This document shows positions 1-64,000 of a stretch of DNA of 64,000 nt, one piece after another. Under the pieces are notes generated by a model. The model searched no databases and was not told the origin of the DNA. It was given only the letters and a program-made list of their open reading frames with translations. Source of the DNA: Rhizobiales bacterium PAR1 (GTDB taxonomy: Bacteria; Pseudomonadota; Alphaproteobacteria; Rhizobiales; Beijerinckiaceae); contig NKIW01000002.1 of assembly GCA_002256205.1 (NCBI GenBank), forward strand, positions 186,001 through 250,000, written 5' to 3'. Within the stretch, counting starts at the first letter, position 1. Each line of letters opens with the position of its first letter. A program made the translations under genes and the position numbers.

Positions 1-886
1 TCGCCTGCGTCAGAAGCGGATGCACGGCGGCACCACCGCGCTTGGCAGCAATGCCGAGCGAGGAAAAATCGACATGGGCGGTGATATCCGCCTCACCCGG
101 ATTATCAAGCACCGGGGTGAATTTGTGCCGCCGCACGGCCTGAAGAGAATCGCCATAAGCGAACTTCGCGTAGCCGTAATCAATCGCGAGCACCATGCCG
201 CGCTGGGCGACGAGACGCTCGGCGAGTCGACGCATGATGTCGAGCGAGATCGGCGACATCTCGAACACCGAGTCATCCGGTGCCTCGAAGGTCAGGCTCT
301 CCGCAATCTGCGGATCAAGTCCGAGCGCCAGCGTGCCATCCGCGCCAATCCCGACGAGGCGTTCGCGCCAGTCACCCTTGTGCTTCTGGAATTGACGGAT
401 CGGGATGGCGTCAAAAAACTCGTTGGCGAGGATGATCAGCGGACGATCCGTGGGCAGTGTATCGATCGATGCGTGCCAGATCGGGTGGCGACCCGAATCC
501 TTGAGCGCATCGGCCTGCGCGCGCTGGAGCACCGGGCTCATTTCAACAAAATGAACCTCAAGACAGGAGGTGAAGCCCGGCAAGGCTTTGGCCGCGCGAA
601 GAGCATCGGCCATCAGGGTGCCGCGACCGGGACCGAGCTCGACAAGGCAGACCGCGCTCGGCTCGCCCAGCGCCTGCCAGGTCATCGCCGCGACAAGCCC
701 GAGCAGTTCGCCGAAAATCTGGCTGATCTCCGGAGCGGTGATGAAATCCCCACCCATGCCGAAGGGGTCGCGCGTCATGTAATAGCCATGGCGCGGGTGC
801 CCCAGCGCCAATGCCATGAAGCGGTCAACCCCAATCGGGCCATTGGCCTTGATTTCAGAGACAATCTCGATTTCAAGCGGCGTCAT
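1..886 (-). CDS. COG1565 / MidA (NDUFAF7)-family SAM-dependent methyltransferase, cut by window edge
   Basis: About 295 codons read on the minus strand from an ATG at 884-886 run off the window without a stop. The protein shows the MidA/NDUFAF7 hallmarks: an N-terminal stretch ending GHPRHGYYM, then FGMGGDFITAPEISQIFGE, the SAM-binding ELGPGRGTLMAD, and ANEFFDAIPIRQF. The mitochondrial relative methylates an arginine of a complex I subunit; the bacterial substrate is not established. The ATG overlaps the lgt stop in an ATGA junction, so the two are translationally coupled. The 3' end is missing. The family call is firm and the role inferred. Confidence 0.88.
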   Translation of the reverse strand, partial: MTPLEIEIVSEIKANGPIGVDRFMALALGHPRHGYYMTRDPFGMGGDFITAPEISQIFGELLGLVAAMTWQALGEPSAVCLVELGPGRGTLMADALRAAKALPGFTSCLEVHFVEMSPVLQRAQADALKDSGRHPIWHASIDTLPTDRPLIILANEFFDAIPIRQFQKHKGDWRERLVGIGADGTLALGLDPQIAESLTFEAPDDSVFEMSPISLDIMRRLAERLVAQRGMVLAIDYGYAKFAYGDSLQAVRRHKFTPVLDNPGEADITAHVDFSSLGIAAKRGGAAVHPLLTQA

Positions 887-1719
887 ACGGCCACCTCCGT
901 CGTAAGGGCCGGACGGCGGAGCGCCCGCGCCGCGAGCCAGAGTCCGGCGAGAAACATCGGGATTGAGAGCGTCATGCCCATCGTCAGCCATCCCCCGGCG
1001 AGAAAGCCGAGATAGCGATCCGGCTCGCGGAAAAATTCGACCATGAACCGGAACACCGCATAGCCCATCCCGAAAACACCCGCGATCAGACCCGGGCGCG
1101 TATAGCCAAGCCGTCGCGCTAGCACCCCGAGCACGATCAGCAGTACCAGCCCTTCAAGTCCCGCCTCGTAAAGCTGGCTCGGATGCCGCAGTTCCGGCCC
1201 GGCATCGGGGAAAACCACCGCCCAGGGCACATCGGCAGGACGCCCCCATAGCTCGCCCTTGATAAAATTCGCGAGCCTGCCGAAGAGGAGGCCCAGCGGC
1301 GCAACCGTCGCCGCAAGGTCGGCCATGGCGAAGGGTTCAAGCCCACGCCGACGCGCGAACAGCACCACCGCGAGCCACGCCCCGAACAGCCCGCCGTGGA
1401 ACGACATGCCGCCCTTCCAAGTTTGCAGAATTTCGAGCGGGTTCGAAAAATAGAAGCCGGGCTTGTAGAACAGCACGAAACCCAGACGCCCGCCGACCAC
1501 TACACCGAGCGCGGCAAATACCAGAAGATCATCGAGATCCTGCGGCGATGGCGGCCTGACTGCCCCCCAGAGGCGCGGCGTTGCGGCCAGCCTGCGCATA
1601 TAGGCCCAGCCGATCAGCAGGCCGGCGATATAGGCGAGCGCATACCAGCGGATGACGAGCGGCCCGATGGAAAAGGCAACGGGATCAATATCGGGCAGCA
1701 GCATGCCGTCAGGCCTCAT
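883..1719 (-). CDS. lgt: prolipoprotein diacylglyceryl transferase
   Basis: 278 aa integral inner-membrane enzyme that transfers diacylglycerol from phosphatidylglycerol to the lipobox cysteine of prolipoproteins. The Lgt signature is visible as GRLANFIKGELWGR, with GGMSFHGG and HPSQLYEA around it and about seven hydrophobic segments. An alternative ATG at 1704 (MLLPDIDP) has a GAGG about nine bases upstream and may be the true start. It is the first gene of a leftward pair with the MidA-family gene, and is divergent from ubiK across 154 bp. A likely client, a lipobox protein, is encoded at 16841. Confidence 0.96.
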   Translation of the reverse strand: MRPDGMLLPDIDPVAFSIGPLVIRWYALAYIAGLLIGWAYMRRLAATPRLWGAVRPPSPQDLDDLLVFAALGVVVGGRLGFVLFYKPGFYFSNPLEILQTWKGGMSFHGGLFGAWLAVVLFARRRGLEPFAMADLAATVAPLGLLFGRLANFIKGELWGRPADVPWAVVFPDAGPELRHPSQLYEAGLEGLVLLIVLGVLARRLGYTRPGLIAGVFGMGYAVFRFMVEFFREPDRYLGFLAGGWLTMGMTLSIPMFLAGLWLAARALRRPALTTEVAV

Positions 1720-1873
1720 TCGGATCAGCGCCGCAGCTAGGGCATAAATTCACAAATGCCTTGCGCGCGACGATCTTCTCTAACCAACCCGCGCGTCACA
1801 TGCTAGAAGCGCGGGCAAATTCAGGCCCGCTCGTCGGGCCAAACCTTGTCGATCTCATGACGGAGATAGAACC

Positions 1874-2131
1874 ATGCGTGAACCCCCGACCCGCCTTCTC
1901 GACGAACTCTCCCGCGTGATGACCGGCGCGGTCGGCATCGCGCAGGGCGTGCAGAAGGAGGCCGATTCCTTCGCCAAAAGCCAGATCGAGCGCATCCTGA
2001 GGGATTCGGATTTCGTCAGTCGCGAGGAATTCGAGGCGGTTCGTGCCATGGCGATCGCCGCCCGTGATGAAAACGAACGGCTCGAAGCGCGACTCGCCAC
2101 GCTGGAAGCGGCAATCGCAACCAAAAAGTAA
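1874..2131 (+). CDS. ubiK: BMFP-domain accessory factor of ubiquinone biosynthesis, UbiK-like
   Basis: 85 aa, almost wholly helical, with a C-terminal heptad-rich coiled coil (DENERLEARLATLEAAI) and the BMFP-family segment FVSREEFEAVRAMA. UbiK/YqiC proteins form trimeric coiled coils and help aerobic ubiquinone synthesis by interacting with UbiJ in enterobacteria. A GGAGAT ribosome site lies seven bases before the ATG. Membrane-fusion activity has also been reported for the family, so the quinone role here is by homology. Confidence 0.85.
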   Translation: MREPPTRLLDELSRVMTGAVGIAQGVQKEADSFAKSQIERILRDSDFVSREEFEAVRAMAIAARDENERLEARLATLEAAIATKK

Positions 2132-2567
2132 GCCGCCTGAAAAAATGTCAGGTCGCCCTGTGGACATCGACAGGGCTTGTGGATCACGCCGCTTCAGGCA
2201 GTTGTGACACCTCCGCGAATCCCGGATGGTCCTTGCAGCAAGGACTTTCCGAAACGCCGGTAACACCCGGTTTTTCTCTCCCGAAGCTCGCTGGTGAAAG
2301 CGCGCAAAAAGCGCGCGACAGCACGAATCTGGCCATGCTAGGTTCGCTCAGGGTGATTCGCAGCATGGCTTTCGGGCCAAAAGCGAAGAAAGTCCGCGTT
2401 TTCTGATGGCCTGACCTCGTTGGCCAGATCATCAGACAAGGTAGCGTGGTGTTCCCTGGTTCCGCGTAAAATCCAGTGTTTCAATGCCGTGCCGGTTTGG
2501 CGCGTGCGAGCGTTTGCGCGCTTTGCAGGCGAGATAAGGCCGGTCCAGAACCGTATAGGCCGATTGA
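2132..2567. other. 436-bp intergenic region with several short hairpins, no recognised gene
   Basis: No reading frame here looks coding. The stretch carries several potential hairpins: GCCCTGT/ACAGGGC just after ubiK, GTCCTTG-CAG-CAAGGAC near 2231, GCGCGC-AAAAA-GCGCGC near 2300, and a longer bulged stem with arms TCTGATG and CATCAGA plus GGCC/GGCC near 2401-2437. The first may end ubiK transcription. The last could belong to a small RNA or to the leader of the YbjN gene. I do not recognise a known RNA family. Confidence 0.4.
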
Positions 2568-3068
2568 ATGCCCCTCGTCGCACGTCATCACGAGCGCCCC
2601 GACAACCCGGTCGATCTCATCGAGCACATCGCTTTGCGCAATGGCTGGGCCTTCGAGCGGGAAGATGAGGATGAGATCTCGATCTCCGTCACCGGGCGCT
2701 GGTGCGAATACCAGATGAGCTTCACCTGGCTTCACGAGATGGAAGCGCTGCATCTCGGCTGCGCCTTTGATCTCAAGGTGCCAGATCGCCGCCGCAATGA
2801 GGTTGTCCAGCTCATTTCCAAGCTCAACGAACAGATGTGGGTGGGTCATTTCGATTTCTGGACCAGCGGCAACGCCGTGATGTTCCGCCATTCGCTGCTG
2901 CTCGCCGGTGGCTCCTATCCCTCATCGGACCAGTGCGAAACCGCGATGAAGATCGCGGTGGAAGCCTGCGAACGCTATTATCAGGCCTTCCAGTTTGTGG
3001 TTTGGGCCGGTAAAACAGCCGCAGAGGCGCTCGATACCGCGATGTTTGAAACGGCGGGCGAAGCCTGA
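2568..3068 (+). CDS. YbjN domain-containing protein
   Basis: 166 aa cytosolic protein of the YbjN family, which has a type III secretion chaperone-like fold. Visible family features are NPVDLIEHIALRNGWAFERE at the start, GRWCEYQMSFTWLHEMEALHLGCAFDLKVP in pieces, and WVGHFDFWTSGNAVMFRHSLLL. In E. coli YbjN affects motility and stress traits when altered, but no biochemical function is settled. It is followed 40 bp downstream by proC on the same strand, an arrangement compatible with co-transcription. Confidence 0.85.
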   Translation: MPLVARHHERPDNPVDLIEHIALRNGWAFEREDEDEISISVTGRWCEYQMSFTWLHEMEALHLGCAFDLKVPDRRRNEVVQLISKLNEQMWVGHFDFWTSGNAVMFRHSLLLAGGSYPSSDQCETAMKIAVEACERYYQAFQFVVWAGKTAAEALDTAMFETAGEA

Positions 3069-3108
3069 ACCCTTCCGGGTCTGCCGGAGTTTCGACAGGA
3101 TATGAGAG

Positions 3109-3921
3109 ATGAGCGAATTTGTTCCGCTGCTGGTGTTCGGCGCCGGGAAGATGGGCGGCGCCATGCTGAATGGCGCCCTTCGTGCTGGCTGGCCGGCGAA
3201 GCTGATCTCCGTCATTGACCCCAACCCCTCCGATGCCCTTCGCGATCAGGCCAAGAAAGAAGGCTTCACGCTGAACCCCGCGCCCGGTGCGAAGGCTGGG
3301 CTCGTCCTGCTCGCCATCAAGCCGCAGATGCTCGATTCGGCCGCCGTTGCCCTCGCCGCGCATGTTGATTCGGCAACCGTTCTTGTCTCGGTGATGGCGG
3401 GCAAAAGCATCGCCGACATGAAATCGCGTCTGCGGGCGCTGACGAAAATCGTCCGCGCCATGCCGAATACGCCAGCCGCCATCGGACGCGGCATCACCGG
3501 CGCCTATATAGCAGGCGCGATCAGCCCGTCTGAAAAAGCGCTGGTGGCAATGCTGCTGCAAACCACCGGGCGGCTCGAATGGGTCGAGACCGAAGACCTG
3601 ATCGACAGTGTCACTGCGGTTTCCGGCTCCGGTCCTGCCTATGTGTTCCACCTCGTCGAAACACTCGCGAAAGCGGGTGAAGAAGTCGGCCTTCCCGCTG
3701 ATCTCGCGATGCGGCTGGCCCGCGCGACGATTGAAGGCGCAGGCGAACTCCTGTTCCAGGATGCCGCAACGCCGCCCGCGACACTCCGGCAAAACGTGAC
3801 CTCGCCCGGCGGCACCACCGCCGCTGCGCTCGAACACCTCATGGCGGCGGATGGCCTTCAACCGCTCATGACCAAAGCGGTCAAGGCGGCACGCGCCCGC
3901 GCAAAAGCGCTCGCAGGCTGA
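3109..3921 (+). CDS. proC: pyrroline-5-carboxylate reductase
   Basis: 270 aa, the usual ProC length. It reduces 1-pyrroline-5-carboxylate to L-proline with NAD(P)H, the last step of proline synthesis. The N-terminal Rossmann motif GAGKMGGAMLNG binds the cofactor, AMPNTPAAIG follows, and the C-terminal signature begins AVSGSGPAYVFHLVETLA and continues to VTSPGGTTAAAL. The start has a purine-rich AGGATATGAGAG leader. It lies in a rightward group with the YbjN gene and the TetR-type regulator. Confidence 0.97.
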   Translation: MSEFVPLLVFGAGKMGGAMLNGALRAGWPAKLISVIDPNPSDALRDQAKKEGFTLNPAPGAKAGLVLLAIKPQMLDSAAVALAAHVDSATVLVSVMAGKSIADMKSRLRALTKIVRAMPNTPAAIGRGITGAYIAGAISPSEKALVAMLLQTTGRLEWVETEDLIDSVTAVSGSGPAYVFHLVETLAKAGEEVGLPADLAMRLARATIEGAGELLFQDAATPPATLRQNVTSPGGTTAAALEHLMAADGLQPLMTKAVKAARARAKALAG

Positions 3922-3996
3922 AAGATCGGCCCAAAGATCAGCCCTTGTGCGGGCGCATTTGAGCGCTACCTTAGCGTCAACGCTATGGAGGCTCCA

Positions 3997-4692
3997 ATGG
4001 CCCGCAAACCTGTTTCCACCCCGGAAGGCCCTGTCACCACGGATCCGCGCACCCGCGTGGTCGATGCCCTGATGGCACTGGCCGCCGAACAGCGCTGGGA
4101 CACCATCACGCTTGACGACATTGCGACCAAGGCAGGCATTTCCCTCGCCGACCTGCGCGATCTTTTCCCCTCGAAGGGCGCGATGCTCGGCGGTTTCATC
4201 CGCCGGATCGACCGCATCGTGCTGGAAGCCCGCGCCAATGACCTCGCGGATGAACCGGCGCGCGACCGCGTGCTCGACCTGATGATCCGCCGCTTCGATG
4301 CGCTCCAACCCTATCGCGCAGCGCTGAAATCGATCCACAAGGCGTTTTCTGGCGATGTGCTCGGGCTTGCGGCGCTGAACCAGCAGGCGCTGAATTCCTG
4401 GCGCTACCTCCTCGCTTCCGCCGGCATTGAAAGCGATGGTCCGCTCGGCTTCGTGAAGCTTCAGGGCGCCATTCTCGTTTTTGCTCGCGTTTTCCCGATC
4501 TTTCTCGACGATGAAGGCGCTGATCTGCCCAAAACCATGGCTGCGCTGGATCGTGAATTGACGCGCGGCGAATGGGTGCTCCGCCGAGCGGAGGGTATGA
4601 GTCGCTTCATGGCACCATTTCGCGGGTTTTGCCGAGCCGCCAGCGAAGCACGCAACGCGCGCCGCCGCACCACCGAATCCGATGCCGCCTGA
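3997..4692 (+). CDS. TetR/AcrR-family transcriptional regulator
   Basis: 231 aa from an ATG at 3997 preceded by a GGAGG five bases upstream; an ATG at 3985 is in frame, but that same GGAGG starts inside it. Residues 15-60 form a TetR-like helix-turn-helix ([27 protein letters not shown]). The remainder is a helical ligand-binding domain without recognisable specificity. The stop is 8 bp from csaA, so the two are probably co-transcribed. Its ligand and targets are unknown. Confidence 0.85.
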
Positions 4693-4700
4693 GAAAAGAT

Positions 4701-5057
4701 ATGGACGATTCTGCCCTGCCCGCGCCGCGCATTCCGTTTGACACCTTCGCGGCGGTCGATGTCCGCGTCGGCACGATCACCGCTGTCGAAGCCTTTCCAG
4801 AGGCGCGCAAACCGGCTTGGAAACTGACTATCGATTTTGGGCCGCTGGGCCCTCGGCGCTCTTCGGCACAGATCACGAAGTACTATACGCCGGAGACGCT
4901 CATCGGCCGGCAGGTCGCGGCAGTGGTGAATTTCGCGCCGCGCCAGATCGGCAAATTCATGTCCGAGGTACTGACCCTCGGCTTTCCGGACCCGGATGGC
5001 GAGGTCGTGCTGGTCATGCCCGAACGGAAGGTACCGAACGGCGGCCGGCTGTTCTGA
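4701..5057 (+). CDS. csaA: CsaA-like tRNA-binding domain protein
   Basis: 118 aa comprising a single OB-fold tRNA-binding domain: [23 protein letters not shown], then [22 protein letters not shown] and a C-terminal [15 protein letters not shown] (first motif spans residues about 17-39). CsaA homologues are dimers that bind tRNA and were described as having chaperone-like, secretion-related activity. I chose the ATG at 4701 because upstream in-frame sequence overlaps the TetR gene. It converges on the histidine kinase gene 34 bp downstream. Confidence 0.9.
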
Positions 5058-5091
5058 GCCTTACCCGAGGCTTGGCCCTTGGCTGCAACGA

Positions 5092-6603
5092 CTAGGCCGG
5101 CACCATCACCCGCGCCCGAAGGCCGCCAAGCGGCGATTCCTGCAGCACGATATCACCGCCGTGTCCGCGCGCGATATCACGGGCAATCGCAAGACCGAGA
5201 CCGGTCCCGGCGTGATCCTGATTGCGCGCAGCATCAAGCCGGAGGAAGGGCTTGAAGACCTCCTCGCGCATATCCTCGGGGATTCCGGGACCGTCATCAT
5301 CGACAGTCACGGTCAGATAACGCTCGGAATGCACGGCGTGAATCTCGATCCGGTCGCCATAGCGCGAGGCATTGGCGACGAGGTTGCCAAGGAGACGCCG
5401 GAAGGCCTGCGGGCGCACCTGCACCACCGGGTCGCCCTCGATCGCCAGTGAGGCGAAATGCCCGGTCCGCTCGGCATCGGTACGGAAATCCTCCAGCAGC
5501 GCCCGGATATCGGTCGGCGCCGCGCTTTCGGAGGCCTCACCCCGCGCGAAGGCGAGATAGGCCTCGAGCATGCGATTCATCTCGTCGACATCGCGCTTCA
5601 TATCCTCGACTTCCGGCGCCTCGGGCAGCAGCGCCAGCGACAGACGGAAGCGGGTGAGAATGGTGCGCAGATCATGACTGACACCGTTGAGCATCGTCGT
5701 GCGTTGCTCGATGGCACGTTCGATGCGGTTTTTCATCTCGAGAAACGCGATGCCCGCACGACGAACCTCGCGCGCACCACGCGGACGAAACTGAACATCG
5801 CGCCCTTTGCCGAAATCCTCAGCCGCATCAGCCAGCCGCAGAATCGGGCGGATCTGGTTACGGAGCAGCAGGATCGATGCACCGATCAGCACCAGCGACG
5901 AACCCGCCATCCATGCGAGAAAGATGTGCGAATTCGAGGCATATGCCTGACTGCGCCGTGCCGTGATGCGCATCGTCGCGCGATCCAGCAGCACCCGGAT
6001 TTCCAGCACCGAGGAGGACCCCACCGTATCCAGCCAGAACGGCCGCTTGATCCGGGTTCGCAATTCGGAGGACAGCACCTGATCGAGAATGTCGAAAAAC
6101 GGCTTCTGGAGCGGCGGTGGAAGCGGCTCCAACGGCAAAAAGTCGATATCGAGCCCCATGCGCTGCAGCGCAATCTCGGTGATCGCCCTGCCCTCGACCT
6201 CCTGTGGGAAGCGCTCGTACACGTCGATCATCGCCGCGATATCCTGCGAGAGTGCCGCGGAGAGGCGCGCGGTCACATTTTGCCAGTGCCGCTCCATGAA
6301 GACATAGGCGACAACCCCCTGAAGCAGGACCATCGGTACGATGATGATCATCAGCGCACGGGTATAAAGCCGCTTTGGCAGGAGGCGATTAAGCGCCCTT
6401 CCGATCCGTTGGCGCGCGCGATCCAGCGGCAGGAGCACGGCGGCCACTGCGGGCATTGCAACGAGGCTCGCCAGCACTTTGGCCAAAAGTCCGCTGAATA
6501 ATCCGAGCAGGACACCGATGATACCGAAACCATGGAGCAGCACGCGCCCCATCAGCGCCGCGCGCTTCCAGAGCGGTTGAAGCCAGCGCAGCGCAGCCCT
6601 CAT
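5092..6603 (-). CDS. EnvZ-like membrane sensor histidine kinase
   Basis: 503 aa. Hydrophobic segments lie near residues 21-58, 82-102 and 226-247, bounding an extracytoplasmic domain (about 103-225), followed by HAMP, then the H-box NGVSHDLRTILTRFRL with the phospho-accepting His310, and an ATPase domain with an N-box (GNLVANASRYGD), DDDGPGIP and GTGLGLAIA. The proline found after HDLRT in enterobacterial EnvZ is isoleucine here. Its start overlaps the stop of the response regulator gene (ATGA), so the pair is translationally coupled. The signal is unknown. Confidence 0.93.
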   Translation of the reverse strand: MRAALRWLQPLWKRAALMGRVLLHGFGIIGVLLGLFSGLLAKVLASLVAMPAVAAVLLPLDRARQRIGRALNRLLPKRLYTRALMIIIVPMVLLQGVVAYVFMERHWQNVTARLSAALSQDIAAMIDVYERFPQEVEGRAITEIALQRMGLDIDFLPLEPLPPPLQKPFFDILDQVLSSELRTRIKRPFWLDTVGSSSVLEIRVLLDRATMRITARRSQAYASNSHIFLAWMAGSSLVLIGASILLLRNQIRPILRLADAAEDFGKGRDVQFRPRGAREVRRAGIAFLEMKNRIERAIEQRTTMLNGVSHDLRTILTRFRLSLALLPEAPEVEDMKRDVDEMNRMLEAYLAFARGEASESAAPTDIRALLEDFRTDAERTGHFASLAIEGDPVVQVRPQAFRRLLGNLVANASRYGDRIEIHAVHSERYLTVTVDDDGPGIPEDMREEVFKPFLRLDAARNQDHAGTGLGLAIARDIARGHGGDIVLQESPLGGLRARVMVPA

Positions 6604-7313
6604 CGGTCAATGACCAGCTTGTAGCCGATCCCGCGTACGGTCTGAAGATAGAGCGGATTGCCCGGATCGACCTCGATCTTGCGGCGCAGACGGTTGATCT
6701 GCACGTCGATGGTGCGCTCGTTCGAGGCCGTGCCATGTTCGGCCAACGCCTCGCGCGGCAAAGTCTCGCCCATGCCGGAGGCGAGCACGCGCAGCATCTC
6801 GCGTTCGCGCTCGGTAATGCGGATATGCTCCTCTTCCTGCCGCAACTCTCCGCGCTGGAGATGAAACACAAAGGGACCGAACTTCACGCTCTCGGGTGCC
6901 GAATCCGCTATGACCGGCGGCGGCAGGGCGGTGCGCCGCAGGATAGAGCTGATTCTGAGCAGCAGTTCGCGCGGATCGAACGGCTTGGTGAGGTAATCAT
7001 CCGCGCCGGTCTGGAGGCCCGCGATGCGATCATCGATCTCAGCACGTGCGGTCAGCATCAGAATTGGCACGGAAGAGGTCTCGCGAATGGATTTTGCCAG
7101 CGAAATGCCACTCTCGCCAGGCATCATCACATCAAGCACGAGGAGATCAAACACCAGCCCTTCGAGCCGCGCCCTCGCCTCGCGCGCATTGTCGGCGGTC
7201 GTGACGCGATAGCCGTTTTCGGACAGGAAGCGATAGAGCAGCGTCCGGATGCGATCGTCGTCATCAACAATGAGGACATGCGGGGCTTCATCGGTGACAG
7301 GGGGTTTCGCCAT
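6600..7313 (-). CDS. petR: OmpR-family response regulator, PetR-like
   Basis: 237 aa from an ATG at 7311-7313 with TTCAGGAGAA just upstream. The receiver domain has the acidic pair VDDDDR, the phospho-site LVLDVMMPG and the KPFDP lysine. The C-terminal winged helix includes RTIDVQINRLRRKIE and VRGIGYKL. A MarR-type gene, this regulator and an EnvZ-like kinase follow one another. In Rhodobacter capsulatus the petP and petR products (MarR and OmpR types) are needed for cytochrome bc1 production; the petR symbol is assigned on architecture and order, not on an alignment. Confidence 0.88.
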   Translation of the reverse strand: MAKPPVTDEAPHVLIVDDDDRIRTLLYRFLSENGYRVTTADNAREARARLEGLVFDLLVLDVMMPGESGISLAKSIRETSSVPILMLTARAEIDDRIAGLQTGADDYLTKPFDPRELLLRISSILRRTALPPPVIADSAPESVKFGPFVFHLQRGELRQEEEHIRITEREREMLRVLASGMGETLPREALAEHGTASNERTIDVQINRLRRKIEVDPGNPLYLQTVRGIGYKLVIDR

Positions 7314-7392
7314 GCCGATCTTCTCCTGAAGGCGTTCCGGGCGGGGTATCCCTAGACAGATGCGCCAAGGCGCCGAGCTTCGCGACCTTCTA

Positions 7393-7956
7393 TCACGAAG
7401 CCGTCGGCGCTGTCGCGCCCGGAGCAACCGCACCGCGCTCCTTGTCGATCAACTCGGCCAGAAACCGGGCGATAACAGGGCGATGCTCAGTGCCCGCCGC
7501 CGCGAGCGCCCGCGTCATGCGTTGCGATTGCATTCCGGCGAGCCCATCGGCCAGCTCCTTGCCGCGCGACGTGAGAAACAGCAGGCGTTGCCGACGGTCT
7601 TCCGCACCCGCCTTTTGCTGGATGAAACCGCCGTTGATCAGATCCTTCAGCACGCGGGCCAGGCTCTGCTTGGTGATCTCGAGGATTTCCAGCAGCTCGG
7701 CAACCGTAAGCCCCTGATGGCGATTGACGAAATGCAGCACGCGGTGATGCGCCCGCCCGAAACCGTGTCGCTCCAGCAACCTGTCCGGTTCGCCGACGAA
7801 ATCACGATAGGCAAAGAAAAGAAGTTCGATCAGTTCGATATCCGCCGGCGCAAGCGTGCTACCGTGCGAACCTTCCGCTTCCTTCAAGGGACCATCCAGA
7901 GGCTTCTTCAAGAGCGCCGAATTCCTGTTCGTCGAGACTGCCCACACTTTGAGCAC
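7393..7956 (-). CDS. petP: MarR-family transcriptional regulator, PetP-like
   Basis: 187 aa. The winged-helix domain is clear: RAHHRVLHFVNRHQGLTVAE, LLEILEITKQSLARVLKDL as recognition region, and the wing EDRRQRLLFLTSRGKEL. The N-terminus begins at a GTG (7956) without a good ribosome site; a TTG at 7911 with AGGAA upstream is an alternative. It is the first gene of a leftward unit with the response regulator (79 bp gap) and kinase. A near-perfect inverted repeat directly upstream is a likely autoregulatory operator. Confidence 0.85.
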   Translation of the reverse strand: MLKVWAVSTNRNSALLKKPLDGPLKEAEGSHGSTLAPADIELIELLFFAYRDFVGEPDRLLERHGFGRAHHRVLHFVNRHQGLTVAELLEILEITKQSLARVLKDLINGGFIQQKAGAEDRRQRLLFLTSRGKELADGLAGMQSQRMTRALAAAGTEHRPVIARFLAELIDKERGAVAPGATAPTAS

Positions 7957-7962
7957 AAAAAT

Positions 7963-7983
7963 TATGTCAACGTTATTGACATA
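7963..7983. promoter_or_regulatory. inverted repeat, candidate MarR/PetP operator
   Basis: The arms TATGTCAA and TTGACATA flank a 5-bp centre (CGTTA), giving a perfect 8-bp inverted repeat. It is the most AT-rich spot between the divergent MarR-type gene and ilvE. MarR proteins typically bind such palindromes beside their own gene. The right arm also contains a TTGACA hexamer. The assignment of this regulator to this site is inference. Confidence 0.65.
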
Positions 7984-8198
7984 TTTCAGATGTATTGTTA
8001 CCCGTCAAGCCAAGCAGTGAGCAATGAAAGTTCGCTGACGGGGTTTTTGAAGCCGATCTGTTGCCCGAAGACAAGTCTGTTGCGGGAGAACATGCCGGCG
8101 GGAAGCACTCCGCTGTGAACAGAGCCACTGCCCAAACCGGCCAGCCAACGCAGCAGGCCCAGAGGCACCAAGGCAAGAACACCGAGGAAGGAGACGAC

Positions 8199-9092
8199 AT
8201 GTCGACCGCCACCCCCCCTGCAATCATCCCGTTCGACAAGCGCGACGGCTATATCTGGATGAACGGCGAGATTGTCGCCTGGGGCGATGCGCGAGTCCAT
8301 GTCCTTACCCATGGCTTGCACTATGGTTCCTCGGTCTTCGAGGGCGAGCGCGCCTACAACGGCAAGATCTACCAGAGCCGCTGGCATACCGAGCGCCTGT
8401 TCAAGTCTGCCGAGATCATGGATTTCACGATCCCCTACACCGTCGAAGAGATCGAGGCGGCGAAGGCCCTCGTGCTCGAAAAGAACGGTGGCGGCGATCA
8501 GTATATTCGTCCGGTCGCCTTCCGGGGCTCCGAAATGATGGCGGTTTCGGCGCAGCACAACAAGATTCACGTCGCCATCGCGACCTGGAAATGGCCGTCG
8601 ATGTTCGACCCCGCGATCAAGATGAAGGGCATCCGCCTTGATATCGCTGAATATCGCCGCCCTGATCCGCGCTGCGCGCCCGTGCATGCCAAGGCCGCCG
8701 GCCTTTACATGATCTGCACGATCTCCAAGCATCGCGCTGAAAAGCGCGGTTATGCCGATGCGATGATGCTCGACTGGGAAGGTCGCGTCGCCGAATGCAC
8801 CGGCGCGAACATCTTCTTCACCAAGGATGGCTCGATCCACACCCCGCTCGCGGATTGCTTCCTTGACGGCATTACCCGTCAGAACGTAATCGCCCTGGCG
8901 AAAAAACGCGGCATGGATGTAATCGAGCGCCGGATCATGCCGGAAGAACTCGCGACCTTCAACGAGTGCTTCATCACCGGTTCGGCGGCGGAAGTGACCC
9001 CGGTTTCGGAAGTCGGCCCCTACAAGTTCACGCCGGGCAACATCAGCCGCGTGCTCATGGAAGATTACGTCGCCGAGGTCGGCGGGGCCTAA
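8199..9092 (+). CDS. ilvE: branched-chain amino acid aminotransferase
   Basis: 297 aa PLP-dependent fold-type IV transaminase interconverting leucine, isoleucine and valine with their 2-oxo acids. Family features include HGLHYGSSVFEGERAY near the N-terminus, the PLP-lysine segment PVHAKAAGLYMICTISKHRA, WEGRVAECTGANIFF, and FITGSAAEVTPV. I chose the ATG at 8199 over upstream in-frame starts because AAGGAGACGAC immediately precedes it and family homology begins there. It is divergent from the MarR-type gene and ends in a hairpin. Confidence 0.95.
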   Translation: MSTATPPAIIPFDKRDGYIWMNGEIVAWGDARVHVLTHGLHYGSSVFEGERAYNGKIYQSRWHTERLFKSAEIMDFTIPYTVEEIEAAKALVLEKNGGGDQYIRPVAFRGSEMMAVSAQHNKIHVAIATWKWPSMFDPAIKMKGIRLDIAEYRRPDPRCAPVHAKAAGLYMICTISKHRAEKRGYADAMMLDWEGRVAECTGANIFFTKDGSIHTPLADCFLDGITRQNVIALAKKRGMDVIERRIMPEELATFNECFITGSAAEVTPVSEVGPYKFTPGNISRVLMEDYVAEVGGA

Positions 9093-9099
9093 GCCCCGC
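9082..9099 (+). terminator. hairpin overlapping the ilvE stop codon
   Basis: GCGGGGC and GCCCCGC arms around a CTAA loop that includes the TAA stop of ilvE. There is no long T-run after it, so termination strength is uncertain. It lies between convergent ilvE and the double-receiver gene. Confidence 0.5.
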
Positions 9100-9149
9100 T
9101 TGGTGGCCTGAGCCCTCCTTGCATCGTCCTGAAATTCAGATCGGCGCAG

Positions 9150-10055
9150 TCAGGCAACCCCTGCTGCGCCGAAACTGTTTCCGGTGCCGGTGACCGCTTC
9201 GCCGCGCGCGCGCAAGGCATCCTCGTTCGAGAAGATCGCATGCGTGGGGCGGGAAATGCTCGGGCGTTTGAGCGCGAAGGCGTCGTGCATCACGACGTCG
9301 ATATCGGAAGCGTCAAACGGCTTCTTGAGGAAAGCGAAGGCGCCAACAAACTGCGCCGAGCGCACAAGGCTGGAAGGCTGCTCGGTCGAGATCAGGACGA
9401 TCTGCGCGGCAGGATTAAGCCGCAGCAGCATGCCCGCTGTTTCAACGCCATCAAGACCCGGCATGTTGAAATCACAGAAGGTGACATCGAAATTCCATGA
9501 CTTGGCGAGCTTGAGCGCCTCTTCACCGCTGCCCGCCTCATACAAATCGATATGAAATTGCGAGCGGTCCAGAATGCGTGCCATCAGACGGCGCACCGTA
9601 GCACTGTCGTCGATCACCAACACCCGGGCGACCTGCTTCAGGCGATCAAACGCGTTGACGGCCTGAATGACATCGCCCGCACGAAACGGCTTGCTCATGA
9701 ACTCGTAGACGCCGATCCGCCGCCCCATATCATGAACGGCCTCCCCCCTTTTGCCGGACATCAGCACCATGAAGGGGCGCTGGTCGCGGTTGCCATAGGC
9801 ATGCGCCAGAGCTTCCGGCCCGGAGATGCCGGGAAGCTGGATATCGCAGAAAATGATATCCACCTTCGCGGAATTCATGATCGACAGCGCTTCTTCACCC
9901 GTATCCGCTTCGATCACGAGAAAATGGCGATCCAGCTTGTCCAGCGCCGACCTGATCGCCCCGCGAATCACCAATTGATCATCAACGACCAGAACGCGCG
10001 GCTGGCTGACAGCAAGCGCTCCGGCCTTTGACCAATTTGGCTTCACAATTGGCAT
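9150..10055 (-). CDS. double-receiver response regulator without output domain
   Basis: 301 aa starting at MPIVKP with a GGAG eight bases upstream. Two complete receiver domains are in tandem. The first (about residues 18-140) has VLVVDDQ, the phospho-site IIFCDIQLPG and MSKPF; the second (about 142-265) has VLVIDDS, VTFCDFNMPG and LKKPF. No DNA-binding, enzymatic or HPt domain follows; the last 35 residues are low complexity. Both domains keep their aspartates, so it probably acts as a phosphorelay or protein-docking element. No kinase gene adjoins it. Confidence 0.88.
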   Translation of the reverse strand: MPIVKPNWSKAGALAVSQPRVLVVDDQLVIRGAIRSALDKLDRHFLVIEADTGEEALSIMNSAKVDIIFCDIQLPGISGPEALAHAYGNRDQRPFMVLMSGKRGEAVHDMGRRIGVYEFMSKPFRAGDVIQAVNAFDRLKQVARVLVIDDSATVRRLMARILDRSQFHIDLYEAGSGEEALKLAKSWNFDVTFCDFNMPGLDGVETAGMLLRLNPAAQIVLISTEQPSSLVRSAQFVGAFAFLKKPFDASDIDVVMHDAFALKRPSISRPTHAIFSNEDALRARGEAVTGTGNSFGAAGVA

Positions 10056-10143
10056 AAAAAACTCCGGTTGCCGCAAAATACAACCCAAGGTTATATTTGT
10101 CTCGAAAATTCTTACCTTTGCGTGAAAATCGAAGAAAATTATT

Positions 10144-10608
10144 CTACCATCTGCTTAAATCTTCGGCATCGGTTGTTTTGGCGTCAACCCAGTCGCCGTC
10201 CGAACCATCGACGCGATGTTCCTTCTTCCAGAAGGGTGCGTGCGATTTGAGAAAATCCATCAGGAAATCCGCCGCCTCGAATGCGGCCCGGCGATTCGCC
10301 GAAGCACAGGCGACCAGGACGATCTGCTCACCCGGTCTGATCCGCCCGTAGCGGTGGATCACCACGAGACCAAGCAAGGGCCAACGTGCTGCGGCATCGA
10401 CGGAGATTCGCGTCAATTCGTCCTCGGCCATGCCGGGGTAATGCTCGAGTTCCAGCGCGGCGAGCGTGCCACCCTCATCGCGGCAATAGCCGATGAAATT
10501 CACGACGCCGCCGATATCGCAGCGCCCGGCAACGAGACGCGCGACCTCTGCTGCCGCATCGAAATCCGCATCCTGAACCCGGATGGTGATAGGCGTAGGA
10601 GACGACAA
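10144..10608 (-). CDS. moaE: molybdopterin synthase catalytic subunit MoaE
   Basis: 154 aa. With MoaD it inserts two sulfurs into cyclic pyranopterin monophosphate to make molybdopterin. Typical motifs are GGVVNFIGYCRDE, LELEHYPGMAE, VVIHRYGRI and KSHAPFWKKE, which carries the active-site lysine. The start is a TTG four bases after the moaD stop, with a GGGGG sequence correctly spaced inside moaD. It serves the molybdenum enzyme encoded at 48-51 kb. Confidence 0.95.
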   Translation of the reverse strand: MSSPTPITIRVQDADFDAAAEVARLVAGRCDIGGVVNFIGYCRDEGGTLAALELEHYPGMAEDELTRISVDAAARWPLLGLVVIHRYGRIRPGEQIVLVACASANRRAAFEAADFLMDFLKSHAPFWKKEHRVDGSDGDWVDAKTTDAEDLSRW

Positions 10609-10612
10609 TGTC

Positions 10613-10864
10613 TCAGCCCCCGGTCATCGGCGGGAAGAAGGCAATCTCCCGCGCCCCTGCGATCAGCGTCTCCGGCTTGACGTGCTTCTTGTCGAGCGCG
10701 GCGCGAATGATCTCCGGCTTTTCAAAGGCATAGGCATAGTTCTCGCCAAGGCCGGAGAGAAACGTCAGCGCCTCTCGCACCGTCGTCACGGAAGACGGAA
10801 ACGCAATCTCCTCCTCCGGACGCTGGATGCGCTCGCGAAGCCAGGCGAAATAGACGACCTTCAT
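10613..10864 (-). CDS. moaD: molybdopterin synthase sulfur-carrier subunit MoaD
   Basis: 83 aa ubiquitin-fold sulfur carrier ending in the diagnostic Gly-Gly (FFPPMTGG). The tail is adenylated by MoeB and thiocarboxylated before delivering sulfur to MoaE. It begins MKVVYFAWLRERI, a standard MoaD start. It is followed almost immediately by moaE and preceded at 133 bp by pgsA on the same strand. Confidence 0.95.
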   Translation of the reverse strand: MKVVYFAWLRERIQRPEEEIAFPSSVTTVREALTFLSGLGENYAYAFEKPEIIRAALDKKHVKPETLIAGAREIAFFPPMTGG

Positions 10865-10997
10865 ATCAGCGCCTTCATGCTAAGGGGCGTTTTGCGGCGA
10901 ACCTTGCAGCAAAATGGCGACGGCGAACTCGGAAAGCAAGGCTGCGGGAAACCAAGACGGCGGGAAATGCGGCGCGGCAAATCGTATTCCGGCGCGC

Positions 10998-11609
10998 CTA
11001 AGGCGTCTCGTCATCCATCAAGTGCCGGACTGAAGCTTTCATGTAATCATAACCGGTGACGATCGTCAGGATCGCCGCGACCCAGAGCAGCACCGTCCCG
11101 CTCACGCTGGTCCAGCCCTTCGGCAGCAATTGATCGCCCGCAACGCCGGCGATGAGAAAGCCGACACAGACGATCTGCGCCGTGGTTTTCCATTTCGCAA
11201 GTTTCGAAACCGGAACGGAAACCTTTATCTCGGCCAGAAACTCCCGCAGGCCCGAGACGAGAATTTCCCGGCTCAGAATCACGATCGCCGCCCAGATCGA
11301 CCATGAACGGATCGAACCATCCGCCACCAGCATCAGGAGGCATGCCGCGATCAGCAGCTTGTCGGCAATGGGATCGAGCATCCGCCCGAGTGAGGATTGC
11401 TGCGCATAGGCGCGCGCCAGATAGCCGTCGAGATAATCCGAAATGCCGGCAAGCGCATAAATGAAAAGGGCATACCAGCGCATGATCGGCTCACCGGGCC
11501 AGAACAACAGCCCGACAATCAGCGGGATGGCGGCGATACGGCCATAGGTCAGCAGGTTGGGCAGCGAGACTACCCGTTTCTTCCATGCTGGCCCTCTCTT
11601 CACCGTCAC
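10998..11609 (-). CDS. pgsA: CDP-diacylglycerol--glycerol-3-phosphate 3-phosphatidyltransferase
   Basis: 203 aa inner-membrane CDP-alcohol phosphatidyltransferase making phosphatidylglycerophosphate. The class motif is seen as DGYLARAYAQQSSLGRMLD followed by PIADK (pattern DG-2-AR-8-G-3-D-3-D). Several transmembrane helices follow. The start is a GTG; a second GTG lies two codons on. It sits between uvrC and moaD, an order frequent in Rhizobiales. Confidence 0.93.
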   Translation of the reverse strand: MTVKRGPAWKKRVVSLPNLLTYGRIAAIPLIVGLLFWPGEPIMRWYALFIYALAGISDYLDGYLARAYAQQSSLGRMLDPIADKLLIAACLLMLVADGSIRSWSIWAAIVILSREILVSGLREFLAEIKVSVPVSKLAKWKTTAQIVCVGFLIAGVAGDQLLPKGWTSVSGTVLLWVAAILTIVTGYDYMKASVRHLMDDETP

Positions 11610-11691
11610 GTTGCCGATGCTCCCGAATTGATCTCACCTTAGCACCATGCGCGGGCAGGATGGTCAAGCCTCGTGCAGAGAGTTTTGAAAC

Positions 11692-13692
11692 TCAAGCCTG
11701 CTTCTCGTGAAAGAAATCGTAGACAAGCCGCGCCGTCGCCTCGTTGATGCCGCTGACTTTCGCAAGATCGCCGTAACTCGCCCGACTTACAGCCTTTGCG
11801 GTGCCGAAATGCAGCAAAAGCGCGCGTTTTCGGGCAGGACCAATGCCGGGAATTTCATCGAGCGGATTCTTGCCCATTTCGCGTTTACGCTTCGCGCGAT
11901 GGGTGCCAATGGCGAAGCGATGCGCTTCATCCCTGAGGCGCTGGATGAAATAGAGTGTCGAATCACGCGGCGGCAGTTTGAACGGCTCCCGGCCGGGAAT
12001 GAAGAACGTTTCACGTCCGGCATCGCGATCTGGCCCCTTGGCGACGCCAACGAGTGGCACGTTCTCGATGCCGAGTTCTGCAAGCACGCCGCGCACGGCT
12101 TCAAGCTGGCCCTTGCCGCCGTCGATCAGCACGAGGTCCGGCCACTGCGGCAGCGCTTCGGGATCTTCGAGCACCTCCGGTCGCGGCACATCCTTCAGGA
12201 GCCGCGAGAACCGCCGCATCATCACCTCCCGCATCATGCCGTAATCATCCCCCGGCGTGATCTCGGTCGATTGGATATTGAAAGTACGGTAATGCGTTTT
12301 CGAGAACCCACGCGGCCCGGAAACGATCATCCCGCCGACGGCATTTGTCCCCATGATGTGGGAATTGTCGAAGACATCGATCCGGCGCGGCGGCGCGGGG
12401 AGACCAAACGCCGCGGCAAGCGTTTCGAGAAGCTTCGTCTGGCTCGCGCCTTCGGCTAGCCGCCGTCCAAGCGCCTCGCGGGCATTGGTATGGGCATGGA
12501 GCACCATGTCGCGCTTTTCACCGCGCTTGGGGACGAGAATCTCGACCTTATGCCCGGCGCGGAGCGACAATGCCTCCGCCAGCAATTCGCGATTCTCGAC
12601 CTCTTCGGAGAGCATCACGAGGCGCGGAGCCGGGCGCTCGTCGTAGAACTGGCCAAGGAAACTGTCGAGCACCTCACCCGGCTCCAGTGCCTTGTCGGCA
12701 CGCGGAAAATACGCCTTGTTGCCCCAGTTCTGGCCGGTGCGGAAGAAAAACACCTCGATGCAGAATTGCCCCGCCTCGGCCTGGATCGCGAAAACGTCCG
12801 CCTCCTCGACCCCCGCCGGGTTGATATCCTGATTGGCCTGCACGGTCGCAAGCCCTGCGAGGCGATCCCGAAGGCGCGCAGCGCGCTCAAAATCCAGCTC
12901 CTCCGCCGCCGCCATCATCTCGGTGCCGAGCTTCTCGCGGATGGTGCCGCTCTTGCCGGAGAGGAATCCCTTCGCCTCATCGACCAGCAGCGCGTAATCG
13001 CCCAGCGAGACTTCGCCCGTACAGGGCGCGGCGCAACGCTTGATCTGGTGCAGCAGGCAGGGGCGTGAACGATTCTCGTAAACCGAATCTGCGCAGGAGC
13101 GCAGCAGGAACGCGCGTTGCAGCGCGTTCAGCGTGCGCGTCACCGCCTGCGCCGAGGCGAAGGGGCCGAAATAGTTGCCCTTGCGGTTACGCGCCCCACG
13201 ATGCTTGAGGATTTGCGGGGCGGCATGATCCCCCGTGATCAGGATGAACGGGAAGGATTTATCATCCCGCATCAGCACATTGTAACGCGGCTTGAGCTGC
13301 TTGATCAGGTTGGTTTCGAGCAGCAGCGCCTCGGTTTCCGTCGTGGTGGTGACGAATTCCATCTGCGCTGTTTCGGCGATCATCCGCGCGATGCGATTGT
13401 TCGGCGCATCGCCGCGCGCATAGGAGGAAACGCGCGCCTTGAGGTTGCGCGCTTTGCCGACGTAGAGCACCTCGCCGTCGGCATTGAACATGCGGTAGAC
13501 GCCGGGCGAACCCGGCAGCGTCTCCCAGAACGCACGGATCACCGCCATGCCGGTCGCAAGCCGCTGCGGCGTCGCCTCGATCTCCGGAGTCTCAGGCTCC
13601 TCGACAGGCACGGCCTCACCCACGCCATCCTCGTCATCGAGGTCGTCGAAAGCTTCAGGGCTGTCGGGTTGTCCGGGCAGGCGCGCTGTCAT
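11692..13692 (-). CDS. uvrC: excinuclease ABC subunit C
   Basis: 666 aa nucleotide-excision-repair incision nuclease. After a 50-residue acidic extension comes the GIY-YIG domain ([20 protein letters not shown]), the UVR motif segment [14 protein letters not shown], the RNase H-like C-nuclease ([24 protein letters not shown]) and a C-terminal helix-hairpin-helix ([20 protein letters not shown]). The ATG at 13692 was chosen; a start at 13728 would add 12 unconserved-looking residues. It is divergent from the small secreted protein gene. Confidence 0.97.
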
Positions 13693-13766
13693 GGTTCCAT
13701 CAGATAGGCGCTTCGCGCTTTGCCGCAAAGGGCCGGCGCGGAATTCCCACCCCCGATTTCACGCCT

Positions 13767-13780
13767 GTGCGCCAACGCAC
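13767..13780. promoter_or_regulatory. shared upstream inverted repeat, copy 1
   Basis: GTGCGCCAACGCAC forms a 5-bp stem (GTGCG/CGCAC) with a CCAA loop, 121 bp upstream of the 13902 start codon. An identical 14-mer lies 140 bp upstream of the paralogous gene at 14754. Flanking sequence differs, so this is a conserved element and not simply residual duplication. Function unknown. Confidence 0.5.
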
Positions 13781-13901
13781 TGCGGACCGGCAAGACCGGC
13801 GCTACCTTCTGATCATCGCCGAAACAAAGACCGGCGGGAATGAAAACCGCCGAAGAAACCAACAAACCCAAATCGCCCTTCAAACCTTCAGGAGCAAGAC
13901 C

Positions 13902-14171
13902 ATGATCACCTTCAAGAAAACCGCCGCCGCCGCTGCCGCCGCCCTCACGATGGCTGTTGCCTTCGCCCCCGCCTCTGCTGAAGCCCGCTGGCATCGCGGT
14001 GGTGGCCTCTTCGCCGCCGGCCTGATCGGCGCCGCGGTGGTCGGCACTGCGATCGCTGCCAGCAACGCCAACGCCGGCTATGCCGGTTCGGAATGCTACC
14101 GCACCCGTGAGCGGGTCTGGGACGAGTATCGCGGTCGCTTCGTGATCGTCCGCCGGACGGTCTGCGAATAA
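13902..14171 (+). CDS. small secreted protein with Cys-flanked C-terminal motif
   Basis: 89 aa. An Ala-rich Sec signal peptide (MITFKKTAAAAAAALTMAVA, cleavage near ASAEA) is followed by a glycine/alanine hydrophobic stretch and a C-terminal module of two cysteines about 22 residues apart (CYRTRERVWDEYRGRFVIV, then RRTVC). AGGAGCAAG precedes the ATG. The product at 14754 has the same layout, so the pair are paralogues. A disulfide-bonded periplasmic or surface protein is likely; no function is known to me. Confidence 0.75.
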   Translation: MITFKKTAAAAAAALTMAVAFAPASAEARWHRGGGLFAAGLIGAAVVGTAIAASNANAGYAGSECYRTRERVWDEYRGRFVIVRRTVCE

Positions 14172-14260
14172 CCAGACCTTCTCCCGAGCTATACCTCCCC
14201 AAACTATCCTTCCCCCGAGGTGCAGGCCCCCGCCCCTCCCCGAACCCTGCACCCCGACCT

Positions 14261-14303
14261 GCCCCGCTTCCGCACCGCACGGAAGCGGGGCCTTTTCGTT
14301 TTC
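14261..14303 (+). terminator. rho-independent terminator of the 13902 gene
   Basis: Arms GCCCCGCTTCCG and CGGAAGCGGGGC pair perfectly over 12 bp around a 7-base loop and are followed by CTTTTCGTTTT. It lies 90 bp past the stop codon and is the founding hairpin of the adjacent tandem repeat array. Confidence 0.85.
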
Positions 14304-14494
14304 GAGTTCGGGTTGCCGGCGCAACCCTTGGCTTCCGCACCGCACGGAAGCAGGGCCTTTTCGTTTTCGAGTTCGGGTTGCCGGCGCAACCCTTGGCTTC
14401 CGCACCGCACGGAAGCGGGGCCTTTTCGTTTTCGAGTTCGGGTTGCCGGCGCAACCCTTGGCTTCCGCACCACACGGAAGCGGGGCTTTCCGTT
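14267..14494. repeat. tandem 65-bp repeats, three copies plus a partial, each with a terminator-like hairpin
   Basis: Units at 14267-14331, 14332-14396 and 14397-14461 are nearly identical, differing at about one base, and a decayed fourth begins at 14462. Each unit has CTTCCG-loop-CGGAAG with a following CCTTTTCGTTTTCGAG, then a second hairpin GGTTGC-CGGC-GCAACC. The near-identity indicates recent amplification. The array separates two paralogous secreted-protein genes. The rest of this 582-bp gap (14495-14753) holds an AT-rich stretch near 14525-14590 and the leader of the next gene. Confidence 0.9.
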
Positions 14495-14599
14495 TTTAAA
14501 CAGCAGAGTTCCTGCGGGTCCTATAGCGCTCAGTTCAAATTCAGAAATTCCATTTCTTTCAATATGTTGAGCTGATTTTTCTAAATCCTGCACCCGAGC

Positions 14600-14613
14600 G
14601 TGCGCCAACGCAC
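14600..14613. promoter_or_regulatory. shared upstream inverted repeat, copy 2
   Basis: A 14-base sequence identical to the one at 13767-13780, placed 140 bp upstream of the paralogous gene at 14754. The matching position relative to both genes suggests a common regulator or leader structure. Confidence 0.5.
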
Positions 14614-14753
14614 CGCCGCCCCAGATCGCCAGAGTTAGTCTCCTCTCACTGCCCGCCCCCGAGCAGCCCCAACCCCAAAAGACTTCGCGACCCAATCAAG
14701 ACTTCGACACACAAAACCCAACAGCCCGTCGGGCCAACCTTAAGGAGACCACC

Positions 14754-15053
14754 ATGAACCTCTTCACCAAGACCCTCACCGCCGCCGCTGCCGCCCTCAC
14801 ACTGGCTGTCGCTTTCGCCCCTGCCGCCGAAGCGCGCGGCGGCCACGGTGGTGGCCACGGCGGCGGTCACGGCTTCCACGGCGGTGGCCATCATTTCCAC
14901 GGCGGCCACGGCTGGGGTGGCCATCGCTGGCACGGTTATCGCCGCTGGGCCGGCGTCGGCATTGTCGGCTACGGCGGCTGCATCCGCTACCGTCAGGTCT
15001 ACAACCCCTACATCGGCGAGTACGTGACCCGCCGGGTCAACGTTTGCCTCTGA
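14754..15053 (+). CDS. small secreted Gly/His-rich protein, paralogue of the 13902 product
   Basis: 99 aa. A Sec signal peptide ending at AAEA is followed by about 40 residues of Gly/His repeats (GGHGGGHGGGHGFHGGGHHF is representative) and then the shared C-terminal module, CIRYRQVYNPYIGEYV then TRRVNVC. The histidine-rich segment could bind metal ions. AAGGAGACCACC lies just before the ATG. It has its own terminator, closely resembling that of the paralogue. Function unknown. Confidence 0.78.
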   Translation: MNLFTKTLTAAAAALTLAVAFAPAAEARGGHGGGHGGGHGFHGGGHHFHGGHGWGGHRWHGYRRWAGVGIVGYGGCIRYRQVYNPYIGEYVTRRVNVCL

Positions 15054-15098
15054 TCGCACGTTTGCTTCGGCTATCTTGCCGATCAGCCCCACCCTGAG

Positions 15099-15134
15099 CC
15101 CCGCTTCCCGCCCCGGAAGCGGGGTTTCCCGTTT
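15099..15134 (+). terminator. rho-independent terminator of the 14754 gene
   Basis: CCCCGCTTCC and GGAAGCGGGG arms around a 6-base loop, followed by TTTCCCGTTT. The stem sequence is shared with the terminator at 14261, supporting common ancestry of the two gene units. Confidence 0.8.
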
Positions 15135-15229
15135 CACACGCCGGTCGATAGACAATTCTTGCCGATGGGGTAGCCTCGTCGCAACTTCCCCCATCGAAAG
15201 AAGACTCTTCCCTAATAGAAAGAAGACTG

Positions 15230-16381
15230 ATGGCCCTGCACTTCACGCCTGCCGAGTTCACCCGCCGCCGCGACGCGCTTCTCGAGCGCATGCAGGCTGA
15301 AAAACTCGATGCCCTGTTCCTGTTTCAGCAGGAGAGCATGTTCTGGCTCACGGGCTATGATACGTTCGGCTTCTGCTTCTTTCAGTGCCTTGTCCTGAAA
15401 GCCAATGGCCGTATCGCGCTTTTGACCCGTTCGGCTGATTTACGGCAGGCGCAGCGGACCTCGAATATCGAGGATATCCGGATCTGGAAGGACAGCGCGA
15501 CCGCCAACCCCAGCCTCGATCTCAAGACCATGGCGCAGGATTTCGGCCTTGCCGGAAAGCGGATCGGTTGCGAATTCGAGAGTTACGGGCTCGTCCATGC
15601 CAACGGCAAGAAGCTGGAAGCGGCCTTCGACGGTTTCGCAAACCTTGTGGATGTCTCGAACATTGTCACGGCGCTACGCGTGACGAAATCCGCCGAGGAA
15701 ATCGCCTATGTTCGCGAAGCCGCGCGCCTCTCGGACCTCGCCGATCAGGCTGCGATTGTCGCGACTTGCGCTGGGGCGGACGAGGGCGAAATCCTTGCCG
15801 CCCAGCACAACGCGATTTTTGCCGGGGGTGGCGATTATCCGGCCAACGAATTCATCATCGGCTCGGGCGGCGATGCGCTGCTCTGCCGCTACAAATCAGG
15901 CCGCCGCAAGCTCGATGCGCAGGATCAGGTCACGCTCGAATTCGCCGGCGCCTACCGGCATTATCACGCCGCGATCATGCGGACGCATATCGTCGGCAAG
16001 CCTTCCGCAAAGCACATCGCCTATCACGCCGCCGCGTGGGAAGCGCTCGATGCCTGTCAGGCCGCGATGAAACCGGGCAATACCGCCGGCGATATCTTCG
16101 CAGCCCATGTGAAGGTTCTGGACGGTCATGGTCTGGGCCAGCATCGCCTCAATGCGTGCGGCTATTCGCTTGGCGCGAAATTCACGCCATCCTGGATGGA
16201 TTGGCCGATGTTCTACGAGAACAACCCCTGGGTTCTCGCCACCGGCATGGTGCTCTTCGCCCATATGATCCTGATGGATTCTCAAAGCGAGACCGCCATG
16301 TGCCTCGGGCGCACCTATCTGATCGGCGAGAAAAGCGCGGAAGCGATCAACGCGCCGGATCTCGCCCTCGTGGTGAAATAG
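15230..16381 (+). CDS. M24 (Xaa-Pro peptidase/creatinase-fold) family protein with altered metal-site residues
   Basis: 383 aa, with a creatinase-like N-terminal domain (about 1-135) and a pita-bread C-terminal domain. Standard M24 aminopeptidases use two Asp, one His and two Glu as metal ligands. Here the first Asp-containing strand reads LEFAGAYRHYHAAIMRT, with Glu/Ala and His/Ala in place of the usual Asp pair, and the usual EP after GMVL is replaced by FAHM. It may therefore be metal-free like creatinase, or bind metal differently. The substrate is unknown. The PAAR gene starts 9 bp downstream. Confidence 0.8.
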   Translation: MALHFTPAEFTRRRDALLERMQAEKLDALFLFQQESMFWLTGYDTFGFCFFQCLVLKANGRIALLTRSADLRQAQRTSNIEDIRIWKDSATANPSLDLKTMAQDFGLAGKRIGCEFESYGLVHANGKKLEAAFDGFANLVDVSNIVTALRVTKSAEEIAYVREAARLSDLADQAAIVATCAGADEGEILAAQHNAIFAGGGDYPANEFIIGSGGDALLCRYKSGRRKLDAQDQVTLEFAGAYRHYHAAIMRTHIVGKPSAKHIAYHAAAWEALDACQAAMKPGNTAGDIFAAHVKVLDGHGLGQHRLNACGYSLGAKFTPSWMDWPMFYENNPWVLATGMVLFAHMILMDSQSETAMCLGRTYLIGEKSAEAINAPDLALVVK

Positions 16382-16390
16382 GGCCGCGCG

Positions 16391-16711
16391 ATGCGCGTCT
16401 GGATCATCCTCGCAGCTCTGGCTTTCCCACTCACCGCCCATGCGCAGGGAGCGCCTTCGACCGTGATTGAAGGCGCCCCGAGTGTCACCATCGGTGGCGT
16501 TCCGGTAGCCCGGCAGGGGGATGCCACCACGAACCGCGGCCCCATCACCGGCGGCTCGCCCAATGTCTTCATCGGTGGCAAACCCGCTGCAACCGTGGGG
16601 AGTTCCACCGGCTGCGGCGGCACAATTGTCACCGGTTCATCGAAGGTTTTCGTCAATGGCAAGCCTTTGGCCACGACAGGCAGCACGACGACACCCTGTC
16701 CCGCGCCCTGA
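16391..16711 (+). CDS. exported PAAR-domain protein
   Basis: 106 aa. A Sec signal peptide (MRVWIILAALAFPLTAHAQG) leads into a PAAR domain with the repeating beta units GSPNVFIGGKPAATVG and GSSKVFVNGKPLATTG and cysteines at GCGG and PCPAP. PAAR proteins normally cap the VgrG spike of type VI secretion and are cytosolic until fired, so a signal peptide is unusual. No VgrG, Hcp or Tss gene occurs in the window. The start lies 9 bp after the M24 gene. Confidence 0.82.
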   Translation: MRVWIILAALAFPLTAHAQGAPSTVIEGAPSVTIGGVPVARQGDATTNRGPITGGSPNVFIGGKPAATVGSSTGCGGTIVTGSSKVFVNGKPLATTGSTTTPCPAP

Positions 16712-16775
16712 CCGGCGCATTTACCATGCCCGGCATGGCATGGCGCCGGGGCCTTTCCGCGCGGCGCATTCGGCG

Positions 16776-16791
16776 TTAAGAAGCTGTTAAC
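16776..16791. promoter_or_regulatory. CtrA-type binding site
   Basis: TTAAGAAGCTGTTAAC matches the full CtrA consensus TTAA-N7-TTAAC without mismatch. It is centred about 57 bp before the ATG of the lipoprotein gene at 16841. CtrA is the cell-cycle master regulator of alphaproteobacteria; control of this gene is inferred from the site alone. Confidence 0.7.
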
Positions 16792-16840
16792 GCTTGTGGC
16801 CAAGGGCTCCGCCCTGATCGGCCGAACCGGGACAGGATCG

Positions 16841-17365
16841 ATGCGCTCCGTTTTTGCTTTTGCCCGCGCAGCCTGCCTCGCCACTTTGGCGAGCCTTGCA
16901 CTCGCGGGGTGCCAGACCTCGATGACTGCCATGGCGCCTGCGGGCATGTCTCAGGCCGGCGCGGCGAAAATCGCCGGAACCTCCCTCGCCTTTCTGCCCG
17001 TTCAGGGTCCTTCGACGGATGTCGCGCAGAAATTCGAAGCCGTCCTAGCACAGGAGGCCCGGAAGCGCGGCTTCGAGGTTGCGACGGCACCGGGCAGCGG
17101 CCTCAAGGTCAAGACATACCTCGATGCCTATGCCAACGACGATGGCAAGACCGGCTTCTCCTGGGTGATGAACGCCTCGGAAAACGGCACGACCCGGACG
17201 GCAAGCGTCAAGGGTGCGGCGCAGGCCAGTGCGCCCGCCGCAGCGCCGTGGAGCGGGCTTGATGATACCGCCATGCGGCAGATCGCAGCGATGAGCCTTG
17301 ATGATCTCGCGCGCCAGTTGAGTGGCGAACCGCAGGTCGCGGCCGCAACCGAAGACTCGCAATAG
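16841..17365 (+). CDS. predicted outer-membrane lipoprotein
   Basis: 174 aa from an ATG at 16841. The signal peptide ends in a lipobox (SLALAGC) with the modified cysteine near residue 26. The mature part has a mixed alpha/beta segment (AFLPVQGPSTDVAQKFEAVL, GLKVKTYLDAYANDDGK) without a family I can name. A perfect CtrA box lies upstream, suggesting cell-cycle-timed expression, as for several envelope proteins in this class. No partner gene is evident. Confidence 0.72.
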   Translation: MRSVFAFARAACLATLASLALAGCQTSMTAMAPAGMSQAGAAKIAGTSLAFLPVQGPSTDVAQKFEAVLAQEARKRGFEVATAPGSGLKVKTYLDAYANDDGKTGFSWVMNASENGTTRTASVKGAAQASAPAAAPWSGLDDTAMRQIAAMSLDDLARQLSGEPQVAAATEDSQ

Positions 17366-17596
17366 GCGCATCGGCGGTGATCGCTATTTAGGCAGGCTTT
17401 GCAACGAAGCGTGGGATTCACGCCACTCCGCATTTTCGCCTGTGATGTTACATGCCTGTCATGTTGAAACGTGGCGCGTGGCGCGCTACGAGCAGGCGAA
17501 GGGTTACGGGATCCGGTCGATACTCTCGGCCTTGCGGTCCACCACGCAACAGACCGGGCTCCGGTTGCAGCGCTCAAAAAGCGGAGAAGCATCGCC

Positions 17597-18538
17597 ATGG
17601 ACAAGATCAAGCTCGTCGCGGGCAATTCCAACCGTCCGCTGGCCGAGGCCATTGGCGCCTATCTCCAGCAGCCGATCGCCAAGTGTCAGGTCCGCCGCTT
17701 TGCGGACATGGAAATCTTCGTCGAAATTCAGGAAAATGTGCGCGGCGAGGATGTTTTCATCATCCAGTCCACCGCCTTCCCGACCAACGATCACCTGATG
17801 GAACTGCTGATCATCACCGATGCGCTGCGCCGTTCCTCGGCCAAGCGCATCACGGCAGTGATCCCCTATTTCGGTTACGCCCGGCAGGATCGCAAATCCG
17901 CCCCGCGCACGCCGATTTCCGCCAAGCTGGTCGCAAACCTCATCACCCATGCCGGCGCCGACCGCGTACTGACGCTCGATCTGCACGCCGCGCAGATCCA
18001 GGGCTTCTTCGATGTGCCGGTGGATAACCTTTTCGGTGCACCGGTGATGGTCAACGACATCAAATCGCGCTTCGAACCGGGCAAGGTCATGGTGGTATCG
18101 CCGGACGTCGGTGGCGTGGTGCGCGCCCGCGCGCTCGCCAACCGCATCAACGCCCCGCTCGCCATCGTCGACAAGCGCCGCCCGCGCGCTGGCGAATCCG
18201 AAGTGATGAACATCATCGGCGATGTCTCGGGGTATTCCTGCATTCTCGTCGACGATATCGTCGATTCCGGTGGCACGCTCTGCAATGCGGCGGAAGCCCT
18301 GCTTGCCAATGGCGCGACCGACGTTTCGGCCTATATCACCCACGGCGTGCTCTCGGGTGGCGCGGTGGCGCGCATCACCGCCTCGAAGCTGAAGGAACTC
18401 GTCCTCACCGACACCATCCAGCCGACAGAAGCGGTACGGGTGGCGAAAAACATCCGCGTCATCTCCGTCGCCTCGCTGATCGGCGAAGCGATCAAGCGCA
18501 CGGCGGGCGAAGAGAGCGTCTCGAGCCTGTTTGATTGA
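17597..18538 (+). CDS. prs: ribose-phosphate pyrophosphokinase
   Basis: 313 aa. It makes PRPP from ribose 5-phosphate and ATP for nucleotide, histidine and tryptophan synthesis. Visible motifs are the start [57 protein letters not shown] and the PRPP loop [13 protein letters not shown]. The ATG at 17597 gives the standard Prs N-terminus. PRPP from this enzyme is the co-substrate of the apt product encoded 6 kb downstream. Confidence 0.97.
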
Positions 18539-18550
18539 GGAAACGGGAAC

Positions 18551-19168
18551 ATGAGTGTCGGCAGCGAGATCACTACGGTCGAACAACTTGAGGCACTCTA
18601 TTCCCCCGTGAACCCCACAGCGATCCTCAAGGAAATCGACCATATCATTCCGGAATACGCCAAGTTCATCGAGCGCGCGCCCTTCGTCGTGATCTCGACA
18701 AGCGGTCCTGATGGTCTCGATTGCTCACCGCGCGGCGACCCCGCTGGCTTCGTGCGGATTCAGGATGACAAGACGCTCCTGATCCCGGACCGCAAAGGCA
18801 ACAACCGCGTCGATACGCTGCATAACATCCTGCAAGACCCGCGAATTGCGCTGCTCTTTATGATCCCCGGCATCGGCAACACGATGCGCGTGAATGGCCG
18901 CGCCAAACTCTCCATCGACAAGACGCTTTGCGAAAGCTTCGCAATGCGCAGCAATCCGGCGAGCAGCGTCATTGTTGTGACGGTTGAGAGCATTTATCCG
19001 CAGTGCCCGAAAGCACTGGTTCGCTCGCGGCTCTGGGACCAGACCGCGCAAGTGCCTCGATCTGCGCTGCCTTCCACCGGCGAAATGATGAAGGCCATCG
19101 ATCCGGCCTTCGATGCGGTGACCTACGAGGCCGAGTACCCCGCACGGATCGAGAAGACAATTTACTGA
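18551..19168 (+). CDS. pyridoxamine 5'-phosphate oxidase-like FMN-binding protein
   Basis: 205 aa split-barrel flavoprotein of the PPOX superfamily, resembling the MSMEG_1061 type. Features include FVVISTSGPDGLDCSPRGD, LLIPDRKGNNRVDTLHNIL, VNGRAKL and a C-terminal PKALVRSRLW. Such proteins bind FMN or F420 and reduce varied substrates; they are distinct from true PdxH. The start is 12 bp after prs, implying co-transcription. The substrate is unknown. Confidence 0.87.
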   Translation: MSVGSEITTVEQLEALYSPVNPTAILKEIDHIIPEYAKFIERAPFVVISTSGPDGLDCSPRGDPAGFVRIQDDKTLLIPDRKGNNRVDTLHNILQDPRIALLFMIPGIGNTMRVNGRAKLSIDKTLCESFAMRSNPASSVIVVTVESIYPQCPKALVRSRLWDQTAQVPRSALPSTGEMMKAIDPAFDAVTYEAEYPARIEKTIY

Positions 19169-19190
19169 GCGATGCTCGGCCCTTGCACAT

Positions 19191-19222
19191 AAAAAACGGG
19201 CGGCACCTTTCGGTCCGCCCGT
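19191..19222 (-). terminator. rho-independent terminator for the 19247 gene
   Basis: On the minus strand an ACGGGCGG/CCGCCCGT stem is followed by TTTTTT. It lies 25 bp past the stop of the leftward secreted-protein gene and, read the other way, may also serve the rightward PPOX gene. Confidence 0.75.
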
Positions 19223-19246
19223 AGGTCTTCAGCAGCATGACGCTCT

Positions 19247-19750
19247 TTACTTCACCGGCTTGAGGCTGTCGGCGATGGCGCTGAGTTCCTTGAGATTGGC
19301 CTTTTCGCCGTCCGGCGAACCCCAATAGGTCAGAATGAGCCCGCGCTTGTCGGTGACAGCGAGGATCGTCAGACCAATCTGGGCCGGGCCATCCTCATCG
19401 GTGCCGGTCCAATGGACATGAACACCGGTCATGCCATTGATGGTGATATCGCCCTTCTTCTCGGTGGCGACATCCACCGTCACGCCCTTGCCCTTGAGCC
19501 ACTTGATCGTATCGGCCACAGCCTTGGCGACGTCCTCCAACTCGACCACTTCAAGGGCGAGATAGATTTCATCGTCCTCGGAAGTGGATTCGACACCCTT
19601 GGCGATTTCGGTGTTCTCCCAGTCATCCGGTAGCGTCACCACGGCAATCGGGTTCGGATCTGGAATGGTATAGGTCTTGGCCAGCGCGAGGTCAGGAGCA
19701 AGGGCCAAAACGCCAGCCAGCAGACCTGTGCGAAACAGCGATGTCAGCAT
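19247..19750 (-). CDS. secreted protein of unknown function
   Basis: 167 aa. The ATG at 19750 is preceded by AAGGAA at workable spacing. A Sec signal peptide (MLTSLFRTGLLAGVLALA, cleavage near LALA) precedes a compact acidic domain with VVTLPDDWENTEIAKGVE, INGMTGVHVHWTGTDEDG and a C-terminal ELSAIADSLKPVK. The terminal pattern resembles small periplasmic proteins in which a short domain ends in a helix of this kind. I do not recognise a named family. Confidence 0.75.
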   Translation of the reverse strand: MLTSLFRTGLLAGVLALAPDLALAKTYTIPDPNPIAVVTLPDDWENTEIAKGVESTSEDDEIYLALEVVELEDVAKAVADTIKWLKGKGVTVDVATEKKGDITINGMTGVHVHWTGTDEDGPAQIGLTILAVTDKRGLILTYWGSPDGEKANLKELSAIADSLKPVK

Positions 19751-20036
19751 GATCATTTCCTTGAAATCGGATAGGCAAGGCACCAGCCGACGACTGGCAC
19801 GCAATGGCAAGCATGCGCCACCCTTCGCCGCATTTCCATGCCTATCCGGCTTGCATCATCGCAAATTGCCAATGCTATGGAAGGCGCAAAAGCGCCCGAA
19901 ATGCTTGCGTTTTCGTCGTTCTTCGCTTATTGCCGCCCTTGCCGTCCTACACCCTTGGAGGAAGCGGCACCTATCGCAGTCCCTCACCACCCGGAAACGG
20001 CGTGGCGTGGGCTGATTTTTGTTTTGGAGAAAACAC

Positions 20037-20621
20037 ATGTCCACCATGAAGAACCTCTCGGCCACGCGCCGTGCACAGGCCGGTAAGGGGGCCGCCCGTG
20101 CGATTCGTCGTGAAGGCCGCGTTCCTGCCGTGATCTACGGCGGCGGTCAGGCGCCGATTTCGATCTCGCTCGATTTCAAGGAAACCAACCGGCTGATCTA
20201 CGCCGGCCACTTTCTCACCACCCTCTTCACCATCGACGTTGAAGGCGAGAAGATCCGCGCCATTCCGCGCGATTACCAGCTCGATGTCGTCCGCGACTTC
20301 CCGATGCACGTCGATTTCCTCCGCCTCGGCGAAGGCGCGATGGTCAAGGTTGAAGTGCCGGTGCATGTTGTCGGCCAGGAAGCCTCGCCCGGCCTCAAGG
20401 CTGGCGGCGCGCTCAACCTCGTCCACCACAGCCTCGAGTTCATGGTTCCGGCCGAGCACATCCCGGATCATATCGATATCGACGTCTCCAAGGCGAAGAT
20501 CGGCGATTCGATCCACGTCTCGGCGATCAAGCTGCCGGAAGGCGCGAAGCTGATCAGCCACGAGAAGGACGTCACCATCGCGACGATCGTTCCGACTGGC
20601 GGCTCGAAGGACGAAGCCTAA
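20037..20621 (+). CDS. rplY: 50S ribosomal protein L25 (CTC form)
   Basis: 194 aa long form of L25 with the 5S-rRNA-binding N-terminal domain (ARAIRREGRVPAVIYGGG, IPRDYQLDVVRDFPMHVDFL) and the C-terminal TL5/CTC beta domain (VPVHVVGQEASPGLKAGGAL, IDIDVSKAKIGDSIHVSAI). Start chosen at 20037 after TTGGAGAAAACAC. It is followed by a terminator and then pth, a common neighbour in alphaproteobacteria. Confidence 0.96.
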   Translation: MSTMKNLSATRRAQAGKGAARAIRREGRVPAVIYGGGQAPISISLDFKETNRLIYAGHFLTTLFTIDVEGEKIRAIPRDYQLDVVRDFPMHVDFLRLGEGAMVKVEVPVHVVGQEASPGLKAGGALNLVHHSLEFMVPAEHIPDHIDIDVSKAKIGDSIHVSAIKLPEGAKLISHEKDVTIATIVPTGGSKDEA

Positions 20622-20628
20622 GACATTC

Positions 20629-20658
20629 CGGGCCGTGGCTTTTGCTGCGGCCCGTTTT
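20629..20658 (+). terminator. hairpin between rplY and pth
   Basis: CGGGCCG and CGGCCCG arms around a 12-base loop, followed by TTTT. It begins 7 bases after the rplY stop and probably attenuates read-through into pth. Confidence 0.7.
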
Positions 20659-20675
20659 CCTGCGGAGGAGTAAAG

Positions 20676-21296
20676 ATGCATCTCCTCGTTGGCCTTGGGA
20701 ATCCCGGCGCCCGTTATGCCGGCAATCGCCACAACATCGGTTTTCTCGCACTCGATGCCCTTCATCGACACTGGCGAGGCACGCCCTGGCGCAGCCGCTT
20801 TCAGGGCGAGGCCAGCGAAGCCACGATTGCAGGCGAAAAGGTGGTGCTGCTCAAACCCGCGACCTTCATGAACGAAAGCGGCCGCGCCGTCCGCGCCGCA
20901 ATGGATTTCTACAAGATCGCGCTCGATGACGTGCATGTCTTCCACGACGAACTCGACCTGCCGCCCGCGAAATTGCGCGTGAAAAAAGGCGGTGGCAACG
21001 CCGGGCATAACGGTTTGCGGTCAATCACCACGCATTGCGGTAACGAATACCCCCGCGTGCGGCTCGGCATCGGCCATCCCGGCGACAAGACGCTGGTGCA
21101 TGCCTATGTACTGAACGATTTCGCCAAAGCGGAAGGCCCATGGGTCGAAGATCTCTGCGACGCAACAGCCGAATTTGCCGATCTCCTTGTTTCCGGCGAT
21201 GCCGCACACTTCCAGACCAAGGTCCACCTGAAGATGGAAGCGCGCGGACACGGCAAAGCCGAACCCATCGGCAAGCCCACGACCAAAAAAGACTAG
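20676..21296 (+). CDS. pth: peptidyl-tRNA hydrolase
   Basis: 206 aa. It cleaves peptidyl-tRNA released from stalled ribosomes. Family motifs are [20 protein letters not shown] with the catalytic-region Asn and His, [35 protein letters not shown] and [15 protein letters not shown] is seven bases before the ATG. It lies between rplY and ychF, an order widely conserved in this class. Confidence 0.97.
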
Positions 21297-21367
21297 ACAC
21301 AAGGCAGGTTGAAGGCTGAAAAGGCCTCTAATTCATCCGCCGATCAAGATGCGAACGGAATACCCCC

Positions 21368-22465
21368 ATGGGCTTTAAATGCGGAATTGTCGGGCTGCCG
21401 AATGTTGGCAAGTCGACCCTCTTCAACGCGCTGACGCAGACCGCTGCAGCGCAAGCGGCGAACTATCCGTTCTGCACCATCGAGCCCAATGTCGGCGATG
21501 TCGCGGTGCCGGATGTGCGTCTTGAAACGCTGTGCAAGATCGCAGGATCGAAGGAAATCATCCCGACGCGCCTCACCTTCGTGGATATCGCCGGCCTCGT
21601 GCGCGGTGCCTCGAAGGGCGAAGGCCTCGGCAACCAGTTCCTCGCCAATATCCGGGAATGCGACGCCATCGCGCATGTCGTCCGCTGCTTCGAGGATAGC
21701 GACATCACTCATGTCGAGGGCAAGATCGACCCGGTCGCCGATATCGAAACCATCGAGACCGAGCTGATGCTTGCCGACCTTGACAGCCTCGAAAAGCGCA
21801 TCGTCCCGATCGAGAAGAAGGCCAAGGGCAACGACAAGGACGCCAAAGAACTCTTCGACCTGATGAGCAGCGCCCTCACGCTGCTGCGCGATGGCAAGCC
21901 GGCCCGCCTTGTCGAGGTCAAGCCGACCGAAAGGAAGGCCTTCGAAATGCTCGGCCTGCTGACCTCAAAGCCGGTTCTCTACGTCTGCAACGTTGAGGAA
22001 GCCTCCGCCGACAAGGGCAATAGCTTCACTGCGCGCGTTTTTGAACGGGCGAAGGAAGAAGGTGCACGCGCCGTCGTGGTCTCGGCGAAGATTGAGTCTG
22101 AGATCGCCGTGCTCGACGCGGCCGAGCAGAAAGATTACCTCGACGCTATCGGCCTTGAAGAGCCCGGCCTCAACCGCGTCATTCGCGAAGGCTATGCGCT
22201 CCTCGGGCTGATCACTTATTTCACGGTCGGGCCGAAGGAAGCACGGGCATGGACCATCGAAACCGGCACCAAGGCGCCCGCAGCCGCCGGCGTGATCCAT
22301 ACCGATTTCGAGAAGGGCTTCATCCGCGCTGAAACCGTCGGTTACGATGATTATGTGGCGTTCAAGGGCGAGGCTGGCGCACGCGAGGCGGGCAAGTTCC
22401 GCCTTGAAGGCAAGGAATATGTCGTCGCGGATGGCGACGTCCTGCATTTCCGCTTTGCGAACTGA
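21368..22465 (+). CDS. ychF: redox-regulated ATPase YchF
   Basis: 365 aa Obg-like P-loop protein (OLA1 group) that hydrolyses ATP in preference to GTP and associates with ribosomes. Motifs: [57 protein letters not shown], and a C-terminal TGS-like domain ([30 protein letters not shown]). It shares the rightward strand with pth and the MaoC gene; the latter starts 9 bp downstream. Confidence 0.97.
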
Positions 22466-22474
22466 GGGCAGAAG

Positions 22475-23473
22475 ATGATGCCGGGGAAGGATGATCTGCG
22501 ATATTTCGAGGATTTCATCCCCGGCGTACGTGAGGATTACGGCTCGGTCACCCTGACCGAGGCGGCCATCATCGAATTCGCCCGCGAGTTCGACCCGCAG
22601 CCGATGCACCTTGATGGCGCTTCGGCTCAGGCCAAGGAAGTCGGGGGTCTCATCGCCTCGGGCTGGCATACCTGCTCGCTCAATATGCGGATGATGGCGG
22701 ATCATTTCATCCTGAAATCCGCTGGCATGGGATCGCCCGGCGTCTCGAAGGTCAGATGGCTGAACCCGGTTCGCCCCGGCGATACCCTGACCGGCGTGAT
22801 GGAAGTGCTCGACAAACGCGCCTCAGCCAGCAAGCCTGATCGTGGATTTGTCGATTTCCGCTTTGAGCTCAAGAACCAGCATGGCAAGCCGGTCCTCGAA
22901 CAGACCAACCTTGTCATGTATGCCCGCCGCACGCCGGGTGTTGCCGAGAAGGCCAGCTCGTCCATTGCCCGTCCAGCTGAAGAAGCCTTCCCAAGCGAAG
23001 CGACCGCCGAACGCCTCGGCTATATCGGGGATATGGTGCCGGGCACCGTGCTGAAATTCGGCACTTACGACTTTGAAGCCCCGACGATGATCCACTTCGC
23101 CGAACGCTTCGATCCGCAGGCGTTCCATCTCGATGAAGCCATCGGCAAAGCAAGCCATTTCGGCGGTCTCTCCGCCTCTGGATGGCACACAGCTTCCGCC
23201 TGGATGCGGGTGATCATTGATTTCTGGGCCGCACGCGAGGCCGAGGCCCCGCTCCCCAAGCGCGGCATGGGGTTCGGCTTTGATGATCTGCAATGGAAGC
23301 GCCCGGTGCTCGCCGGCGACCGTCTTACCTTCTACGGACGCATTCTCTCAGCGCGAAAGTCCACCAGCCTGCCGGGCTGGGGCATCATCACCCAGCGCAG
23401 CCATGCCGTAAACCAGAACGGCGTGGTGGTCTTTGCCTTCACGACCTCGGCGCTCTGGCAGGCACGACCGTAA
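22475..23473 (+). CDS. double MaoC-type hot-dog dehydratase
   Basis: 332 aa containing two MaoC-like hot-dog domains. The first (about 1-150) has YFEDFIPGVREDYGSVTLTE and FDPQPMHLDGASAQAK; the second (about 175-332) has FAERFDPQAFHLDEAIGKAS and SASGWHTASAWM. Each keeps the D-P-x-x-x-H hydratase motif. MaoC proteins hydrate enoyl-CoA thioesters; the natural substrate is unknown. In many relatives two single-domain genes lie side by side, so a fusion is plausible. The nucleosidase gene starts directly after the stop. Confidence 0.88.
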   Translation: MMPGKDDLRYFEDFIPGVREDYGSVTLTEAAIIEFAREFDPQPMHLDGASAQAKEVGGLIASGWHTCSLNMRMMADHFILKSAGMGSPGVSKVRWLNPVRPGDTLTGVMEVLDKRASASKPDRGFVDFRFELKNQHGKPVLEQTNLVMYARRTPGVAEKASSSIARPAEEAFPSEATAERLGYIGDMVPGTVLKFGTYDFEAPTMIHFAERFDPQAFHLDEAIGKASHFGGLSASGWHTASAWMRVIIDFWAAREAEAPLPKRGMGFGFDDLQWKRPVLAGDRLTFYGRILSARKSTSLPGWGIITQRSHAVNQNGVVVFAFTTSALWQARP

Positions 23474-23474
23474 G

Positions 23475-24134
23475 ATGCGTCGGACACCGCCTCCGCTCTT
23501 GCACGCAGGCGCGACGCGCCTTCTCGTGGTGATGGCAACTGAGGCGGAGTATGGGCCTGCCCTGCGCAGTCGGATCAAGCCAGTCATCACCGGCGTTGGC
23601 CCCGTGGAAGCGGCCATCGGCACGGCGCGCGCGCTCGAAGCGTGCCTCGATCTCGGAAGCCTGCCCGACCTCGTTTTGAGCCTTGGTTCTGCCGGCTCGA
23701 ACACACTCGAACAGGGAGCCGTCTATCAGATCGCATCCGTCTCCTACCGCGATATGGATGCCTCGCCGCTCGGCTTCACGAAGGGCGTGACGCCGTTTCT
23801 CGACCATCCGCCGGAGATCGCCCTGCCATTGCGCCTGCCGGGCATTCCCGCCGTACGGCTCTCAACTGGCGCGAATATCGTCTCCGGCGCCGCTTACGCC
23901 GCGATTGATACCGACATGGTCGATATGGAAAGCTTCGCCGTCTACCGCGCCTGCCAGCAGTTCGGCGTGCCGCTGATTGGCCTGCGCGGCGTTTCGGATG
24001 GCGCGCGTGAACTCCATCATTACGACGACTGGACCGAGCTTCTCGGCCATCTCGACGTCGAGCTTGCGGGCATTATTGACCGCCTGCCGGACCTGCTGGC
24101 CAGAGCATTTTCTGATCAAGCGATGCTCGGCTGA
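23475..24134 (+). CDS. 5'-methylthioadenosine/S-adenosylhomocysteine nucleosidase-family protein
   Basis: 219 aa phosphorylase-superfamily protein with LLVVMATEAEYGPAL at the start, ITGVGPVEAAIG, SLGSAGS, and the purine/ribose-binding motif TDMVDMESFAVYRACQQFG. Such enzymes release adenine from MTA and SAH. It begins one base after the MaoC stop, and its stop abuts the stop of apt on the other strand (TGATCA). An adenine-producing enzyme facing an adenine phosphoribosyltransferase makes biochemical sense. Confidence 0.85.
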   Translation: MRRTPPPLLHAGATRLLVVMATEAEYGPALRSRIKPVITGVGPVEAAIGTARALEACLDLGSLPDLVLSLGSAGSNTLEQGAVYQIASVSYRDMDASPLGFTKGVTPFLDHPPEIALPLRLPGIPAVRLSTGANIVSGAAYAAIDTDMVDMESFAVYRACQQFGVPLIGLRGVSDGARELHHYDDWTELLGHLDVELAGIIDRLPDLLARAFSDQAMLG

Positions 24135-24665
24135 TCAGTGGCCCTCAAAGGCCACCAGCGTCCTGACCGGGACGCCAAGCGCCTCGATTTTCGCGCGCCC
24201 CTTCAACTCCGGCAGATCAATCACAAAGCAGGCCGCGACAACTTCGGCACCAAGCCTTTGCAAGAGCTGAACCGCCGCCGTTGCCGTACCGCCAGTGGCG
24301 ATCAGGTCATCGACGAGGATCACCTTCTCACCGGGGGTGACAGCATCGACATGGATTTCCATCTCATCAGTGCCGTATTCAAGCGCATAAGAGATGGAAA
24401 CGGTTTGATGCGGCAGCTTGCCTTTCTTGCGGATCGGCACGAAACCGCAGGAAAGCTGATGGGCGATGGCGCCGCCGAGAATAAAGCCGCGCGCCTCGAT
24501 GCCCGCGACCTTTTCAACCCGCGCGCCCGCATAGGGCTGGACAAGTTCATCCACGGCACGGCGGAACGCACGTGGATTGCCAAGCAAGGTCGAGATATCG
24601 CGAAATGCGATCCCCGGCTTGGGGTAATCGGGAATGGTGCGGATCGCATCACGAAGAAACTGCAT
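24135..24665 (-). CDS. apt: adenine phosphoribosyltransferase
   Basis: 176 aa. It converts adenine plus PRPP to AMP. Motifs include [50 protein letters not shown] and the PRPP-binding [20 protein letters not shown]. Length is standard. It converges tail to tail with the nucleosidase gene, which supplies adenine, and lies downstream of the bc1 operon behind a terminator. Confidence 0.97.
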
Positions 24666-24734
24666 TCGGTTTCAGGCCTCAAAAACTCGATGGTCCCACG
24701 CTGCCAGACAGCAACGTGAATGGAAACGCCAGAC

Positions 24735-24761
24735 ACAAAAAAGGGGCCGCATTGGCCCCTT
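24735..24761 (-). terminator. rho-independent terminator of the cytochrome bc1 operon
   Basis: On the minus strand AAGGGGCC and GGCCCCTT pair around a 5-base loop and are followed by TTTTTTG. It starts about 40 bp after the cytochrome c1 stop. Confidence 0.85.
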
Positions 24762-24803
24762 CCTGCGATGCGGGCCAGCCCGCATTCAAGTCAAAACCGG
24801 CAA

Positions 24804-25676
24804 TCAATGCGCGCCGTCAAGCCGCGACCAGATGCGCTTCTTGAGGATGTAGAGCATCCCGGCGAGCAGGATGAGCCACAGCATGACCTTGGCACCGATC
24901 TGCTTGCGCTCCTCGAGCTTCGGCTCGGCGGCCCACATCAGGAAGGCCGAAACGTCGCGGGCAACCTGCTCGCGCGTCACCGGTGTGCCATCGGTATAGA
25001 AACCCGGATCGCTCGCCTTGCCGGCATCGTCAAACAGCGCGACGAGCGGGTTCGCCATGGCGATCTTGTTGCCGGGGAAGTACTTGTTGTAGTTCAGGCC
25101 CGGCTCGACGGTCACGCCCTTCGGCGCTTCCTCGTAACCGGTCAGAATGCCGGTGATGTAATCGACGCCCTGCTCCTGATACTGAGTGACGATATCGATC
25201 GCCCACATCGGGAAGCCACGCTCATAGGTGCGCGCCTTGGCAATCACCGAGAAGTCCGGCGGAACAGCGCCGTTGTTCGCGGCCTTGGCGGCTTCCGGGT
25301 TGGCAAACGGCGAAGGGAAGCGATCGGACGGACGACCCGGACGTTCGAACATGTCACCCGATTCATTCGGGCCATCCTTGACCTTGTATTCGGCCGCAAG
25401 CGTCTTGACCTGACCATCGGTAAAGCTCGGACCACCCGCTTGCGAAAGGTTGCGGAAAGCAATCTTTTCAAGGCTGTGGCAGGCCGCGCAGACTTCCTTG
25501 TAGACCTTGAAGCCACGCTGAAGCTGCGCCCGGTCATAGGTGCCGAACGGACCCGAGAAGGTCCATTTCTGCGCCGGCGGGTGCTCGACACCGCCGGCAG
25601 CAAAAGCCGGAGTGCCGATGAAGGCCAGCCCGGCAACAGCGAGGGCGGCCATCAGGGAACGAGAAGCGATATTCAT
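24804..25676 (-). CDS. petC: cytochrome c1 of the bc1 complex
   Basis: 290 aa from an ATG at 25676 with AGGAAC upstream. A Sec signal peptide (cleaved near TPAFA) is followed by the heme c motif EVCAACHSLEKIAFRNL, the Met-ligand region near EAPKGVTVEPGLNYNKYFPG and KIAMANPL, and a C-terminal membrane anchor (VMLWLILLAGMLYILKKRIW). It passes electrons from the Rieske protein to soluble or membrane cytochrome c on the periplasmic side. It is the last gene of the petABC operon. Confidence 0.96.
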   Translation of the reverse strand: MNIASRSLMAALAVAGLAFIGTPAFAAGGVEHPPAQKWTFSGPFGTYDRAQLQRGFKVYKEVCAACHSLEKIAFRNLSQAGGPSFTDGQVKTLAAEYKVKDGPNESGDMFERPGRPSDRFPSPFANPEAAKAANNGAVPPDFSVIAKARTYERGFPMWAIDIVTQYQEQGVDYITGILTGYEEAPKGVTVEPGLNYNKYFPGNKIAMANPLVALFDDAGKASDPGFYTDGTPVTREQVARDVSAFLMWAAEPKLEERKQIGAKVMLWLILLAGMLYILKKRIWSRLDGAH

Positions 25677-25701
25677 GATGCTGTTCCTTCTTCTCGCCTG
25701 A

Positions 25702-26976
25702 TCAACCATGCGCCTTGGCTTCGCCGAGAACAGAGTCCGCGATCGAAGCCGGCACCGCCTGCGGCTTCTCGAAGAGACCGAGCAGCGGCAAGGCAATCAG
25801 GAAGTAGGCGAAATAGATCACCGTCAGGATCTGCGCAAAACCGACCATGTCGAGCTTAGTCACACCACCGAGGCTGAGGACAACCTTATCGGTCGGCTGT
25901 GAACCAGTGTAGCCCAAGAGGATGGTGACGATCACGAGCGTCCAGAAGGCCAGTCGGAAGATTGGGCGATAGCGACCCGACTTGACCCGCGACGTATCGA
26001 GCCACGGCAGGAAGGCCAGCACCGCGATCGAAGCGAACATCGCCAGAACGCCGCCGAGCTTGTCCGGAATGGCACGCAGGATGCCGTAGAACGGCAGGAA
26101 GTACCATTCAGGAACAATGTGCGCAGGGGTCTTCAACGGGTCCGCCGGGATGTAGTTGTCGGCGTGGCCGAGGAAGTTCGGCTGATAGAACACGAACCAG
26201 GCAAAGAGGATCATGAAGCAGACCATCGCGAAGATGTCCTTCACCGTCGCGAACGGCGTGAACGGCACGGTATCCTTCGCGTAGTCCTTCACCTCAACGC
26301 CCGACGGGTTGTTCTGACCGACATGATGCAGCGCCCAGACATGCAGGATCACCACGCCGAAGATCATGAACGGCAGGAGATAATGCAGCGAGAAGAAGCG
26401 GTTGAGCGTCGGGTTATCGACCGAATAGCCGCCCCAGAGCCAGGTCACGATCGGATCGCCGACAACCGGGATCGCCGAGAACAGGTTGGTGATGACGGTC
26501 GCGCCCCAGAAGGACATCTGACCCCACGGGAGCACATAGCCCATGAACGCCGTCGCCATCATCAGCAGAAAAATAACCACGCCGAGGATCCACAGCACTT
26601 CACGCGGCGCCTTGTAGGAGCCGTAGTAGAGGCCGCGGGCGATATGAATGTACACCGCGACAAAGAACATCGAAGCGCCGTTGGCATGGGCATAACGCAT
26701 CAGCCAGCCGTAGTTCACATCGCGCATGATGTGCTCAACCGACGAAAACGCGAAGTCAACATGCGGGGTATAGTGCATCACCAGCACAATGCCGGTGACG
26801 ATCTGTGCCACCAGCATGAACATGAGGATGCCGCCGAAGGTCCACCAGTAGTTCAGGTTGCGCGGAACCGGATAGGAAACCGCCGAATCATGCATCAACC
26901 GAACGATCGGGAGGCGCGCGTCGAGCCAGCGCTCGATGCCCGTGTTGGGCACATAGGAGGAATGATGCTCAGCCAT
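25702..26976 (-). CDS. petB: cytochrome b of the bc1 complex
   Basis: 424 aa polytopic membrane protein holding hemes bL and bH and the Qo/Qi sites. Seen are [40 protein letters not shown], the heme-ligand segment [20 protein letters not shown] and the Qo motif PEWYF. About eight hydrophobic helices fit the family. It lies between the Rieske and cytochrome c1 genes on the same strand with about 25 bp gaps. Confidence 0.98.
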
Positions 26977-27000
26977 TCTCGTGTCTCACCTTGAAATCGA

Positions 27001-27525
27001 TCAGCCGATTTTGATCTTGGTCGCCGAAAGGAATGCATATTCCGGCACAAAAAGGTTCTTGGGGGCCGGGCCTTTGCGGATACGGCCGGCATTGTCGTAA
27101 TGCGAGCCGTGGCAAGGGCAATACCAGCCACCGAAATCACCGGCGAAACCAGTCGGCACGCACCCGAGATGGGTGCAGTTACCATAAACGACGATCCACT
27201 GATCCTGCGACTTACCGCCGAAAGCCTTGACGCGATGCGCATCGGCTTCCGGATCAATCGTGATCTTGGCATCGTCGGCGCGGGAAGCCTCGATTTCGGC
27301 TTTGGTACGGTGGCGGACGAAAATCGGTTTGCCACGCCATTTCAGGGTGATCGCCTTGCCTTCACCGATCGGCCCAAGGTCCACTTCAACCGGCGCACCG
27401 GCCGCAATGGTCGAAGCATCCGGCAACATCTGCGAAATCAGCGGCCAGACGACCGAAGCACCGGCCACGGCGCCAGCAGCGCCGGTCGCCAGCAACAGGA
27501 AATCACGGCGGTTGGGTTCGCTCAT
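27001..27525 (-). CDS. petA: ubiquinol-cytochrome c reductase Rieske iron-sulfur subunit
   Basis: 174 aa. The N-terminus NRRDFLLLATGAAGAVAG is a Tat-type membrane anchor. The [2Fe-2S] ligands are in CTHLGC and CPCHGSHYDNAGR, near the C-terminus. It takes electrons from ubiquinol at the Qo site and moves them to cytochrome c1. I chose the ATG at 27525; a TTG at 27546 is also in frame. First gene of the leftward petABC operon. Confidence 0.97.
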   Translation of the reverse strand: MSEPNRRDFLLLATGAAGAVAGASVVWPLISQMLPDASTIAAGAPVEVDLGPIGEGKAITLKWRGKPIFVRHRTKAEIEASRADDAKITIDPEADAHRVKAFGGKSQDQWIVVYGNCTHLGCVPTGFAGDFGGWYCPCHGSHYDNAGRIRKGPAPKNLFVPEYAFLSATKIKIG

Positions 27526-27877
27526 CGATTGATCAGCCACTTGCAAAGTCCTTCTTCATCGCGCCTTCCTCAACGTGCGGGACCACGGCCCTCTCCTCGA
27601 GAGAGGGAAGCGCGCGTTGCGGGTCGCAGGGGCCTGTCGACGGTGAAACGGCCTGCGACAAGGCGGAAATTCCGCCCGATGCCAAGACCAATCCGGTATG
27701 ACGCCCCTGACAGCCCGCGCCGCTCCTCCTGACCGGAAGGCTTGCCGCGACCCCGCGATGAAAACAGGTTTGCGACGAAACAATCCAGCCCGGACGCACG
27801 CGATCCTGACCTAGTGGCTCAATGGCATCGTCAGTGCCGCTTGTCCATCCCTTTCCATCTCGATAAGGCGTGCAACC
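27526..27877. other. 352-bp divergent intergenic region between petA and trmL
   Basis: No coding frame is convincing. The petA side carries a CCCTCTC-CTCGA-GAGAGGG hairpin near 27590 that would lie in the operon leader. Promoters for petA and trmL must be here, but I could not assign clear -35 or -10 boxes. Confidence 0.5.
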
Positions 27878-28402
27878 ATGGTCGATCAAAAGGAAATTTC
27901 ACATCAGGCTCCGCCGCTGCGGCTGGCGCTCTATGAGCCGGATATTCCGCAGAATGCCGGAACGCTCTTCCGGCTCGGAGCCTGCCTTGGCGTTCCGGTC
28001 GATCTGATTGAGCCCGCCGGTTTTGACGCTTCTGATCGCAATCTCAGGCGCGCGGGCATGGATTACCTCGGCCATGTCACGATCCAGCGCCACCTTTCCT
28101 TCGCCCATTTCGAGAATTGGCGGCAAAATTCCGGCCGGAGACTCGTGCTGGCGACAACCAAAGGCGCGGTCAGCCACATCGATTTTGCTTTCCGTCCCGA
28201 CGATATCATCCTGCTCGGACGAGAAAGCGCCGGTGTCCCCGAGCCAGTCCATGCTGCGGCGGATGCGCGCATCGCAATCCCGATCGCGGCCGGTTTGCGC
28301 TCGCTGAATATCGCCATTGCCGGCGGAATCCTCGTCGCGGAGGCCTTGCGACAGCTTGACGCTTTTCCCGCCTTCGGGCCAATGGCCACCAAAGATAAGT
28401 GA
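27878..28402 (+). CDS. trmL: tRNA (cytidine/uridine-34-2'-O)-methyltransferase
   Basis: 174 aa SPOUT-class enzyme methylating the ribose of the wobble base in certain leucine tRNAs. Typical motifs are LALYEPDIPQNAGTLFRLGA near the start, RRAGMDYLG, ILLGRESAGVPEPVH and the knot residues RSLNIAIAGGILVAEALRQL. Length and N-terminus match the TrmL subfamily. It is followed 9 bp later by hemF. Confidence 0.94.
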   Translation: MVDQKEISHQAPPLRLALYEPDIPQNAGTLFRLGACLGVPVDLIEPAGFDASDRNLRRAGMDYLGHVTIQRHLSFAHFENWRQNSGRRLVLATTKGAVSHIDFAFRPDDIILLGRESAGVPEPVHAAADARIAIPIAAGLRSLNIAIAGGILVAEALRQLDAFPAFGPMATKDK

Positions 28403-28411
28403 GGAAATCCG

Positions 28412-29311
28412 ATGTCGCTGATCGAAGACGCCAGTATTCTTGCCCGCCGCGAAAGCGCCAGCCAGTGGTTCATGGCGCTTCAGGCGCGAATCATCGCAGG
28501 CTTCGAGGCGATTGAGGCCGAGGCAACCGGCCCGTTCTTCGAGGAAGCGAAAACACCCGGCAAAGCCGAGTTCAAGACATGGGAACGCACCAACCATGAT
28601 GGTACGCCCGGCGGCGGTGGCCGCATGGGCATGCTGCGCGGCCGGGTTTTCGAGAAGGCGGGCGTCCATGTCAGCCATGTTCACGGCACCTTCGCACTGG
28701 AATTCGCCAAGCAGATCCCCGGCGCCGATGCCGACCCGCGCTTTGCTGCGACCGGCATTTCGCTGATCGCCCACCCGTGGAACCCGAACGCGCCCACGGT
28801 GCACATGAACACGCGCTTTGTCGTGACCTCCAAGGCCTGGTTCGGTGGCGGAGCAGACCTCACGCCGGTGCTGGACCGCCGCCGGACGCAGGACGACGCG
28901 GATGCGCTAGCCTTCCACGCCGCGATGAAGGCGCCCTGTGAAGCGCATGCTGTCGCGGATTACCCGCGCTACAAGGCATGGTGCGACGAGTATTTCCACC
29001 TCAAGCATCGCAATGAGCCGCGCGGCATCGGCGGGATTTTCTACGATTATCTCGCGAGCGGCGATTGGGACGCCGATTTTGCCTTCACCCGCGCCGTGGG
29101 CGAGAGTTTTCTCGATGCCTATCCGAAAATCCTGCGCGCCAACATGGCAACTCCGTGGACCGAGGCGGATCGCCATGAGCAGCAGGTGCGGCGTGGGCGC
29201 TACGTTGAGTTCAACCTGCTTTATGATCGCGGCACGATTTTCGGCCTGAAGACCGGCGGCAATATCGATTCGATCCTCTCCTCGATGCCGCCCTCGGTGC
29301 GCTGGCCCTAA
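28412..29311 (+). CDS. hemF: oxygen-dependent coproporphyrinogen III oxidase
   Basis: 299 aa. It decarboxylates coproporphyrinogen III to protoporphyrinogen IX using oxygen, a heme pathway step that feeds the cytochromes encoded nearby. Motifs: [65 protein letters not shown] and [25 protein letters not shown] precedes the ATG. Its end overlaps the convergent CCA-transferase gene by 4 bp. Confidence 0.97.
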
Positions 29312-30537
29312 CCCATCGCCGCCAGCGTCTCGGCAAGAATGGCGCGCTGGACCTCGACATCCGGCGTGCAGCCGCGCACGGCCCAGGCGATCTTTGCGGC
29401 CTGAAGCAGCAGGCCCACCTTTGGACCGGCAGGCACGCCCAGCGCCAGCGCATCCTTGCCCGTGATGTGGAAAACCGGCGGGTTCTCGACCGCCGGCAGA
29501 TGCTGGAGCAGTGCGTCATCCCCGGCTTCGATGGCCGCGAGGCGCAGGACTTCCGGCCCGACATCGGAGAATCGGTCGCCAAGCTGAAAGACTGCCGCTT
29601 TCAGACCAACGACATGGCGAAAAAGGCTCCGCGCCTCGACAAGCCTGGTCAGATAACGCTCTTCGGCGTTGGTCAGCCGAAGCGAATGCCGCAACACGGT
29701 CACCGAGGCATCATCGGTCACAGCCACGGCATAAAGACGCGCCGGGAGCGACACCACATCCCCGGCATGGCGCGCGGCGAAGGCAAGACGGTCGCGTAAG
29801 CGATCCGGAAACACCGGCAACCCGAGGATATCCGAGAGGAGCCCGTGCGCAGTACCCTGCCCGATCACCTCGACGGCGCGCCTCGCCATCAGCAGTTTGA
29901 GGAATTCCTGCCGCACTCGCTCGCGCGAAAGCCCGGCGAAACCGGCACGCTGGCGCACGACAGCCGCAAGCCCCGCCTCATCAAGCCCCTCGCCATAGGC
30001 CGCGCTGAAGCGAAAGAAGCGCAAACCCCGGAGGTAATCCTCCCGGATGCGCTGATCCGGATCGCCGATGAAGCGCACCTTGCGCGCCGCGAGATCACGG
30101 AGACCCTCGAAATAGTCATGGATTTCGCCATCCCGCCCCATCGAGAGCGCGTTGATGGTGAAATCGCGTCGCGCGGCATCATGGGCGAAATCGCGCCCGA
30201 AGCGCACCACCGCGCGTCGGCCATCGGTCTCGATATCCTCACGCAGCGTCGTCACCTCGAAGCTGCGCCCCTCTTTTACAAGCGTGACAGTGCCATGTTC
30301 AATTCCCGTAGGGATCGCCTGCCAGCCAGCACTGACAGCGCGTTTGGAGCTCTGATCGGGCAGAAGCGTGGTGCCAAGGTCGATGTCGGCGACCGGCTCT
30401 CCAAGCAGAGCGTTGCGGATCGCACCGCCGACGATACGGGTCTCTTCTCCCGGCGGATTAAGACCATCGAGCAGGCCCGCAAGCACAGGATCGGCCAGAA
30501 GCGCCGCGAGTCGCGCGCGGGCAGCGGCCTCGATCAC
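29308..30537 (-). CDS. cca: CCA tRNA nucleotidyltransferase / poly(A) polymerase-family protein
   Basis: 409 aa class II nucleotidyltransferase. The catalytic head has [20 protein letters not shown] (DxD pair), [20 protein letters not shown] and [20 protein letters not shown] with FFRFSA. It adds or repairs the 3' CCA of tRNAs; a polyadenylating role cannot be excluded from sequence. The GTG start overlaps the DUF6111 stop. Last gene of a leftward DUF1285-Nudix-DUF6111-cca operon. Confidence 0.93.
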
Positions 30538-30797
30538 TCGACCTTCCCCGGCACCAGCTTGCCATCCTTTACGACCGCTGGAGCATAGCCGCCGATGCGC
30601 TTGTCATCGGCAAGCCCGATGACGAACAGCGCAGCGACCACAAAAACGAGCCCGATCAGCACCTGAATTTGCAGAGCCTTCCTGTGCAGCACCTTTTTGG
30701 CGGCGCGCGGGTGTTCATGCTGCCAGATCAGGAAGGCGGCATAGGCGATGAACGGCAGGAAGAAGAAGCCGGAAAGCTCGAAGATCACACGTCCCAT
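30534..30797 (-). CDS. DUF6111-like small membrane protein
   Basis: 87 aa with two transmembrane helices (about residues 5-25, ELSGFFFLPFIAYAAFLIW, and 44-64, VLIGLVFVVAALFVIGLA) and a basic loop between. The ATG at 30797 is preferred; a TTG at 30818 overlapping the Nudix stop is possible. It resembles DUF6111 proteins found between Nudix and cca genes in Rhizobiales. Function unknown. Confidence 0.75.
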   Translation of the reverse strand: MGRVIFELSGFFFLPFIAYAAFLIWQHEHPRAAKKVLHRKALQIQVLIGLVFVVAALFVIGLADDKRIGGYAPAVVKDGKLVPGKVE

Positions 30798-30814
30798 GGC
30801 GGCCCGAATGTCCC

Positions 30815-31456
30815 TCAATAACGTTCGGCGAAAGATCGGAGGATCCCTGCCGTCACACCCCAGATATACGCAGCATCGTGGTCGAGAATATAGAAATTCC
30901 GCTCGTTGCCCTGCCAGAAGATGGTCGAGGTCCGATAGCGTTTCAAATCGAGGGCGTCAGCAAGCGGCACCTCGAACACCCGAGCGACTTCACCGGGATC
31001 GGCCCGGAAGGTCGCGGCAGGATCAACCAGCCCGACGAGGGGCTGCACGCGGTATCCCGTACCCGAATAGTAGGTGGGCAGAAAGCCGATCGGCGCAACA
31101 AGATCAGGGTGCAGCCCGATTTCCTCCTGCGCCTCGCGCAAGGCGGCCTGATGCGCGGCTTCACCGGGTTCGATCCGGCCGCCGGGAAAGGCCACCTGTC
31201 CGGCGTGGTTATTGAGGTGCGTTGCGCGTTCGGTCAGGAGGATCGACAGGCCCTCGGGTCGCGCGACGATCGGATAAAGCACTGCTGCCGGTTTGGCATT
31301 GGCGAGATAATGCTGATCGATCGGCAATCCGGCCGCAGCAGCAACGCCCGTGCGGCGGGCGTGATCCATGGGATCAACCGGCGCAGCATGCAGGATTTGC
31401 GTCGCACGCTGGCGAAAGGCTTCCGCGATGGGAAAACGGGGCAAAACCGCGTGCAT
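30815..31456 (-). CDS. CoA pyrophosphatase-type Nudix hydrolase
   Basis: 213 aa. The Nudix box is complete, GRIEPGEAAHQAALREAQEE followed by IGL, and is preceded by the CoA-type segment LLTERATHLNNHAGQVAFPG. Such enzymes cleave CoA or oxidised CoA to phosphopantetheine and 3',5'-ADP. It is second in a four-gene operon whose last gene is cca. Assignment to the CoA group rests on the LLTxR...GQVAFPGG signature. Confidence 0.92.
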   Translation of the reverse strand: MHAVLPRFPIAEAFRQRATQILHAAPVDPMDHARRTGVAAAAGLPIDQHYLANAKPAAVLYPIVARPEGLSILLTERATHLNNHAGQVAFPGGRIEPGEAAHQAALREAQEEIGLHPDLVAPIGFLPTYYSGTGYRVQPLVGLVDPAATFRADPGEVARVFEVPLADALDLKRYRTSTIFWQGNERNFYILDHDAAYIWGVTAGILRSFAERY

Positions 31457-31459
31457 GAC

Positions 31460-32023
31460 CTAGCCCTGTTCCACATCCGGTACGGCAAAAAACGCCTCAC
31501 CCACCCGGAGGCCAAGCCGACCCGCTGCATCTTCTTCGAGCCGCTCCACCAGTTCCAGTGCCAGCGAACGGGTGAAACGGGCCCAGAGATCGCCGCGGAT
31601 GCGGATATAAGGCTTCAACCCGCCCGTTTCGTCGAGTTCGAAGCGGATCGGATGCTCGTCACCGGCAAGCACCACCTCATCAAGGTTGGTCCGGAAGGCG
31701 AGCCGGCCATCCGGCGCATCGTCCATCTCGACCGCGAGAAAGGGCGCATCCTCGACTGTGATTCCCACCCGCTCGACCGGCGTGACCAACACATAACGCT
31801 CTGGGTCACAACGCAGGATGGTCGCGAAGAGCTTGACCAGCGGGAGCCGGGTAATCGGCGTGCCCATATAGAACCAGCGCCCGTCACGGGCGATTCGCAT
31901 GTCGATCTCGCCGCAATAGTCGGGGTTCCAACGCTCAACAGGCGGCATGCGCTTGCCAGCATAGCCTGCTGCGGCCTCAAGAAAGCGTTGCGGAAGCGGG
32001 GGCTGGGTCATCGCGCTCATCAT
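31460..32023 (-). CDS. DUF1285 domain-containing protein
   Basis: 187 aa with several ATGs at the start (32023, 32020, 32011). DUF1285 features are DMRIARDGRWFYMGTPITRL, ERVGITVEDAPFLAVEMD and GGLKPYIRIRGDLWARF. The fold is a small beta-rich domain of unknown role, common in proteobacteria. It heads the leftward operon with Nudix, DUF6111 and cca genes, and is divergent from the MoxR operon over 240 bp. Confidence 0.85.
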   Translation of the reverse strand: MMSAMTQPPLPQRFLEAAAGYAGKRMPPVERWNPDYCGEIDMRIARDGRWFYMGTPITRLPLVKLFATILRCDPERYVLVTPVERVGITVEDAPFLAVEMDDAPDGRLAFRTNLDEVVLAGDEHPIRFELDETGGLKPYIRIRGDLWARFTRSLALELVERLEEDAAGRLGLRVGEAFFAVPDVEQG

Positions 32024-32262
32024 GCACCGATTTAGGCGCGGAGAGGCAAAAGAAAAAGCCCAAGGTTGGAATTGCGGCCTTCCTCGCGCCTGATTTCGAA
32101 GGCCCGTTAGACCACCTTGCAAAATTGAACACGAAGTTTTGTGGGCGAAGACGCTGCATCGGCACAATCACGCATTGCCCCGGCGGCGTCGTCGTACCAG
32201 ATTGGCGAGGATGGTACGTTCGAAGCGTCCATCCGATAGCGAGACGAGGGAGACAAAAGGCC

Positions 32263-33267
32263 ATGCAAGATCCATCCGGCAACCCTGCAGACTTCGCCGC
32301 CTCGCTTGTCAAACTAGCCGAGGATGCTTCGGAGAAGCTCGTCAAGGCACGTGCCGAAGTCGGCAAGGCGATCTTCGGTCAGGAGAAAGTCATCGAGCAG
32401 GCGATGGTGACGATCCTCTCCGGCGGCCATGCGCTGCTGGTCGGTGTGCCGGGCCTTGCGAAAACGAAACTGGTCGAGACCATGGGCCGCGTCCTCGGGC
32501 TCGATGCCCGCCGCGTACAGTTCACGCCGGATCTGATGCCCTCCGATATTCTCGGCACGGAAATTCTCGAGGAACCCACCCCCGGCAAGCGCGCCTTCCG
32601 CTTTGTGCGCGGCCCGGTTTTTGCTGAACTGCTGATGGCGGATGAAATCAACCGCGCGAGCCCGCGCACACAGTCTGCACTGTTGCAGGCGATGCAGGAA
32701 GGCTTCGTGACCATCGCCGGTCAGCGGCACGACCTACCAAAGCCCTTCCATGTTCTCGCGACGCAAAACCCGATCGAGCAGGAAGGCACCTATCCGCTGC
32801 CAGAAGCCCAGCTCGACCGCTTCCTCCTCCAGATCGACGTCGATTACCCGGATCGCGAGGCCGAGCGCCGCATGTTGATCGAAACGACCGGCTCGGAAGC
32901 CAGCGAGATTGGCGCGATCTTCTCCGCCGAAGCCATGCTTGCAGCGCAGCGCCTCGTGCGCCGCCTGCCGGTCGGCGACTCCATCGTCGAGGCGATTCTC
33001 GATCTCGTACGCTCGGCCCGGCCCGAACCGGGCACGCCGCTTGGTGAAAAACTGGTATGGGGTCCGGGTCCGCGCGCCAGTCAGGCGCTGATGCTGGCGA
33101 TCCGCGCCCGCGCGCTCATCGACGGACGGCTCTCGCCTTCGCTCGATGACGTGGTCGCACTTGCCGAACCCGTCCTCAAGCACCGCATGGCCCTGAGCTT
33201 TGCGGCACGCGCCGAAGGCGAAACCATCGGCAAGATCATCGCCGGGCTCACAGCCCGTTTCACCTGA
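32263..33267 (+). CDS. MoxR-family AAA+ ATPase
   Basis: 334 aa chaperone-type ATPase. Walker A is LLVGVPGLAKTKLVETMGR, Walker B LLMADEINRASPRTQSALLQ, and sensor residues follow in LATQNPIEQEGTYPLPEAQL. The first in-frame ATG after an AGACAAAAGG sequence is at 32263. MoxR proteins work with von Willebrand-type partners to activate enzymes or protein complexes. It heads a four-gene operon with DUF58, DUF4159 and a second membrane VWA-like protein. Confidence 0.95.
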   Translation: MQDPSGNPADFAASLVKLAEDASEKLVKARAEVGKAIFGQEKVIEQAMVTILSGGHALLVGVPGLAKTKLVETMGRVLGLDARRVQFTPDLMPSDILGTEILEEPTPGKRAFRFVRGPVFAELLMADEINRASPRTQSALLQAMQEGFVTIAGQRHDLPKPFHVLATQNPIEQEGTYPLPEAQLDRFLLQIDVDYPDREAERRMLIETTGSEASEIGAIFSAEAMLAAQRLVRRLPVGDSIVEAILDLVRSARPEPGTPLGEKLVWGPGPRASQALMLAIRARALIDGRLSPSLDDVVALAEPVLKHRMALSFAARAEGETIGKIIAGLTARFT

Positions 33268-33286
33268 TCTCAAGAAACGAGGCGGC

Positions 33287-34231
33287 ATGGCGTCAAACAA
33301 CATGGCCATCGAGGAAGCCCGCGCGATTCCCGCCTTTACCAAAGGGCCTCCGCTCGCACTGACGAGCGAAGCCGCGCGTCTGGCGGACGTACTGCCGCAT
33401 CTCGTGGTCGAGGCAAGAAATGTCGCAGCGCAGCTTCAGCTGGGCATCCACGGCCGTCGCAGACCGGGGCCGGGCGAGGAGTTCTGGGAGTTCCGCCCCT
33501 TTGTTGCGGGCGAATCCACGAGCAGGATCGATTGGCGCCGCTCAGCGCGCGATGACCGTCTCTATGTGCGAGAGCGCGAGTGGGAAAGTGCCTCGGTTCA
33601 TTGGCTCTGGATCGATTTCTCGGCCTCGATGCACTTTGCCTCCCGCCTTGCCGAGCGCCCGAAGCGGGATCGCGCGGTGCTGATTGGTCTCGCACTGGCG
33701 GACCTGCTGGTCCATGCCGGCGAACGGGTCGGCATGCCGGGTGAGACCCCGCCGCTCGCCTCACGCAATATCATTATGCGCCTCGCGGAAACCATGGCTC
33801 GCCGCAAACCCGGCACGTTCGATCCCATGACGGCCGATGCCCTCCCGGACACCCTCCCGATCCGGCGGCAGGATCACCTCGTGATGATCGGCGATTTTAT
33901 CATGCCGACGGAAGAATTTGCCGAAAAGCTCGCCCGCATCGCCCATCGCGGTGTGCGCGGCACTGTCGTTCTGATCCGCGATCCGGCGGAGGAAGAATTC
34001 CCCTTCTCGGGCGAACTCGAATTCGAGGGCCTTGAATCGAACGAGACCTGGCGCGTCGGCGAAGCGCAAGAGATCGCGGTGAAATATCGCGAACGCATCA
34101 GCGCGATTAATGAGGAACTGCGCCGCATTGCGCTGAAAAACGGCTTCGGCTTCGTCAAGCATCTCACACATCGCCCGGCAGCGGAAACGCTGCTTACCCT
34201 CGCCGCGCTGATTGGCGGGAATGCAGCATGA
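33287..34231 (+). CDS. DUF58 domain-containing protein
   Basis: 314 aa. The DUF58 core is seen as GRRRPGPGEEFWEFRPFVAG, RIDWRRSARDDRLYVREREW and VHWLWIDFSASM, the last resembling a MIDAS-like DxSxS region. It is the usual partner of MoxR ATPases. Its last codons overlap the DUF4159 gene (ATGA). Its role is presumably to link the ATPase to the membrane VWA proteins. Confidence 0.92.
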   Translation: MASNNMAIEEARAIPAFTKGPPLALTSEAARLADVLPHLVVEARNVAAQLQLGIHGRRRPGPGEEFWEFRPFVAGESTSRIDWRRSARDDRLYVREREWESASVHWLWIDFSASMHFASRLAERPKRDRAVLIGLALADLLVHAGERVGMPGETPPLASRNIIMRLAETMARRKPGTFDPMTADALPDTLPIRRQDHLVMIGDFIMPTEEFAEKLARIAHRGVRGTVVLIRDPAEEEFPFSGELEFEGLESNETWRVGEAQEIAVKYRERISAINEELRRIALKNGFGFVKHLTHRPAAETLLTLAALIGGNAA

Positions 34232-37044
34232 TCGCGGGTTTGAGCTTCCTGGCGCCCTTCGCTCTGATCGCGCTGGTCGCACTGCCGGCGCTGTATTTCC
34301 TGCTGAAGATCACACCGCCGCCGCCGCGTCGTCTGCCGCTGCCGACGCTGCCGCTGGTGAAGGATCTCCTCGGCAAGGAGCGCGAGCCCGCCCGGACACC
34401 GTGGTGGCTGCTGGCGCTGCGCCTTGCTGCCGCAACCGCAATCATTCTTGCTGTCGCGGGTCCGCGCTGGCAGCCGCAGAGCGCGGTGAATACCGAAACC
34501 GGGACCGGGCCGCTTGTTCTCATCCTCGATGATGGATGGACCGCCGCGAACGCGTGGCAGACGCGCATTGCGCGCGCCTCGGCGATTCTCGAACAGGCCG
34601 CCAACCGTCCTGTGGTCCTGATCCCGACCAGTGAAGAATTCCCGGCGATGACGCCGGAAACCGCGACCACCGCGCTGTCGCGCCTTCTCTCCCTGACGCC
34701 CAAGCCTTACGTCGTGTTGCGCGCCACCGCACTCGATGTGGCAAATGCCATCCTTCAGCGCGAGGCCGGCGCAACGGCCGTCTGGATCAGCGATGCTATC
34801 CGCGATGACGAGGACAAGGACACAATCGAGCGCTTCCTGAAGCATGCCGCCGGCAGGCTTGAGATCATTGCCTCGCCAGCCGCCGCGGTGACGGCGTTGA
34901 GCGGGATCAACCAGAGCGGTGACGGCCTCGAAGCCTTGCTCCGCCGCGCCGCACCACGCGGAGAGGCCTCTCAAGGCCTGCTTCGCGCCTATGACGACAA
35001 GGGCCGCATTCTCGGCGATGCGACTTTCAGCTTTGCCGCCACTGCCACAGAAGCGAAGGCAAAACTCGCCCTCCCGATCGAAATCCTTAACGATATTTCC
35101 CGCGTCGATATCGCCGACGAAAAAACCGCCGGCGCGGTGCAACTGCTTGATGCTGGACATCGCCGCCGACGCGTCGCACTGATCTCGGGCGAAACGACGG
35201 ATACGGCACAGCCGCTCGTTTCCGCGCGCTATTTTGTCTCCCGCGCGCTCCAGCCCTATTCGGACCTCCGCGAGCCACCTCGCGGCAGCCCGGACCCTAT
35301 TGCCCGCGCGCTCGAAGAACGCCCCGATCTCCTCGTGATGGTAGATATCGGCACGGTAAGTGGTGAGACCGCCGCAGCGCTGACACGCTATGTCGAGAAT
35401 GGCGGCATGCTGATCCGCTTTGCCGGCCCCGGCCTCGCTGCTGCCTCGGACAATCTCCTGCCCGTCACGCTCCGGCGCGGCGGCCGAATTCTTGGCGGCG
35501 CACTCTCGTGGGACAAACCCCAGCGCCTCGGTGCAATTCCCGAAGCCTCGCCCTTCACCGGCCTGACGATCCAGCCCGATATCCGCATCGAGCGGCAGGT
35601 GCTGGCCGAACCCGATGCAGAGTTGAGCCGCGCCAGTTGGGCCGTGCTGGAAGATGGCACGCCGCTCGTCACCGCTGCCGCGCGCGGCAAGGGTCAGATC
35701 GTGTTGTTTCATGTGACGGGTGATACGAGTTGGTCAAATTTGCCGCTTTCAGGCCTCTTCGTCGATATGCTGCGCCGCTGTCTCACGCTCGCGAAAATGC
35801 AAGCCAACGCTGGAACACAGGCGATGAACGACGCGAAGGAAAAGCTTCCACCCCGCCTGACACTTGATGGCTTTGGCGCACTCTCAGCGGCCACCGCCAA
35901 GGCGCAGCCGGTTGAGACGCGCCATACCGCACCGGCCAGCGCCGAGCATCCGCCGGGATTTTATGGCCCGCCGGAGGCTAGCCTCGCGGTCAATACGCTG
36001 ACCCCGCAATCGCGCTTCGCCGCTATTGATTTCGGCGCAGCCCGTGTCATCACCATGTCCGATGCCCGCGCCATTGATTTCCGCCCGATGCTGATGGTGA
36101 TTGCCGCGCTGCTGGTGATCGCGGATGCCATCGCGATGGCGGTTCTGGGCGGTGCGCTCGGTTTCCTGCGGACTTCGAAACGAGCCCTAGTCAGTGTGAC
36201 GGCGCTCGCCTTCAGCCTGCTGTTGGCCTCCATGGTTGCCCCGGAAAGTGCCCATGCGCAGACACCGCCTCCAGCACCGGAACTCGATATCCGGTCAATC
36301 CGTCCGGAGGATATCCGCTCCAGCCTGCGCCCACGTCTCGCCTATGTCATCACCGGCGATGTGCGCGTCGATGAGGCAAGCCGCACAGGGCTCACCGGTC
36401 TTGGCCAGATCTTGAGCCAGCGGACATCACTTCATCTCGATGAACCGATCGGGCTTGATCCGGCGCGCGACGAGCTCGTGTTCTATTCGATGATCTACTG
36501 GCCGATTCTGGCCGGTCAACCGCGCCCCTCCGACAAGGCAATTCGCGCCATCGACGGCTTCATGAAGCAGGGCGGCACCATCCTTTTCGATACGCGCGAT
36601 GCCTTCGTGCAGCGCCCCGGCGGTCAGCCGACGGCCGAGACCCGCGCACTCCGTGCCATGCTCGCCGCGCTCGACATCCCGGCGCTGGAGCCCATCCCGC
36701 AGGATCATGTGCTCACCAAGACGTTTTACCTGCTCGACCGCTTTGTCGGGCGCTATGCGGCAGGTGACACCTGGGTCGAAACCCTCACAGGGCCGCGCGA
36801 CGCGAAAACCCCGGCGCGCGCAGGTGACCGTGTTTCGCCGATCATCATCACCTCGAACGATCTCGCCTCCGCCTGGGCGGTGGATCGTTTCGGCAGCCCC
36901 CTGTTCCCGCTGGTGCCGGGCGAACCGCGCCAGCGCGAGATGGCGTTTCGAACCGGCGTCAACCTCGTGATGTATGTCTTCACCGGCAATTACAAGGCCG
37001 ATCAGGTGCATATTCCGGCGTTGCTTGAAAGGCTCGGCCAATGA
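34228..37044 (+). CDS. BatA-like/DUF4159 membrane protein
   Basis: 938 aa. The N-terminus is an aerotolerance-regulator (BatA) segment with two helices (about 4-26 and 60-78), then a long extracytoplasmic or cytoplasmic VWA-like and glutamine-amidotransferase-like region, two helices around 625-670, and a C-terminal DUF4159 domain from about 685 (RPEDIRSSLRPRLAYVITGD; FMKQGGTILFDTRDAF). Such proteins are typical third members of MoxR operons. The target of the complex is not known. Confidence 0.88.
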   Translation: MIAGLSFLAPFALIALVALPALYFLLKITPPPPRRLPLPTLPLVKDLLGKEREPARTPWWLLALRLAAATAIILAVAGPRWQPQSAVNTETGTGPLVLILDDGWTAANAWQTRIARASAILEQAANRPVVLIPTSEEFPAMTPETATTALSRLLSLTPKPYVVLRATALDVANAILQREAGATAVWISDAIRDDEDKDTIERFLKHAAGRLEIIASPAAAVTALSGINQSGDGLEALLRRAAPRGEASQGLLRAYDDKGRILGDATFSFAATATEAKAKLALPIEILNDISRVDIADEKTAGAVQLLDAGHRRRRVALISGETTDTAQPLVSARYFVSRALQPYSDLREPPRGSPDPIARALEERPDLLVMVDIGTVSGETAAALTRYVENGGMLIRFAGPGLAAASDNLLPVTLRRGGRILGGALSWDKPQRLGAIPEASPFTGLTIQPDIRIERQVLAEPDAELSRASWAVLEDGTPLVTAAARGKGQIVLFHVTGDTSWSNLPLSGLFVDMLRRCLTLAKMQANAGTQAMNDAKEKLPPRLTLDGFGALSAATAKAQPVETRHTAPASAEHPPGFYGPPEASLAVNTLTPQSRFAAIDFGAARVITMSDARAIDFRPMLMVIAALLVIADAIAMAVLGGALGFLRTSKRALVSVTALAFSLLLASMVAPESAHAQTPPPAPELDIRSIRPEDIRSSLRPRLAYVITGDVRVDEASRTGLTGLGQILSQRTSLHLDEPIGLDPARDELVFYSMIYWPILAGQPRPSDKAIRAIDGFMKQGGTILFDTRDAFVQRPGGQPTAETRALRAMLAALDIPALEPIPQDHVLTKTFYLLDRFVGRYAAGDTWVETLTGPRDAKTPARAGDRVSPIIITSNDLASAWAVDRFGSPLFPLVPGEPRQREMAFRTGVNLVMYVFTGNYKADQVHIPALLERLGQ

Positions 37045-39140
37045 ACGCCGACCGCATGAGCCTCGATTTCTCACCGTTCCTGCCATGGCCATTGCTCGTG
37101 GCGCTCGGCGTCCTCGGCCTCATCGCCGTGGGCTGGTTGATCTGGCGCGGCAAGCGCGGCGGCTGGATGCGCCTGGCCGCGCTGGCGCTCGTGCTTCTTG
37201 GCCTTGCGGACCCTCGCTTCATCAATGAAAAGCGCGACCGCCTGAGCGATATCGTCGCGGTGGCGGTGGATCGCTCCGGCTCGCAGACCATCGGCAACCG
37301 AATGGCGGAAACGGAAAGTGCGCTCAAGGCTTTGACCGAGGCGCTGAAAGCCCGCCCAAACACCGAGATCCGCACCATTGATGTTTTCGACCGCGAGGGC
37401 ACGGGCGACGGCACGCGGCTGTTCGAAGCCATCGCCAGCGCGACGCGCGATGTGCCGCAGGACCGCCTCGCCGGTGTCATCGCGATCACCGATGGCGTGG
37501 TGCACGACATCCCGGCAGACCGGAGCCGCCTTGCGTTTTCGGCGCCGCTTCATGCGCTGATCACGGGACGTCCGAACGAATTCGACCGCCGCATCGAGCT
37601 GGTCGAAGCCCCGCGCTTCGGCCTCGTTGGCAAGGATGTCACCGCCACGGTGCGGATCGAAAATCAGGGCGGGCCGGTCGGGCCTGTCCGGATGACGATC
37701 CGTCAAAACGGCGAGACCATGGCGACCCGCAACGCCATGCCCGGCCAGCCCATCCGCCTGCCGCTGCGCATTGATCGCGCCGGCATGAACCTCTTCGAGA
37801 TCAGCGTCGAAACCGCGCCCGGAGAACTCACCGCGCTCAATAACGTGATCGCGCTGCCGATCGAGGGCGTTCGCGAGAAATTGCGCGTGCTGCTCGTCTC
37901 CGGCGAACCCCACGCGGGCGAGCGTACATGGCGCAACCTGCTGAAGGCTGATCCCAACGTCGATCTTGTGCATTTCACCATTCTCCGCCCGCCGGAGAAG
38001 CAGGATGGCACGCCGACCAACGAACTTTCGCTGATCGCCTTCCCGACGCGAGAACTCTTCATCACCAAGATCAGTGAATTCGACCTCATCATTTTCGACC
38101 GCTATTCGAACCAGACCTTCCTGCCGACGGTCTATTTCGAGAATATGGTGCGCTACGTCCGCGAGGGCGGGGCAATCCTCTTTGCGGTCGGGCCGGAGAT
38201 TGTCGCGCGTGGCGGCCTTCTCTCAACGCCGCTCCGCGAGATCATGCCCGCCGAACCGAACGGCACCATCCTTGAACGCGCCTTCCGCGCCGAGGTGACC
38301 GACCTCGGGCGACGCCACCCGGTGACGCGCAATCTCGATGGCGCCGGCACGGCTCAGGCCGGTGCGCGTTGGGCGCCGTGGTTCCGTCAGGTCGCCGCGC
38401 GCCCGCGCGACGGCCAGAGCCTGATGAACGGCATCGACAACGGCCCGCTCCTTGAACTCAAGCGCGAGGGCAAGGGCCGCGTCGGCCTGTTCCTCTCCGA
38501 TCACGTCTGGCTCTGGGCGCGCGGCTATGCCGGCGGCGGGCCTTACCTCGATCTCCTGCGTCGCCTGTCGCATTGGCTGATGAAGGAGCCGGAACTCGAA
38601 GAGGAAGCGCTGCGGCTCTCGGTCTCTGGTGGGCGCATCGTCATTGAGCGGCGCACCATCGGCGGTCCGCCGGGCGACGCCAGACTCACCGAACCGGCAG
38701 GCGAGACCCTGCCCGTGACGCTTACCGAGGCCGAGCCGGGCCTCTGGCGCGCTGAAATCGCCATTCGGCGTGCCGGGCTCTACCGCGCGGAAAACGGCGG
38801 CCTCATCGCTTTTATCAACGCGGGCCAACCGAACCCGAAGGAGTTCCGGCAGGTGGTTTCCACCGTGGACGATCTCGCCCCCATCGCCGAGGCAACGGGC
38901 GGCAGCGTGCGTCGGCTCCTGCCGCGCGGCAGCCTTGAAGTGCCGCGCATCGTCGATATCCGGGGCGGCTCGCGCTATGGCGGTTCGGATTATATTGGCC
39001 TTAGGCCAACGGAGGCCTCGGTACTCAAGGGCGTGACGGTGATGCCACTTGGCATCGGATTCCTCGGGCTCGGCTTGCTGCTGCTACCGCTGATTGGCGC
39101 CTGGCTGGCGGAAGGCCTGCGACGCGCGCGCAAGGCGTGA
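37041..39140 (+). CDS. large membrane protein of the MoxR operon, VWA/glutamine amidotransferase-like
   Basis: 699 aa. Two N-terminal helices (about 12-36 and 44-60) precede a VWA-like segment (IVAVAVDRSGSQTIGNRMAE), an immunoglobulin-like stretch (RFGLVGKDVTATVRIENQGG), and an amidotransferase-like domain (IIFDRYSNQTFLPTVYFENM; GGAILFAVGPEIVARGG). A C-terminal helix (LGIGFLGLGLLLLPLIGAWL) ends it. It overlaps the DUF4159 gene by 4 bp and ends the operon. Confidence 0.82.
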   Translation: MNADRMSLDFSPFLPWPLLVALGVLGLIAVGWLIWRGKRGGWMRLAALALVLLGLADPRFINEKRDRLSDIVAVAVDRSGSQTIGNRMAETESALKALTEALKARPNTEIRTIDVFDREGTGDGTRLFEAIASATRDVPQDRLAGVIAITDGVVHDIPADRSRLAFSAPLHALITGRPNEFDRRIELVEAPRFGLVGKDVTATVRIENQGGPVGPVRMTIRQNGETMATRNAMPGQPIRLPLRIDRAGMNLFEISVETAPGELTALNNVIALPIEGVREKLRVLLVSGEPHAGERTWRNLLKADPNVDLVHFTILRPPEKQDGTPTNELSLIAFPTRELFITKISEFDLIIFDRYSNQTFLPTVYFENMVRYVREGGAILFAVGPEIVARGGLLSTPLREIMPAEPNGTILERAFRAEVTDLGRRHPVTRNLDGAGTAQAGARWAPWFRQVAARPRDGQSLMNGIDNGPLLELKREGKGRVGLFLSDHVWLWARGYAGGGPYLDLLRRLSHWLMKEPELEEEALRLSVSGGRIVIERRTIGGPPGDARLTEPAGETLPVTLTEAEPGLWRAEIAIRRAGLYRAENGGLIAFINAGQPNPKEFRQVVSTVDDLAPIAEATGGSVRRLLPRGSLEVPRIVDIRGGSRYGGSDYIGLRPTEASVLKGVTVMPLGIGFLGLGLLLLPLIGAWLAEGLRRARKA

Positions 39141-39166
39141 CAGGGATGAAGGCGTGACAGGAATGA
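39133..39166. repeat. 17-bp tandem duplication at the operon end
   Basis: AGGCGTGACAGGGATGA is followed directly by a copy differing at one base. The first copy contains the TGA stop of the MoxR-operon membrane protein. It looks like slippage duplication with no evident function. Confidence 0.7.
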
Positions 39167-39174
39167 AAGCCTGA

Positions 39175-39675
39175 TCAGGCAGAACCGCGTAGCTCGCCTG
39201 ACACATTGGCCAGTGCGCCGGGTTCGAGTTCCAGCGCCAGAACACGCATCGGGTCTACCGGTCCGGGCAGGCTGATTTTTCCCATGGGAACGCGCTTATA
39301 GCCAAAACGCTTGTAGTACGGCTCATCACCGACAAGGATGATCAGATCACGCTTGACCGCCCGTGCGGCAATAGCGCAGCGCTCGATGAGCGCGCCGCCG
39401 ATGCCCTTGCCCTCGAACGGCGGATCGACGGTCAACGGCCCGAGCATGAAAGCCGGATGCGTGCCGATCCGGATCGGCGTGAGCTGCACCGCCGCGACCA
39501 GCAGCGAGCCGACACGCGCCACAAAGGCAAGACTCTCGGCTTGGCCCGCCTGCTCCCGAATGCGGAAGGCGGTGCGCGAAAAACGCCCAGGACCAAAGGC
39601 ACGGGCATGGAGCCGCTCGACCGCATCGCGATCTTGGGCGTGCATGGTTTCAAGGCTGATTTGCAACTCGGACAT
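39175..39675 (-). CDS. GNAT-family N-acetyltransferase (YhbS-like)
   Basis: 166 aa. The acetyl-CoA loop is in LTVDPPFEGKGIGGALIERC, and YYKRFGYKRVPMG is the C-terminal strand typical of YhbS-like proteins. The ATG at 39675 (MSELQIS) is preferred to a TTG seven codons upstream. The acyl acceptor is unknown. It converges on the MoxR operon and is downstream of a Nudix gene. Confidence 0.88.
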   Translation of the reverse strand: MSELQISLETMHAQDRDAVERLHARAFGPGRFSRTAFRIREQAGQAESLAFVARVGSLLVAAVQLTPIRIGTHPAFMLGPLTVDPPFEGKGIGGALIERCAIAARAVKRDLIILVGDEPYYKRFGYKRVPMGKISLPGPVDPMRVLALELEPGALANVSGELRGSA

Positions 39676-39719
39676 GAGAGGTTTGATCGACGGCAAAGGC
39701 GGGTTCTGTCAAGCCAAAC

Positions 39720-40292
39720 CTACCAGAGAGCCGTAGGGGAAACGCCGCCGAGCACTTCACTGATCCGCCGCCGGGTCGCCTGCGTCGTGCCTTCCGGCAA
39801 GGCATCAAGCGGGAAAAACCCGGCCTCCGCGATCTCCTTGTCCGGCACGCGCGGGGCCGTCTGGCGAAAATCCCGGACAACGTAGAGCGCAACGTGATCG
39901 CGCCGAGAAACTCGCGCGTTATGATAAAGGCCGAAGAGCTTCGGCTCACCCTCCAGCACAATGTTGCCCTCTTCGGAGAGTTCCATGGCGATCGCCGCCC
40001 GCATATCCTGACCGATCTCGACGCCGCCACCGGGCAGATACCAACCGGGAACATAGGTGTGGCGTACGAGAAAAACGCGCGCCTGGTCATCGAGCACCAT
40101 CACGCGCACCCCGAGGGTCATGCCGCGCGTCAGGAGGAACCACAGGTGAAACGCCCGCACGGCAACGCGTTGGAACAGGCTCAGGCGGCTTTCGACAACC
40201 GTATCGGCGCTTGACGCTTGGCTTTGGACAGGCGACAGGGTCGCAGCACCCGCCCGCGCAGGAACACCCGCTTGACCTTTCTCATCGCGCAT
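39720..40292 (-). CDS. Nudix hydrolase with a degenerate Nudix box
   Basis: About 190 aa if it starts at the ATG at 40292; homology begins near SLFQRVAVRAFHLWFLLTRG. The core strand reads GVRVMVLDDQARVFLVRHTY, and the box GGGVEIGQDMRAAIAMELSE with EGNI departs from GX5EX7REUXEEXGU at several places: Q for the first E, M for R, N for the last G. The metal-binding ELSEE remains. Its start would overlap the divergent phosphoesterase gene by 21 bp, so a later start is possible. Confidence 0.78.
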   Translation of the reverse strand: MRDEKGQAGVPARAGAATLSPVQSQASSADTVVESRLSLFQRVAVRAFHLWFLLTRGMTLGVRVMVLDDQARVFLVRHTYVPGWYLPGGGVEIGQDMRAAIAMELSEEGNIVLEGEPKLFGLYHNARVSRRDHVALYVVRDFRQTAPRVPDKEIAEAGFFPLDALPEGTTQATRRRISEVLGGVSPTALW

Positions 40293-41171
40293 CTCTCTGA
40301 TCCCCATATCGGACCGCTGCCGAAGATTCCCTTCGTCAAGCTTATGAACAAGCGCCTGACAGGCGCCTTGAACTGGCATAGTGCCCGCGCCACGATCCAC
40401 AACATGGATGTGCTCGACGAGATCATGGCCGATCTCGTGGCGCAAGGCCCCGACCATATCGCGCTGACGGGCGATCTCGTGAATGTCGGCTATGCGCCGG
40501 AATTTCCACAGGCCTTTGCGAAAACCGCCCGGCTCGGTGATGCGGGGAAAGTGTCCATCGTGCCGGGCAATCATGATGCCTATACGGGCAAATCGCTGCC
40601 CGAGATGCACAAGGTCTTCCACTCCTTCATGCAGAACGATGGCGCTTCCGGCGCTGTCACCTTCCCTTACCTGAGGAAGCGTGGGGGTCTTGCGCTGATC
40701 GGTGTCAATTCCGGTGTGCCGACCTTGCCTTTCATGGCGACCGGAAAGGTCGGCAAGGAACAGCGCGCGCGCCTCGCAAGCCTGCTGGAAGAAACCCGCC
40801 GCGACGGGCTTTACCGGGTGGTGATGATCCATCATCCCCCCTTGCGCGCGGCCGCACGGTTCGGCCGCGGACTGAAGGATGCCGAGGAATTCACGCAGCT
40901 ACTCGCCGATCACGGCGCGGAACTCGTCCTTCACGGGCATAACCACAAGCACTCGCTGCATATCCTGCCATCGAGCACCGGGCCGGTTCCGATCATTGGC
41001 GTGGCTTCGGCCTCCGCTGTGCCGGGCACACCTCATCACCAAGCGGAATATCACCTGATCCGGATCGATCCTGAGACGCGACAGCTCGAACTAGGCCGAC
41101 GCGGTTTCCGGCACGGGGGAGGCGGTATCGAAACAATAGAAACTTTTCAATTCCCGCCAAGGACTCTTTAA
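40272..41171 (+). CDS. calcineurin-like metallophosphoesterase
   Basis: 299 aa, beginning at a TTG (40272) preceded by AGGAAC. The two-metal motif set is intact: HLSDPHIG, ALTGDLVN, IVPGNHDAY, IHHPP and LHGHNHKH. The family includes nucleotide, cAMP and phospholipid phosphodiesterases; the substrate cannot be told from sequence. It is divergent from the Nudix gene with overlapping 5' ends. Confidence 0.9.
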   Translation: MTFLIAHLSDPHIGPLPKIPFVKLMNKRLTGALNWHSARATIHNMDVLDEIMADLVAQGPDHIALTGDLVNVGYAPEFPQAFAKTARLGDAGKVSIVPGNHDAYTGKSLPEMHKVFHSFMQNDGASGAVTFPYLRKRGGLALIGVNSGVPTLPFMATGKVGKEQRARLASLLEETRRDGLYRVVMIHHPPLRAAARFGRGLKDAEEFTQLLADHGAELVLHGHNHKHSLHILPSSTGPVPIIGVASASAVPGTPHHQAEYHLIRIDPETRQLELGRRGFRHGGGGIETIETFQFPPRTL

Positions 41172-41252
41172 CCACCGGACAGACATAGTCCGGGTAAGAG
41201 TACCTCCCAAAGAATACCTTCTTAAGAAAACCTGCGGGAAAAGGCCCAGAAC

Positions 41253-41789
41253 GTGACAGCCGCACCGATGATTGATCCCTTGTCTCCTGGCCCGATGCCT
41301 GCCGGCGCGGATCCCGCCAATGCTCCCGCCGCCACACGCCGCGTTCTGGAGACCCTGACGCGCGCTGGCGTTGCCTTCTCACTCAAGCTCTTTCCGCAGA
41401 AAGCCTACACGCCGGAAGAACTGGCTGGCTTGTGCGGTTGTGAAGTGAATTTCATTGTCCTGAATACGGTTCTTCGCGGCAAAGCGTCGAAGAAGCCGTA
41501 TCTTTTCATGCATTCGGCTGCAACGAAGCTCTATGAGCGCGCCATCGGCAACATGGTCGGCGAAAACCTCCAACGTGCCGAACCGGAGTTCGCCCAGAGG
41601 CTGACCGGCTATCCAGTCAACGCGATTCCCCCCGTAGGCCACATGAACCGGACACCGGTGCTGATCGATGGTTCGTTGATGCGTTTCCCACGCATCTGGT
41701 GCTCTGCCGGTGTCTCGAATGCGATGGTCTCGGTGCCAACCATGATTCTCGCGCGCGCCCTGGCGGCGCGGATCGTCCGGATCGAGTGA
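41253..41789 (+). CDS. YbaK/EbsC-family aminoacyl-tRNA deacylase-like protein
   Basis: 178 aa with GTG start at 41253, or an ATG at 41268. YbaK/ProX features: GVAFSLKLFPQKAYTPEELA, IVLNTVLRGKASKKPYLFMH with the conserved lysine, GYPVNAIPPVGH and the C-terminal WCSAGVSNAMVSV. These proteins hydrolyse mischarged tRNAs such as Cys- or Ala-tRNA(Pro). The stop lies 24 bp from the convergent ferredoxin reductase-like gene. Confidence 0.87.
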   Translation: MTAAPMIDPLSPGPMPAGADPANAPAATRRVLETLTRAGVAFSLKLFPQKAYTPEELAGLCGCEVNFIVLNTVLRGKASKKPYLFMHSAATKLYERAIGNMVGENLQRAEPEFAQRLTGYPVNAIPPVGHMNRTPVLIDGSLMRFPRIWCSAGVSNAMVSVPTMILARALAARIVRIE

Positions 41790-41813
41790 TCGCCCGGACG
41801 TGCCTGTCTCACC

Positions 41814-42932
<1,119 letters not shown>

Positions 42933-43069
42933 TCATAAGGCAAGAGCTTACATATTCATTTTATTGCATATCAAGCGCATCTCAGGGCGCTTTCCGAGGC
43001 AAACACCCTTCGCCTTCTGCACACGATGGCCTATCTAGAAAAAACAACGCTGGCAGGACATACATCGAA

Positions 43070-43960
43070 ATGGATTTTCTTCAGGATTACTGGCTCAAAC
43101 CCGATCCGGCCGACCCACGCCTGTCAGTCGCGGTGACTGGGCGCGACGAAGCGGGCGAAGCCATCGAAACGCGGGTCACGGTCGAGCGTCCACTGACGCT
43201 GTTCCTCAATGCCCGTGAGATTGTCACCATGATGACGATTGGCGATTACCCCGAGTATCTCGCCCTCGGCTATCTTCTCAACCAGAACATGCTGACCCCG
43301 GAAACACCGGTCACCGGCATCGATTACGATGACGATCTTGGCGTGGTCGTTGTTCGCACCGAAACCGAGACCAACTTCGAGGAAAAGCTGAAAAAGCGCA
43401 CGCAGACCTCGGGCTGCGCGCAAGGTACGATCTTCGGCGATCTCATGGATGTCATCGAGAACGCCAGACTGCCGGCGACCCCGCTGAAAACCTCGTGGCT
43501 TTATGCCCTGACCCACAAGATCAACCAGACGCCGTCGCTTTATCTCGAATCCGGCGCGATCCACGGCTGCATTCTCGCCGAGGCGGACAAACCGCGCGTG
43601 TATCTCGAGGACGTGGGGAGACATAACGCCGTCGACAAGATCGCGGGCTACATGCACCAGCACGGCATTTCGTCCGAGAACAAGATTTTCTACACCACCG
43701 GGCGCCTCACCTCGGAAATGGTGATCAAAACCGTGCGCATGGGCATTCCCGTGCTGGTCTCCCGCTCCGGCTTCACCGCTTGGGGTGTCGAGCTTGCTCG
43801 CAAGGCCGGCCTGACGTTGATCGGGCGGGCGCGTGGCAAACGTTTTGTGGTGCTCGCGGGGGATGATCGGCTGATCTATGATCAGGATCTCGCCTATGTG
43901 CAGGACGAAAGCGCGAAGCACCGCCGCAAGGGCAGCCACACCGAGGAGGCAGCGGAATGA
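43070..43960 (+). CDS. fdhD: formate dehydrogenase accessory sulfurtransferase FdhD
   Basis: 296 aa from the ATG at 43070, where family homology begins. FdhD carries sulfur from IscS to the bis-MGD cofactor and is required for formate dehydrogenase activity. Seen are LYLESGAIHGCILAEADKPR, YLEDVGRHNAVDKIAGYMH, TGRLTSEMVIKTVRMGIPVL. The usual CxxC is reduced to TSGCAQGT, keeping only the first cysteine. It overlaps mobA by 4 bp (ATGA) and serves the FDH operon 3 kb downstream. Confidence 0.95.
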   Translation: MDFLQDYWLKPDPADPRLSVAVTGRDEAGEAIETRVTVERPLTLFLNAREIVTMMTIGDYPEYLALGYLLNQNMLTPETPVTGIDYDDDLGVVVVRTETETNFEEKLKKRTQTSGCAQGTIFGDLMDVIENARLPATPLKTSWLYALTHKINQTPSLYLESGAIHGCILAEADKPRVYLEDVGRHNAVDKIAGYMHQHGISSENKIFYTTGRLTSEMVIKTVRMGIPVLVSRSGFTAWGVELARKAGLTLIGRARGKRFVVLAGDDRLIYDQDLAYVQDESAKHRRKGSHTEEAAE

Positions 43961-44577
43961 GCCTCGCAATTGTCATCCTGGCCGGCGGTAAGGCGACGCG
44001 TATGGGCGGCGGCGACAAGCCGCTGAAAACCATTGCCGGCGAGACCATCCTCTCGCGCGTGATCGCGCGTGTCGCCCATCCCGGTCTGCCCCTTGTTTTG
44101 AACGCCAACGCAGACCCGGATCGTTTCGCGGCCTTCCATCTCCCGGTTGTTGCGGATGCAATGAGCGACTATCCCGGCCCGCTCGCGGGCATTCTTGCCG
44201 GGCTCGACTGGGCGACGGCACAGACCAGCGCGACCGATATCCTCTCTGTCCCCGGTGATTGCCCATTTATTCCCAACGATCTGGCCGAACGACTGGAAGC
44301 CGCGCGCAAAACCGCCCGCATGCCGCTGGCCTGTGCCGGTTCGGGCGGCTGGACGCATCCGGTTATCGGGCTCTGGCCCGTTTCGATCCGGGAAGATCTC
44401 CGCGCCGCGCTGGCAGAGGGCGAACGCAAGATTGATCGCTTCACCGCCCGCTACGGCTGCGCGACGGCGGAATGGCCGGTGCAAAACCACGATCCCTTTT
44501 TTAACGTCAACACACCGGAAGAATTGGCAGAGGCAGAACGCCTTGCACCGCTTGTTGATGGGCACGGGATGCCCTAG
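43957..44577 (+). CDS. mobA: molybdenum cofactor guanylyltransferase
   Basis: 206 aa. It couples GMP to Mo-molybdopterin to give the MGD cofactor used by DMSO-reductase-family enzymes such as formate dehydrogenase. The GTP-binding start VILAGGKATRMGGGDKPLKT is diagnostic, with LSVPGDCPFIPNDLA and PFFNVNTPEELAEAE. It is translationally coupled to fdhD. Confidence 0.95.
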   Translation: MSLAIVILAGGKATRMGGGDKPLKTIAGETILSRVIARVAHPGLPLVLNANADPDRFAAFHLPVVADAMSDYPGPLAGILAGLDWATAQTSATDILSVPGDCPFIPNDLAERLEAARKTARMPLACAGSGGWTHPVIGLWPVSIREDLRAALAEGERKIDRFTARYGCATAEWPVQNHDPFFNVNTPEELAEAERLAPLVDGHGMP

Positions 44578-44628
44578 AATCAAAAGTAGTCACGGCTGCA
44601 TGCGCCAGCCGACCTTGGGAGAGAAAAA

Positions 44629-44766
44629 ATGAAGTCGTTCCTCATGGCCGTTGCCGTCATGATCGCCATTTCGGTCGGCGCCTCGGTTGTTCTGAATTCC
44701 GGTTTCCAGAAAAACGCCGATCAGGCCTTCGCGACCACCGGCGCGCGCGTCGACGCGGCACACTAA
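44629..44766 (+). CDS. 45-aa single-pass membrane peptide
   Basis: A short gene with a strong GGGAGAG site eight bases before the ATG. The product starts MKSFLMAVAVMIAISVGASV (one hydrophobic helix or uncleaved signal anchor) and ends FATTGARVDAAH. It lies 51 bp after mobA, and its stop overlaps the convergent moeA stop by 4 bp. Peptides of this look occur near mobA in other Rhizobiales, to my recollection. Function unknown. Confidence 0.65.
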   Translation: MKSFLMAVAVMIAISVGASVVLNSGFQKNADQAFATTGARVDAAH

Positions 44767-46031
44767 ACGAGCAACGCCGGAAAGGAGAGAAACGGCAAGC
44801 TCTCACCCGGCTCCACGCTCAGGCGGTCTTCGTCCAGTTCGACAAGACCATCGGACGCAATGAGCGAAGAGATCAGCGCCGCGCCATCCTTCTCGAAGCG
44901 CTGCGCCACCAGCCTGCCCTCTATCACCTCAAGCCGGACGCGGACATATTCCCGCCGTTCGGATTTCTTCCGATAGCGAAAGCCGGAGATCACCGGCAGC
45001 GCTGCCGGGCGATTGGGCGTTGCGCCCGCGAGCAAATCGAGCACCGGTCCGACAAACCGCGTAAAGGTCACGAACACCGCCGCCGGATTGCCGGGCATAC
45101 CGAGAAAGCTTTTTCCGGCAATGGTTCCCATGGCAATCGGTCGCCCCGGCTTGATCGCAAGACGCCAGAAATCGAGCTTGCCGGACTTCTCCACCGCAGC
45201 CTTGACGTGATCCTCCTCGCCCGTGGAAACCCCGCCGCTAGTCAGGATAGCATCGCACTCCGATGCGGCACGCGTCAGCGCCGCAGCAATCACGTCGCGT
45301 CGATCCGGCACGATACCAAGATCCAGAACCGAGATCCCGCGCGCGGCAAGCAACCCGTTGAGCATCGGGCGATTGGAATCAATCTGCACGCCGAGCGGCA
45401 AGGAGATACCGGGTATATGGTCGGCGGCATCCACAAGCTCGTCGCCGGTAGAGAATACCGCGACACGCAAGGGCCGAAACACCGCAACATCCCGTACACC
45501 GGTGGCGGCCAAGGCGGCGATGTGGTGCGCACGAAGGCGCGTCCCGGTCCTGACCAAGACTTCTCCGGCAGTGAAGTCCTCGCCCAAGAAGCGTCGGTTT
45601 GCCCCCTCTTTCAGCCCCGGCGGCAGGAGCACGGTGTCCCCTTCGAGGCGGACATCCTCCTGCATGAAGACGGTATCCGCACCCGGCGGCATCGGTGCCC
45701 CGGTAAAAATCCGCACCGCCTCACCCTGCCGGATCGGCGCGATCTTCCGTGCGCCAGCGGGCACGCGCGCGCCGACGAGCATCTTCGTCTCCCTTTCAGA
45801 CGCAAGGTCCGAAAAGCACACGGCATATCCATCGACGGCGGAATTATCGAAGGAAGGCACCGACAGACCGGAAACAGCATCTGTCGCCAGCACTCGCCCG
45901 AGGGCATTCGCCAGACCTACTGTTTCGGCTTGGACAACCGGTGTGAGCCGCCCGGCAAGATCATCGAGCGCCGCATCCAGACGCCGGAGGTTACCCCCGA
46001 AAGCAAAACAATCATCGCTGAGTTGCGCCAC
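44763..46031 (-). CDS. moeA: molybdopterin molybdotransferase MoeA
   Basis: 422 aa from a GTG at 46031 with GGAGG just upstream; a TTG at 46061 overlapping mobB is less likely. MoeA inserts molybdate into adenylated molybdopterin. Motifs include SVPSFDNSAVDGYAVCFSDL, IFTGAPMPPGADTVFMQEDV, SGGVSTGEEDHVKAAVEKSG and GLPGNPAAVFVTF-like FLGMPGNPAAVFVTF. It is co-directional with mobB and provides cofactor for FDH. Confidence 0.95.
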   Translation of the reverse strand: MAQLSDDCFAFGGNLRRLDAALDDLAGRLTPVVQAETVGLANALGRVLATDAVSGLSVPSFDNSAVDGYAVCFSDLASERETKMLVGARVPAGARKIAPIRQGEAVRIFTGAPMPPGADTVFMQEDVRLEGDTVLLPPGLKEGANRRFLGEDFTAGEVLVRTGTRLRAHHIAALAATGVRDVAVFRPLRVAVFSTGDELVDAADHIPGISLPLGVQIDSNRPMLNGLLAARGISVLDLGIVPDRRDVIAAALTRAASECDAILTSGGVSTGEEDHVKAAVEKSGKLDFWRLAIKPGRPIAMGTIAGKSFLGMPGNPAAVFVTFTRFVGPVLDLLAGATPNRPAALPVISGFRYRKKSERREYVRVRLEVIEGRLVAQRFEKDGAALISSLIASDGLVELDEDRLSVEPGESLPFLSFPALLV

Positions 46032-46042
46032 GAAGCCTCCGG

Positions 46043-46552
46043 TCAGAAGGCGGCTTCGCAAGGAACCGCCAGCCGCTCCACGAGATCGGCAATCGCCTCG
46101 ATCTCGTCAAGTCCCACCTGCGGCAAGAGAGTGCTGGCAAAAGGGCTGTCCGTGGCAATCGCCCGGATCATCGGGTCTTCAGGATGGAGAGCGGGGCGGC
46201 CATTCGCAGCCCGGAAAACCTCGATCTTGGGATGTGGTGCGCGCTTGAACCCCTCGATCAGCACAAAATCAACAGGGCTGAGCTTGGCCAACAGTTGCGG
46301 CAAGGTCCATTCTGGCGCGCTGCGAAGCTCGTGGATCAGCGCAAAGCGGTTCGCGGAACTCACCAGTGTTTCGGTCGAACCAGCCATGCGATGGGCGTAA
46401 CTATCCTTGCCGGGGTGATCGATGTCGAACTGGTGATGTGCATGCTTGATCGTGGAAACGCTATTCCCCCGCGCCGTCAGCGCCGGAATAAGGCGCGAGA
46501 CCAGCGTCGTCTTGCCGGCACCGCTCCAGCCCGCGAGCCCGATCATCCGCAT
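46043..46552 (-). CDS. mobB: molybdopterin-guanine dinucleotide biosynthesis protein B
   Basis: 169 aa GTP-binding P-loop protein: IGLAGWSGAGKTTLVSRLIP (Walker A), TIKHAHHQFDIDHPGKDSYA, VDFVLIEGFKRAPHPKIEV. MobB aids MobA, although it is dispensable in E. coli. The ATG at 46552 has AGGA nine bases upstream. It leads the mobB-moeA pair, which begins just after the terminator of the FDH operon. Confidence 0.94.
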   Translation of the reverse strand: MRMIGLAGWSGAGKTTLVSRLIPALTARGNSVSTIKHAHHQFDIDHPGKDSYAHRMAGSTETLVSSANRFALIHELRSAPEWTLPQLLAKLSPVDFVLIEGFKRAPHPKIEVFRAANGRPALHPEDPMIRAIATDSPFASTLLPQVGLDEIEAIADLVERLAVPCEAAF

Positions 46553-46574
46553 CCGAAACCATCCTGTTCTATCC

Positions 46575-46602
46575 AAGAAAAAGGGCGCCCGAAGCGCCCT
46601 TT
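46575..46602 (-). terminator. rho-independent terminator of the FDH operon
   Basis: On the minus strand AAAGGGCGC and GCGCCCTTT pair over 9 bp around a 5-base loop and run into TTTTTCTT. It lies 80 bp past the stop of the cytochrome b subunit gene and separates the operon from mobB. Confidence 0.85.
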
Positions 46603-46681
46603 CCTAAAGCAAATCTGCGCAAAGTGGATAGCCGTTTGAATGCAGAGAAGGCAAGAAAACGAATTGGCTTTGAAGCCGCCG

Positions 46682-47695
46682 TCATTCCGCCGGCTGGGCT
46701 GCACCGGAAATCCGCGAGCCGGACTTGCGTTCCTGCTCTTCCTTGACCCAGATCGAATGGTGCTCCTTGGCCCAGTTGAGGTCAACCTCGCCCGAGGCCA
46801 TCGCATCAATCGCGCCTTCCATGCCCACCGAACCGATATAGATATGCGCAATGATCAGAGCCGTCATGATGAAGGCGATCGTTCCGTGTATCGTCGCATG
46901 CCACTGCGCTTCGGCCATGCCTTCGACCGTCGGGAACAGGAGATGCCAGCCGGAGAGCGACATCATCGCCCCACCGAGCACCACACTCCAGAACACGATT
47001 TTCTGGCCGCCATTGAAGCGTTTAGCCGGCGGATGCTTACCCTTGGACAGAAGCCCGCCGCCCGCGAGGAACCAGCGTATATCCGTTCTATCGGGGATAT
47101 TGTCCTTCACCCAGATCAGGAAGGTGAAACCGACGCCCGCCATGAAGGCAAAGCCGACGTAGTTGTGGATGATCTTGGCGAAGGAAGCCCAGGCAGAAAA
47201 AGCTTCCGGCCCGACAACCGGCAACAGCACTGACTTGCCGAAGGTAACATTGGCTCCGGTGACAGCCAGCATGATGAAGCTCGTCGCCGTCAGCCAATGC
47301 ACGAAACGTTCAAAGGCCGCAAAGCGCAGGATCTTCTGGCTCGAAGATCCCGCATCGATCCGGATCTTGCCGCGAATGAGGTAAAACAGCACGAGCGCAA
47401 CAAAAGTGCCCAGAAGCGCGAGCATTCCGAGACGCGGCAGCGTCTCCTGATTGTAGGCGCGCCAGTCACGTCCTGCCTGAATGAGGTTGGCCGCATCCTT
47501 ATTGGGGATCGAGGCACGCCCTGAAATCGGCTCGCCCGGCTTCAGAGCTTCAAGAAGCTGCGCTTCTTTCACCGATTGTGCGGTGGGGTTGACACTGGTC
47601 GGCTGCTGCGCGGCGGCAGGCAGTGCAGCACCCAAAATCAGGAGTGCCAGAGCGAAAAACGCGGTCTGGAACAGTCTGGAGAGCATCGAAGTCAT
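46682..47695 (-). CDS. fdhC: formate dehydrogenase cytochrome b556 (gamma) subunit
   Basis: 337 aa from an ATG at 47695 after GGGAGGCC. An N-terminal signal or anchor helix (MLSRLFQTAFFALALLILGA) and a periplasmic linker precede the Fdn/Fdo gamma core: four helices with heme-ligand histidines in ERFVHWLTATSFIMLAVTG, FAKIIHNYVGFAFMAGVGF, SGWHLLF and HATIHGTIAFIMTALIIAHI. It passes electrons from the iron-sulfur subunit to quinone. Last gene of the operon, overlapping fdhB only if the upstream start is used. Confidence 0.93.
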   Translation of the reverse strand: MTSMLSRLFQTAFFALALLILGAALPAAAQQPTSVNPTAQSVKEAQLLEALKPGEPISGRASIPNKDAANLIQAGRDWRAYNQETLPRLGMLALLGTFVALVLFYLIRGKIRIDAGSSSQKILRFAAFERFVHWLTATSFIMLAVTGANVTFGKSVLLPVVGPEAFSAWASFAKIIHNYVGFAFMAGVGFTFLIWVKDNIPDRTDIRWFLAGGGLLSKGKHPPAKRFNGGQKIVFWSVVLGGAMMSLSGWHLLFPTVEGMAEAQWHATIHGTIAFIMTALIIAHIYIGSVGMEGAIDAMASGEVDLNWAKEHHSIWVKEEQERKSGSRISGAAQPAE

Positions 47696-47781
47696 GTCGG
47701 CCTCCCTTTTCTTGTCTTGACGAATGCCATCTTGCGAAAAGCGCGGGCGGCGCGAGGCTGCCCGCGAGAAGAACGAGCGCG

Positions 47782-48378
47782 TCAAATCGCGATCGTCTCC
47801 TTGTAGGCGACCTTCCAGCCCCAGGCGCCGGAGCCATAGCCGCGCTTGGCGACACGCTCCTTGTAGATAGAGGCGATGATATCACCATCACCCGCGAGCA
47901 GCGCCTTGGTGGAACACATCTCGGCGCAGAGCGGCAGCTTGCCCTCCGCGAGGCGGTTACGACCATATTTGTCGAGTTCCGCCTGGCTGTGGTCCTCCTC
48001 GGGGCCGCCTGAGCAATAGGTGCACTTGTCCATCTTGCCGCGCGAACCGAAGTTGCCGGTCTTGGGATATTGCGGCGCGCCGAACGGGCAGGCGTAGAAG
48101 CAATAACCGCAACCGATGCAAAGATCCTTCGAGTGCAGCACCACCGCATCCGCCGTGGTGTAGAAGCAGCTCACCGGACACACCGAGGCGCAGGGCGCGT
48201 CGGTGCAGTGCATGCAGGCCATCGAGACCGAACGCTCGCCCGGCTTGCCATCGTTGATGGTGACCACGCGGCGGCGGTTGATGCCCCACGGCACTTCATG
48301 CTCGTTCTTGCAGGCGGTGGCGCAGGCGTTGCACTCGATGCAGCGATCCGCGTCGCAGAGAAATTTCATACGGGCCAT
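47782..48378 (-). CDS. fdhB: formate dehydrogenase iron-sulfur (beta) subunit
   Basis: 198 aa with four cysteine clusters for [4Fe-4S] centres: CIECNACATACKNEHEVPWG, CMHCTDAPCASVCPVSCFY, CIGCGYCFYACPFGAPQYP, and a last set CTYCSGG with CAEMC. It lacks the C-terminal transmembrane helix of the 294-aa E. coli FdnH, so it must be held by FdhA and the cytochrome subunit. GGAGAAAAC precedes the ATG. It transfers electrons from the catalytic subunit to cytochrome b. Confidence 0.95.
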   Translation of the reverse strand: MARMKFLCDADRCIECNACATACKNEHEVPWGINRRRVVTINDGKPGERSVSMACMHCTDAPCASVCPVSCFYTTADAVVLHSKDLCIGCGYCFYACPFGAPQYPKTGNFGSRGKMDKCTYCSGGPEEDHSQAELDKYGRNRLAEGKLPLCAEMCSTKALLAGDGDIIASIYKERVAKRGYGSGAWGWKVAYKETIAI

Positions 48379-48390
48379 GATGTTTTCTCC

Positions 48391-51360
48391 TTACGCCGCG
48401 CGGATCTGGCACAGAGTGCACTTGGTTTCCTGCATCCCTGTGACCGGATCGTAGCCATAGGTGGTGAGTGCGTTGACGCTTTCGCCAAGGACGTAGGGGT
48501 CGGCCCCCTTCGGGTATTTCGCCCGCTGGTCTTCGCCCTGGAACCAGCCACCGAAGTGGAACGGCATCCACGCGACGCCTTTGCCGACGCGCTCGGTCAC
48601 CATCGCCTTCATCTTGGCCTTGGAGCTGTTTTCCGGACCGAAGACCCAGACCCATGCGCCATCCTTGATGCCGCGATCCGCCGCATCCGCCGGATTGATC
48701 TCGACGAACATGTCCTGCTGGAGTTCAGCGAGCCACGGGTTGGAACGGGTTTCCTCGCCGCCGCCTTCGTATTCGACGAGGCGCCCCGAGGACAGGATGA
48801 TCGGGAATTCCTTCGCGATGCCCTTGTCCACTGCCGCCTTCTGCACCGTGAAGCCGATATTCGGCATACGGAACTGCTTGAAGTCCGGACGGGTCGGGTA
48901 CTGCGCCACAAGATCGGTGCGCGGGGTGTAGATCGGCTCACGATGGACCGGAATCGGGTCCGGCAGGTTCCACGCGTTGGCGCGGGCCTTGGCGTTGCCG
49001 AACGGAATACAGCCGTGCTCCAGCGCGACGCGCTGGATGCCGCCCGAAAGATCAATCGCCCACGACACGCCATCCGGCGTATTGCCGCCGATCTTCTCGA
49101 TCGTCGCCTTTTCCGCCTCGGTTAGATCCTTGTCCCAGCCGAGCTTCTTGAGCATCCCGTAGGTGAACTGCGGGTAGCCGTCCTTGAGTTCCGAATCCTT
49201 GGAATAGGACCCCTCGGCAAGAAGGTTGATCTTCTTGGTGGTCTTGTCCGCCTGCGGCTCGTCATATTCCACACCGAAGCGGGCGCGGAAGGTACCGCCA
49301 CCATCCTTGACGTGCAGGTTGGTGTTGTAGAGCTGATGCGTGCCCGGGTGACGATACTCCGGTGTACCCCAGCACGGCCACGGCAACCCATAATAGTCAC
49401 CCGCGATCTCAGTCGGCGCGTCTTTTGGTGCGCGCAGCGAAACCAGGTCAAACTTGTCCTGGTTCTTCATATGCGCCTTGAGGCGCTCAGGCGACTGGCC
49501 GCAATAGCCCGTCGACCAGCCGCCGCGATTGATCTCGCGCAGGATGGATTCCGGCTCCGGCTCCATGCCGAACTTGCCCTTCACCATCGTAATGTTCTTG
49601 AACATCTTGTCGGCGAAACCGAGCTTCTCGGCGAACTTGTTGATCACCCAATAATCGTTCGCACTCTCGAAGATCGGCTCGACAACCTTCTCGCCCCACT
49701 GGAGCGAGCGGTTCGAGGCCGTGCGCGAGCCGTTGGTTTCGAACTGCGTCGACATCGGCAGCAGGTAGGTACCGTCCTTGCGGTTCGAGATATGCGCGAA
49801 GGTCGTCGGATGCGGATCGCACACAACAACGATTTCCGCCTTCTCGAGACCCTTGGTCATCTCGGGTATACGCGTCACGGTGTTGCCGCCGTGGCCCATG
49901 ATGAAGAGGCCCTTGACGTTATCGCGCTGGGCGACCTGATCTTTCGGCATCGATACCGCATCGAACCAGCGGGTCGAGGGAATGCCGGGAACTTCCATCA
50001 TGGAGAGCTCCTTACCATCCGGCGCCTTGGTCGTGTCGAAACGTGCCTTGAGCCAGGAAACGTCCGTCTCCCAGACGCGACCCCAGTGTGCCCAAGCCGC
50101 CGCATCAATGCCATAGTAGAGCGGCAGCGAGGTGACATCGAGACCCAGATCAGTCGCGCCCTGCACGTTGCAGTGACCACGGAAAATGTTGGCGCCATTA
50201 CCGAAGCCGCCGACGTTACCGGTAGCAAGCAGCAGGATGCAGAAGGCGCGCACATTGGCCGTACCGACCGTCTTCTGCGTCGCGCCCATACACCAGATCA
50301 GGGTCGAGGGCTTTTCGGTCGCGAACTGCTTGGCAACCTTTTCAAGCTGCGCACCCGGAATACCAGTGACGCGCTCGACTTCGGCCGGTGTCCACTTCTC
50401 GACTTCCTTGCGCACCATGTCCATGCCGTAGACACGCTGCTGGATGAAGGTCTTGTCTTCCCAGCCGTTCTTGAAGATGTGGTGCAACATGCCCCAGATG
50501 ACCGGAATATCGGTACCCGGACGCATGCGGACATACTCCGTCGCGTGCGCCGCCGTGCGGGTCATGCGCGGATCGATGACGATCATATTGGCGCGGTTGG
50601 TTTCCTTGCCGGTCAGCACATGCTGCAACGAAACCGGATGCGCCTCCGCCGGATTACCGCCCATGATGATCATGGTTTTGGCATTGCGGATGTCGTTGTA
50701 GGAATTGGTCTGCGCGCCATAACCCCAGGTATTCGCGACGCCCGCGACCGTGGTCGAGTGGCAGATACGCGCCTGATGGTCGATGTTGTTGGTGCCCCAG
50801 TAGGCGGCAAACTTGCGGAAGAGATAGGCCCCTTCGTTCGAGAATTTGGCCGAGCCGAGGAACCACATCGCATCCGGGCCGGATTTCTCGCGAATATCCA
50901 GCATCTTCTTCGAGATTTCGTCGAAGGCCACATCCCAGGTGATGCGCTGCCACTCGCCGTTGACGAGCTTCATCGGGTACTTGAGGCGGCGCTCGCCCTT
51001 GACGAGTTCGCGCACCGAAGCGCCCTTGGCGCAATGGGTACCGCGGTTGATCGGGCTATCCCAGGACGGCTCCTGCCCGACCCAGACGCCTTCCTGCACC
51101 TCAGCCGTCACCGTGCAGCCCACAGAGCAATGGGTACAGATGTTCTTCTTGATCTCGACCGGCTTGCCGGGCTTCGGCATCGCGGCCTTGGCCTCACGCA
51201 CCGATGTAAGGCCGAGCGAGCCGACAGCGGCAAGCCCCCCCGCTGCCAGACCTGAACGGCGCAAAAACGAACGGCGATCGAGTCGCTCTGCACCCGTTGC
51301 CGCAAGGCTCGCGACCAGCGAACCACGAGCGGCCTGTCCTTCCCGACGCTTGATCAGCAT
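48391..51360 (-). CDS. fdhA: formate dehydrogenase catalytic (alpha) subunit, Mo-bis-MGD
   Basis: 989 aa DMSO-reductase-family enzyme oxidising formate to CO2. A Tat signal (DRRSFLRRSGLAAGG) directs it to the periplasm. The N-terminal [4Fe-4S] ligands are in ICTHCSVGC and THCAKGA. The active-site residue is Cys200 in RICHSTTVAG, encoded by TGC and not by a selenocysteine UGA; His201 follows. Further motifs: IIMGGNPAEAHPVSLQHVL, NVGGFGNGANIFRGHCNVQG. Its partners FdhB and FdhC lie directly downstream and its chaperone upstream. Confidence 0.97.
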   Translation of the reverse strand: MLIKRREGQAARGSLVASLAATGAERLDRRSFLRRSGLAAGGLAAVGSLGLTSVREAKAAMPKPGKPVEIKKNICTHCSVGCTVTAEVQEGVWVGQEPSWDSPINRGTHCAKGASVRELVKGERRLKYPMKLVNGEWQRITWDVAFDEISKKMLDIREKSGPDAMWFLGSAKFSNEGAYLFRKFAAYWGTNNIDHQARICHSTTVAGVANTWGYGAQTNSYNDIRNAKTMIIMGGNPAEAHPVSLQHVLTGKETNRANMIVIDPRMTRTAAHATEYVRMRPGTDIPVIWGMLHHIFKNGWEDKTFIQQRVYGMDMVRKEVEKWTPAEVERVTGIPGAQLEKVAKQFATEKPSTLIWCMGATQKTVGTANVRAFCILLLATGNVGGFGNGANIFRGHCNVQGATDLGLDVTSLPLYYGIDAAAWAHWGRVWETDVSWLKARFDTTKAPDGKELSMMEVPGIPSTRWFDAVSMPKDQVAQRDNVKGLFIMGHGGNTVTRIPEMTKGLEKAEIVVVCDPHPTTFAHISNRKDGTYLLPMSTQFETNGSRTASNRSLQWGEKVVEPIFESANDYWVINKFAEKLGFADKMFKNITMVKGKFGMEPEPESILREINRGGWSTGYCGQSPERLKAHMKNQDKFDLVSLRAPKDAPTEIAGDYYGLPWPCWGTPEYRHPGTHQLYNTNLHVKDGGGTFRARFGVEYDEPQADKTTKKINLLAEGSYSKDSELKDGYPQFTYGMLKKLGWDKDLTEAEKATIEKIGGNTPDGVSWAIDLSGGIQRVALEHGCIPFGNAKARANAWNLPDPIPVHREPIYTPRTDLVAQYPTRPDFKQFRMPNIGFTVQKAAVDKGIAKEFPIILSSGRLVEYEGGGEETRSNPWLAELQQDMFVEINPADAADRGIKDGAWVWVFGPENSSKAKMKAMVTERVGKGVAWMPFHFGGWFQGEDQRAKYPKGADPYVLGESVNALTTYGYDPVTGMQETKCTLCQIRAA

Positions 51361-51370
51361 GGTTTTCCCC

Positions 51371-51583
51371 TCAGTAGCGGTTGGTCGCGTAGTATTTCTT
51401 GACGTGCGCGGTTTCCTGATACCGCGCCTTTTTCTTCTCGGCGTCGCTCTCGGCGGCTTCCGCTGGGGCTACCGTCGCGGCGGTCGTCGCCGCTGCAGCT
51501 GAGGCGCCCGCAATACCGGCGCGGAGAAAATTCCGGCGCGCGAGATCAACGCCTTCGCGCGGTTCGTCCTGTTTCCGGGTCAT
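51371..51583 (-). CDS. formate dehydrogenase-region Tat-signal small protein
   Basis: 70 aa. The N-terminal half is a Tat signal (ARRNFLRAGIAGASAAAATT) and the remainder is short and basic, ending KKARYQETAHVKKYYATNRY. Tiny Tat proteins of this sort regularly lie directly before fdhA in proteobacteria; their role is unknown. Its start overlaps the stop of the HTH-TorD gene (ATGA), and fdhA follows 10 bp later. Confidence 0.85.
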   Translation of the reverse strand: MTRKQDEPREGVDLARRNFLRAGIAGASAAAATTAATVAPAEAAESDAEKKKARYQETAHVKKYYATNRY

Positions 51584-52416
51584 GCCGTAGCTCCCTCTTT
51601 GTCATCGGATGCTTGAGCATCCTGATCCGTATGGCTCTCGCCATCGAGCGCGAAAGCCTCGCGTTCAATCGCCAGAAATTCCTGCCCGAGGCGTCCGACG
51701 GTGCGATAGAAAATCGCCGCCTCGGCCTTCGAAAGGTCGGTAAAGAAGCGCTCCGCCCAGGGCTGGAGATGCCGTTCGAAGAAGCGACGCTCCTCGTTCG
51801 CCTCGGCCGCAAAGCGCTTGGTGACAAGGCCCGCCATCGATTCCATCAGAAAACCGATGTGATCTTCCGGCTCGCTCATCCCCTCGCCGCGCTCAATCCC
51901 GAGGCGGCGCATATCCTGCCGTGCCCGAACCAGCGGGCGCTCGTAGAGAAAACCGGTGATGTAATACGAGGCGTAGGGCAGCAATTCGCCGCGCCCGACG
52001 CCGATGAAGAGATCGAAATGCTCACGCGCGATCCGGTCCGCCACCGTGACATCCGCTGCCGCGACCAGCGCGCCCAAGGCCTGCCCCAGCGCACTGTCAT
52101 CGCCGGACATGCGGCGGATATCGATCAGTACACGCTCATCCGGCACATGCAGGATCAGCTTGGCGAGCAGGACGTAGAGATTGGCGCGCGCCTGATCGAT
52201 AGGATCGAGCGCAGCTTCGGCAGCATCTTCGCTGGGATAGAGGTCGGGACGAAGCACCGATCGAGGAACCGAGGTCAGCGTTTCAACCGCAATGACACGC
52301 TCTGCCGGCACGCGGGTCCAAATCGAAACCGAGGGCTGCGCAATACCGAGCAGCCGCGAGAGCGCGGAAATTCCACCAACAGCGCGAATGGCTTCTTGTA
52401 GCCCTGCGTCTCTCAT
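51580..52416 (-). CDS. HTH (YdaS/Cro-like)-TorD chaperone fusion protein
   Basis: 278 aa from an ATG at 52416. Residues about 3-60 are a Cro/YdaS-type helix-turn-helix (LQEAIRAVGGISALSRLLGI, AQPSVSIWTRVPAERVIAVE, then RSVLRPDLYP). From about residue 70 it is a TorD/DmsD-family chaperone (DQARANLYVLLAKLILHVPD; REHFDLFIGVGRGELLPYAS; DHIGFLMESMAGLV). TorD-type chaperones bind the Tat leader of molybdoenzymes and hold them until cofactor is loaded. Joining this to a DNA-binding domain suggests coupling of FdhA maturation to transcription. That coupling is inference. Confidence 0.88.
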   Translation of the reverse strand: MRDAGLQEAIRAVGGISALSRLLGIAQPSVSIWTRVPAERVIAVETLTSVPRSVLRPDLYPSEDAAEAALDPIDQARANLYVLLAKLILHVPDERVLIDIRRMSGDDSALGQALGALVAAADVTVADRIAREHFDLFIGVGRGELLPYASYYITGFLYERPLVRARQDMRRLGIERGEGMSEPEDHIGFLMESMAGLVTKRFAAEANEERRFFERHLQPWAERFFTDLSKAEAAIFYRTVGRLGQEFLAIEREAFALDGESHTDQDAQASDDKEGATA

Positions 52417-52469
52417 CCCAAATCCCGCTAAGCAGCCTTGATGGCTGTCTTTCGTCTCATGACCGAAAG

Positions 52470-52497
52470 CATATAGGTCACACCTATGCCTCGGCAA
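52470..52497 (-). promoter_or_regulatory. candidate promoter with overlapping palindrome before the HTH-TorD gene
   Basis: Reading leftward, TTGCCG (52497-52492) and TATATG (52475-52470) are separated by 16 bp. The perfect inverted repeat ATAGGTCACACCTAT (52473-52487) covers the spacer and the -10 box. It lies about 55 bp before the HTH-TorD start, in a 95-bp gap inside the FDH gene run. A repressor bound here would block this promoter. The natural candidate is the adjacent HTH protein. Confidence 0.55.
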
Positions 52498-52511
52498 GCC
52501 TAATTATGAAT

Positions 52512-53108
52512 TCAACCCGGAACTGCGCCACCATGTCGCTTGCGGCGCGGGAAAGCCGGCTCCGAGGTCGCTATTTCGGATGCTTGAGGTGGAGTGTCGG
52601 CTGCATCCGACACCTCGGTTGTCGCAACGGGCGAAGGCTCGGGCAAAGCCTCCGAACGCAGCTCCGCAACAGGCGCGGCAGTCTCGGAGGCGATTTCTTC
52701 CGGTGTCTTCTCGCCGAAAATCTGGCGTGACATCGCCGCAATATCGAGATCGGCATTGAGTGGGCCGAAACCCGGTACGCCAGCCGGATCATTAAAGTCC
52801 CAGCCGTAATCAACAGGACCGATATAATCCTTGAGGATCGGATCGAGTGTCCAGACCTTGTGCAAGGCTGCGTTCTTCAGCGCCTCCGGCACGCCTTTCT
52901 GGAGGAAGGCCACGACATCGCTCTCTCCGGTGATCTCGTCGATGGAGGGCAGCAACGAAACGTCGAACTCTTCGTCAGGCGGGGTCGTCTCAACGACTTC
53001 CACCGGCTTGGGCTCTTCGACAACCGCAGGCTCGACGGCCAAGGCTCGCTTGCGCTGCGACCAGCGCGACAGAAAGCCACCGCTATTGGATCCCCCCTCG
53101 CCGCTCAT
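52512..53108 (-). CDS. DUF3306 domain-containing protein
   Basis: 198 aa, acidic and proline-rich at both ends. The DUF3306 core is GGFLSRWSQRKRALA at the start, then FDVSLLPSIDEITGESDVVA, VWTLDPILKDYIGPVDYGWD, FNDPAGVPGFGPL. The protein has no signal peptide and is probably cytosolic. It overlaps DUF3305 by 4 bp (ATGA). DUF3305/DUF3306 pairs occur beside formate dehydrogenase genes; no function is assigned. Confidence 0.88.
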   Translation of the reverse strand: MSGEGGSNSGGFLSRWSQRKRALAVEPAVVEEPKPVEVVETTPPDEEFDVSLLPSIDEITGESDVVAFLQKGVPEALKNAALHKVWTLDPILKDYIGPVDYGWDFNDPAGVPGFGPLNADLDIAAMSRQIFGEKTPEEIASETAAPVAELRSEALPEPSPVATTEVSDAADTPPQASEIATSEPAFPRRKRHGGAVPG

Positions 53109-53611
53109 GCGTCGAGCCCAGAGCCATCACCGCGCTTGCGACGCTTGCCGCCATCACCACCGCCATCGCGCTTGCGCTTGAAAAACTCGCGCTCGACGTG
53201 ATGCTCATCGACGAACGAGGCCACAAAGGCCGCAACTTCCGGGATCATCGGCACGGTATCGACGATATTCGATCCGGCTTCGGTATGCGCCTCGCCTTCG
53301 GTGGGGTCAGCAGTAACATCGACGAGCATCAGGCCTTCCCCGGAGGCTTCCTCCCGCATCACCACCCAGAGCTTGGGTGCGCCGCTCATCATGTTGTCGC
53401 GGTAATGGGCGGTATCGACCGAGGCGAGGAGGATGGTTGCGGCCCCGAGATAATAGCGCTGAATATCGCCCAGGGTCTCGATCAGCGTCATGCGTGGCGC
53501 TTCCGGCAGGCCCGGCATCACCGCGACCGCGCCCCAGGTATGATCGATCCAGGGGCTTGCGGACTTGCGTTTTTCGACGATGACGCCGACAGCGATGGTC
53601 TCTTCGGCCAC
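53105..53611 (-). CDS. DUF3305 domain-containing protein
   Basis: 168 aa. The family segment is VGVIVEKRKSASPWIDHTWG followed by AVAVMPG, then YYLGAATILLASVDTAHYRD and PKLWVVMRE. The C-terminus is a short, strongly basic Lys/Arg/Gly tail (KRKRDGGGDGGKRRKRG) after MIPEVAAFVASFVDEHHVE. It pairs with DUF3306 through overlapping codons. It is expected to act together with it in FDH assembly or regulation, by context only. Confidence 0.88.
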   Translation of the reverse strand: MAEETIAVGVIVEKRKSASPWIDHTWGAVAVMPGLPEAPRMTLIETLGDIQRYYLGAATILLASVDTAHYRDNMMSGAPKLWVVMREEASGEGLMLVDVTADPTEGEAHTEAGSNIVDTVPMIPEVAAFVASFVDEHHVEREFFKRKRDGGGDGGKRRKRGDGSGLDA

Positions 53612-53623
53612 GAGCGTCTCCTC

Positions 53624-54634
53624 TTAGGCGGAATCAGGACCGAGCGGCAGCCCGGCAATGAGGTTCTGCGGTTTGATCCGCACAAGGCGATCCGCTCCCG
53701 ACCCCAAGATCGCGAAAGCACGCCTGCCGCGCTTCTCGGCCATGATACGCGGGTGATCGGGCAGCGTGAAGGCGTAAAGCGCGAGAATGCGGGATGTCTC
53801 GGTCTCGCTCAGCGCCTCACCTTGCCAGACCTTGTTGCCGATCGCCGTACCGTCGGTATCGAGCGCAAGAAACCACGCGAAGCGCTCGTTGAAGAACCGC
53901 TCGACCGGCTCGAAAGCGATTTCGATGCCAATGAGATGGCTGATCCAGCGCATCATCGCCGCGCCAAGCGCCTTGCGACCCTGCTTAGGATCGGTGAGAT
54001 CGAAGACGAGATCATGCGCATCGGAGCGCGCAGCATACCCCGCCGCGTTTTCCGCCGTCAGCACTTCCAGCTCGGAGACCGCCGGTCCGCCGAGCATGTT
54101 GAGCAAGGGCGAATGGTCCCGGTCATGCTCGTGGCTTTCAATCGCTTCCTGATCCGCGAGCAGCACCGAGCCCTCGTGGAACGTGACGCGCTGCGCCCGC
54201 CAGAAGCCCTCTGCCGCGCGGAGAACATGTGCATCGCTCACACCGTCGAAGGCGTTGCGGGCGATGAGATGCGTGAGGTGCTGGATGAACAGCGGCGGCG
54301 TGCCGCCCATGCCCTTGCGTACGAGAGAGAGATACGCCGCCTCCAGCGTCGGCTCGGCGAGCAGCCGATCCCGAAAGGCGAGGAACAGCGCGAGGTTTTC
54401 ACGCGCGTCCTCATCGGCCATCAGCGCGATCTCGTCAGTGGAAATCACGGCGCGCGGGGATGCCAGAAGCTGCGCGTGCAGGCCGCGCTCGACCGGACAG
54501 GCCTCAGGCGGCGGCACCAACTCAGGTCGGGCGAGATAGGCCTTGAGGAAATCATCCGTGAGGACAAGCCCGCCGCCCTCGTCGCGATCAACGAGGTGAT
54601 GCCCGCTCGAAACCCAGAAGTCTTGATGGTGCAT
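53624..54634 (-). CDS. DUF6352 family protein of the FDH locus
   Basis: 336 aa soluble protein with no signal peptide. Recognisable segments: HHQDFWVSSGHHLVDRDEGG at the N-terminus, FLKAYLARPELVPPPEACPV, MMRWISHLIGIEIAFEPVER. It resembles the DUF6352 family, seen in formate dehydrogenase clusters of Rhizobiales. It has no catalytic motif that I can identify. Gaps to its neighbours are 12 and 15 bp, so it belongs to the operon. Confidence 0.8.
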   Translation of the reverse strand: MHHQDFWVSSGHHLVDRDEGGGLVLTDDFLKAYLARPELVPPPEACPVERGLHAQLLASPRAVISTDEIALMADEDARENLALFLAFRDRLLAEPTLEAAYLSLVRKGMGGTPPLFIQHLTHLIARNAFDGVSDAHVLRAAEGFWRAQRVTFHEGSVLLADQEAIESHEHDRDHSPLLNMLGGPAVSELEVLTAENAAGYAARSDAHDLVFDLTDPKQGRKALGAAMMRWISHLIGIEIAFEPVERFFNERFAWFLALDTDGTAIGNKVWQGEALSETETSRILALYAFTLPDHPRIMAEKRGRRAFAILGSGADRLVRIKPQNLIAGLPLGPDSA

Positions 54635-54649
54635 GGTTATCTCTCGGTT

Positions 54650-55186
54650 TCAGGCGGGTCGGGCGGCAGCAAGACCGATGAGATCGACACCATCTTCGAT
54701 GCCTTCGTCATCCGGTAATTCGACAAAACTGAAGGCGCGCGAATGCTTCTCGTCCGTGCCCGGCAACAGCGTCCGAAAGCGCTCGATGATCTCGCCCTTT
54801 TCAACCGTGCGATGCAACGCGACGAGTGTGCCGATAGGTGGCTCGGCAAGCTCGGAAGCATAGGCGATTTCCGCCTCCGCCGCCGCACGCGCCGCGTCGA
54901 GATCCGGAGCACCGCAGCGCGTGATCAGCGCCGCGGCCAGCATCTCCACCAGAGCCGCGCGCTCCTCCGCGCTCACCTCGACGACGGTTGCCAGCGTCGA
55001 CCAGCCAAAGCTTGTAACGCCAAGCAGACCGGAGCGGAAAGCCGCGCGCTCCTTGCCGATAAGTGTGTCGACCGGCCTTTCCCAGAACAGAAACGTTCCG
55101 GGGATCGCCCATTCGCCGGGTTCGGCAGCGCGCGTAAAAACGAGGGTATCCGACGGATCGAGCCGGATGGTGCGGAGCAGCTTCAT
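54650..55186 (-). CDS. DUF6505 family protein of the FDH locus
   Basis: 178 aa, soluble, beginning MKLLRTIRLDPSDTLVFTRA and with EPGEWAIPGTFLFWERPVDT, FRSGLLGVTSFGWSTLATVV. The family appears to occur only beside this type of FDH cluster, to my knowledge. It starts 5 bp after the biotin/lipoate-ligase-like gene. No catalytic residues are evident; an assembly or structural role is a guess from context. Confidence 0.78.
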   Translation of the reverse strand: MKLLRTIRLDPSDTLVFTRAAEPGEWAIPGTFLFWERPVDTLIGKERAAFRSGLLGVTSFGWSTLATVVEVSAEERAALVEMLAAALITRCGAPDLDAARAAAEAEIAYASELAEPPIGTLVALHRTVEKGEIIERFRTLLPGTDEKHSRAFSFVELPDDEGIEDGVDLIGLAAARPA

Positions 55187-55191
55187 CGCAC

Positions 55192-55947
55192 CTATCCCCT
55201 CGGCTCATTAAGGAGCGGATCGAACCATTCCGCGCGCCGGAGTTCATCGATAAACGACACCCGCTTGGCGCCCTCGCGACCTGTCTCGTGGATCAGGAGA
55301 TCGCCATTCTCGTCGATCCCACGTCGGGTCTCTCGCGCCCCTTTTTCAAGCCGGGAGAGGTAATCCGGCCCGATCGTCGCCATGCCGCGTTCGCCCCAGG
55401 AGTCGGCGCCGACAAGGAAATTCCGGGCAAAGGAGGCGGCGAATTCCGGCGGGTTCCAGGCATCGAAGCCTTCATCATCAAGCGTCGTGATTTCCGGCCC
55501 GAGCCCCGCGCCAAGATCACGAACGCCTCCGGCGCGGACCATGCCGCCAAAGACCAGCCATTCCGGTGTCTCGTTCTCGCTGCAGCCCTCAGGCACGGCG
55601 AGCCGCCCGCCGCCGACGCGAGCACCATCGAAATAGAGTGAGCCGGGATAACGGAAGGTGATCGATTTTTCCGGAGGCGAGAGCACCGAGAGCGCATCCG
55701 CGAGCGCGTTCATGCCAGCATAGAAAATCTTGCGTGCAATGCGCAGTGGTTCTTCAGGTTCAAGCACCAGCGCGAATTCGATGAGTTCGAACCTTCCGAC
55801 GTAAAACAGGCTGCCGGCGCCATGATAGCCGTCGCCCGTGCCACGCGCGCCCTTGACCGCTTCGGCGAAAGCATCCTGTCGCTCACGCAGACGATGCGGC
55901 GTGATCAGCGGCGGAAAATGCAGAGACTCGCCCGAAAAATCGTCCAT
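55192..55947 (-). CDS. biotin/lipoate protein ligase-like protein (DUF4444 C-terminus)
   Basis: 251 aa from an ATG at 55947; an upstream start at 55971 is possible. The central fold resembles the BirA/LplA catalytic domain (GAGSLFYVGRFELIEFALVL, YPGSLYFDGARVGGGRLAVP, WLVFGGMVRAGG), and the C-terminus resembles DUF4444. The classical GRGRxGR biotinyl-AMP loop is not seen. It heads the leftward FDH run, and its role there is unknown; a small-molecule or acyl-adenylate role is possible. Confidence 0.78.
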   Translation of the reverse strand: MDDFSGESLHFPPLITPHRLRERQDAFAEAVKGARGTGDGYHGAGSLFYVGRFELIEFALVLEPEEPLRIARKIFYAGMNALADALSVLSPPEKSITFRYPGSLYFDGARVGGGRLAVPEGCSENETPEWLVFGGMVRAGGVRDLGAGLGPEITTLDDEGFDAWNPPEFAASFARNFLVGADSWGERGMATIGPDYLSRLEKGARETRRGIDENGDLLIHETGREGAKRVSFIDELRRAEWFDPLLNEPRG

Positions 55948-55975
55948 CCGCCCTGTTGGCCTTCCGCTCACAAAA

Positions 55976-56064
55976 CCGAATTCGCAAGGAGGCCTCTTGC
56001 CTCTCGCGAGACAACGTTATTTGAAGGAAGAACGAAAAAGACAAGAGCGCGCGCCGAATTCGCA
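55976..56064. promoter_or_regulatory. paired CCGAATTCGCA direct repeats in the FDH divergent promoter region
   Basis: CCGAATTCGCA occurs at 55976-55986 and at 56054-56064, 78 bp apart and in the same orientation, each with a CGAATTCG palindrome at its core. A further palindrome, TCTCGCGAGA, sits at 56002-56011. They lie between the divergent FDH operon and the 685-aa ferredoxin gene. A shared regulator site is plausible and unproven. Confidence 0.45.
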
Positions 56065-56100
56065 GCGCGTCAGAGCGGGAATACCAGGAAGAAGCACCTC

Positions 56101-58158
56101 ATGCGCGAGAAATCTGCCATCTCACAGGGCGAAATGCTGCTGGTTTGCTCGTGTGAAGGCACATTCAGCCCGAATGCTGCTGCGCTCGGTGCGACGCTTG
56201 GCCTCAACGGAGCCGGCGCGATCAAAGCCTGCCAGCACCTATGCGGCGCGGATCGCGATCTTCTGGCGAAAGCCGCCGCGACAGCTTCGCTTCTGACCAT
56301 CGCGTGCAAGCAGGAAGAACCCGGCCTGCGCGATCTTCTGGAAGAGGTCGGCTTCAAGGGCGAGAGCCGCTTCGTCGATATCCGCGATTCCGCTGGCTGG
56401 TCGAGCGAGACAGCGGAAGCAGGCCCGAAAATGGCGGCGCTGCTTGCTGCGGGGCGTATGGCGCCGCCTGCCCTGCCGTTCGTGACGCTCGAAAGTCAGG
56501 GCATTGCGCTGATTTACGGACGCGACGAAGTCGCTATTGAAGCTGGCAAGAAACTCGCCGAAGCACTCGATATCACGGTGATGCTGCGCGAGCCGAAGGT
56601 GATCATGCCGCCAGCCCGGCGTGAATTCCCAATCGTGAAAGGCCGCATCCGCACCGCGAAGGGCTATCTCGGAGCCTTTGAACTCACGGTCGATGACTTT
56701 GCCTTGAGCCTTGCCTCCTCTCGCGGCAGCCTTGCTTTCGGCCCCGCGAAAAACGGCGCGACCTCGCATTGCGATCTCGTAATCGATCTTTCCGGCGAGG
56801 CCCCGCTGATTGCCGCCGATGGCTTGCGCGACGGCTATCTCCGTGCCGATCCGCGTGATCCGCTCGCTGTGGAACGCCTCATTGCCAAAGCGCGCGATCT
56901 CGTCGGCACGTTCGACAAGCCGAAGTATATTGATTTCAAGTCCGAGCTTTGCGCGCATTCGCGCTCGAAAATCACCGGCTGCACGCGCTGCCTTGAGGTC
57001 TGCCCGACGGGAGCAATCGCCCCGGCAGGCGACAGCGTCGCCATCGACCCCGCGATCTGTGCCGGCTGCGGTGGTTGCGCCTCGGTTTGCCCGACAGGCG
57101 CCGCATCGTACGCGCTGCCGAAGGCGGATGAGCTGATGCGCAAGCTTCGCACCCTTCTGCGCACCTACACCGAAGCGGGTGGACGCGACGCCGTGATCCT
57201 CTTCCACGATAGCAGCCATGGCGACGCGCTGATCAATGCACTGGCCCGGTTCGGTGACGGCCTACCGGCGCGAGTGATCCCGGTGCTGGTCAACGAGGTG
57301 ACACAGGTCGGCATGGGAGAGATCGCTGCGAGCTTTGCTTTCGGCGCGGCGGGCGCGGCCTTCCTTGCGAGCGCGAAGCCGAAGCACGATCTGCTCCCAC
57401 TCGACAAGCTCAAGGGCCTTACGGATGCGCTGCTGCCCGGCCTCGGTTATCCCACCGAAGCGCTGGCGCGCATCGAGACCGATGATCCTGATGCCCTGCT
57501 CGCCGCCCTGCGTGCGATGCCGAGCGGCATCACCACCCTGACGCCTGCGAGCTTTCAGCCCATCGGCGCGAAGCGTCCGGCGATGATGCTGGCGTTGCGC
57601 GAATGGCAGGCCCATGCACCGCAAAAGCCGGAGCAGATTGCACTGCCGAGCGGCGCGCCGTTCGGTGCGGTGAAGGTACGGGAAGAGGGTTGCACACTCT
57701 GTCTTGCCTGCGTCTCCGCCTGCCCGGTTTCAGCCCTGACGGCCAACCCCGAAAGCCCGGAACTGAGGTTTCAGGAAGACCTCTGCGTTCAGTGTGGACT
57801 CTGTCAGGCGACCTGCCCCGAGAAGGTCATCAGCCTCGAACCGCGCCTCGACTTTACCGCGATCAATGCCGCGCCCGTGACGCTAAAGCAGGAAGAACCC
57901 TATCCTTGCGATCATTGCGGCAAGCTCTTCGGAACGAAATCGACCATCGAAACGATCAAGGCCAAGCTCGGCGGCAAGCACTGGATGTTCTCCGGCCCGA
58001 ACGCCGATCGTCTCAAGCTGATCGGCTATTGCGATGATTGCCGCATCGAGGCTGCAACCCTTCAAGGATTCGACCCCTATGCAGGCCCGGAACGACCGCG
58101 CGTGACCACCACGGAAGATTATTTCCGCGAACGGCCGGAAGACAGCGACAAGTCCTGA
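56101..58158 (+). CDS. poly-ferredoxin 4Fe-4S protein of the FDH locus
   Basis: 685 aa. The N-terminal region has scattered cysteines (VCSCEGTF, ACQHLCGA, IACKQEE) reminiscent of hetero-disulfide reductase-type domains. Four ferredoxin-like clusters follow: about residue 293 (CTRCLEVCP), 320 (CAGCGGCASVCP), 530 (CTLCLACVSACP) and 563 (CVQCGLCQATCP). The C-terminus has CDHCGKLFG and CDDCR, a possible zinc ribbon. It has no signal peptide, so it is cytosolic. It probably moves electrons for or into the FDH system. The start follows AGGAAG. Confidence 0.87.
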   Translation: MREKSAISQGEMLLVCSCEGTFSPNAAALGATLGLNGAGAIKACQHLCGADRDLLAKAAATASLLTIACKQEEPGLRDLLEEVGFKGESRFVDIRDSAGWSSETAEAGPKMAALLAAGRMAPPALPFVTLESQGIALIYGRDEVAIEAGKKLAEALDITVMLREPKVIMPPARREFPIVKGRIRTAKGYLGAFELTVDDFALSLASSRGSLAFGPAKNGATSHCDLVIDLSGEAPLIAADGLRDGYLRADPRDPLAVERLIAKARDLVGTFDKPKYIDFKSELCAHSRSKITGCTRCLEVCPTGAIAPAGDSVAIDPAICAGCGGCASVCPTGAASYALPKADELMRKLRTLLRTYTEAGGRDAVILFHDSSHGDALINALARFGDGLPARVIPVLVNEVTQVGMGEIAASFAFGAAGAAFLASAKPKHDLLPLDKLKGLTDALLPGLGYPTEALARIETDDPDALLAALRAMPSGITTLTPASFQPIGAKRPAMMLALREWQAHAPQKPEQIALPSGAPFGAVKVREEGCTLCLACVSACPVSALTANPESPELRFQEDLCVQCGLCQATCPEKVISLEPRLDFTAINAAPVTLKQEEPYPCDHCGKLFGTKSTIETIKAKLGGKHWMFSGPNADRLKLIGYCDDCRIEAATLQGFDPYAGPERPRVTTTEDYFRERPEDSDKS

Positions 58159-58161
58159 TCT

Positions 58162-59427
58162 TCAGCGCGTCGCCCTGTCGAGAAAATCGACCAGTGCCTC
58201 GCGCTCGGCAGCGCCTGAAATTGTCTGCTCCGGCATCTTGGTGCCGGGCGTATAGGCAGCAGGGCCAACTTCAAACAATTTCGCGATGGTCTCGCGGGTC
58301 CAGACGATTCCGAGGCCTTTGAGGGCGGACGAATAGGCATATCCCTCCGCGCGAGCAATGGGGCGTCCCATGATGCCGTGCAGCGTCGGCCCGGCGCGCG
58401 GACCCTCATCCGGCCCGAGCGTGTGGCAAGCGACGCAAGCGCGGAACACCTCTGCACCGGGATGGCTTGCGAGCGCACCGAGCCGCGCTGCGGGCGCTTC
58501 GGTCAACACAGGATTGCCCGGCTCACCCGTCGCCACACTCCAGCGCCGAACGAGGCGATCCGCTCCGCCCGTCAGGATATCCCGACCATCCGGCGAAAAC
58601 GCCAGCGACCACAGGGGAAACGCCGGCCCCGCGAGCTTGCGGGTGATGCTCCGGCTCTTGCGATCCACCAACGCCAGCGCGCCGCGAAACCCGGCCGCGG
58701 CGATCATCGCGCCATCCGGGCTGGCGGCGAGCGCGACAATGGGAACCTCCGCAACAACAAGCTCGGACGTCTTGCCTGCTACCGGCTCCACAAACCGCAA
58801 GGCACCATCGGCACCGGCTGCAACAAGCTCGCTTCCTGCCACAACAAGGGCATTGAGCGGCAGGCCGAATTCGTGGATCGTCGGTGCACCCTCGCCGTGG
58901 AGTTGCACCGTGCCATCATAACCTGCCGTGGCGAACCGCCCGTCAGGCAGGAAGACGACCGCATTCACAGGGCCGCGATGCCCTTCGATGACGCGGACAG
59001 CGCCATTGGCGATATCCCAGAGCCGCACCGTGCCGTCCCAACTCGCCGAGGCCAGCGTCTTGCCATCTGGTGAAAGCGCCAATCCCGCTACAGGCGCCTG
59101 ATGCCCTTCGAGAAGGCGTTGCGGCTCAGCCCCTTCACGCGCCCAAAGCGCAATGCGGCGATCCTCGCCCGCGCTCGCAAGGCCGCCGCCCGGCAAGGCC
59201 ACGAGCGTATTCACAGCCCCCTCATGAAAGCGGAGCACCTGCTTGGCTGCGCCGCGTTCAATATCCCAGCGAATGACAGTCGTATCGAAGCTCGCCGTCG
59301 CGGCTTCACCGCCCGTGACAACAATGGCCCTGACCGGTCCGCCATGTCCGCGCAGATCAGCGGCAAGCGTTGGGGTGGCCAGCAGCATCGCCACAAAGCA
59401 CCCGGCCTGAAAGGCTGACACGGCCAT
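58162..59427 (-). CDS. exported WD40 repeat-cytochrome c fusion protein
   Basis: 421 aa from an ATG at 59427 with GAGAGGG before it. A signal peptide (AVSAFQAGCFVAMLLATPTLA) is followed by about seven WD40 repeats (examples: LALSPDGKTLASASWDGTVR and AFSPDGRDILTGGADRLVRR) and a C-terminal class I cytochrome c domain with one heme site (ACVACHTLGPDEGPRAGPTL) and a Met-ligand region (PGTKMPEQTISGAAER). The periplasmic location fits electron exchange with the bc1 complex or FDH. It converges on the ferredoxin gene, 3 bp away. Confidence 0.88.
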   Translation of the reverse strand: MAVSAFQAGCFVAMLLATPTLAADLRGHGGPVRAIVVTGGEAATASFDTTVIRWDIERGAAKQVLRFHEGAVNTLVALPGGGLASAGEDRRIALWAREGAEPQRLLEGHQAPVAGLALSPDGKTLASASWDGTVRLWDIANGAVRVIEGHRGPVNAVVFLPDGRFATAGYDGTVQLHGEGAPTIHEFGLPLNALVVAGSELVAAGADGALRFVEPVAGKTSELVVAEVPIVALAASPDGAMIAAAGFRGALALVDRKSRSITRKLAGPAFPLWSLAFSPDGRDILTGGADRLVRRWSVATGEPGNPVLTEAPAARLGALASHPGAEVFRACVACHTLGPDEGPRAGPTLHGIMGRPIARAEGYAYSSALKGLGIVWTRETIAKLFEVGPAAYTPGTKMPEQTISGAAEREALVDFLDRATR

Positions 59428-59520
59428 GATCCCTCTCGACTTTATCCTCCGGCGCAGCATAGGACAGGACGCGCGGCACCGGAAAGGTCCGGAACGTCAC
59501 ACCCGCAAGGACGCGACCTG

Positions 59521-59745
59521 ATGAGCGAGACAACCCTCGACCTTCTCGGCCTCAAGTGCCCGCTGCCGGCGCTCAAGACACGCAAGGCCCTGAAGGCGCG
59601 CGCCACCGGGGAAACGCTGGTTGTGATCTGCAATGACCCCATGGCGGGGATCGATATCCCCAACCTCATCCGTGAAACCGGCGATACGCTGGCAGATCAA
59701 GCCCGCGAGGAAGACCGCCTGATCTTCCGGATTATCAAGGCCTGA
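59521..59745 (+). CDS. TusA-family sulfur-carrier protein
   Basis: 74 aa. The TusA signature LDLLGLKCPLPALKTRKAL includes the active cysteine near residue 14, followed by the conserved DPMAGIDIPNLIRETGDTL. TusA-like proteins relay sulfur as cysteine persulfide, for tRNA thiolation or cofactor sulfuration. Its position next to the FDH locus makes sulfur supply to FdhD or molybdopterin possible, but that is context only. It is divergent from the cytochrome fusion gene. Confidence 0.9.
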   Translation: MSETTLDLLGLKCPLPALKTRKALKARATGETLVVICNDPMAGIDIPNLIRETGDTLADQAREEDRLIFRIIKA

Positions 59746-59751
59746 ACCCGC

Positions 59752-61128
59752 TCAATGCGCCGGCACGGCGAAGGCCAGCGCAGCCTTGAGCGAAAGCGCA
59801 CCGCGCGCTGACGAGATGGAGCGCCCAAGTCGCGCCAACCTTGTTTCAGCAAAGCGGTTATGCCCGCCGCGCGCCGCAAGACGCTCGCTCAGGATCGAGC
59901 GTACAAGCCGGTCCTCGCCCGCCTGCAGGCCTGCCTCGATCATCACCATCTCGAAGACGTCGCGCTGGGCATCGCTGCCGCCCACGCCGCCGCGCATGCG
60001 CCGGGAACCCGCAAGGCAATCCACCGCGCGCCCCATATCACCATCGGCAAAGGCCAGTAGGCCTTTCGCCGTGCCACGCCCGGCGCGCTGTGCAATGAGG
60101 TTCTGCGCACTGACCGAGGCCGGCACCTCGGCAATTGAGCGCGCGAGCTGCCCGGCCGCTTCCCGACGCCCGCCGCCGATCAGCGCCAGCATATAGTGGA
60201 GATCGGCGAAGATCAGGCTGCGATCAGCGATGCGCGCCTCCGCCTTGTCCGCGAGTTCTTCCCAGCGCGCGCCGACATCATGGCCGTGGAGTTCGAGCCG
60301 CATCAGCAGCGAGGCGCCATTGGCGATATCGCGAAAATCGTCGGTCTCATCGCGGCGAATATGACCGTCATAAAGGGCCAGCACTTCGCCGACCGCACCC
60401 TTTTCGAGCTTGAACAGCGCGAGGTGCCAGAAGAGATGCCCACCGAAATTGTTGCAATGCCGGAAGGCGGCCTCACTGCCCTCAATCCAGCGGATGCCGT
60501 CTTCCACGCGCCCGGTCATTTCATGAACATGGCTGACGGCGTGAAGCCCCCAGGCATCGCGCGATTCAAGCGCCACAGCATTCTGGCCAACGCGTTCAGC
60601 GCGGGCGTAGTCGCCATTTTCCTCAAGCGCAAAGGCATGACAGCCGAGCAGAAAGCCGCGATGCTGGTGCCTGGCTGGCAGGTTCTTGAGCACCCGCTCG
60701 ATGGAGCAGAGCATCCCCGCCTTGTCGCCGAGCATGAACCGCAGGTTATGGCTGAGCTTTGCTGCCAGGGTATCGGCGGGGTTCTCAGTGATCGCGATTT
60801 CAAGCTGGTCGAGCGCCGCCCACCACGCGCCATGCGATGCAGCAGAAGCCGCTTCAACGAAAGCGCGCTCGCCACGACAGGCGTTCTGTCGGGCCAGAAG
60901 CGCCAGCGCCGCGGCCGCCGCCTCCTGCGCCGGACGTAGCAGTTCTCGACGCGCGAGCAGGGTGAGCATCAGCGCGCGGATGGCCGGACCACGCGGGTTT
61001 GCCGGTTCCTCGGTGATGAAGCGCTGGAGAAAATCCGGCGTCTCCTTTCCATGCGCAAGAAAAGCCTCGACCAACCGATCATAAGTACGGGGCGACGTTT
61101 CAGGCGATGTCATCATCTGGTCTGGCAT
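59752..61128 (-). CDS. TTC38-like tetratricopeptide repeat protein
   Basis: 458 aa with a start at 61128 after GAGGGGAAG. The sequence is made of helical repeats resembling the TPR38 (TTC38) family: RAIRALMLTLLARRELLRPA, HLFWHLALFKLEKGAVGEVL, GRVEDGIRWIEGSEAAFRHC and others. It has no signal peptide. The family is of unknown function. It converges on the TusA gene, 6 bp away, and lies downstream of the OpgC-like gene. Confidence 0.82.
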   Translation of the reverse strand: MPDQMMTSPETSPRTYDRLVEAFLAHGKETPDFLQRFITEEPANPRGPAIRALMLTLLARRELLRPAQEAAAAALALLARQNACRGERAFVEAASAASHGAWWAALDQLEIAITENPADTLAAKLSHNLRFMLGDKAGMLCSIERVLKNLPARHQHRGFLLGCHAFALEENGDYARAERVGQNAVALESRDAWGLHAVSHVHEMTGRVEDGIRWIEGSEAAFRHCNNFGGHLFWHLALFKLEKGAVGEVLALYDGHIRRDETDDFRDIANGASLLMRLELHGHDVGARWEELADKAEARIADRSLIFADLHYMLALIGGGRREAAGQLARSIAEVPASVSAQNLIAQRAGRGTAKGLLAFADGDMGRAVDCLAGSRRMRGGVGGSDAQRDVFEMVMIEAGLQAGEDRLVRSILSERLAARGGHNRFAETRLARLGRSISSARGALSLKAALAFAVPAH

Positions 61129-61253
61129 GGTCTTCCCCTCGGCAAATCGTGCTCTCGCTGCAAGAAGACTTTGCGCCCAAAAGAGCACGGGGAAATCACA
61201 CAAACGCTCGCGCCCCAATCAAGGGTTTGTGATGCAAAATGCAGGCAGGCGTG

Positions 61254-61303
61254 AGCCTTCTCCGAGCCCCTTGGACGGTCTCGGAGAAGGCTATCCATGG
61301 ATA
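61254..61303. other. 13-bp stem hairpin followed by a 12-bp palindrome
   Basis: AGCCTTCTCCGAG (61254-61266) pairs perfectly with CTCGGAGAAGGCT (61280-61292) around a 13-base loop, and TATCCATGGATA follows at 61292-61303. No T-run lies on either side, so it is not a canonical terminator. It sits just past the OpgC-like gene and may protect or end its transcript. Confidence 0.5.
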
Positions 61304-61310
61304 TGGAGAA

Positions 61311-62501
61311 TTACTCCGCCGGTTGCGGCGAAAGACGCGGAGCGGAGCCAGCCATCGCGGATTCCTGCGCGCGCGCGACTTTCATCTTCCCCTTGCCGGC
61401 GGGACCGCTCTTGTAGCCGCGTGCGATCAGCGCCACGATGACGAGTCCGGCAACACCAGCGAGGTTGACAAGCGCCAACGCCACTTCGCTGCGCCCGATC
61501 TGGTCGAGAACCATCCCGCCAACCCACGCAAGAATAATGCTCGCCATGAAGGTTGCGAGCGCCTGCTGGCCCACGAGAATAACGGGGCGAACCTCGATGA
61601 GCCGCGCCTTGATCGGATCGACCAGCGTCAGCACGACATAGGCGCAGCTAAGAAAATGCAGGTAGAGTGGGAGCACGAGATGCGTCTTGCCATCCTCCGG
61701 CACGAACCAGTTATGGATGTCGGCGAGCGCCGCGACATTGTCCGTGAATGCCCAGAAATTGACCGGCACCGAGGCGAGCAGAAAAGCCACACAGAGCCAG
61801 AACAGTGCCCCGCGCTCGAATGTCGGCACAGGTATCCAGCGCATTCCGAAGGCAAAGCCGGTGAAAAACACAAGCTGCCAGGCGAAAGGATCAAAGAACC
61901 AGACCATGCCAGGCATCTGCCCGCCGGGCAGGTTCACGCCGTAGATTTGTACTGCAAACCACATCAGCGCCATCGCAAGGAGCGGCAACAGGCGCGAGAG
62001 CATGGCGAGGCCCATCATCACGGGCACCATAGCGAGCAGCACGAGATACATTGGCAGGATATCGAGAAAAGTCGGCGTGAAGCTGAGCGTCATGAGCTTC
62101 AGAAGCCCTTCACCGGCATGGGCAAAGAACCACTCGAGGCCGATCGCCCTGGGGTAATCGTTGCCGGTGATGTTCAACCCGATGACGCTGACCGTGATCA
62201 GCACCAGCGCAAGCCCGATGTGAGCCCAGTAAACCTGCCAGATCCGGTAGAGAATGCGGCGCGTGCCGGCGAGCCAGCCTTCCTTGATGAAAACGCGACC
62301 GAAGGCGAAGGACGAGGCAAGACCGGAGCAGAAAACGAAAAGTTCCCCCGCCGAGGAAAAGCCGAAGCGTGCTGGAATGAAAAGGAACCACGAGTTTGCC
62401 GGCATATGCGCGATGAATATGATGAACATCGCGAGGCCACGAAAAAAATCGAGCCGCACATCCCGGCCCGGTTTTGACATGGCTGAAGCGCTGTCCGACA
62501 T
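61311..62501 (-). CDS. OpgC-like membrane acyltransferase
   Basis: 396 aa with about ten transmembrane segments. Starts at 62501 after GAGGAGAATC. OpgC-domain features are RDVRLDFFRGLAMFIIFIAH, GFSSAGELFVFCSGLASSFA, LDILPMYLVLLAMVPVMMGL and FFDPFAWQLVFFTGFAFG. OpgC succinylates osmoregulated periplasmic glucans; alphaproteobacteria also use it on cyclic glucans. Substrate here is not known. No glucan synthase gene is in the window. Confidence 0.88.
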   Translation of the reverse strand: MSDSASAMSKPGRDVRLDFFRGLAMFIIFIAHMPANSWFLFIPARFGFSSAGELFVFCSGLASSFAFGRVFIKEGWLAGTRRILYRIWQVYWAHIGLALVLITVSVIGLNITGNDYPRAIGLEWFFAHAGEGLLKLMTLSFTPTFLDILPMYLVLLAMVPVMMGLAMLSRLLPLLAMALMWFAVQIYGVNLPGGQMPGMVWFFDPFAWQLVFFTGFAFGMRWIPVPTFERGALFWLCVAFLLASVPVNFWAFTDNVAALADIHNWFVPEDGKTHLVLPLYLHFLSCAYVVLTLVDPIKARLIEVRPVILVGQQALATFMASIILAWVGGMVLDQIGRSEVALALVNLAGVAGLVIVALIARGYKSGPAGKGKMKVARAQESAMAGSAPRLSPQPAE

Positions 62502-62629
62502 CCGATTCTCCTCTTTGTCCCATCCTTGCCTCAGCCGCGCTTCAAGCGCATGTCGCATTTGTGTGATCAGCGATTGCGCATCGGGAAAGAACGGGGGAAA
62601 ACACCGGAACGCCTTTTCCGGAGTTTGCC

Positions 62630-63403
62630 ATGCCGCGCTTTGCCGCCAACCTGTCGATGATGTTCAACGAAGTGCCCTTCCTCGATCGGTTCGAGGCAGC
62701 GGCCAAGGCCGGTTTCAAGGCGGTTGAATTCCTGTTTCCCTATGATTTTCCGGTCGAGGAGATCGCCGCGCGATTGAAACAATTCGGGCTGACGCAGGCG
62801 CTGTTCAACCTGCCGCCCGGCGACTGGACCAAGGGTGAGCGTGGCATTGCCGCTCTCGCGGGTCGCGAAGCCGAATTTCGCCAGAGCCTTGAGATCGCCA
62901 AACCCTATGCGCTCGCAACCGGCGTCAAGCGCCTTCACCTGATGGCCGGCTCGGTCAGCCGCAGCGAAACCGCTGCACTTACCCGCTACAAGGACGCGAT
63001 CCGCCATGCGGCGGAAACCTTCGCCCCGCACGGTATCGATATCCTGCTCGAACCGCTCAATACCCGCGACATGCCGGGCTACCTGCTTGACAGCTACGAT
63101 TATGCGGCGGAGCTGATCACCGGGCTCGGCATCGCCAACGTGAAGCTGCAATTCGACATCTACCACTGCCAGATCCTGCATGGTGATGTGACGATGCGGA
63201 TGCGCGCGATGTTCCCGATCATCGGCCATGTGCAGGTCGCCTCGATCCCATCACGGCATGAGCCGATGAGCGAGGAGCTGAACGACGCTTTCCTTTTCGC
63301 CGAACTCGATCGGCTCGGCTATCAGGGCTTCATCGGCGGCGAATATCGCCCGAAGGCTGGTACAGAAGCAGGCCTCGGCTGGTTCGCACCCTACCGGGCA
63401 TGA
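62630..63403 (+). CDS. hyi: hydroxypyruvate isomerase-family protein
   Basis: 257 aa TIM-barrel sugar isomerase of the Hyi/OtnI group. Motifs: RFAANLSMMFNEVPFLDRFE, AVEFLFPYDFPVEEIAARL, LFNLPPGDWTKGERGIAALA, LLEPLNTRDMPGYLLDSYDY, QFDIYHCQILHGDV and FIGGEYRPK, which include the metal-binding Glu, Asp and His. It interconverts hydroxypyruvate and tartronate semialdehyde, or 2-oxo-tetronates in OtnI relatives. It is convergent with the truncated solute-binding protein gene. Confidence 0.9.
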   Translation: MPRFAANLSMMFNEVPFLDRFEAAAKAGFKAVEFLFPYDFPVEEIAARLKQFGLTQALFNLPPGDWTKGERGIAALAGREAEFRQSLEIAKPYALATGVKRLHLMAGSVSRSETAALTRYKDAIRHAAETFAPHGIDILLEPLNTRDMPGYLLDSYDYAAELITGLGIANVKLQFDIYHCQILHGDVTMRMRAMFPIIGHVQVASIPSRHEPMSEELNDAFLFAELDRLGYQGFIGGEYRPKAGTEAGLGWFAPYRA

Positions 63404-63406
63404 TCA

Positions 63407-64000
63407 CTATTTGAAGATCACGCCAAGGCGCTTGGTCATGTCCGTCAGCGCCGCATCGGCATTCTTGGTGCCGGCAAGAAACGCGCTGACATTGGTGCGG
63501 ATGATCTCGGAGACCTCGCCATAACGCGGCGTCGCCGGGCGCAACTTGCCCGCTTGCAGCGCCGGGAGCGCATCCCTGAACCACGGCTGAGCCTTGAGAA
63601 CCTCCTCATCCGCATAGAGCGGCTCGAAGACCGGCAACCAGCCCGCCTGAAGCGCCAGCAGCTTTGCCGTCTCGGGCGAGGAAAGGAAACGCGCGAATTT
63701 CACCGCTTCGGGCTTGTTTTTCGAGAACGCCGTCACCGCGACCTGCCAGCCGCCGATGCACCCGACCTGATGGTCAGGCGAAAAACCCGGCAGGCGCGCA
63801 AGCCCGATCTTGTCTTTCACGAGCGTGCCCGCATCGCTCTGGAGGCGCGGGAAAGCATAGGCCCATGCGCTGCCGAACAGCAGCGTGCCAGCCTGTAAAT
63901 CCTGCCGTACCCGATCGGTGGAAACCTCGGCAGGGTTCGTCGCCAGCAGCTTGGCGGTTTTCATGTCACCCCACAGCTGGAAAGGCTTTTTTGCGCCCTC
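63407..64000 (-). CDS. ABC transporter extracellular solute-binding protein, C-terminal part only
   Basis: About 197 codons, open to the window edge, so the N-terminus and signal peptide are outside. The visible part has FGSAWAYAFPRLQSDA, IGGWQVAVTAFSKNKPEAVK, FARFLSSPETAKLLALQAGW and PTFEPLY-like VFEPLYADEEVLKAQPWF, typical of sugar-type (cluster B or D) binding proteins. The substrate cannot be determined. It is convergent with hyi. Confidence 0.88.
   Translation of the reverse strand, partial: EGAKKPFQLWGDMKTAKLLATNPAEVSTDRVRQDLQAGTLLFGSAWAYAFPRLQSDAGTLVKDKIGLARLPGFSPDHQVGCIGGWQVAVTAFSKNKPEAVKFARFLSSPETAKLLALQAGWLPVFEPLYADEEVLKAQPWFRDALPALQAGKLRPATPRYGEVSEIIRTNVSAFLAGTKNADAALTDMTKRLGVIFK

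What the first reader, a model, noticed from the sequence alone, without database searches (positions are those of the whole stretch)
51580..52416. Chaperone fused to a DNA-binding domain: HTH-TorD protein in the FDH operon
The sequence shows an N-terminal Cro/YdaS-type helix-turn-helix joined to a full TorD/DmsD-family domain. TorD-type proteins bind the Tat leader of apo-molybdoenzymes (established). A protein able to sense unloaded FdhA and bind DNA could couple enzyme maturation to transcription of the same operon: free chaperone represses or activates, and bound chaperone does the opposite. That model is inference.
Basis: partly seen in the sequence, partly recalled or inferred. Interest (0 to 1): 0.8.

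Follow-up and report, generated by a model that had tools for sequence, protein, structure and literature searches.

The report
Chaperone doubling as its own repressor
A bacterial helper protein that prepares the enzyme formate dehydrogenase carries a phage-type DNA-binding domain, and a matching DNA site sits in the promoter of its own gene, so the helper probably controls its own production and that of the enzyme it serves.

Summary
In detail: window 51580-52416 (minus strand) encodes a Cro/YdaS helix-turn-helix joined to a full TorD/DmsD chaperone domain, in a formate dehydrogenase (FDH-3) operon. That it binds DNA at its own promoter is now well supported by comparison. A dyad ATAG-N7-CTAT lies over the likely -10 box (52473-52487); it is the only perfect ATAGG-N5-CCTAT in the 4.2-Mb genome. 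Of 125 fused homologues, 93 carry ATAG-N7-CTAT upstream and 31 carry ATAA-N7-TTAT; those 31, and only they, have Ala at recognition-helix residue 29. The one with neither has a decayed domain. Of 44 TorD proteins without the domain, none has the ATAG dyad. Another family has a different Cro-TorD fusion with its own dyad in 8 of 10 loci. The first domain is also found fused to MobB. Most likely it is an autorepressing chaperone of torD-fdhXABC. Relief of repression by the FDH Tat leader remains inference, and no binding was measured. The papers searched do not describe such a fusion.

The parts
51580..52416 (-). HTH-TorD fusion gene (278 aa)
52240..52407 (-). Cro/YdaS-type helix-turn-helix, residues 4-59
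   Evidence: Pfam PF15943; AF2 helices; Foldseek 3bd1
52318..52338 (-). recognition helix region, residues 27-33 (QPSVSIW)
   Evidence: helix 27-31 in the model; Q27, P28, S31, W33 99-100% conserved in 125 fused proteins
52330..52332 (-). codon of residue 29 (Ser), whose identity goes with operator base 4
52204..52239 (-). linker, residues 60-71
   Evidence: low-confidence stretch in the model
51637..52203 (-). TorD/DmsD chaperone domain, residues 72-260
51859..51873 (-). EPEDH motif, residues 182-186, aligned with EPADH of TorD 1n1c
52473..52487 (.). operator candidate ATAGG-N5-CCTAT, only perfect copy in the 4.2-Mb genome
52470..52475 (-). likely -10 box TATATG, overlapped by the right arm of the dyad
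   Evidence: sequence, chosen by eye
52492..52497 (-). likely -35 box TTGCCG, 16 bp from the -10
   Evidence: sequence, chosen by eye
51371..51583 (-). FdhX, small Tat-signal protein (TIGR02811, formate dehydrogenase region TAT target)
   Evidence: 57 bits, cut-off 48.45
48391..51360 (-). FdhA, molybdopterin subunit; twin-arginine leader DRRSFLRRSG seen by eye
47782..48378 (-). FdhB, FDH3 beta subunit
   Evidence: NF038355 338.6 bits
46682..47698 (-). FdhC, cytochrome b gamma subunit (stretch tested; the true start was not settled)
   Evidence: TIGR01583 160.8 bits
52512..53108 (-). DUF3306 gene, upstream neighbour
   Evidence: a DUF3306 match in 124 of 125 fused loci

Best explanation
HTH-TorD is a bifunctional chaperone and autorepressor. 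Its phage-type Cro domain binds the ATAG-N7-CTAT dyad over the promoter between DUF3306 and its own gene (supported by comparison, not measured) and represses torD-fdhX-fdhABC (inferred from position). Its TorD domain binds the Tat leader of apo-FdhA, and perhaps of FdhX (family knowledge plus a conserved motif). When unloaded apo-FdhA accumulates it occupies the chaperone, changes its DNA binding, and so links transcription to maturation load (inferred, untested; the sign is open).
For: Dyad upstream of 124 of 125 fused genes: 93 ATAG-N7-CTAT, 31 ATAA-N7-TTAT. Residue 29 Ala goes with ATAA in 31 of 31; Ser/Thr goes with ATAG in 93 of 94; Pro goes with ATAG in one further plasmid locus. The exception L204 has a decayed domain. 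The Ala state needs two changes on the best TorD tree. Of 44 TorD loci without the domain, 0 have ATAG and 1 has ATAA. Elsewhere in the fused loci there are 3 ATAG dyads in 399,806 bp against 97 in 125 windows of 400 bp; of 3072 four-base dyads tried, ATAG-N7 is first with 93 windows, the next best 38. The perfect dyad occurs once in the own genome; in 14 congeners with the gene, a perfect copy lies at this promoter in 13 and is the only one genome-wide in 11. A different Cro-TorD fusion has its own dyad ACAAA-N4-TTTGT in 8 of 10 loci. Fold matches.
Against: No binding, expression or structure of a complex was measured. Only two changes of residue 29 exist on the best tree, and one on well-supported branches, so the independent-pairs test cannot reach significance; the same holds for domain against dyad (five pairs at most). 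The unfused controls were not all shown to lie in FDH operons: most of those stretches were cut short, and a DUF3306 or FdhA match was seen in 14 of 44 each. A -35-like motif close to the dyad is found in 38 of 124 loci against 1-23 of 124 in thirteen other bins, so the repressor reading is weak outside the window's genus. Five of seven HTH-MobB loci have no ATAG dyad in the fetched stretch, and the L219 fusion shows no clear dyad. Nothing tests the effect of the Tat leader.
Confidence: 0.72

Rival explanations
1. Plain autoregulation: the Cro domain only keeps the level of chaperone and enzyme constant, and occupancy of the TorD domain has no effect on DNA binding.
For: Phage Cro proteins are simple repressors (general knowledge); the linker has low confidence in the model, so the domains may act apart; the same domain also sits on MobB, which is not a leader-binding chaperone.
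Against: Two kinds of Cro-TorD fusion in FDH operons and a fusion to another bis-MGD maturation protein suggest that the physical link itself matters; this is an argument, not a test.
Confidence: 0.35
2. The protein activates the promoter rather than repressing it.
For: No clear -35 motif near the dyad in most loci (38 of 124 have one).
Against: In the window's genus the right arm overlaps the likely -10 box, where a bound protein should block polymerase.
Confidence: 0.1
3. The dyad belongs to some other regulator and the Cro domain is a vestige.
For: No binding data; many TorD homologues lack the domain.
Against: The ATAG dyad is absent in 44 of 44 loci without the domain and in the one fused locus with a decayed domain; residue 29 and operator base 4 change together; the recognition helix is almost invariant.
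Confidence: 0.04
4. It is a YdaS-type toxin, as the Pfam name suggests.
For: PF15943 is called 'Bacterial toxin YdaS'.
Against: The fold match is to a Cro protein; the best PHROG match is a transcriptional repressor; the gene sits in a conserved enzyme operon.
Confidence: 0.01

Closest known systems
TorD/DmsD (NarJ subfamily, redox enzyme maturation proteins)
   Same: Chaperone domain, E-P-x-D-H motif, place in an FDH operon with DUF3305 and DUF3306, as in the fdh-linked TorD and DmsD groups of Bay et al. 2015 (PMC4464133; only passages seen)
   Different: Carries a DNA-binding domain and a matching dyad; the held main text of that paper has no occurrence of helix-turn-helix, fusion, fused or DNA-binding
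Phage Cro/YdaS repressors (Xfaso 1 Cro 3bd1, P22 Cro, PHROG 35)
   Same: Fold, recognition-helix position, L-R-P-D end of the domain, dyad in the own promoter
   Different: Free-standing small proteins; here the domain is the front end of a chaperone
Chaperone-titrated repressors HrcA-GroE and HspR-DnaK (recalled, no call)
   Same: Chaperone load feeds back on transcription (in the proposed model)
   Different: There repressor and chaperone are separate proteins; here one polypeptide
Bifunctional autoregulators such as PutA and BirA (recalled, no call)
   Same: A metabolic or maturation protein that represses its own operon
   Different: Those sense a ligand or substrate; here the proposed signal is an unfinished enzyme

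Membership tests
TorD/DmsD chaperones | Nitrate_red_del domain above the curated cut-off | tested here: met
   104.6 bits against 22.2
TorD/DmsD chaperones | All-helical TorD fold | tested here: met
   Foldseek YcdY 9m26 TM 0.79 of target, DmsD 3efp 0.63
TorD/DmsD chaperones | E-P-x-D-H signature (its role in leader binding is recalled) | tested here: met
   EPEDH at 182-186; in 112 of 125 fused proteins exactly; of the other 13, 11 have DPEDH, L016 EPEDG, L094 EPEDN
TorD/DmsD chaperones | Binds the Tat leader of its partner enzyme | not testable with these tools
   needs a binding assay
TorD and DmsD proper (NCBI equivalogs NF003442, NF008632) | Score above curated cut-off | tested here: not met
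   50.7 of 132 and 45.2 of 162 bits: a relative, not TorD or DmsD proper
Cro/YdaS DNA-binding proteins | PF15943 above the curated cut-off | tested here: met
   52.6 bits against 30
Cro/YdaS DNA-binding proteins | Cro fold with recognition helix | tested here: met
   3bd1, 1.6 A, 40% identity, Foldseek E 0.07; profile match E 6e-10
Cro/YdaS DNA-binding proteins | Dyad operator in its own promoter | tested here: inconclusive
   strong comparative evidence, but no binding measured
Cro/YdaS DNA-binding proteins | Measured specific DNA binding | not testable with these tools
   needs EMSA or footprinting

The most novel reading that the evidence does not exclude
A phage Cro module has been recruited repeatedly as a plug-in sensor head for molybdoenzyme maturation: on TorD at least twice with different operators, and on MobB as well. 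The maturation protein itself reads the state of unfinished formate dehydrogenase, and the tiny Tat-signal protein FdhX encoded directly behind it may be the peptide that tunes the switch.
Probability: 0.3. Interest if true: 0.9.

Novelty: new variant of a known kind. Interest (0 to 1): 0.76.

Why it matters
Tat-leader chaperones are known as quality-control factors. If one is also the repressor of its operon, enzyme maturation and transcription are coupled in a single protein, and the predicted operator and the residue 29 to base 4 rule make that directly testable. Annotation of a Bradyrhizobium member says only 'molecular chaperone TorD family protein', so the regulator is hidden in such genomes; named members here come from Rhabdaerophilum and Bradyrhizobium among others. 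The HTH-MobB fusions suggest a wider regulatory layer in molybdenum-cofactor biology.

Tried and rejected
A separate AlphaFold2 run of residues 1-66 without an alignment was poor (pLDDT 58) and is ignored. Mutual information between domain residues and operator base 5 put residue 32 of the recognition helix first, but relatedness confounds it and I do not rely on it. No common operator was found upstream of five of the seven HTH-MobB genes. The sign tests on independent pairs had too few pairs. The in-frame stops reported for the G055 family lie where matches run past the end of the open frame. A motif test for a twin-arginine protein downstream found it in 35 of 109 loci; the motif was too strict, and tblastn with the window's FdhX matched in 96 of 125. 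L218, the domain in frame with an NnrD-like protein (named by eye), may be two genes read through and was not followed. Literature: searches gave search listings only (one search found no paper); two searches gave passages of PMC4464133. None of these shows an HTH-TorD or HTH-MobB protein; the library lacks most subscription journals. Rows dropped before counting: L031-L038 and L042 (contigs of G-genome loci already counted), L063-L077 (pattern hits). The 82-row tree left out nine odd or fragmentary TorD-only rows and took 48 of 125 fused rows. Not every listed homologue was fetched: 125 fused and 44 unfused loci were. The unfused windows are counted from the start of the match, not from a settled start codon, and one of the 44 is shorter than 400 bp.

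Full report
What is there. Window 51580-52416, minus strand, encodes a 278-residue protein. Residues 6-61 match Pfam YdaS_toxin PF15943 and residues 106-225 match Nitrate_red_del PF02613, both well above curated cut-offs. AlphaFold2 with a 15-row alignment (mean pLDDT 82, pTM 0.68) shows a five-helix Cro-like domain at residues 4-55, a low-confidence linker around 61-70, and helices from 72 on. Foldseek finds YcdY and DmsD for the second part (E 4e-4 and 8e-4) and the Xfaso 1 Cro protein for the first (E 0.07, probability 1.00, 1.6 A). A profile search of PDB sequences gives TorD 1n1c, Cro 3bd1 and DmsD 3cw0. The own genome holds one copy.

Surroundings. On the minus strand the order is: lipoate/biotin ligase-like gene, DUF6505, DUF6352, DUF3305, DUF3306, HTH-TorD, a 70-residue Tat-signal protein (TIGR02811), FdhA, FDH3 beta subunit, cytochrome b subunit, then MobB and a MoeA-like gene (by eye). 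A Bradyrhizobium plasmid has the same order from the ligase-like gene to the gamma subunit, with its HTH-TorD annotated only as 'molecular chaperone TorD family protein'. A DUF3306 match was found in 124 of 125 fused loci and an FdhA match in 109 of 125; the 16 without FdhA are stretches that I cut just behind the gene. For the unfused loci DUF3306 and FdhA were seen in 14 of 44 each; most of those stretches were cut short too, so their operon context is not established.

The operator. Upstream of the ATG the minus strand reads TTGCCG, 16 bases, TATATG, with the dyad ATAGG-N5-CCTAT between them and over the second hexamer (boxes chosen by eye). It is the only ATAG-N7-CTAT in the 64-kb window and the only perfect ATAGG-N5-CCTAT in the 4.2-Mb genome; sites with up to one mismatch (41, the perfect one included) are hardly more frequent than the reversed control (38). 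Of 16 congeners, 14 have the gene. In these 14 a perfect copy lies at this promoter in 13, and in 11 it is the only one in the genome. G001 instead has ATAG-N7-CTAT at the promoter and one perfect copy elsewhere; G011 and G014 have one and two further copies. The reversed control finds 5 sites in the 14 genomes.

Co-occurrence of domain and dyad. I collected 125 fused loci and 44 TorD loci without the domain, mostly from the window's order. Within 400 bp upstream of the match start, 93 fused loci have ATAG-N7-CTAT (one of them ATAA as well), 31 have only ATAA-N7-TTAT, and one has neither. Of the 44 unfused loci none has ATAG and one has ATAA. Nine free-standing relatives of the domain have neither, and a fused-looking gene cut off by a contig end (L044) has ATAG. 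The rest of the fused loci, 399,806 bp, holds 3 ATAG and 0 ATAA dyads. Among 3072 four-base dyads with spacers 0-11, ATAG-N7 is found in 93 fused windows, the next best in 38. A class-wide profile search of the domain (15 of 385 genomes at E 1e-7) added four fused loci from other families; all four carry the ATAG dyad, three by script and L217 read by eye from the printed sequence. The operators comprise 91 distinct 15-base sequences, 32-150 bp from the start of the domain: the dyad is kept while its inside and its distance change.

Residue and base change together. Residue 29 is Ala in 31 fused proteins and all 31 have the ATAA dyad. It is Ser or Thr in 94, of which 93 have the ATAG dyad. The exception, L204, has lost the tryptophan after the recognition helix and other core residues, and has no dyad. 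One plasmid homologue has Pro29 with ATAG. On the best TorD tree the Ala state needs two changes, a genus-level clade and L088; well-supported branches alone demand one. Two members of the same genus as the Ala clade, L190 and L210, carry Ser29 and ATAG and group in the tree with another family, which looks like transfer of gene and operator together.

Loss. In a tree of 82 TorD domains (quick method, SH-aLRT only), 25 unfused rows form one clade with support 100. Nine others lie among fused rows, most simply as losses of the domain, but well-supported branches alone demand only one change. None of the nine has the ATAG dyad. In a Sinorhizobium meliloti plasmid the chaperone has no YdaS match and starts 23 bp behind DUF3306, and no ATAG or CTAT arm is seen in the 82 bases printed there.

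Other fusions. In family f144 (10 of 18 genomes) and in G756 the TorD of an FDH operon carries a different, more phage-like Cro domain (Pfam test of one, L221). In f144 a dyad ACAAA-N4-TTTGT lies directly upstream in 8 of 10 loci; in the G756 locus no clear dyad was found. I read this as a second fusion event, from the different domain; a joint tree was not made. In seven genomes the first domain is in one frame with MobB: Pfam confirms two (L191, L193), the other five were judged from their sequences. Two of the seven have the ATAGG-N5-CCTAT dyad upstream; five have none in the fetched stretch. A free-standing relative of 94 residues sits beside a CI-like gene in what looks, by eye, like a prophage, and its best PHROG match, like that of the window's protein, is a transcriptional repressor; this points to a phage origin.

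Mechanism. Binding of the Cro domain to the dyad is strongly indicated but not measured. A dyad whose arms lie about one helical turn apart implies a dimer (inference). Over the -10 box it should repress (inference); a -35-like motif near the dyad is found in 38 of 124 loci, against 1-23 of 124 in thirteen other bins. The TorD domain keeps E/D-P-E-D-H in 123 of 125 fused proteins, so it probably still binds Tat leaders. Whether leader binding alters DNA binding is the open, testable step.

Comparison with what is known. By domain, fold and motif the protein belongs to the TorD/DmsD superfamily, but not to the NCBI equivalogs TorD or DmsD. The head is a Cro/YdaS domain by domain and fold. Bay et al. 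2015 (PMC4464133) describe TorD and DmsD groups in FDH operons with DUF3305 and DUF3306; the passages seen mention no DNA-binding domain, and the terms helix-turn-helix, Cro, fused, fusion and DNA-binding do not occur in its held main text. My other searches, seen as listings, show no description of such a protein. Analogies such as HrcA-GroE are recalled, not searched.

Noticed in passing
L191-L197 (e.g. L191:4288-5139, L193:4054-4881): The same Cro domain is in one frame with MobB in seven genomes; two of seven have the ATAGG-N5-CCTAT dyad upstream.
   Followed up: partly
L219, L220, L221, L228-L237: A different Cro-TorD fusion in the same operon place, with its own ACAAA-N4-TTTGT dyad in 8 of 10 loci of one family.
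   Followed up: partly
L100 (G211:C97): In a genome that also has HTH-TorD, a second TorD is in one open frame with a DUF3306-like sequence (by eye).
   Followed up: no
L218 (G645:C86): A Cro domain in one 579-residue open frame with an NnrD-like protein (named by eye); fusion or read-through not decided.
   Followed up: no
window 51371-51583: FdhX is almost only a Tat signal with a short tail, directly behind the chaperone gene; a candidate ligand of the chaperone.
   Followed up: no
L190 and L210 (G577, G607): Gene and operator of the Ser29 type within a genus whose other fetched members have the Ala29 type: likely horizontal replacement of the whole unit.
   Followed up: partly
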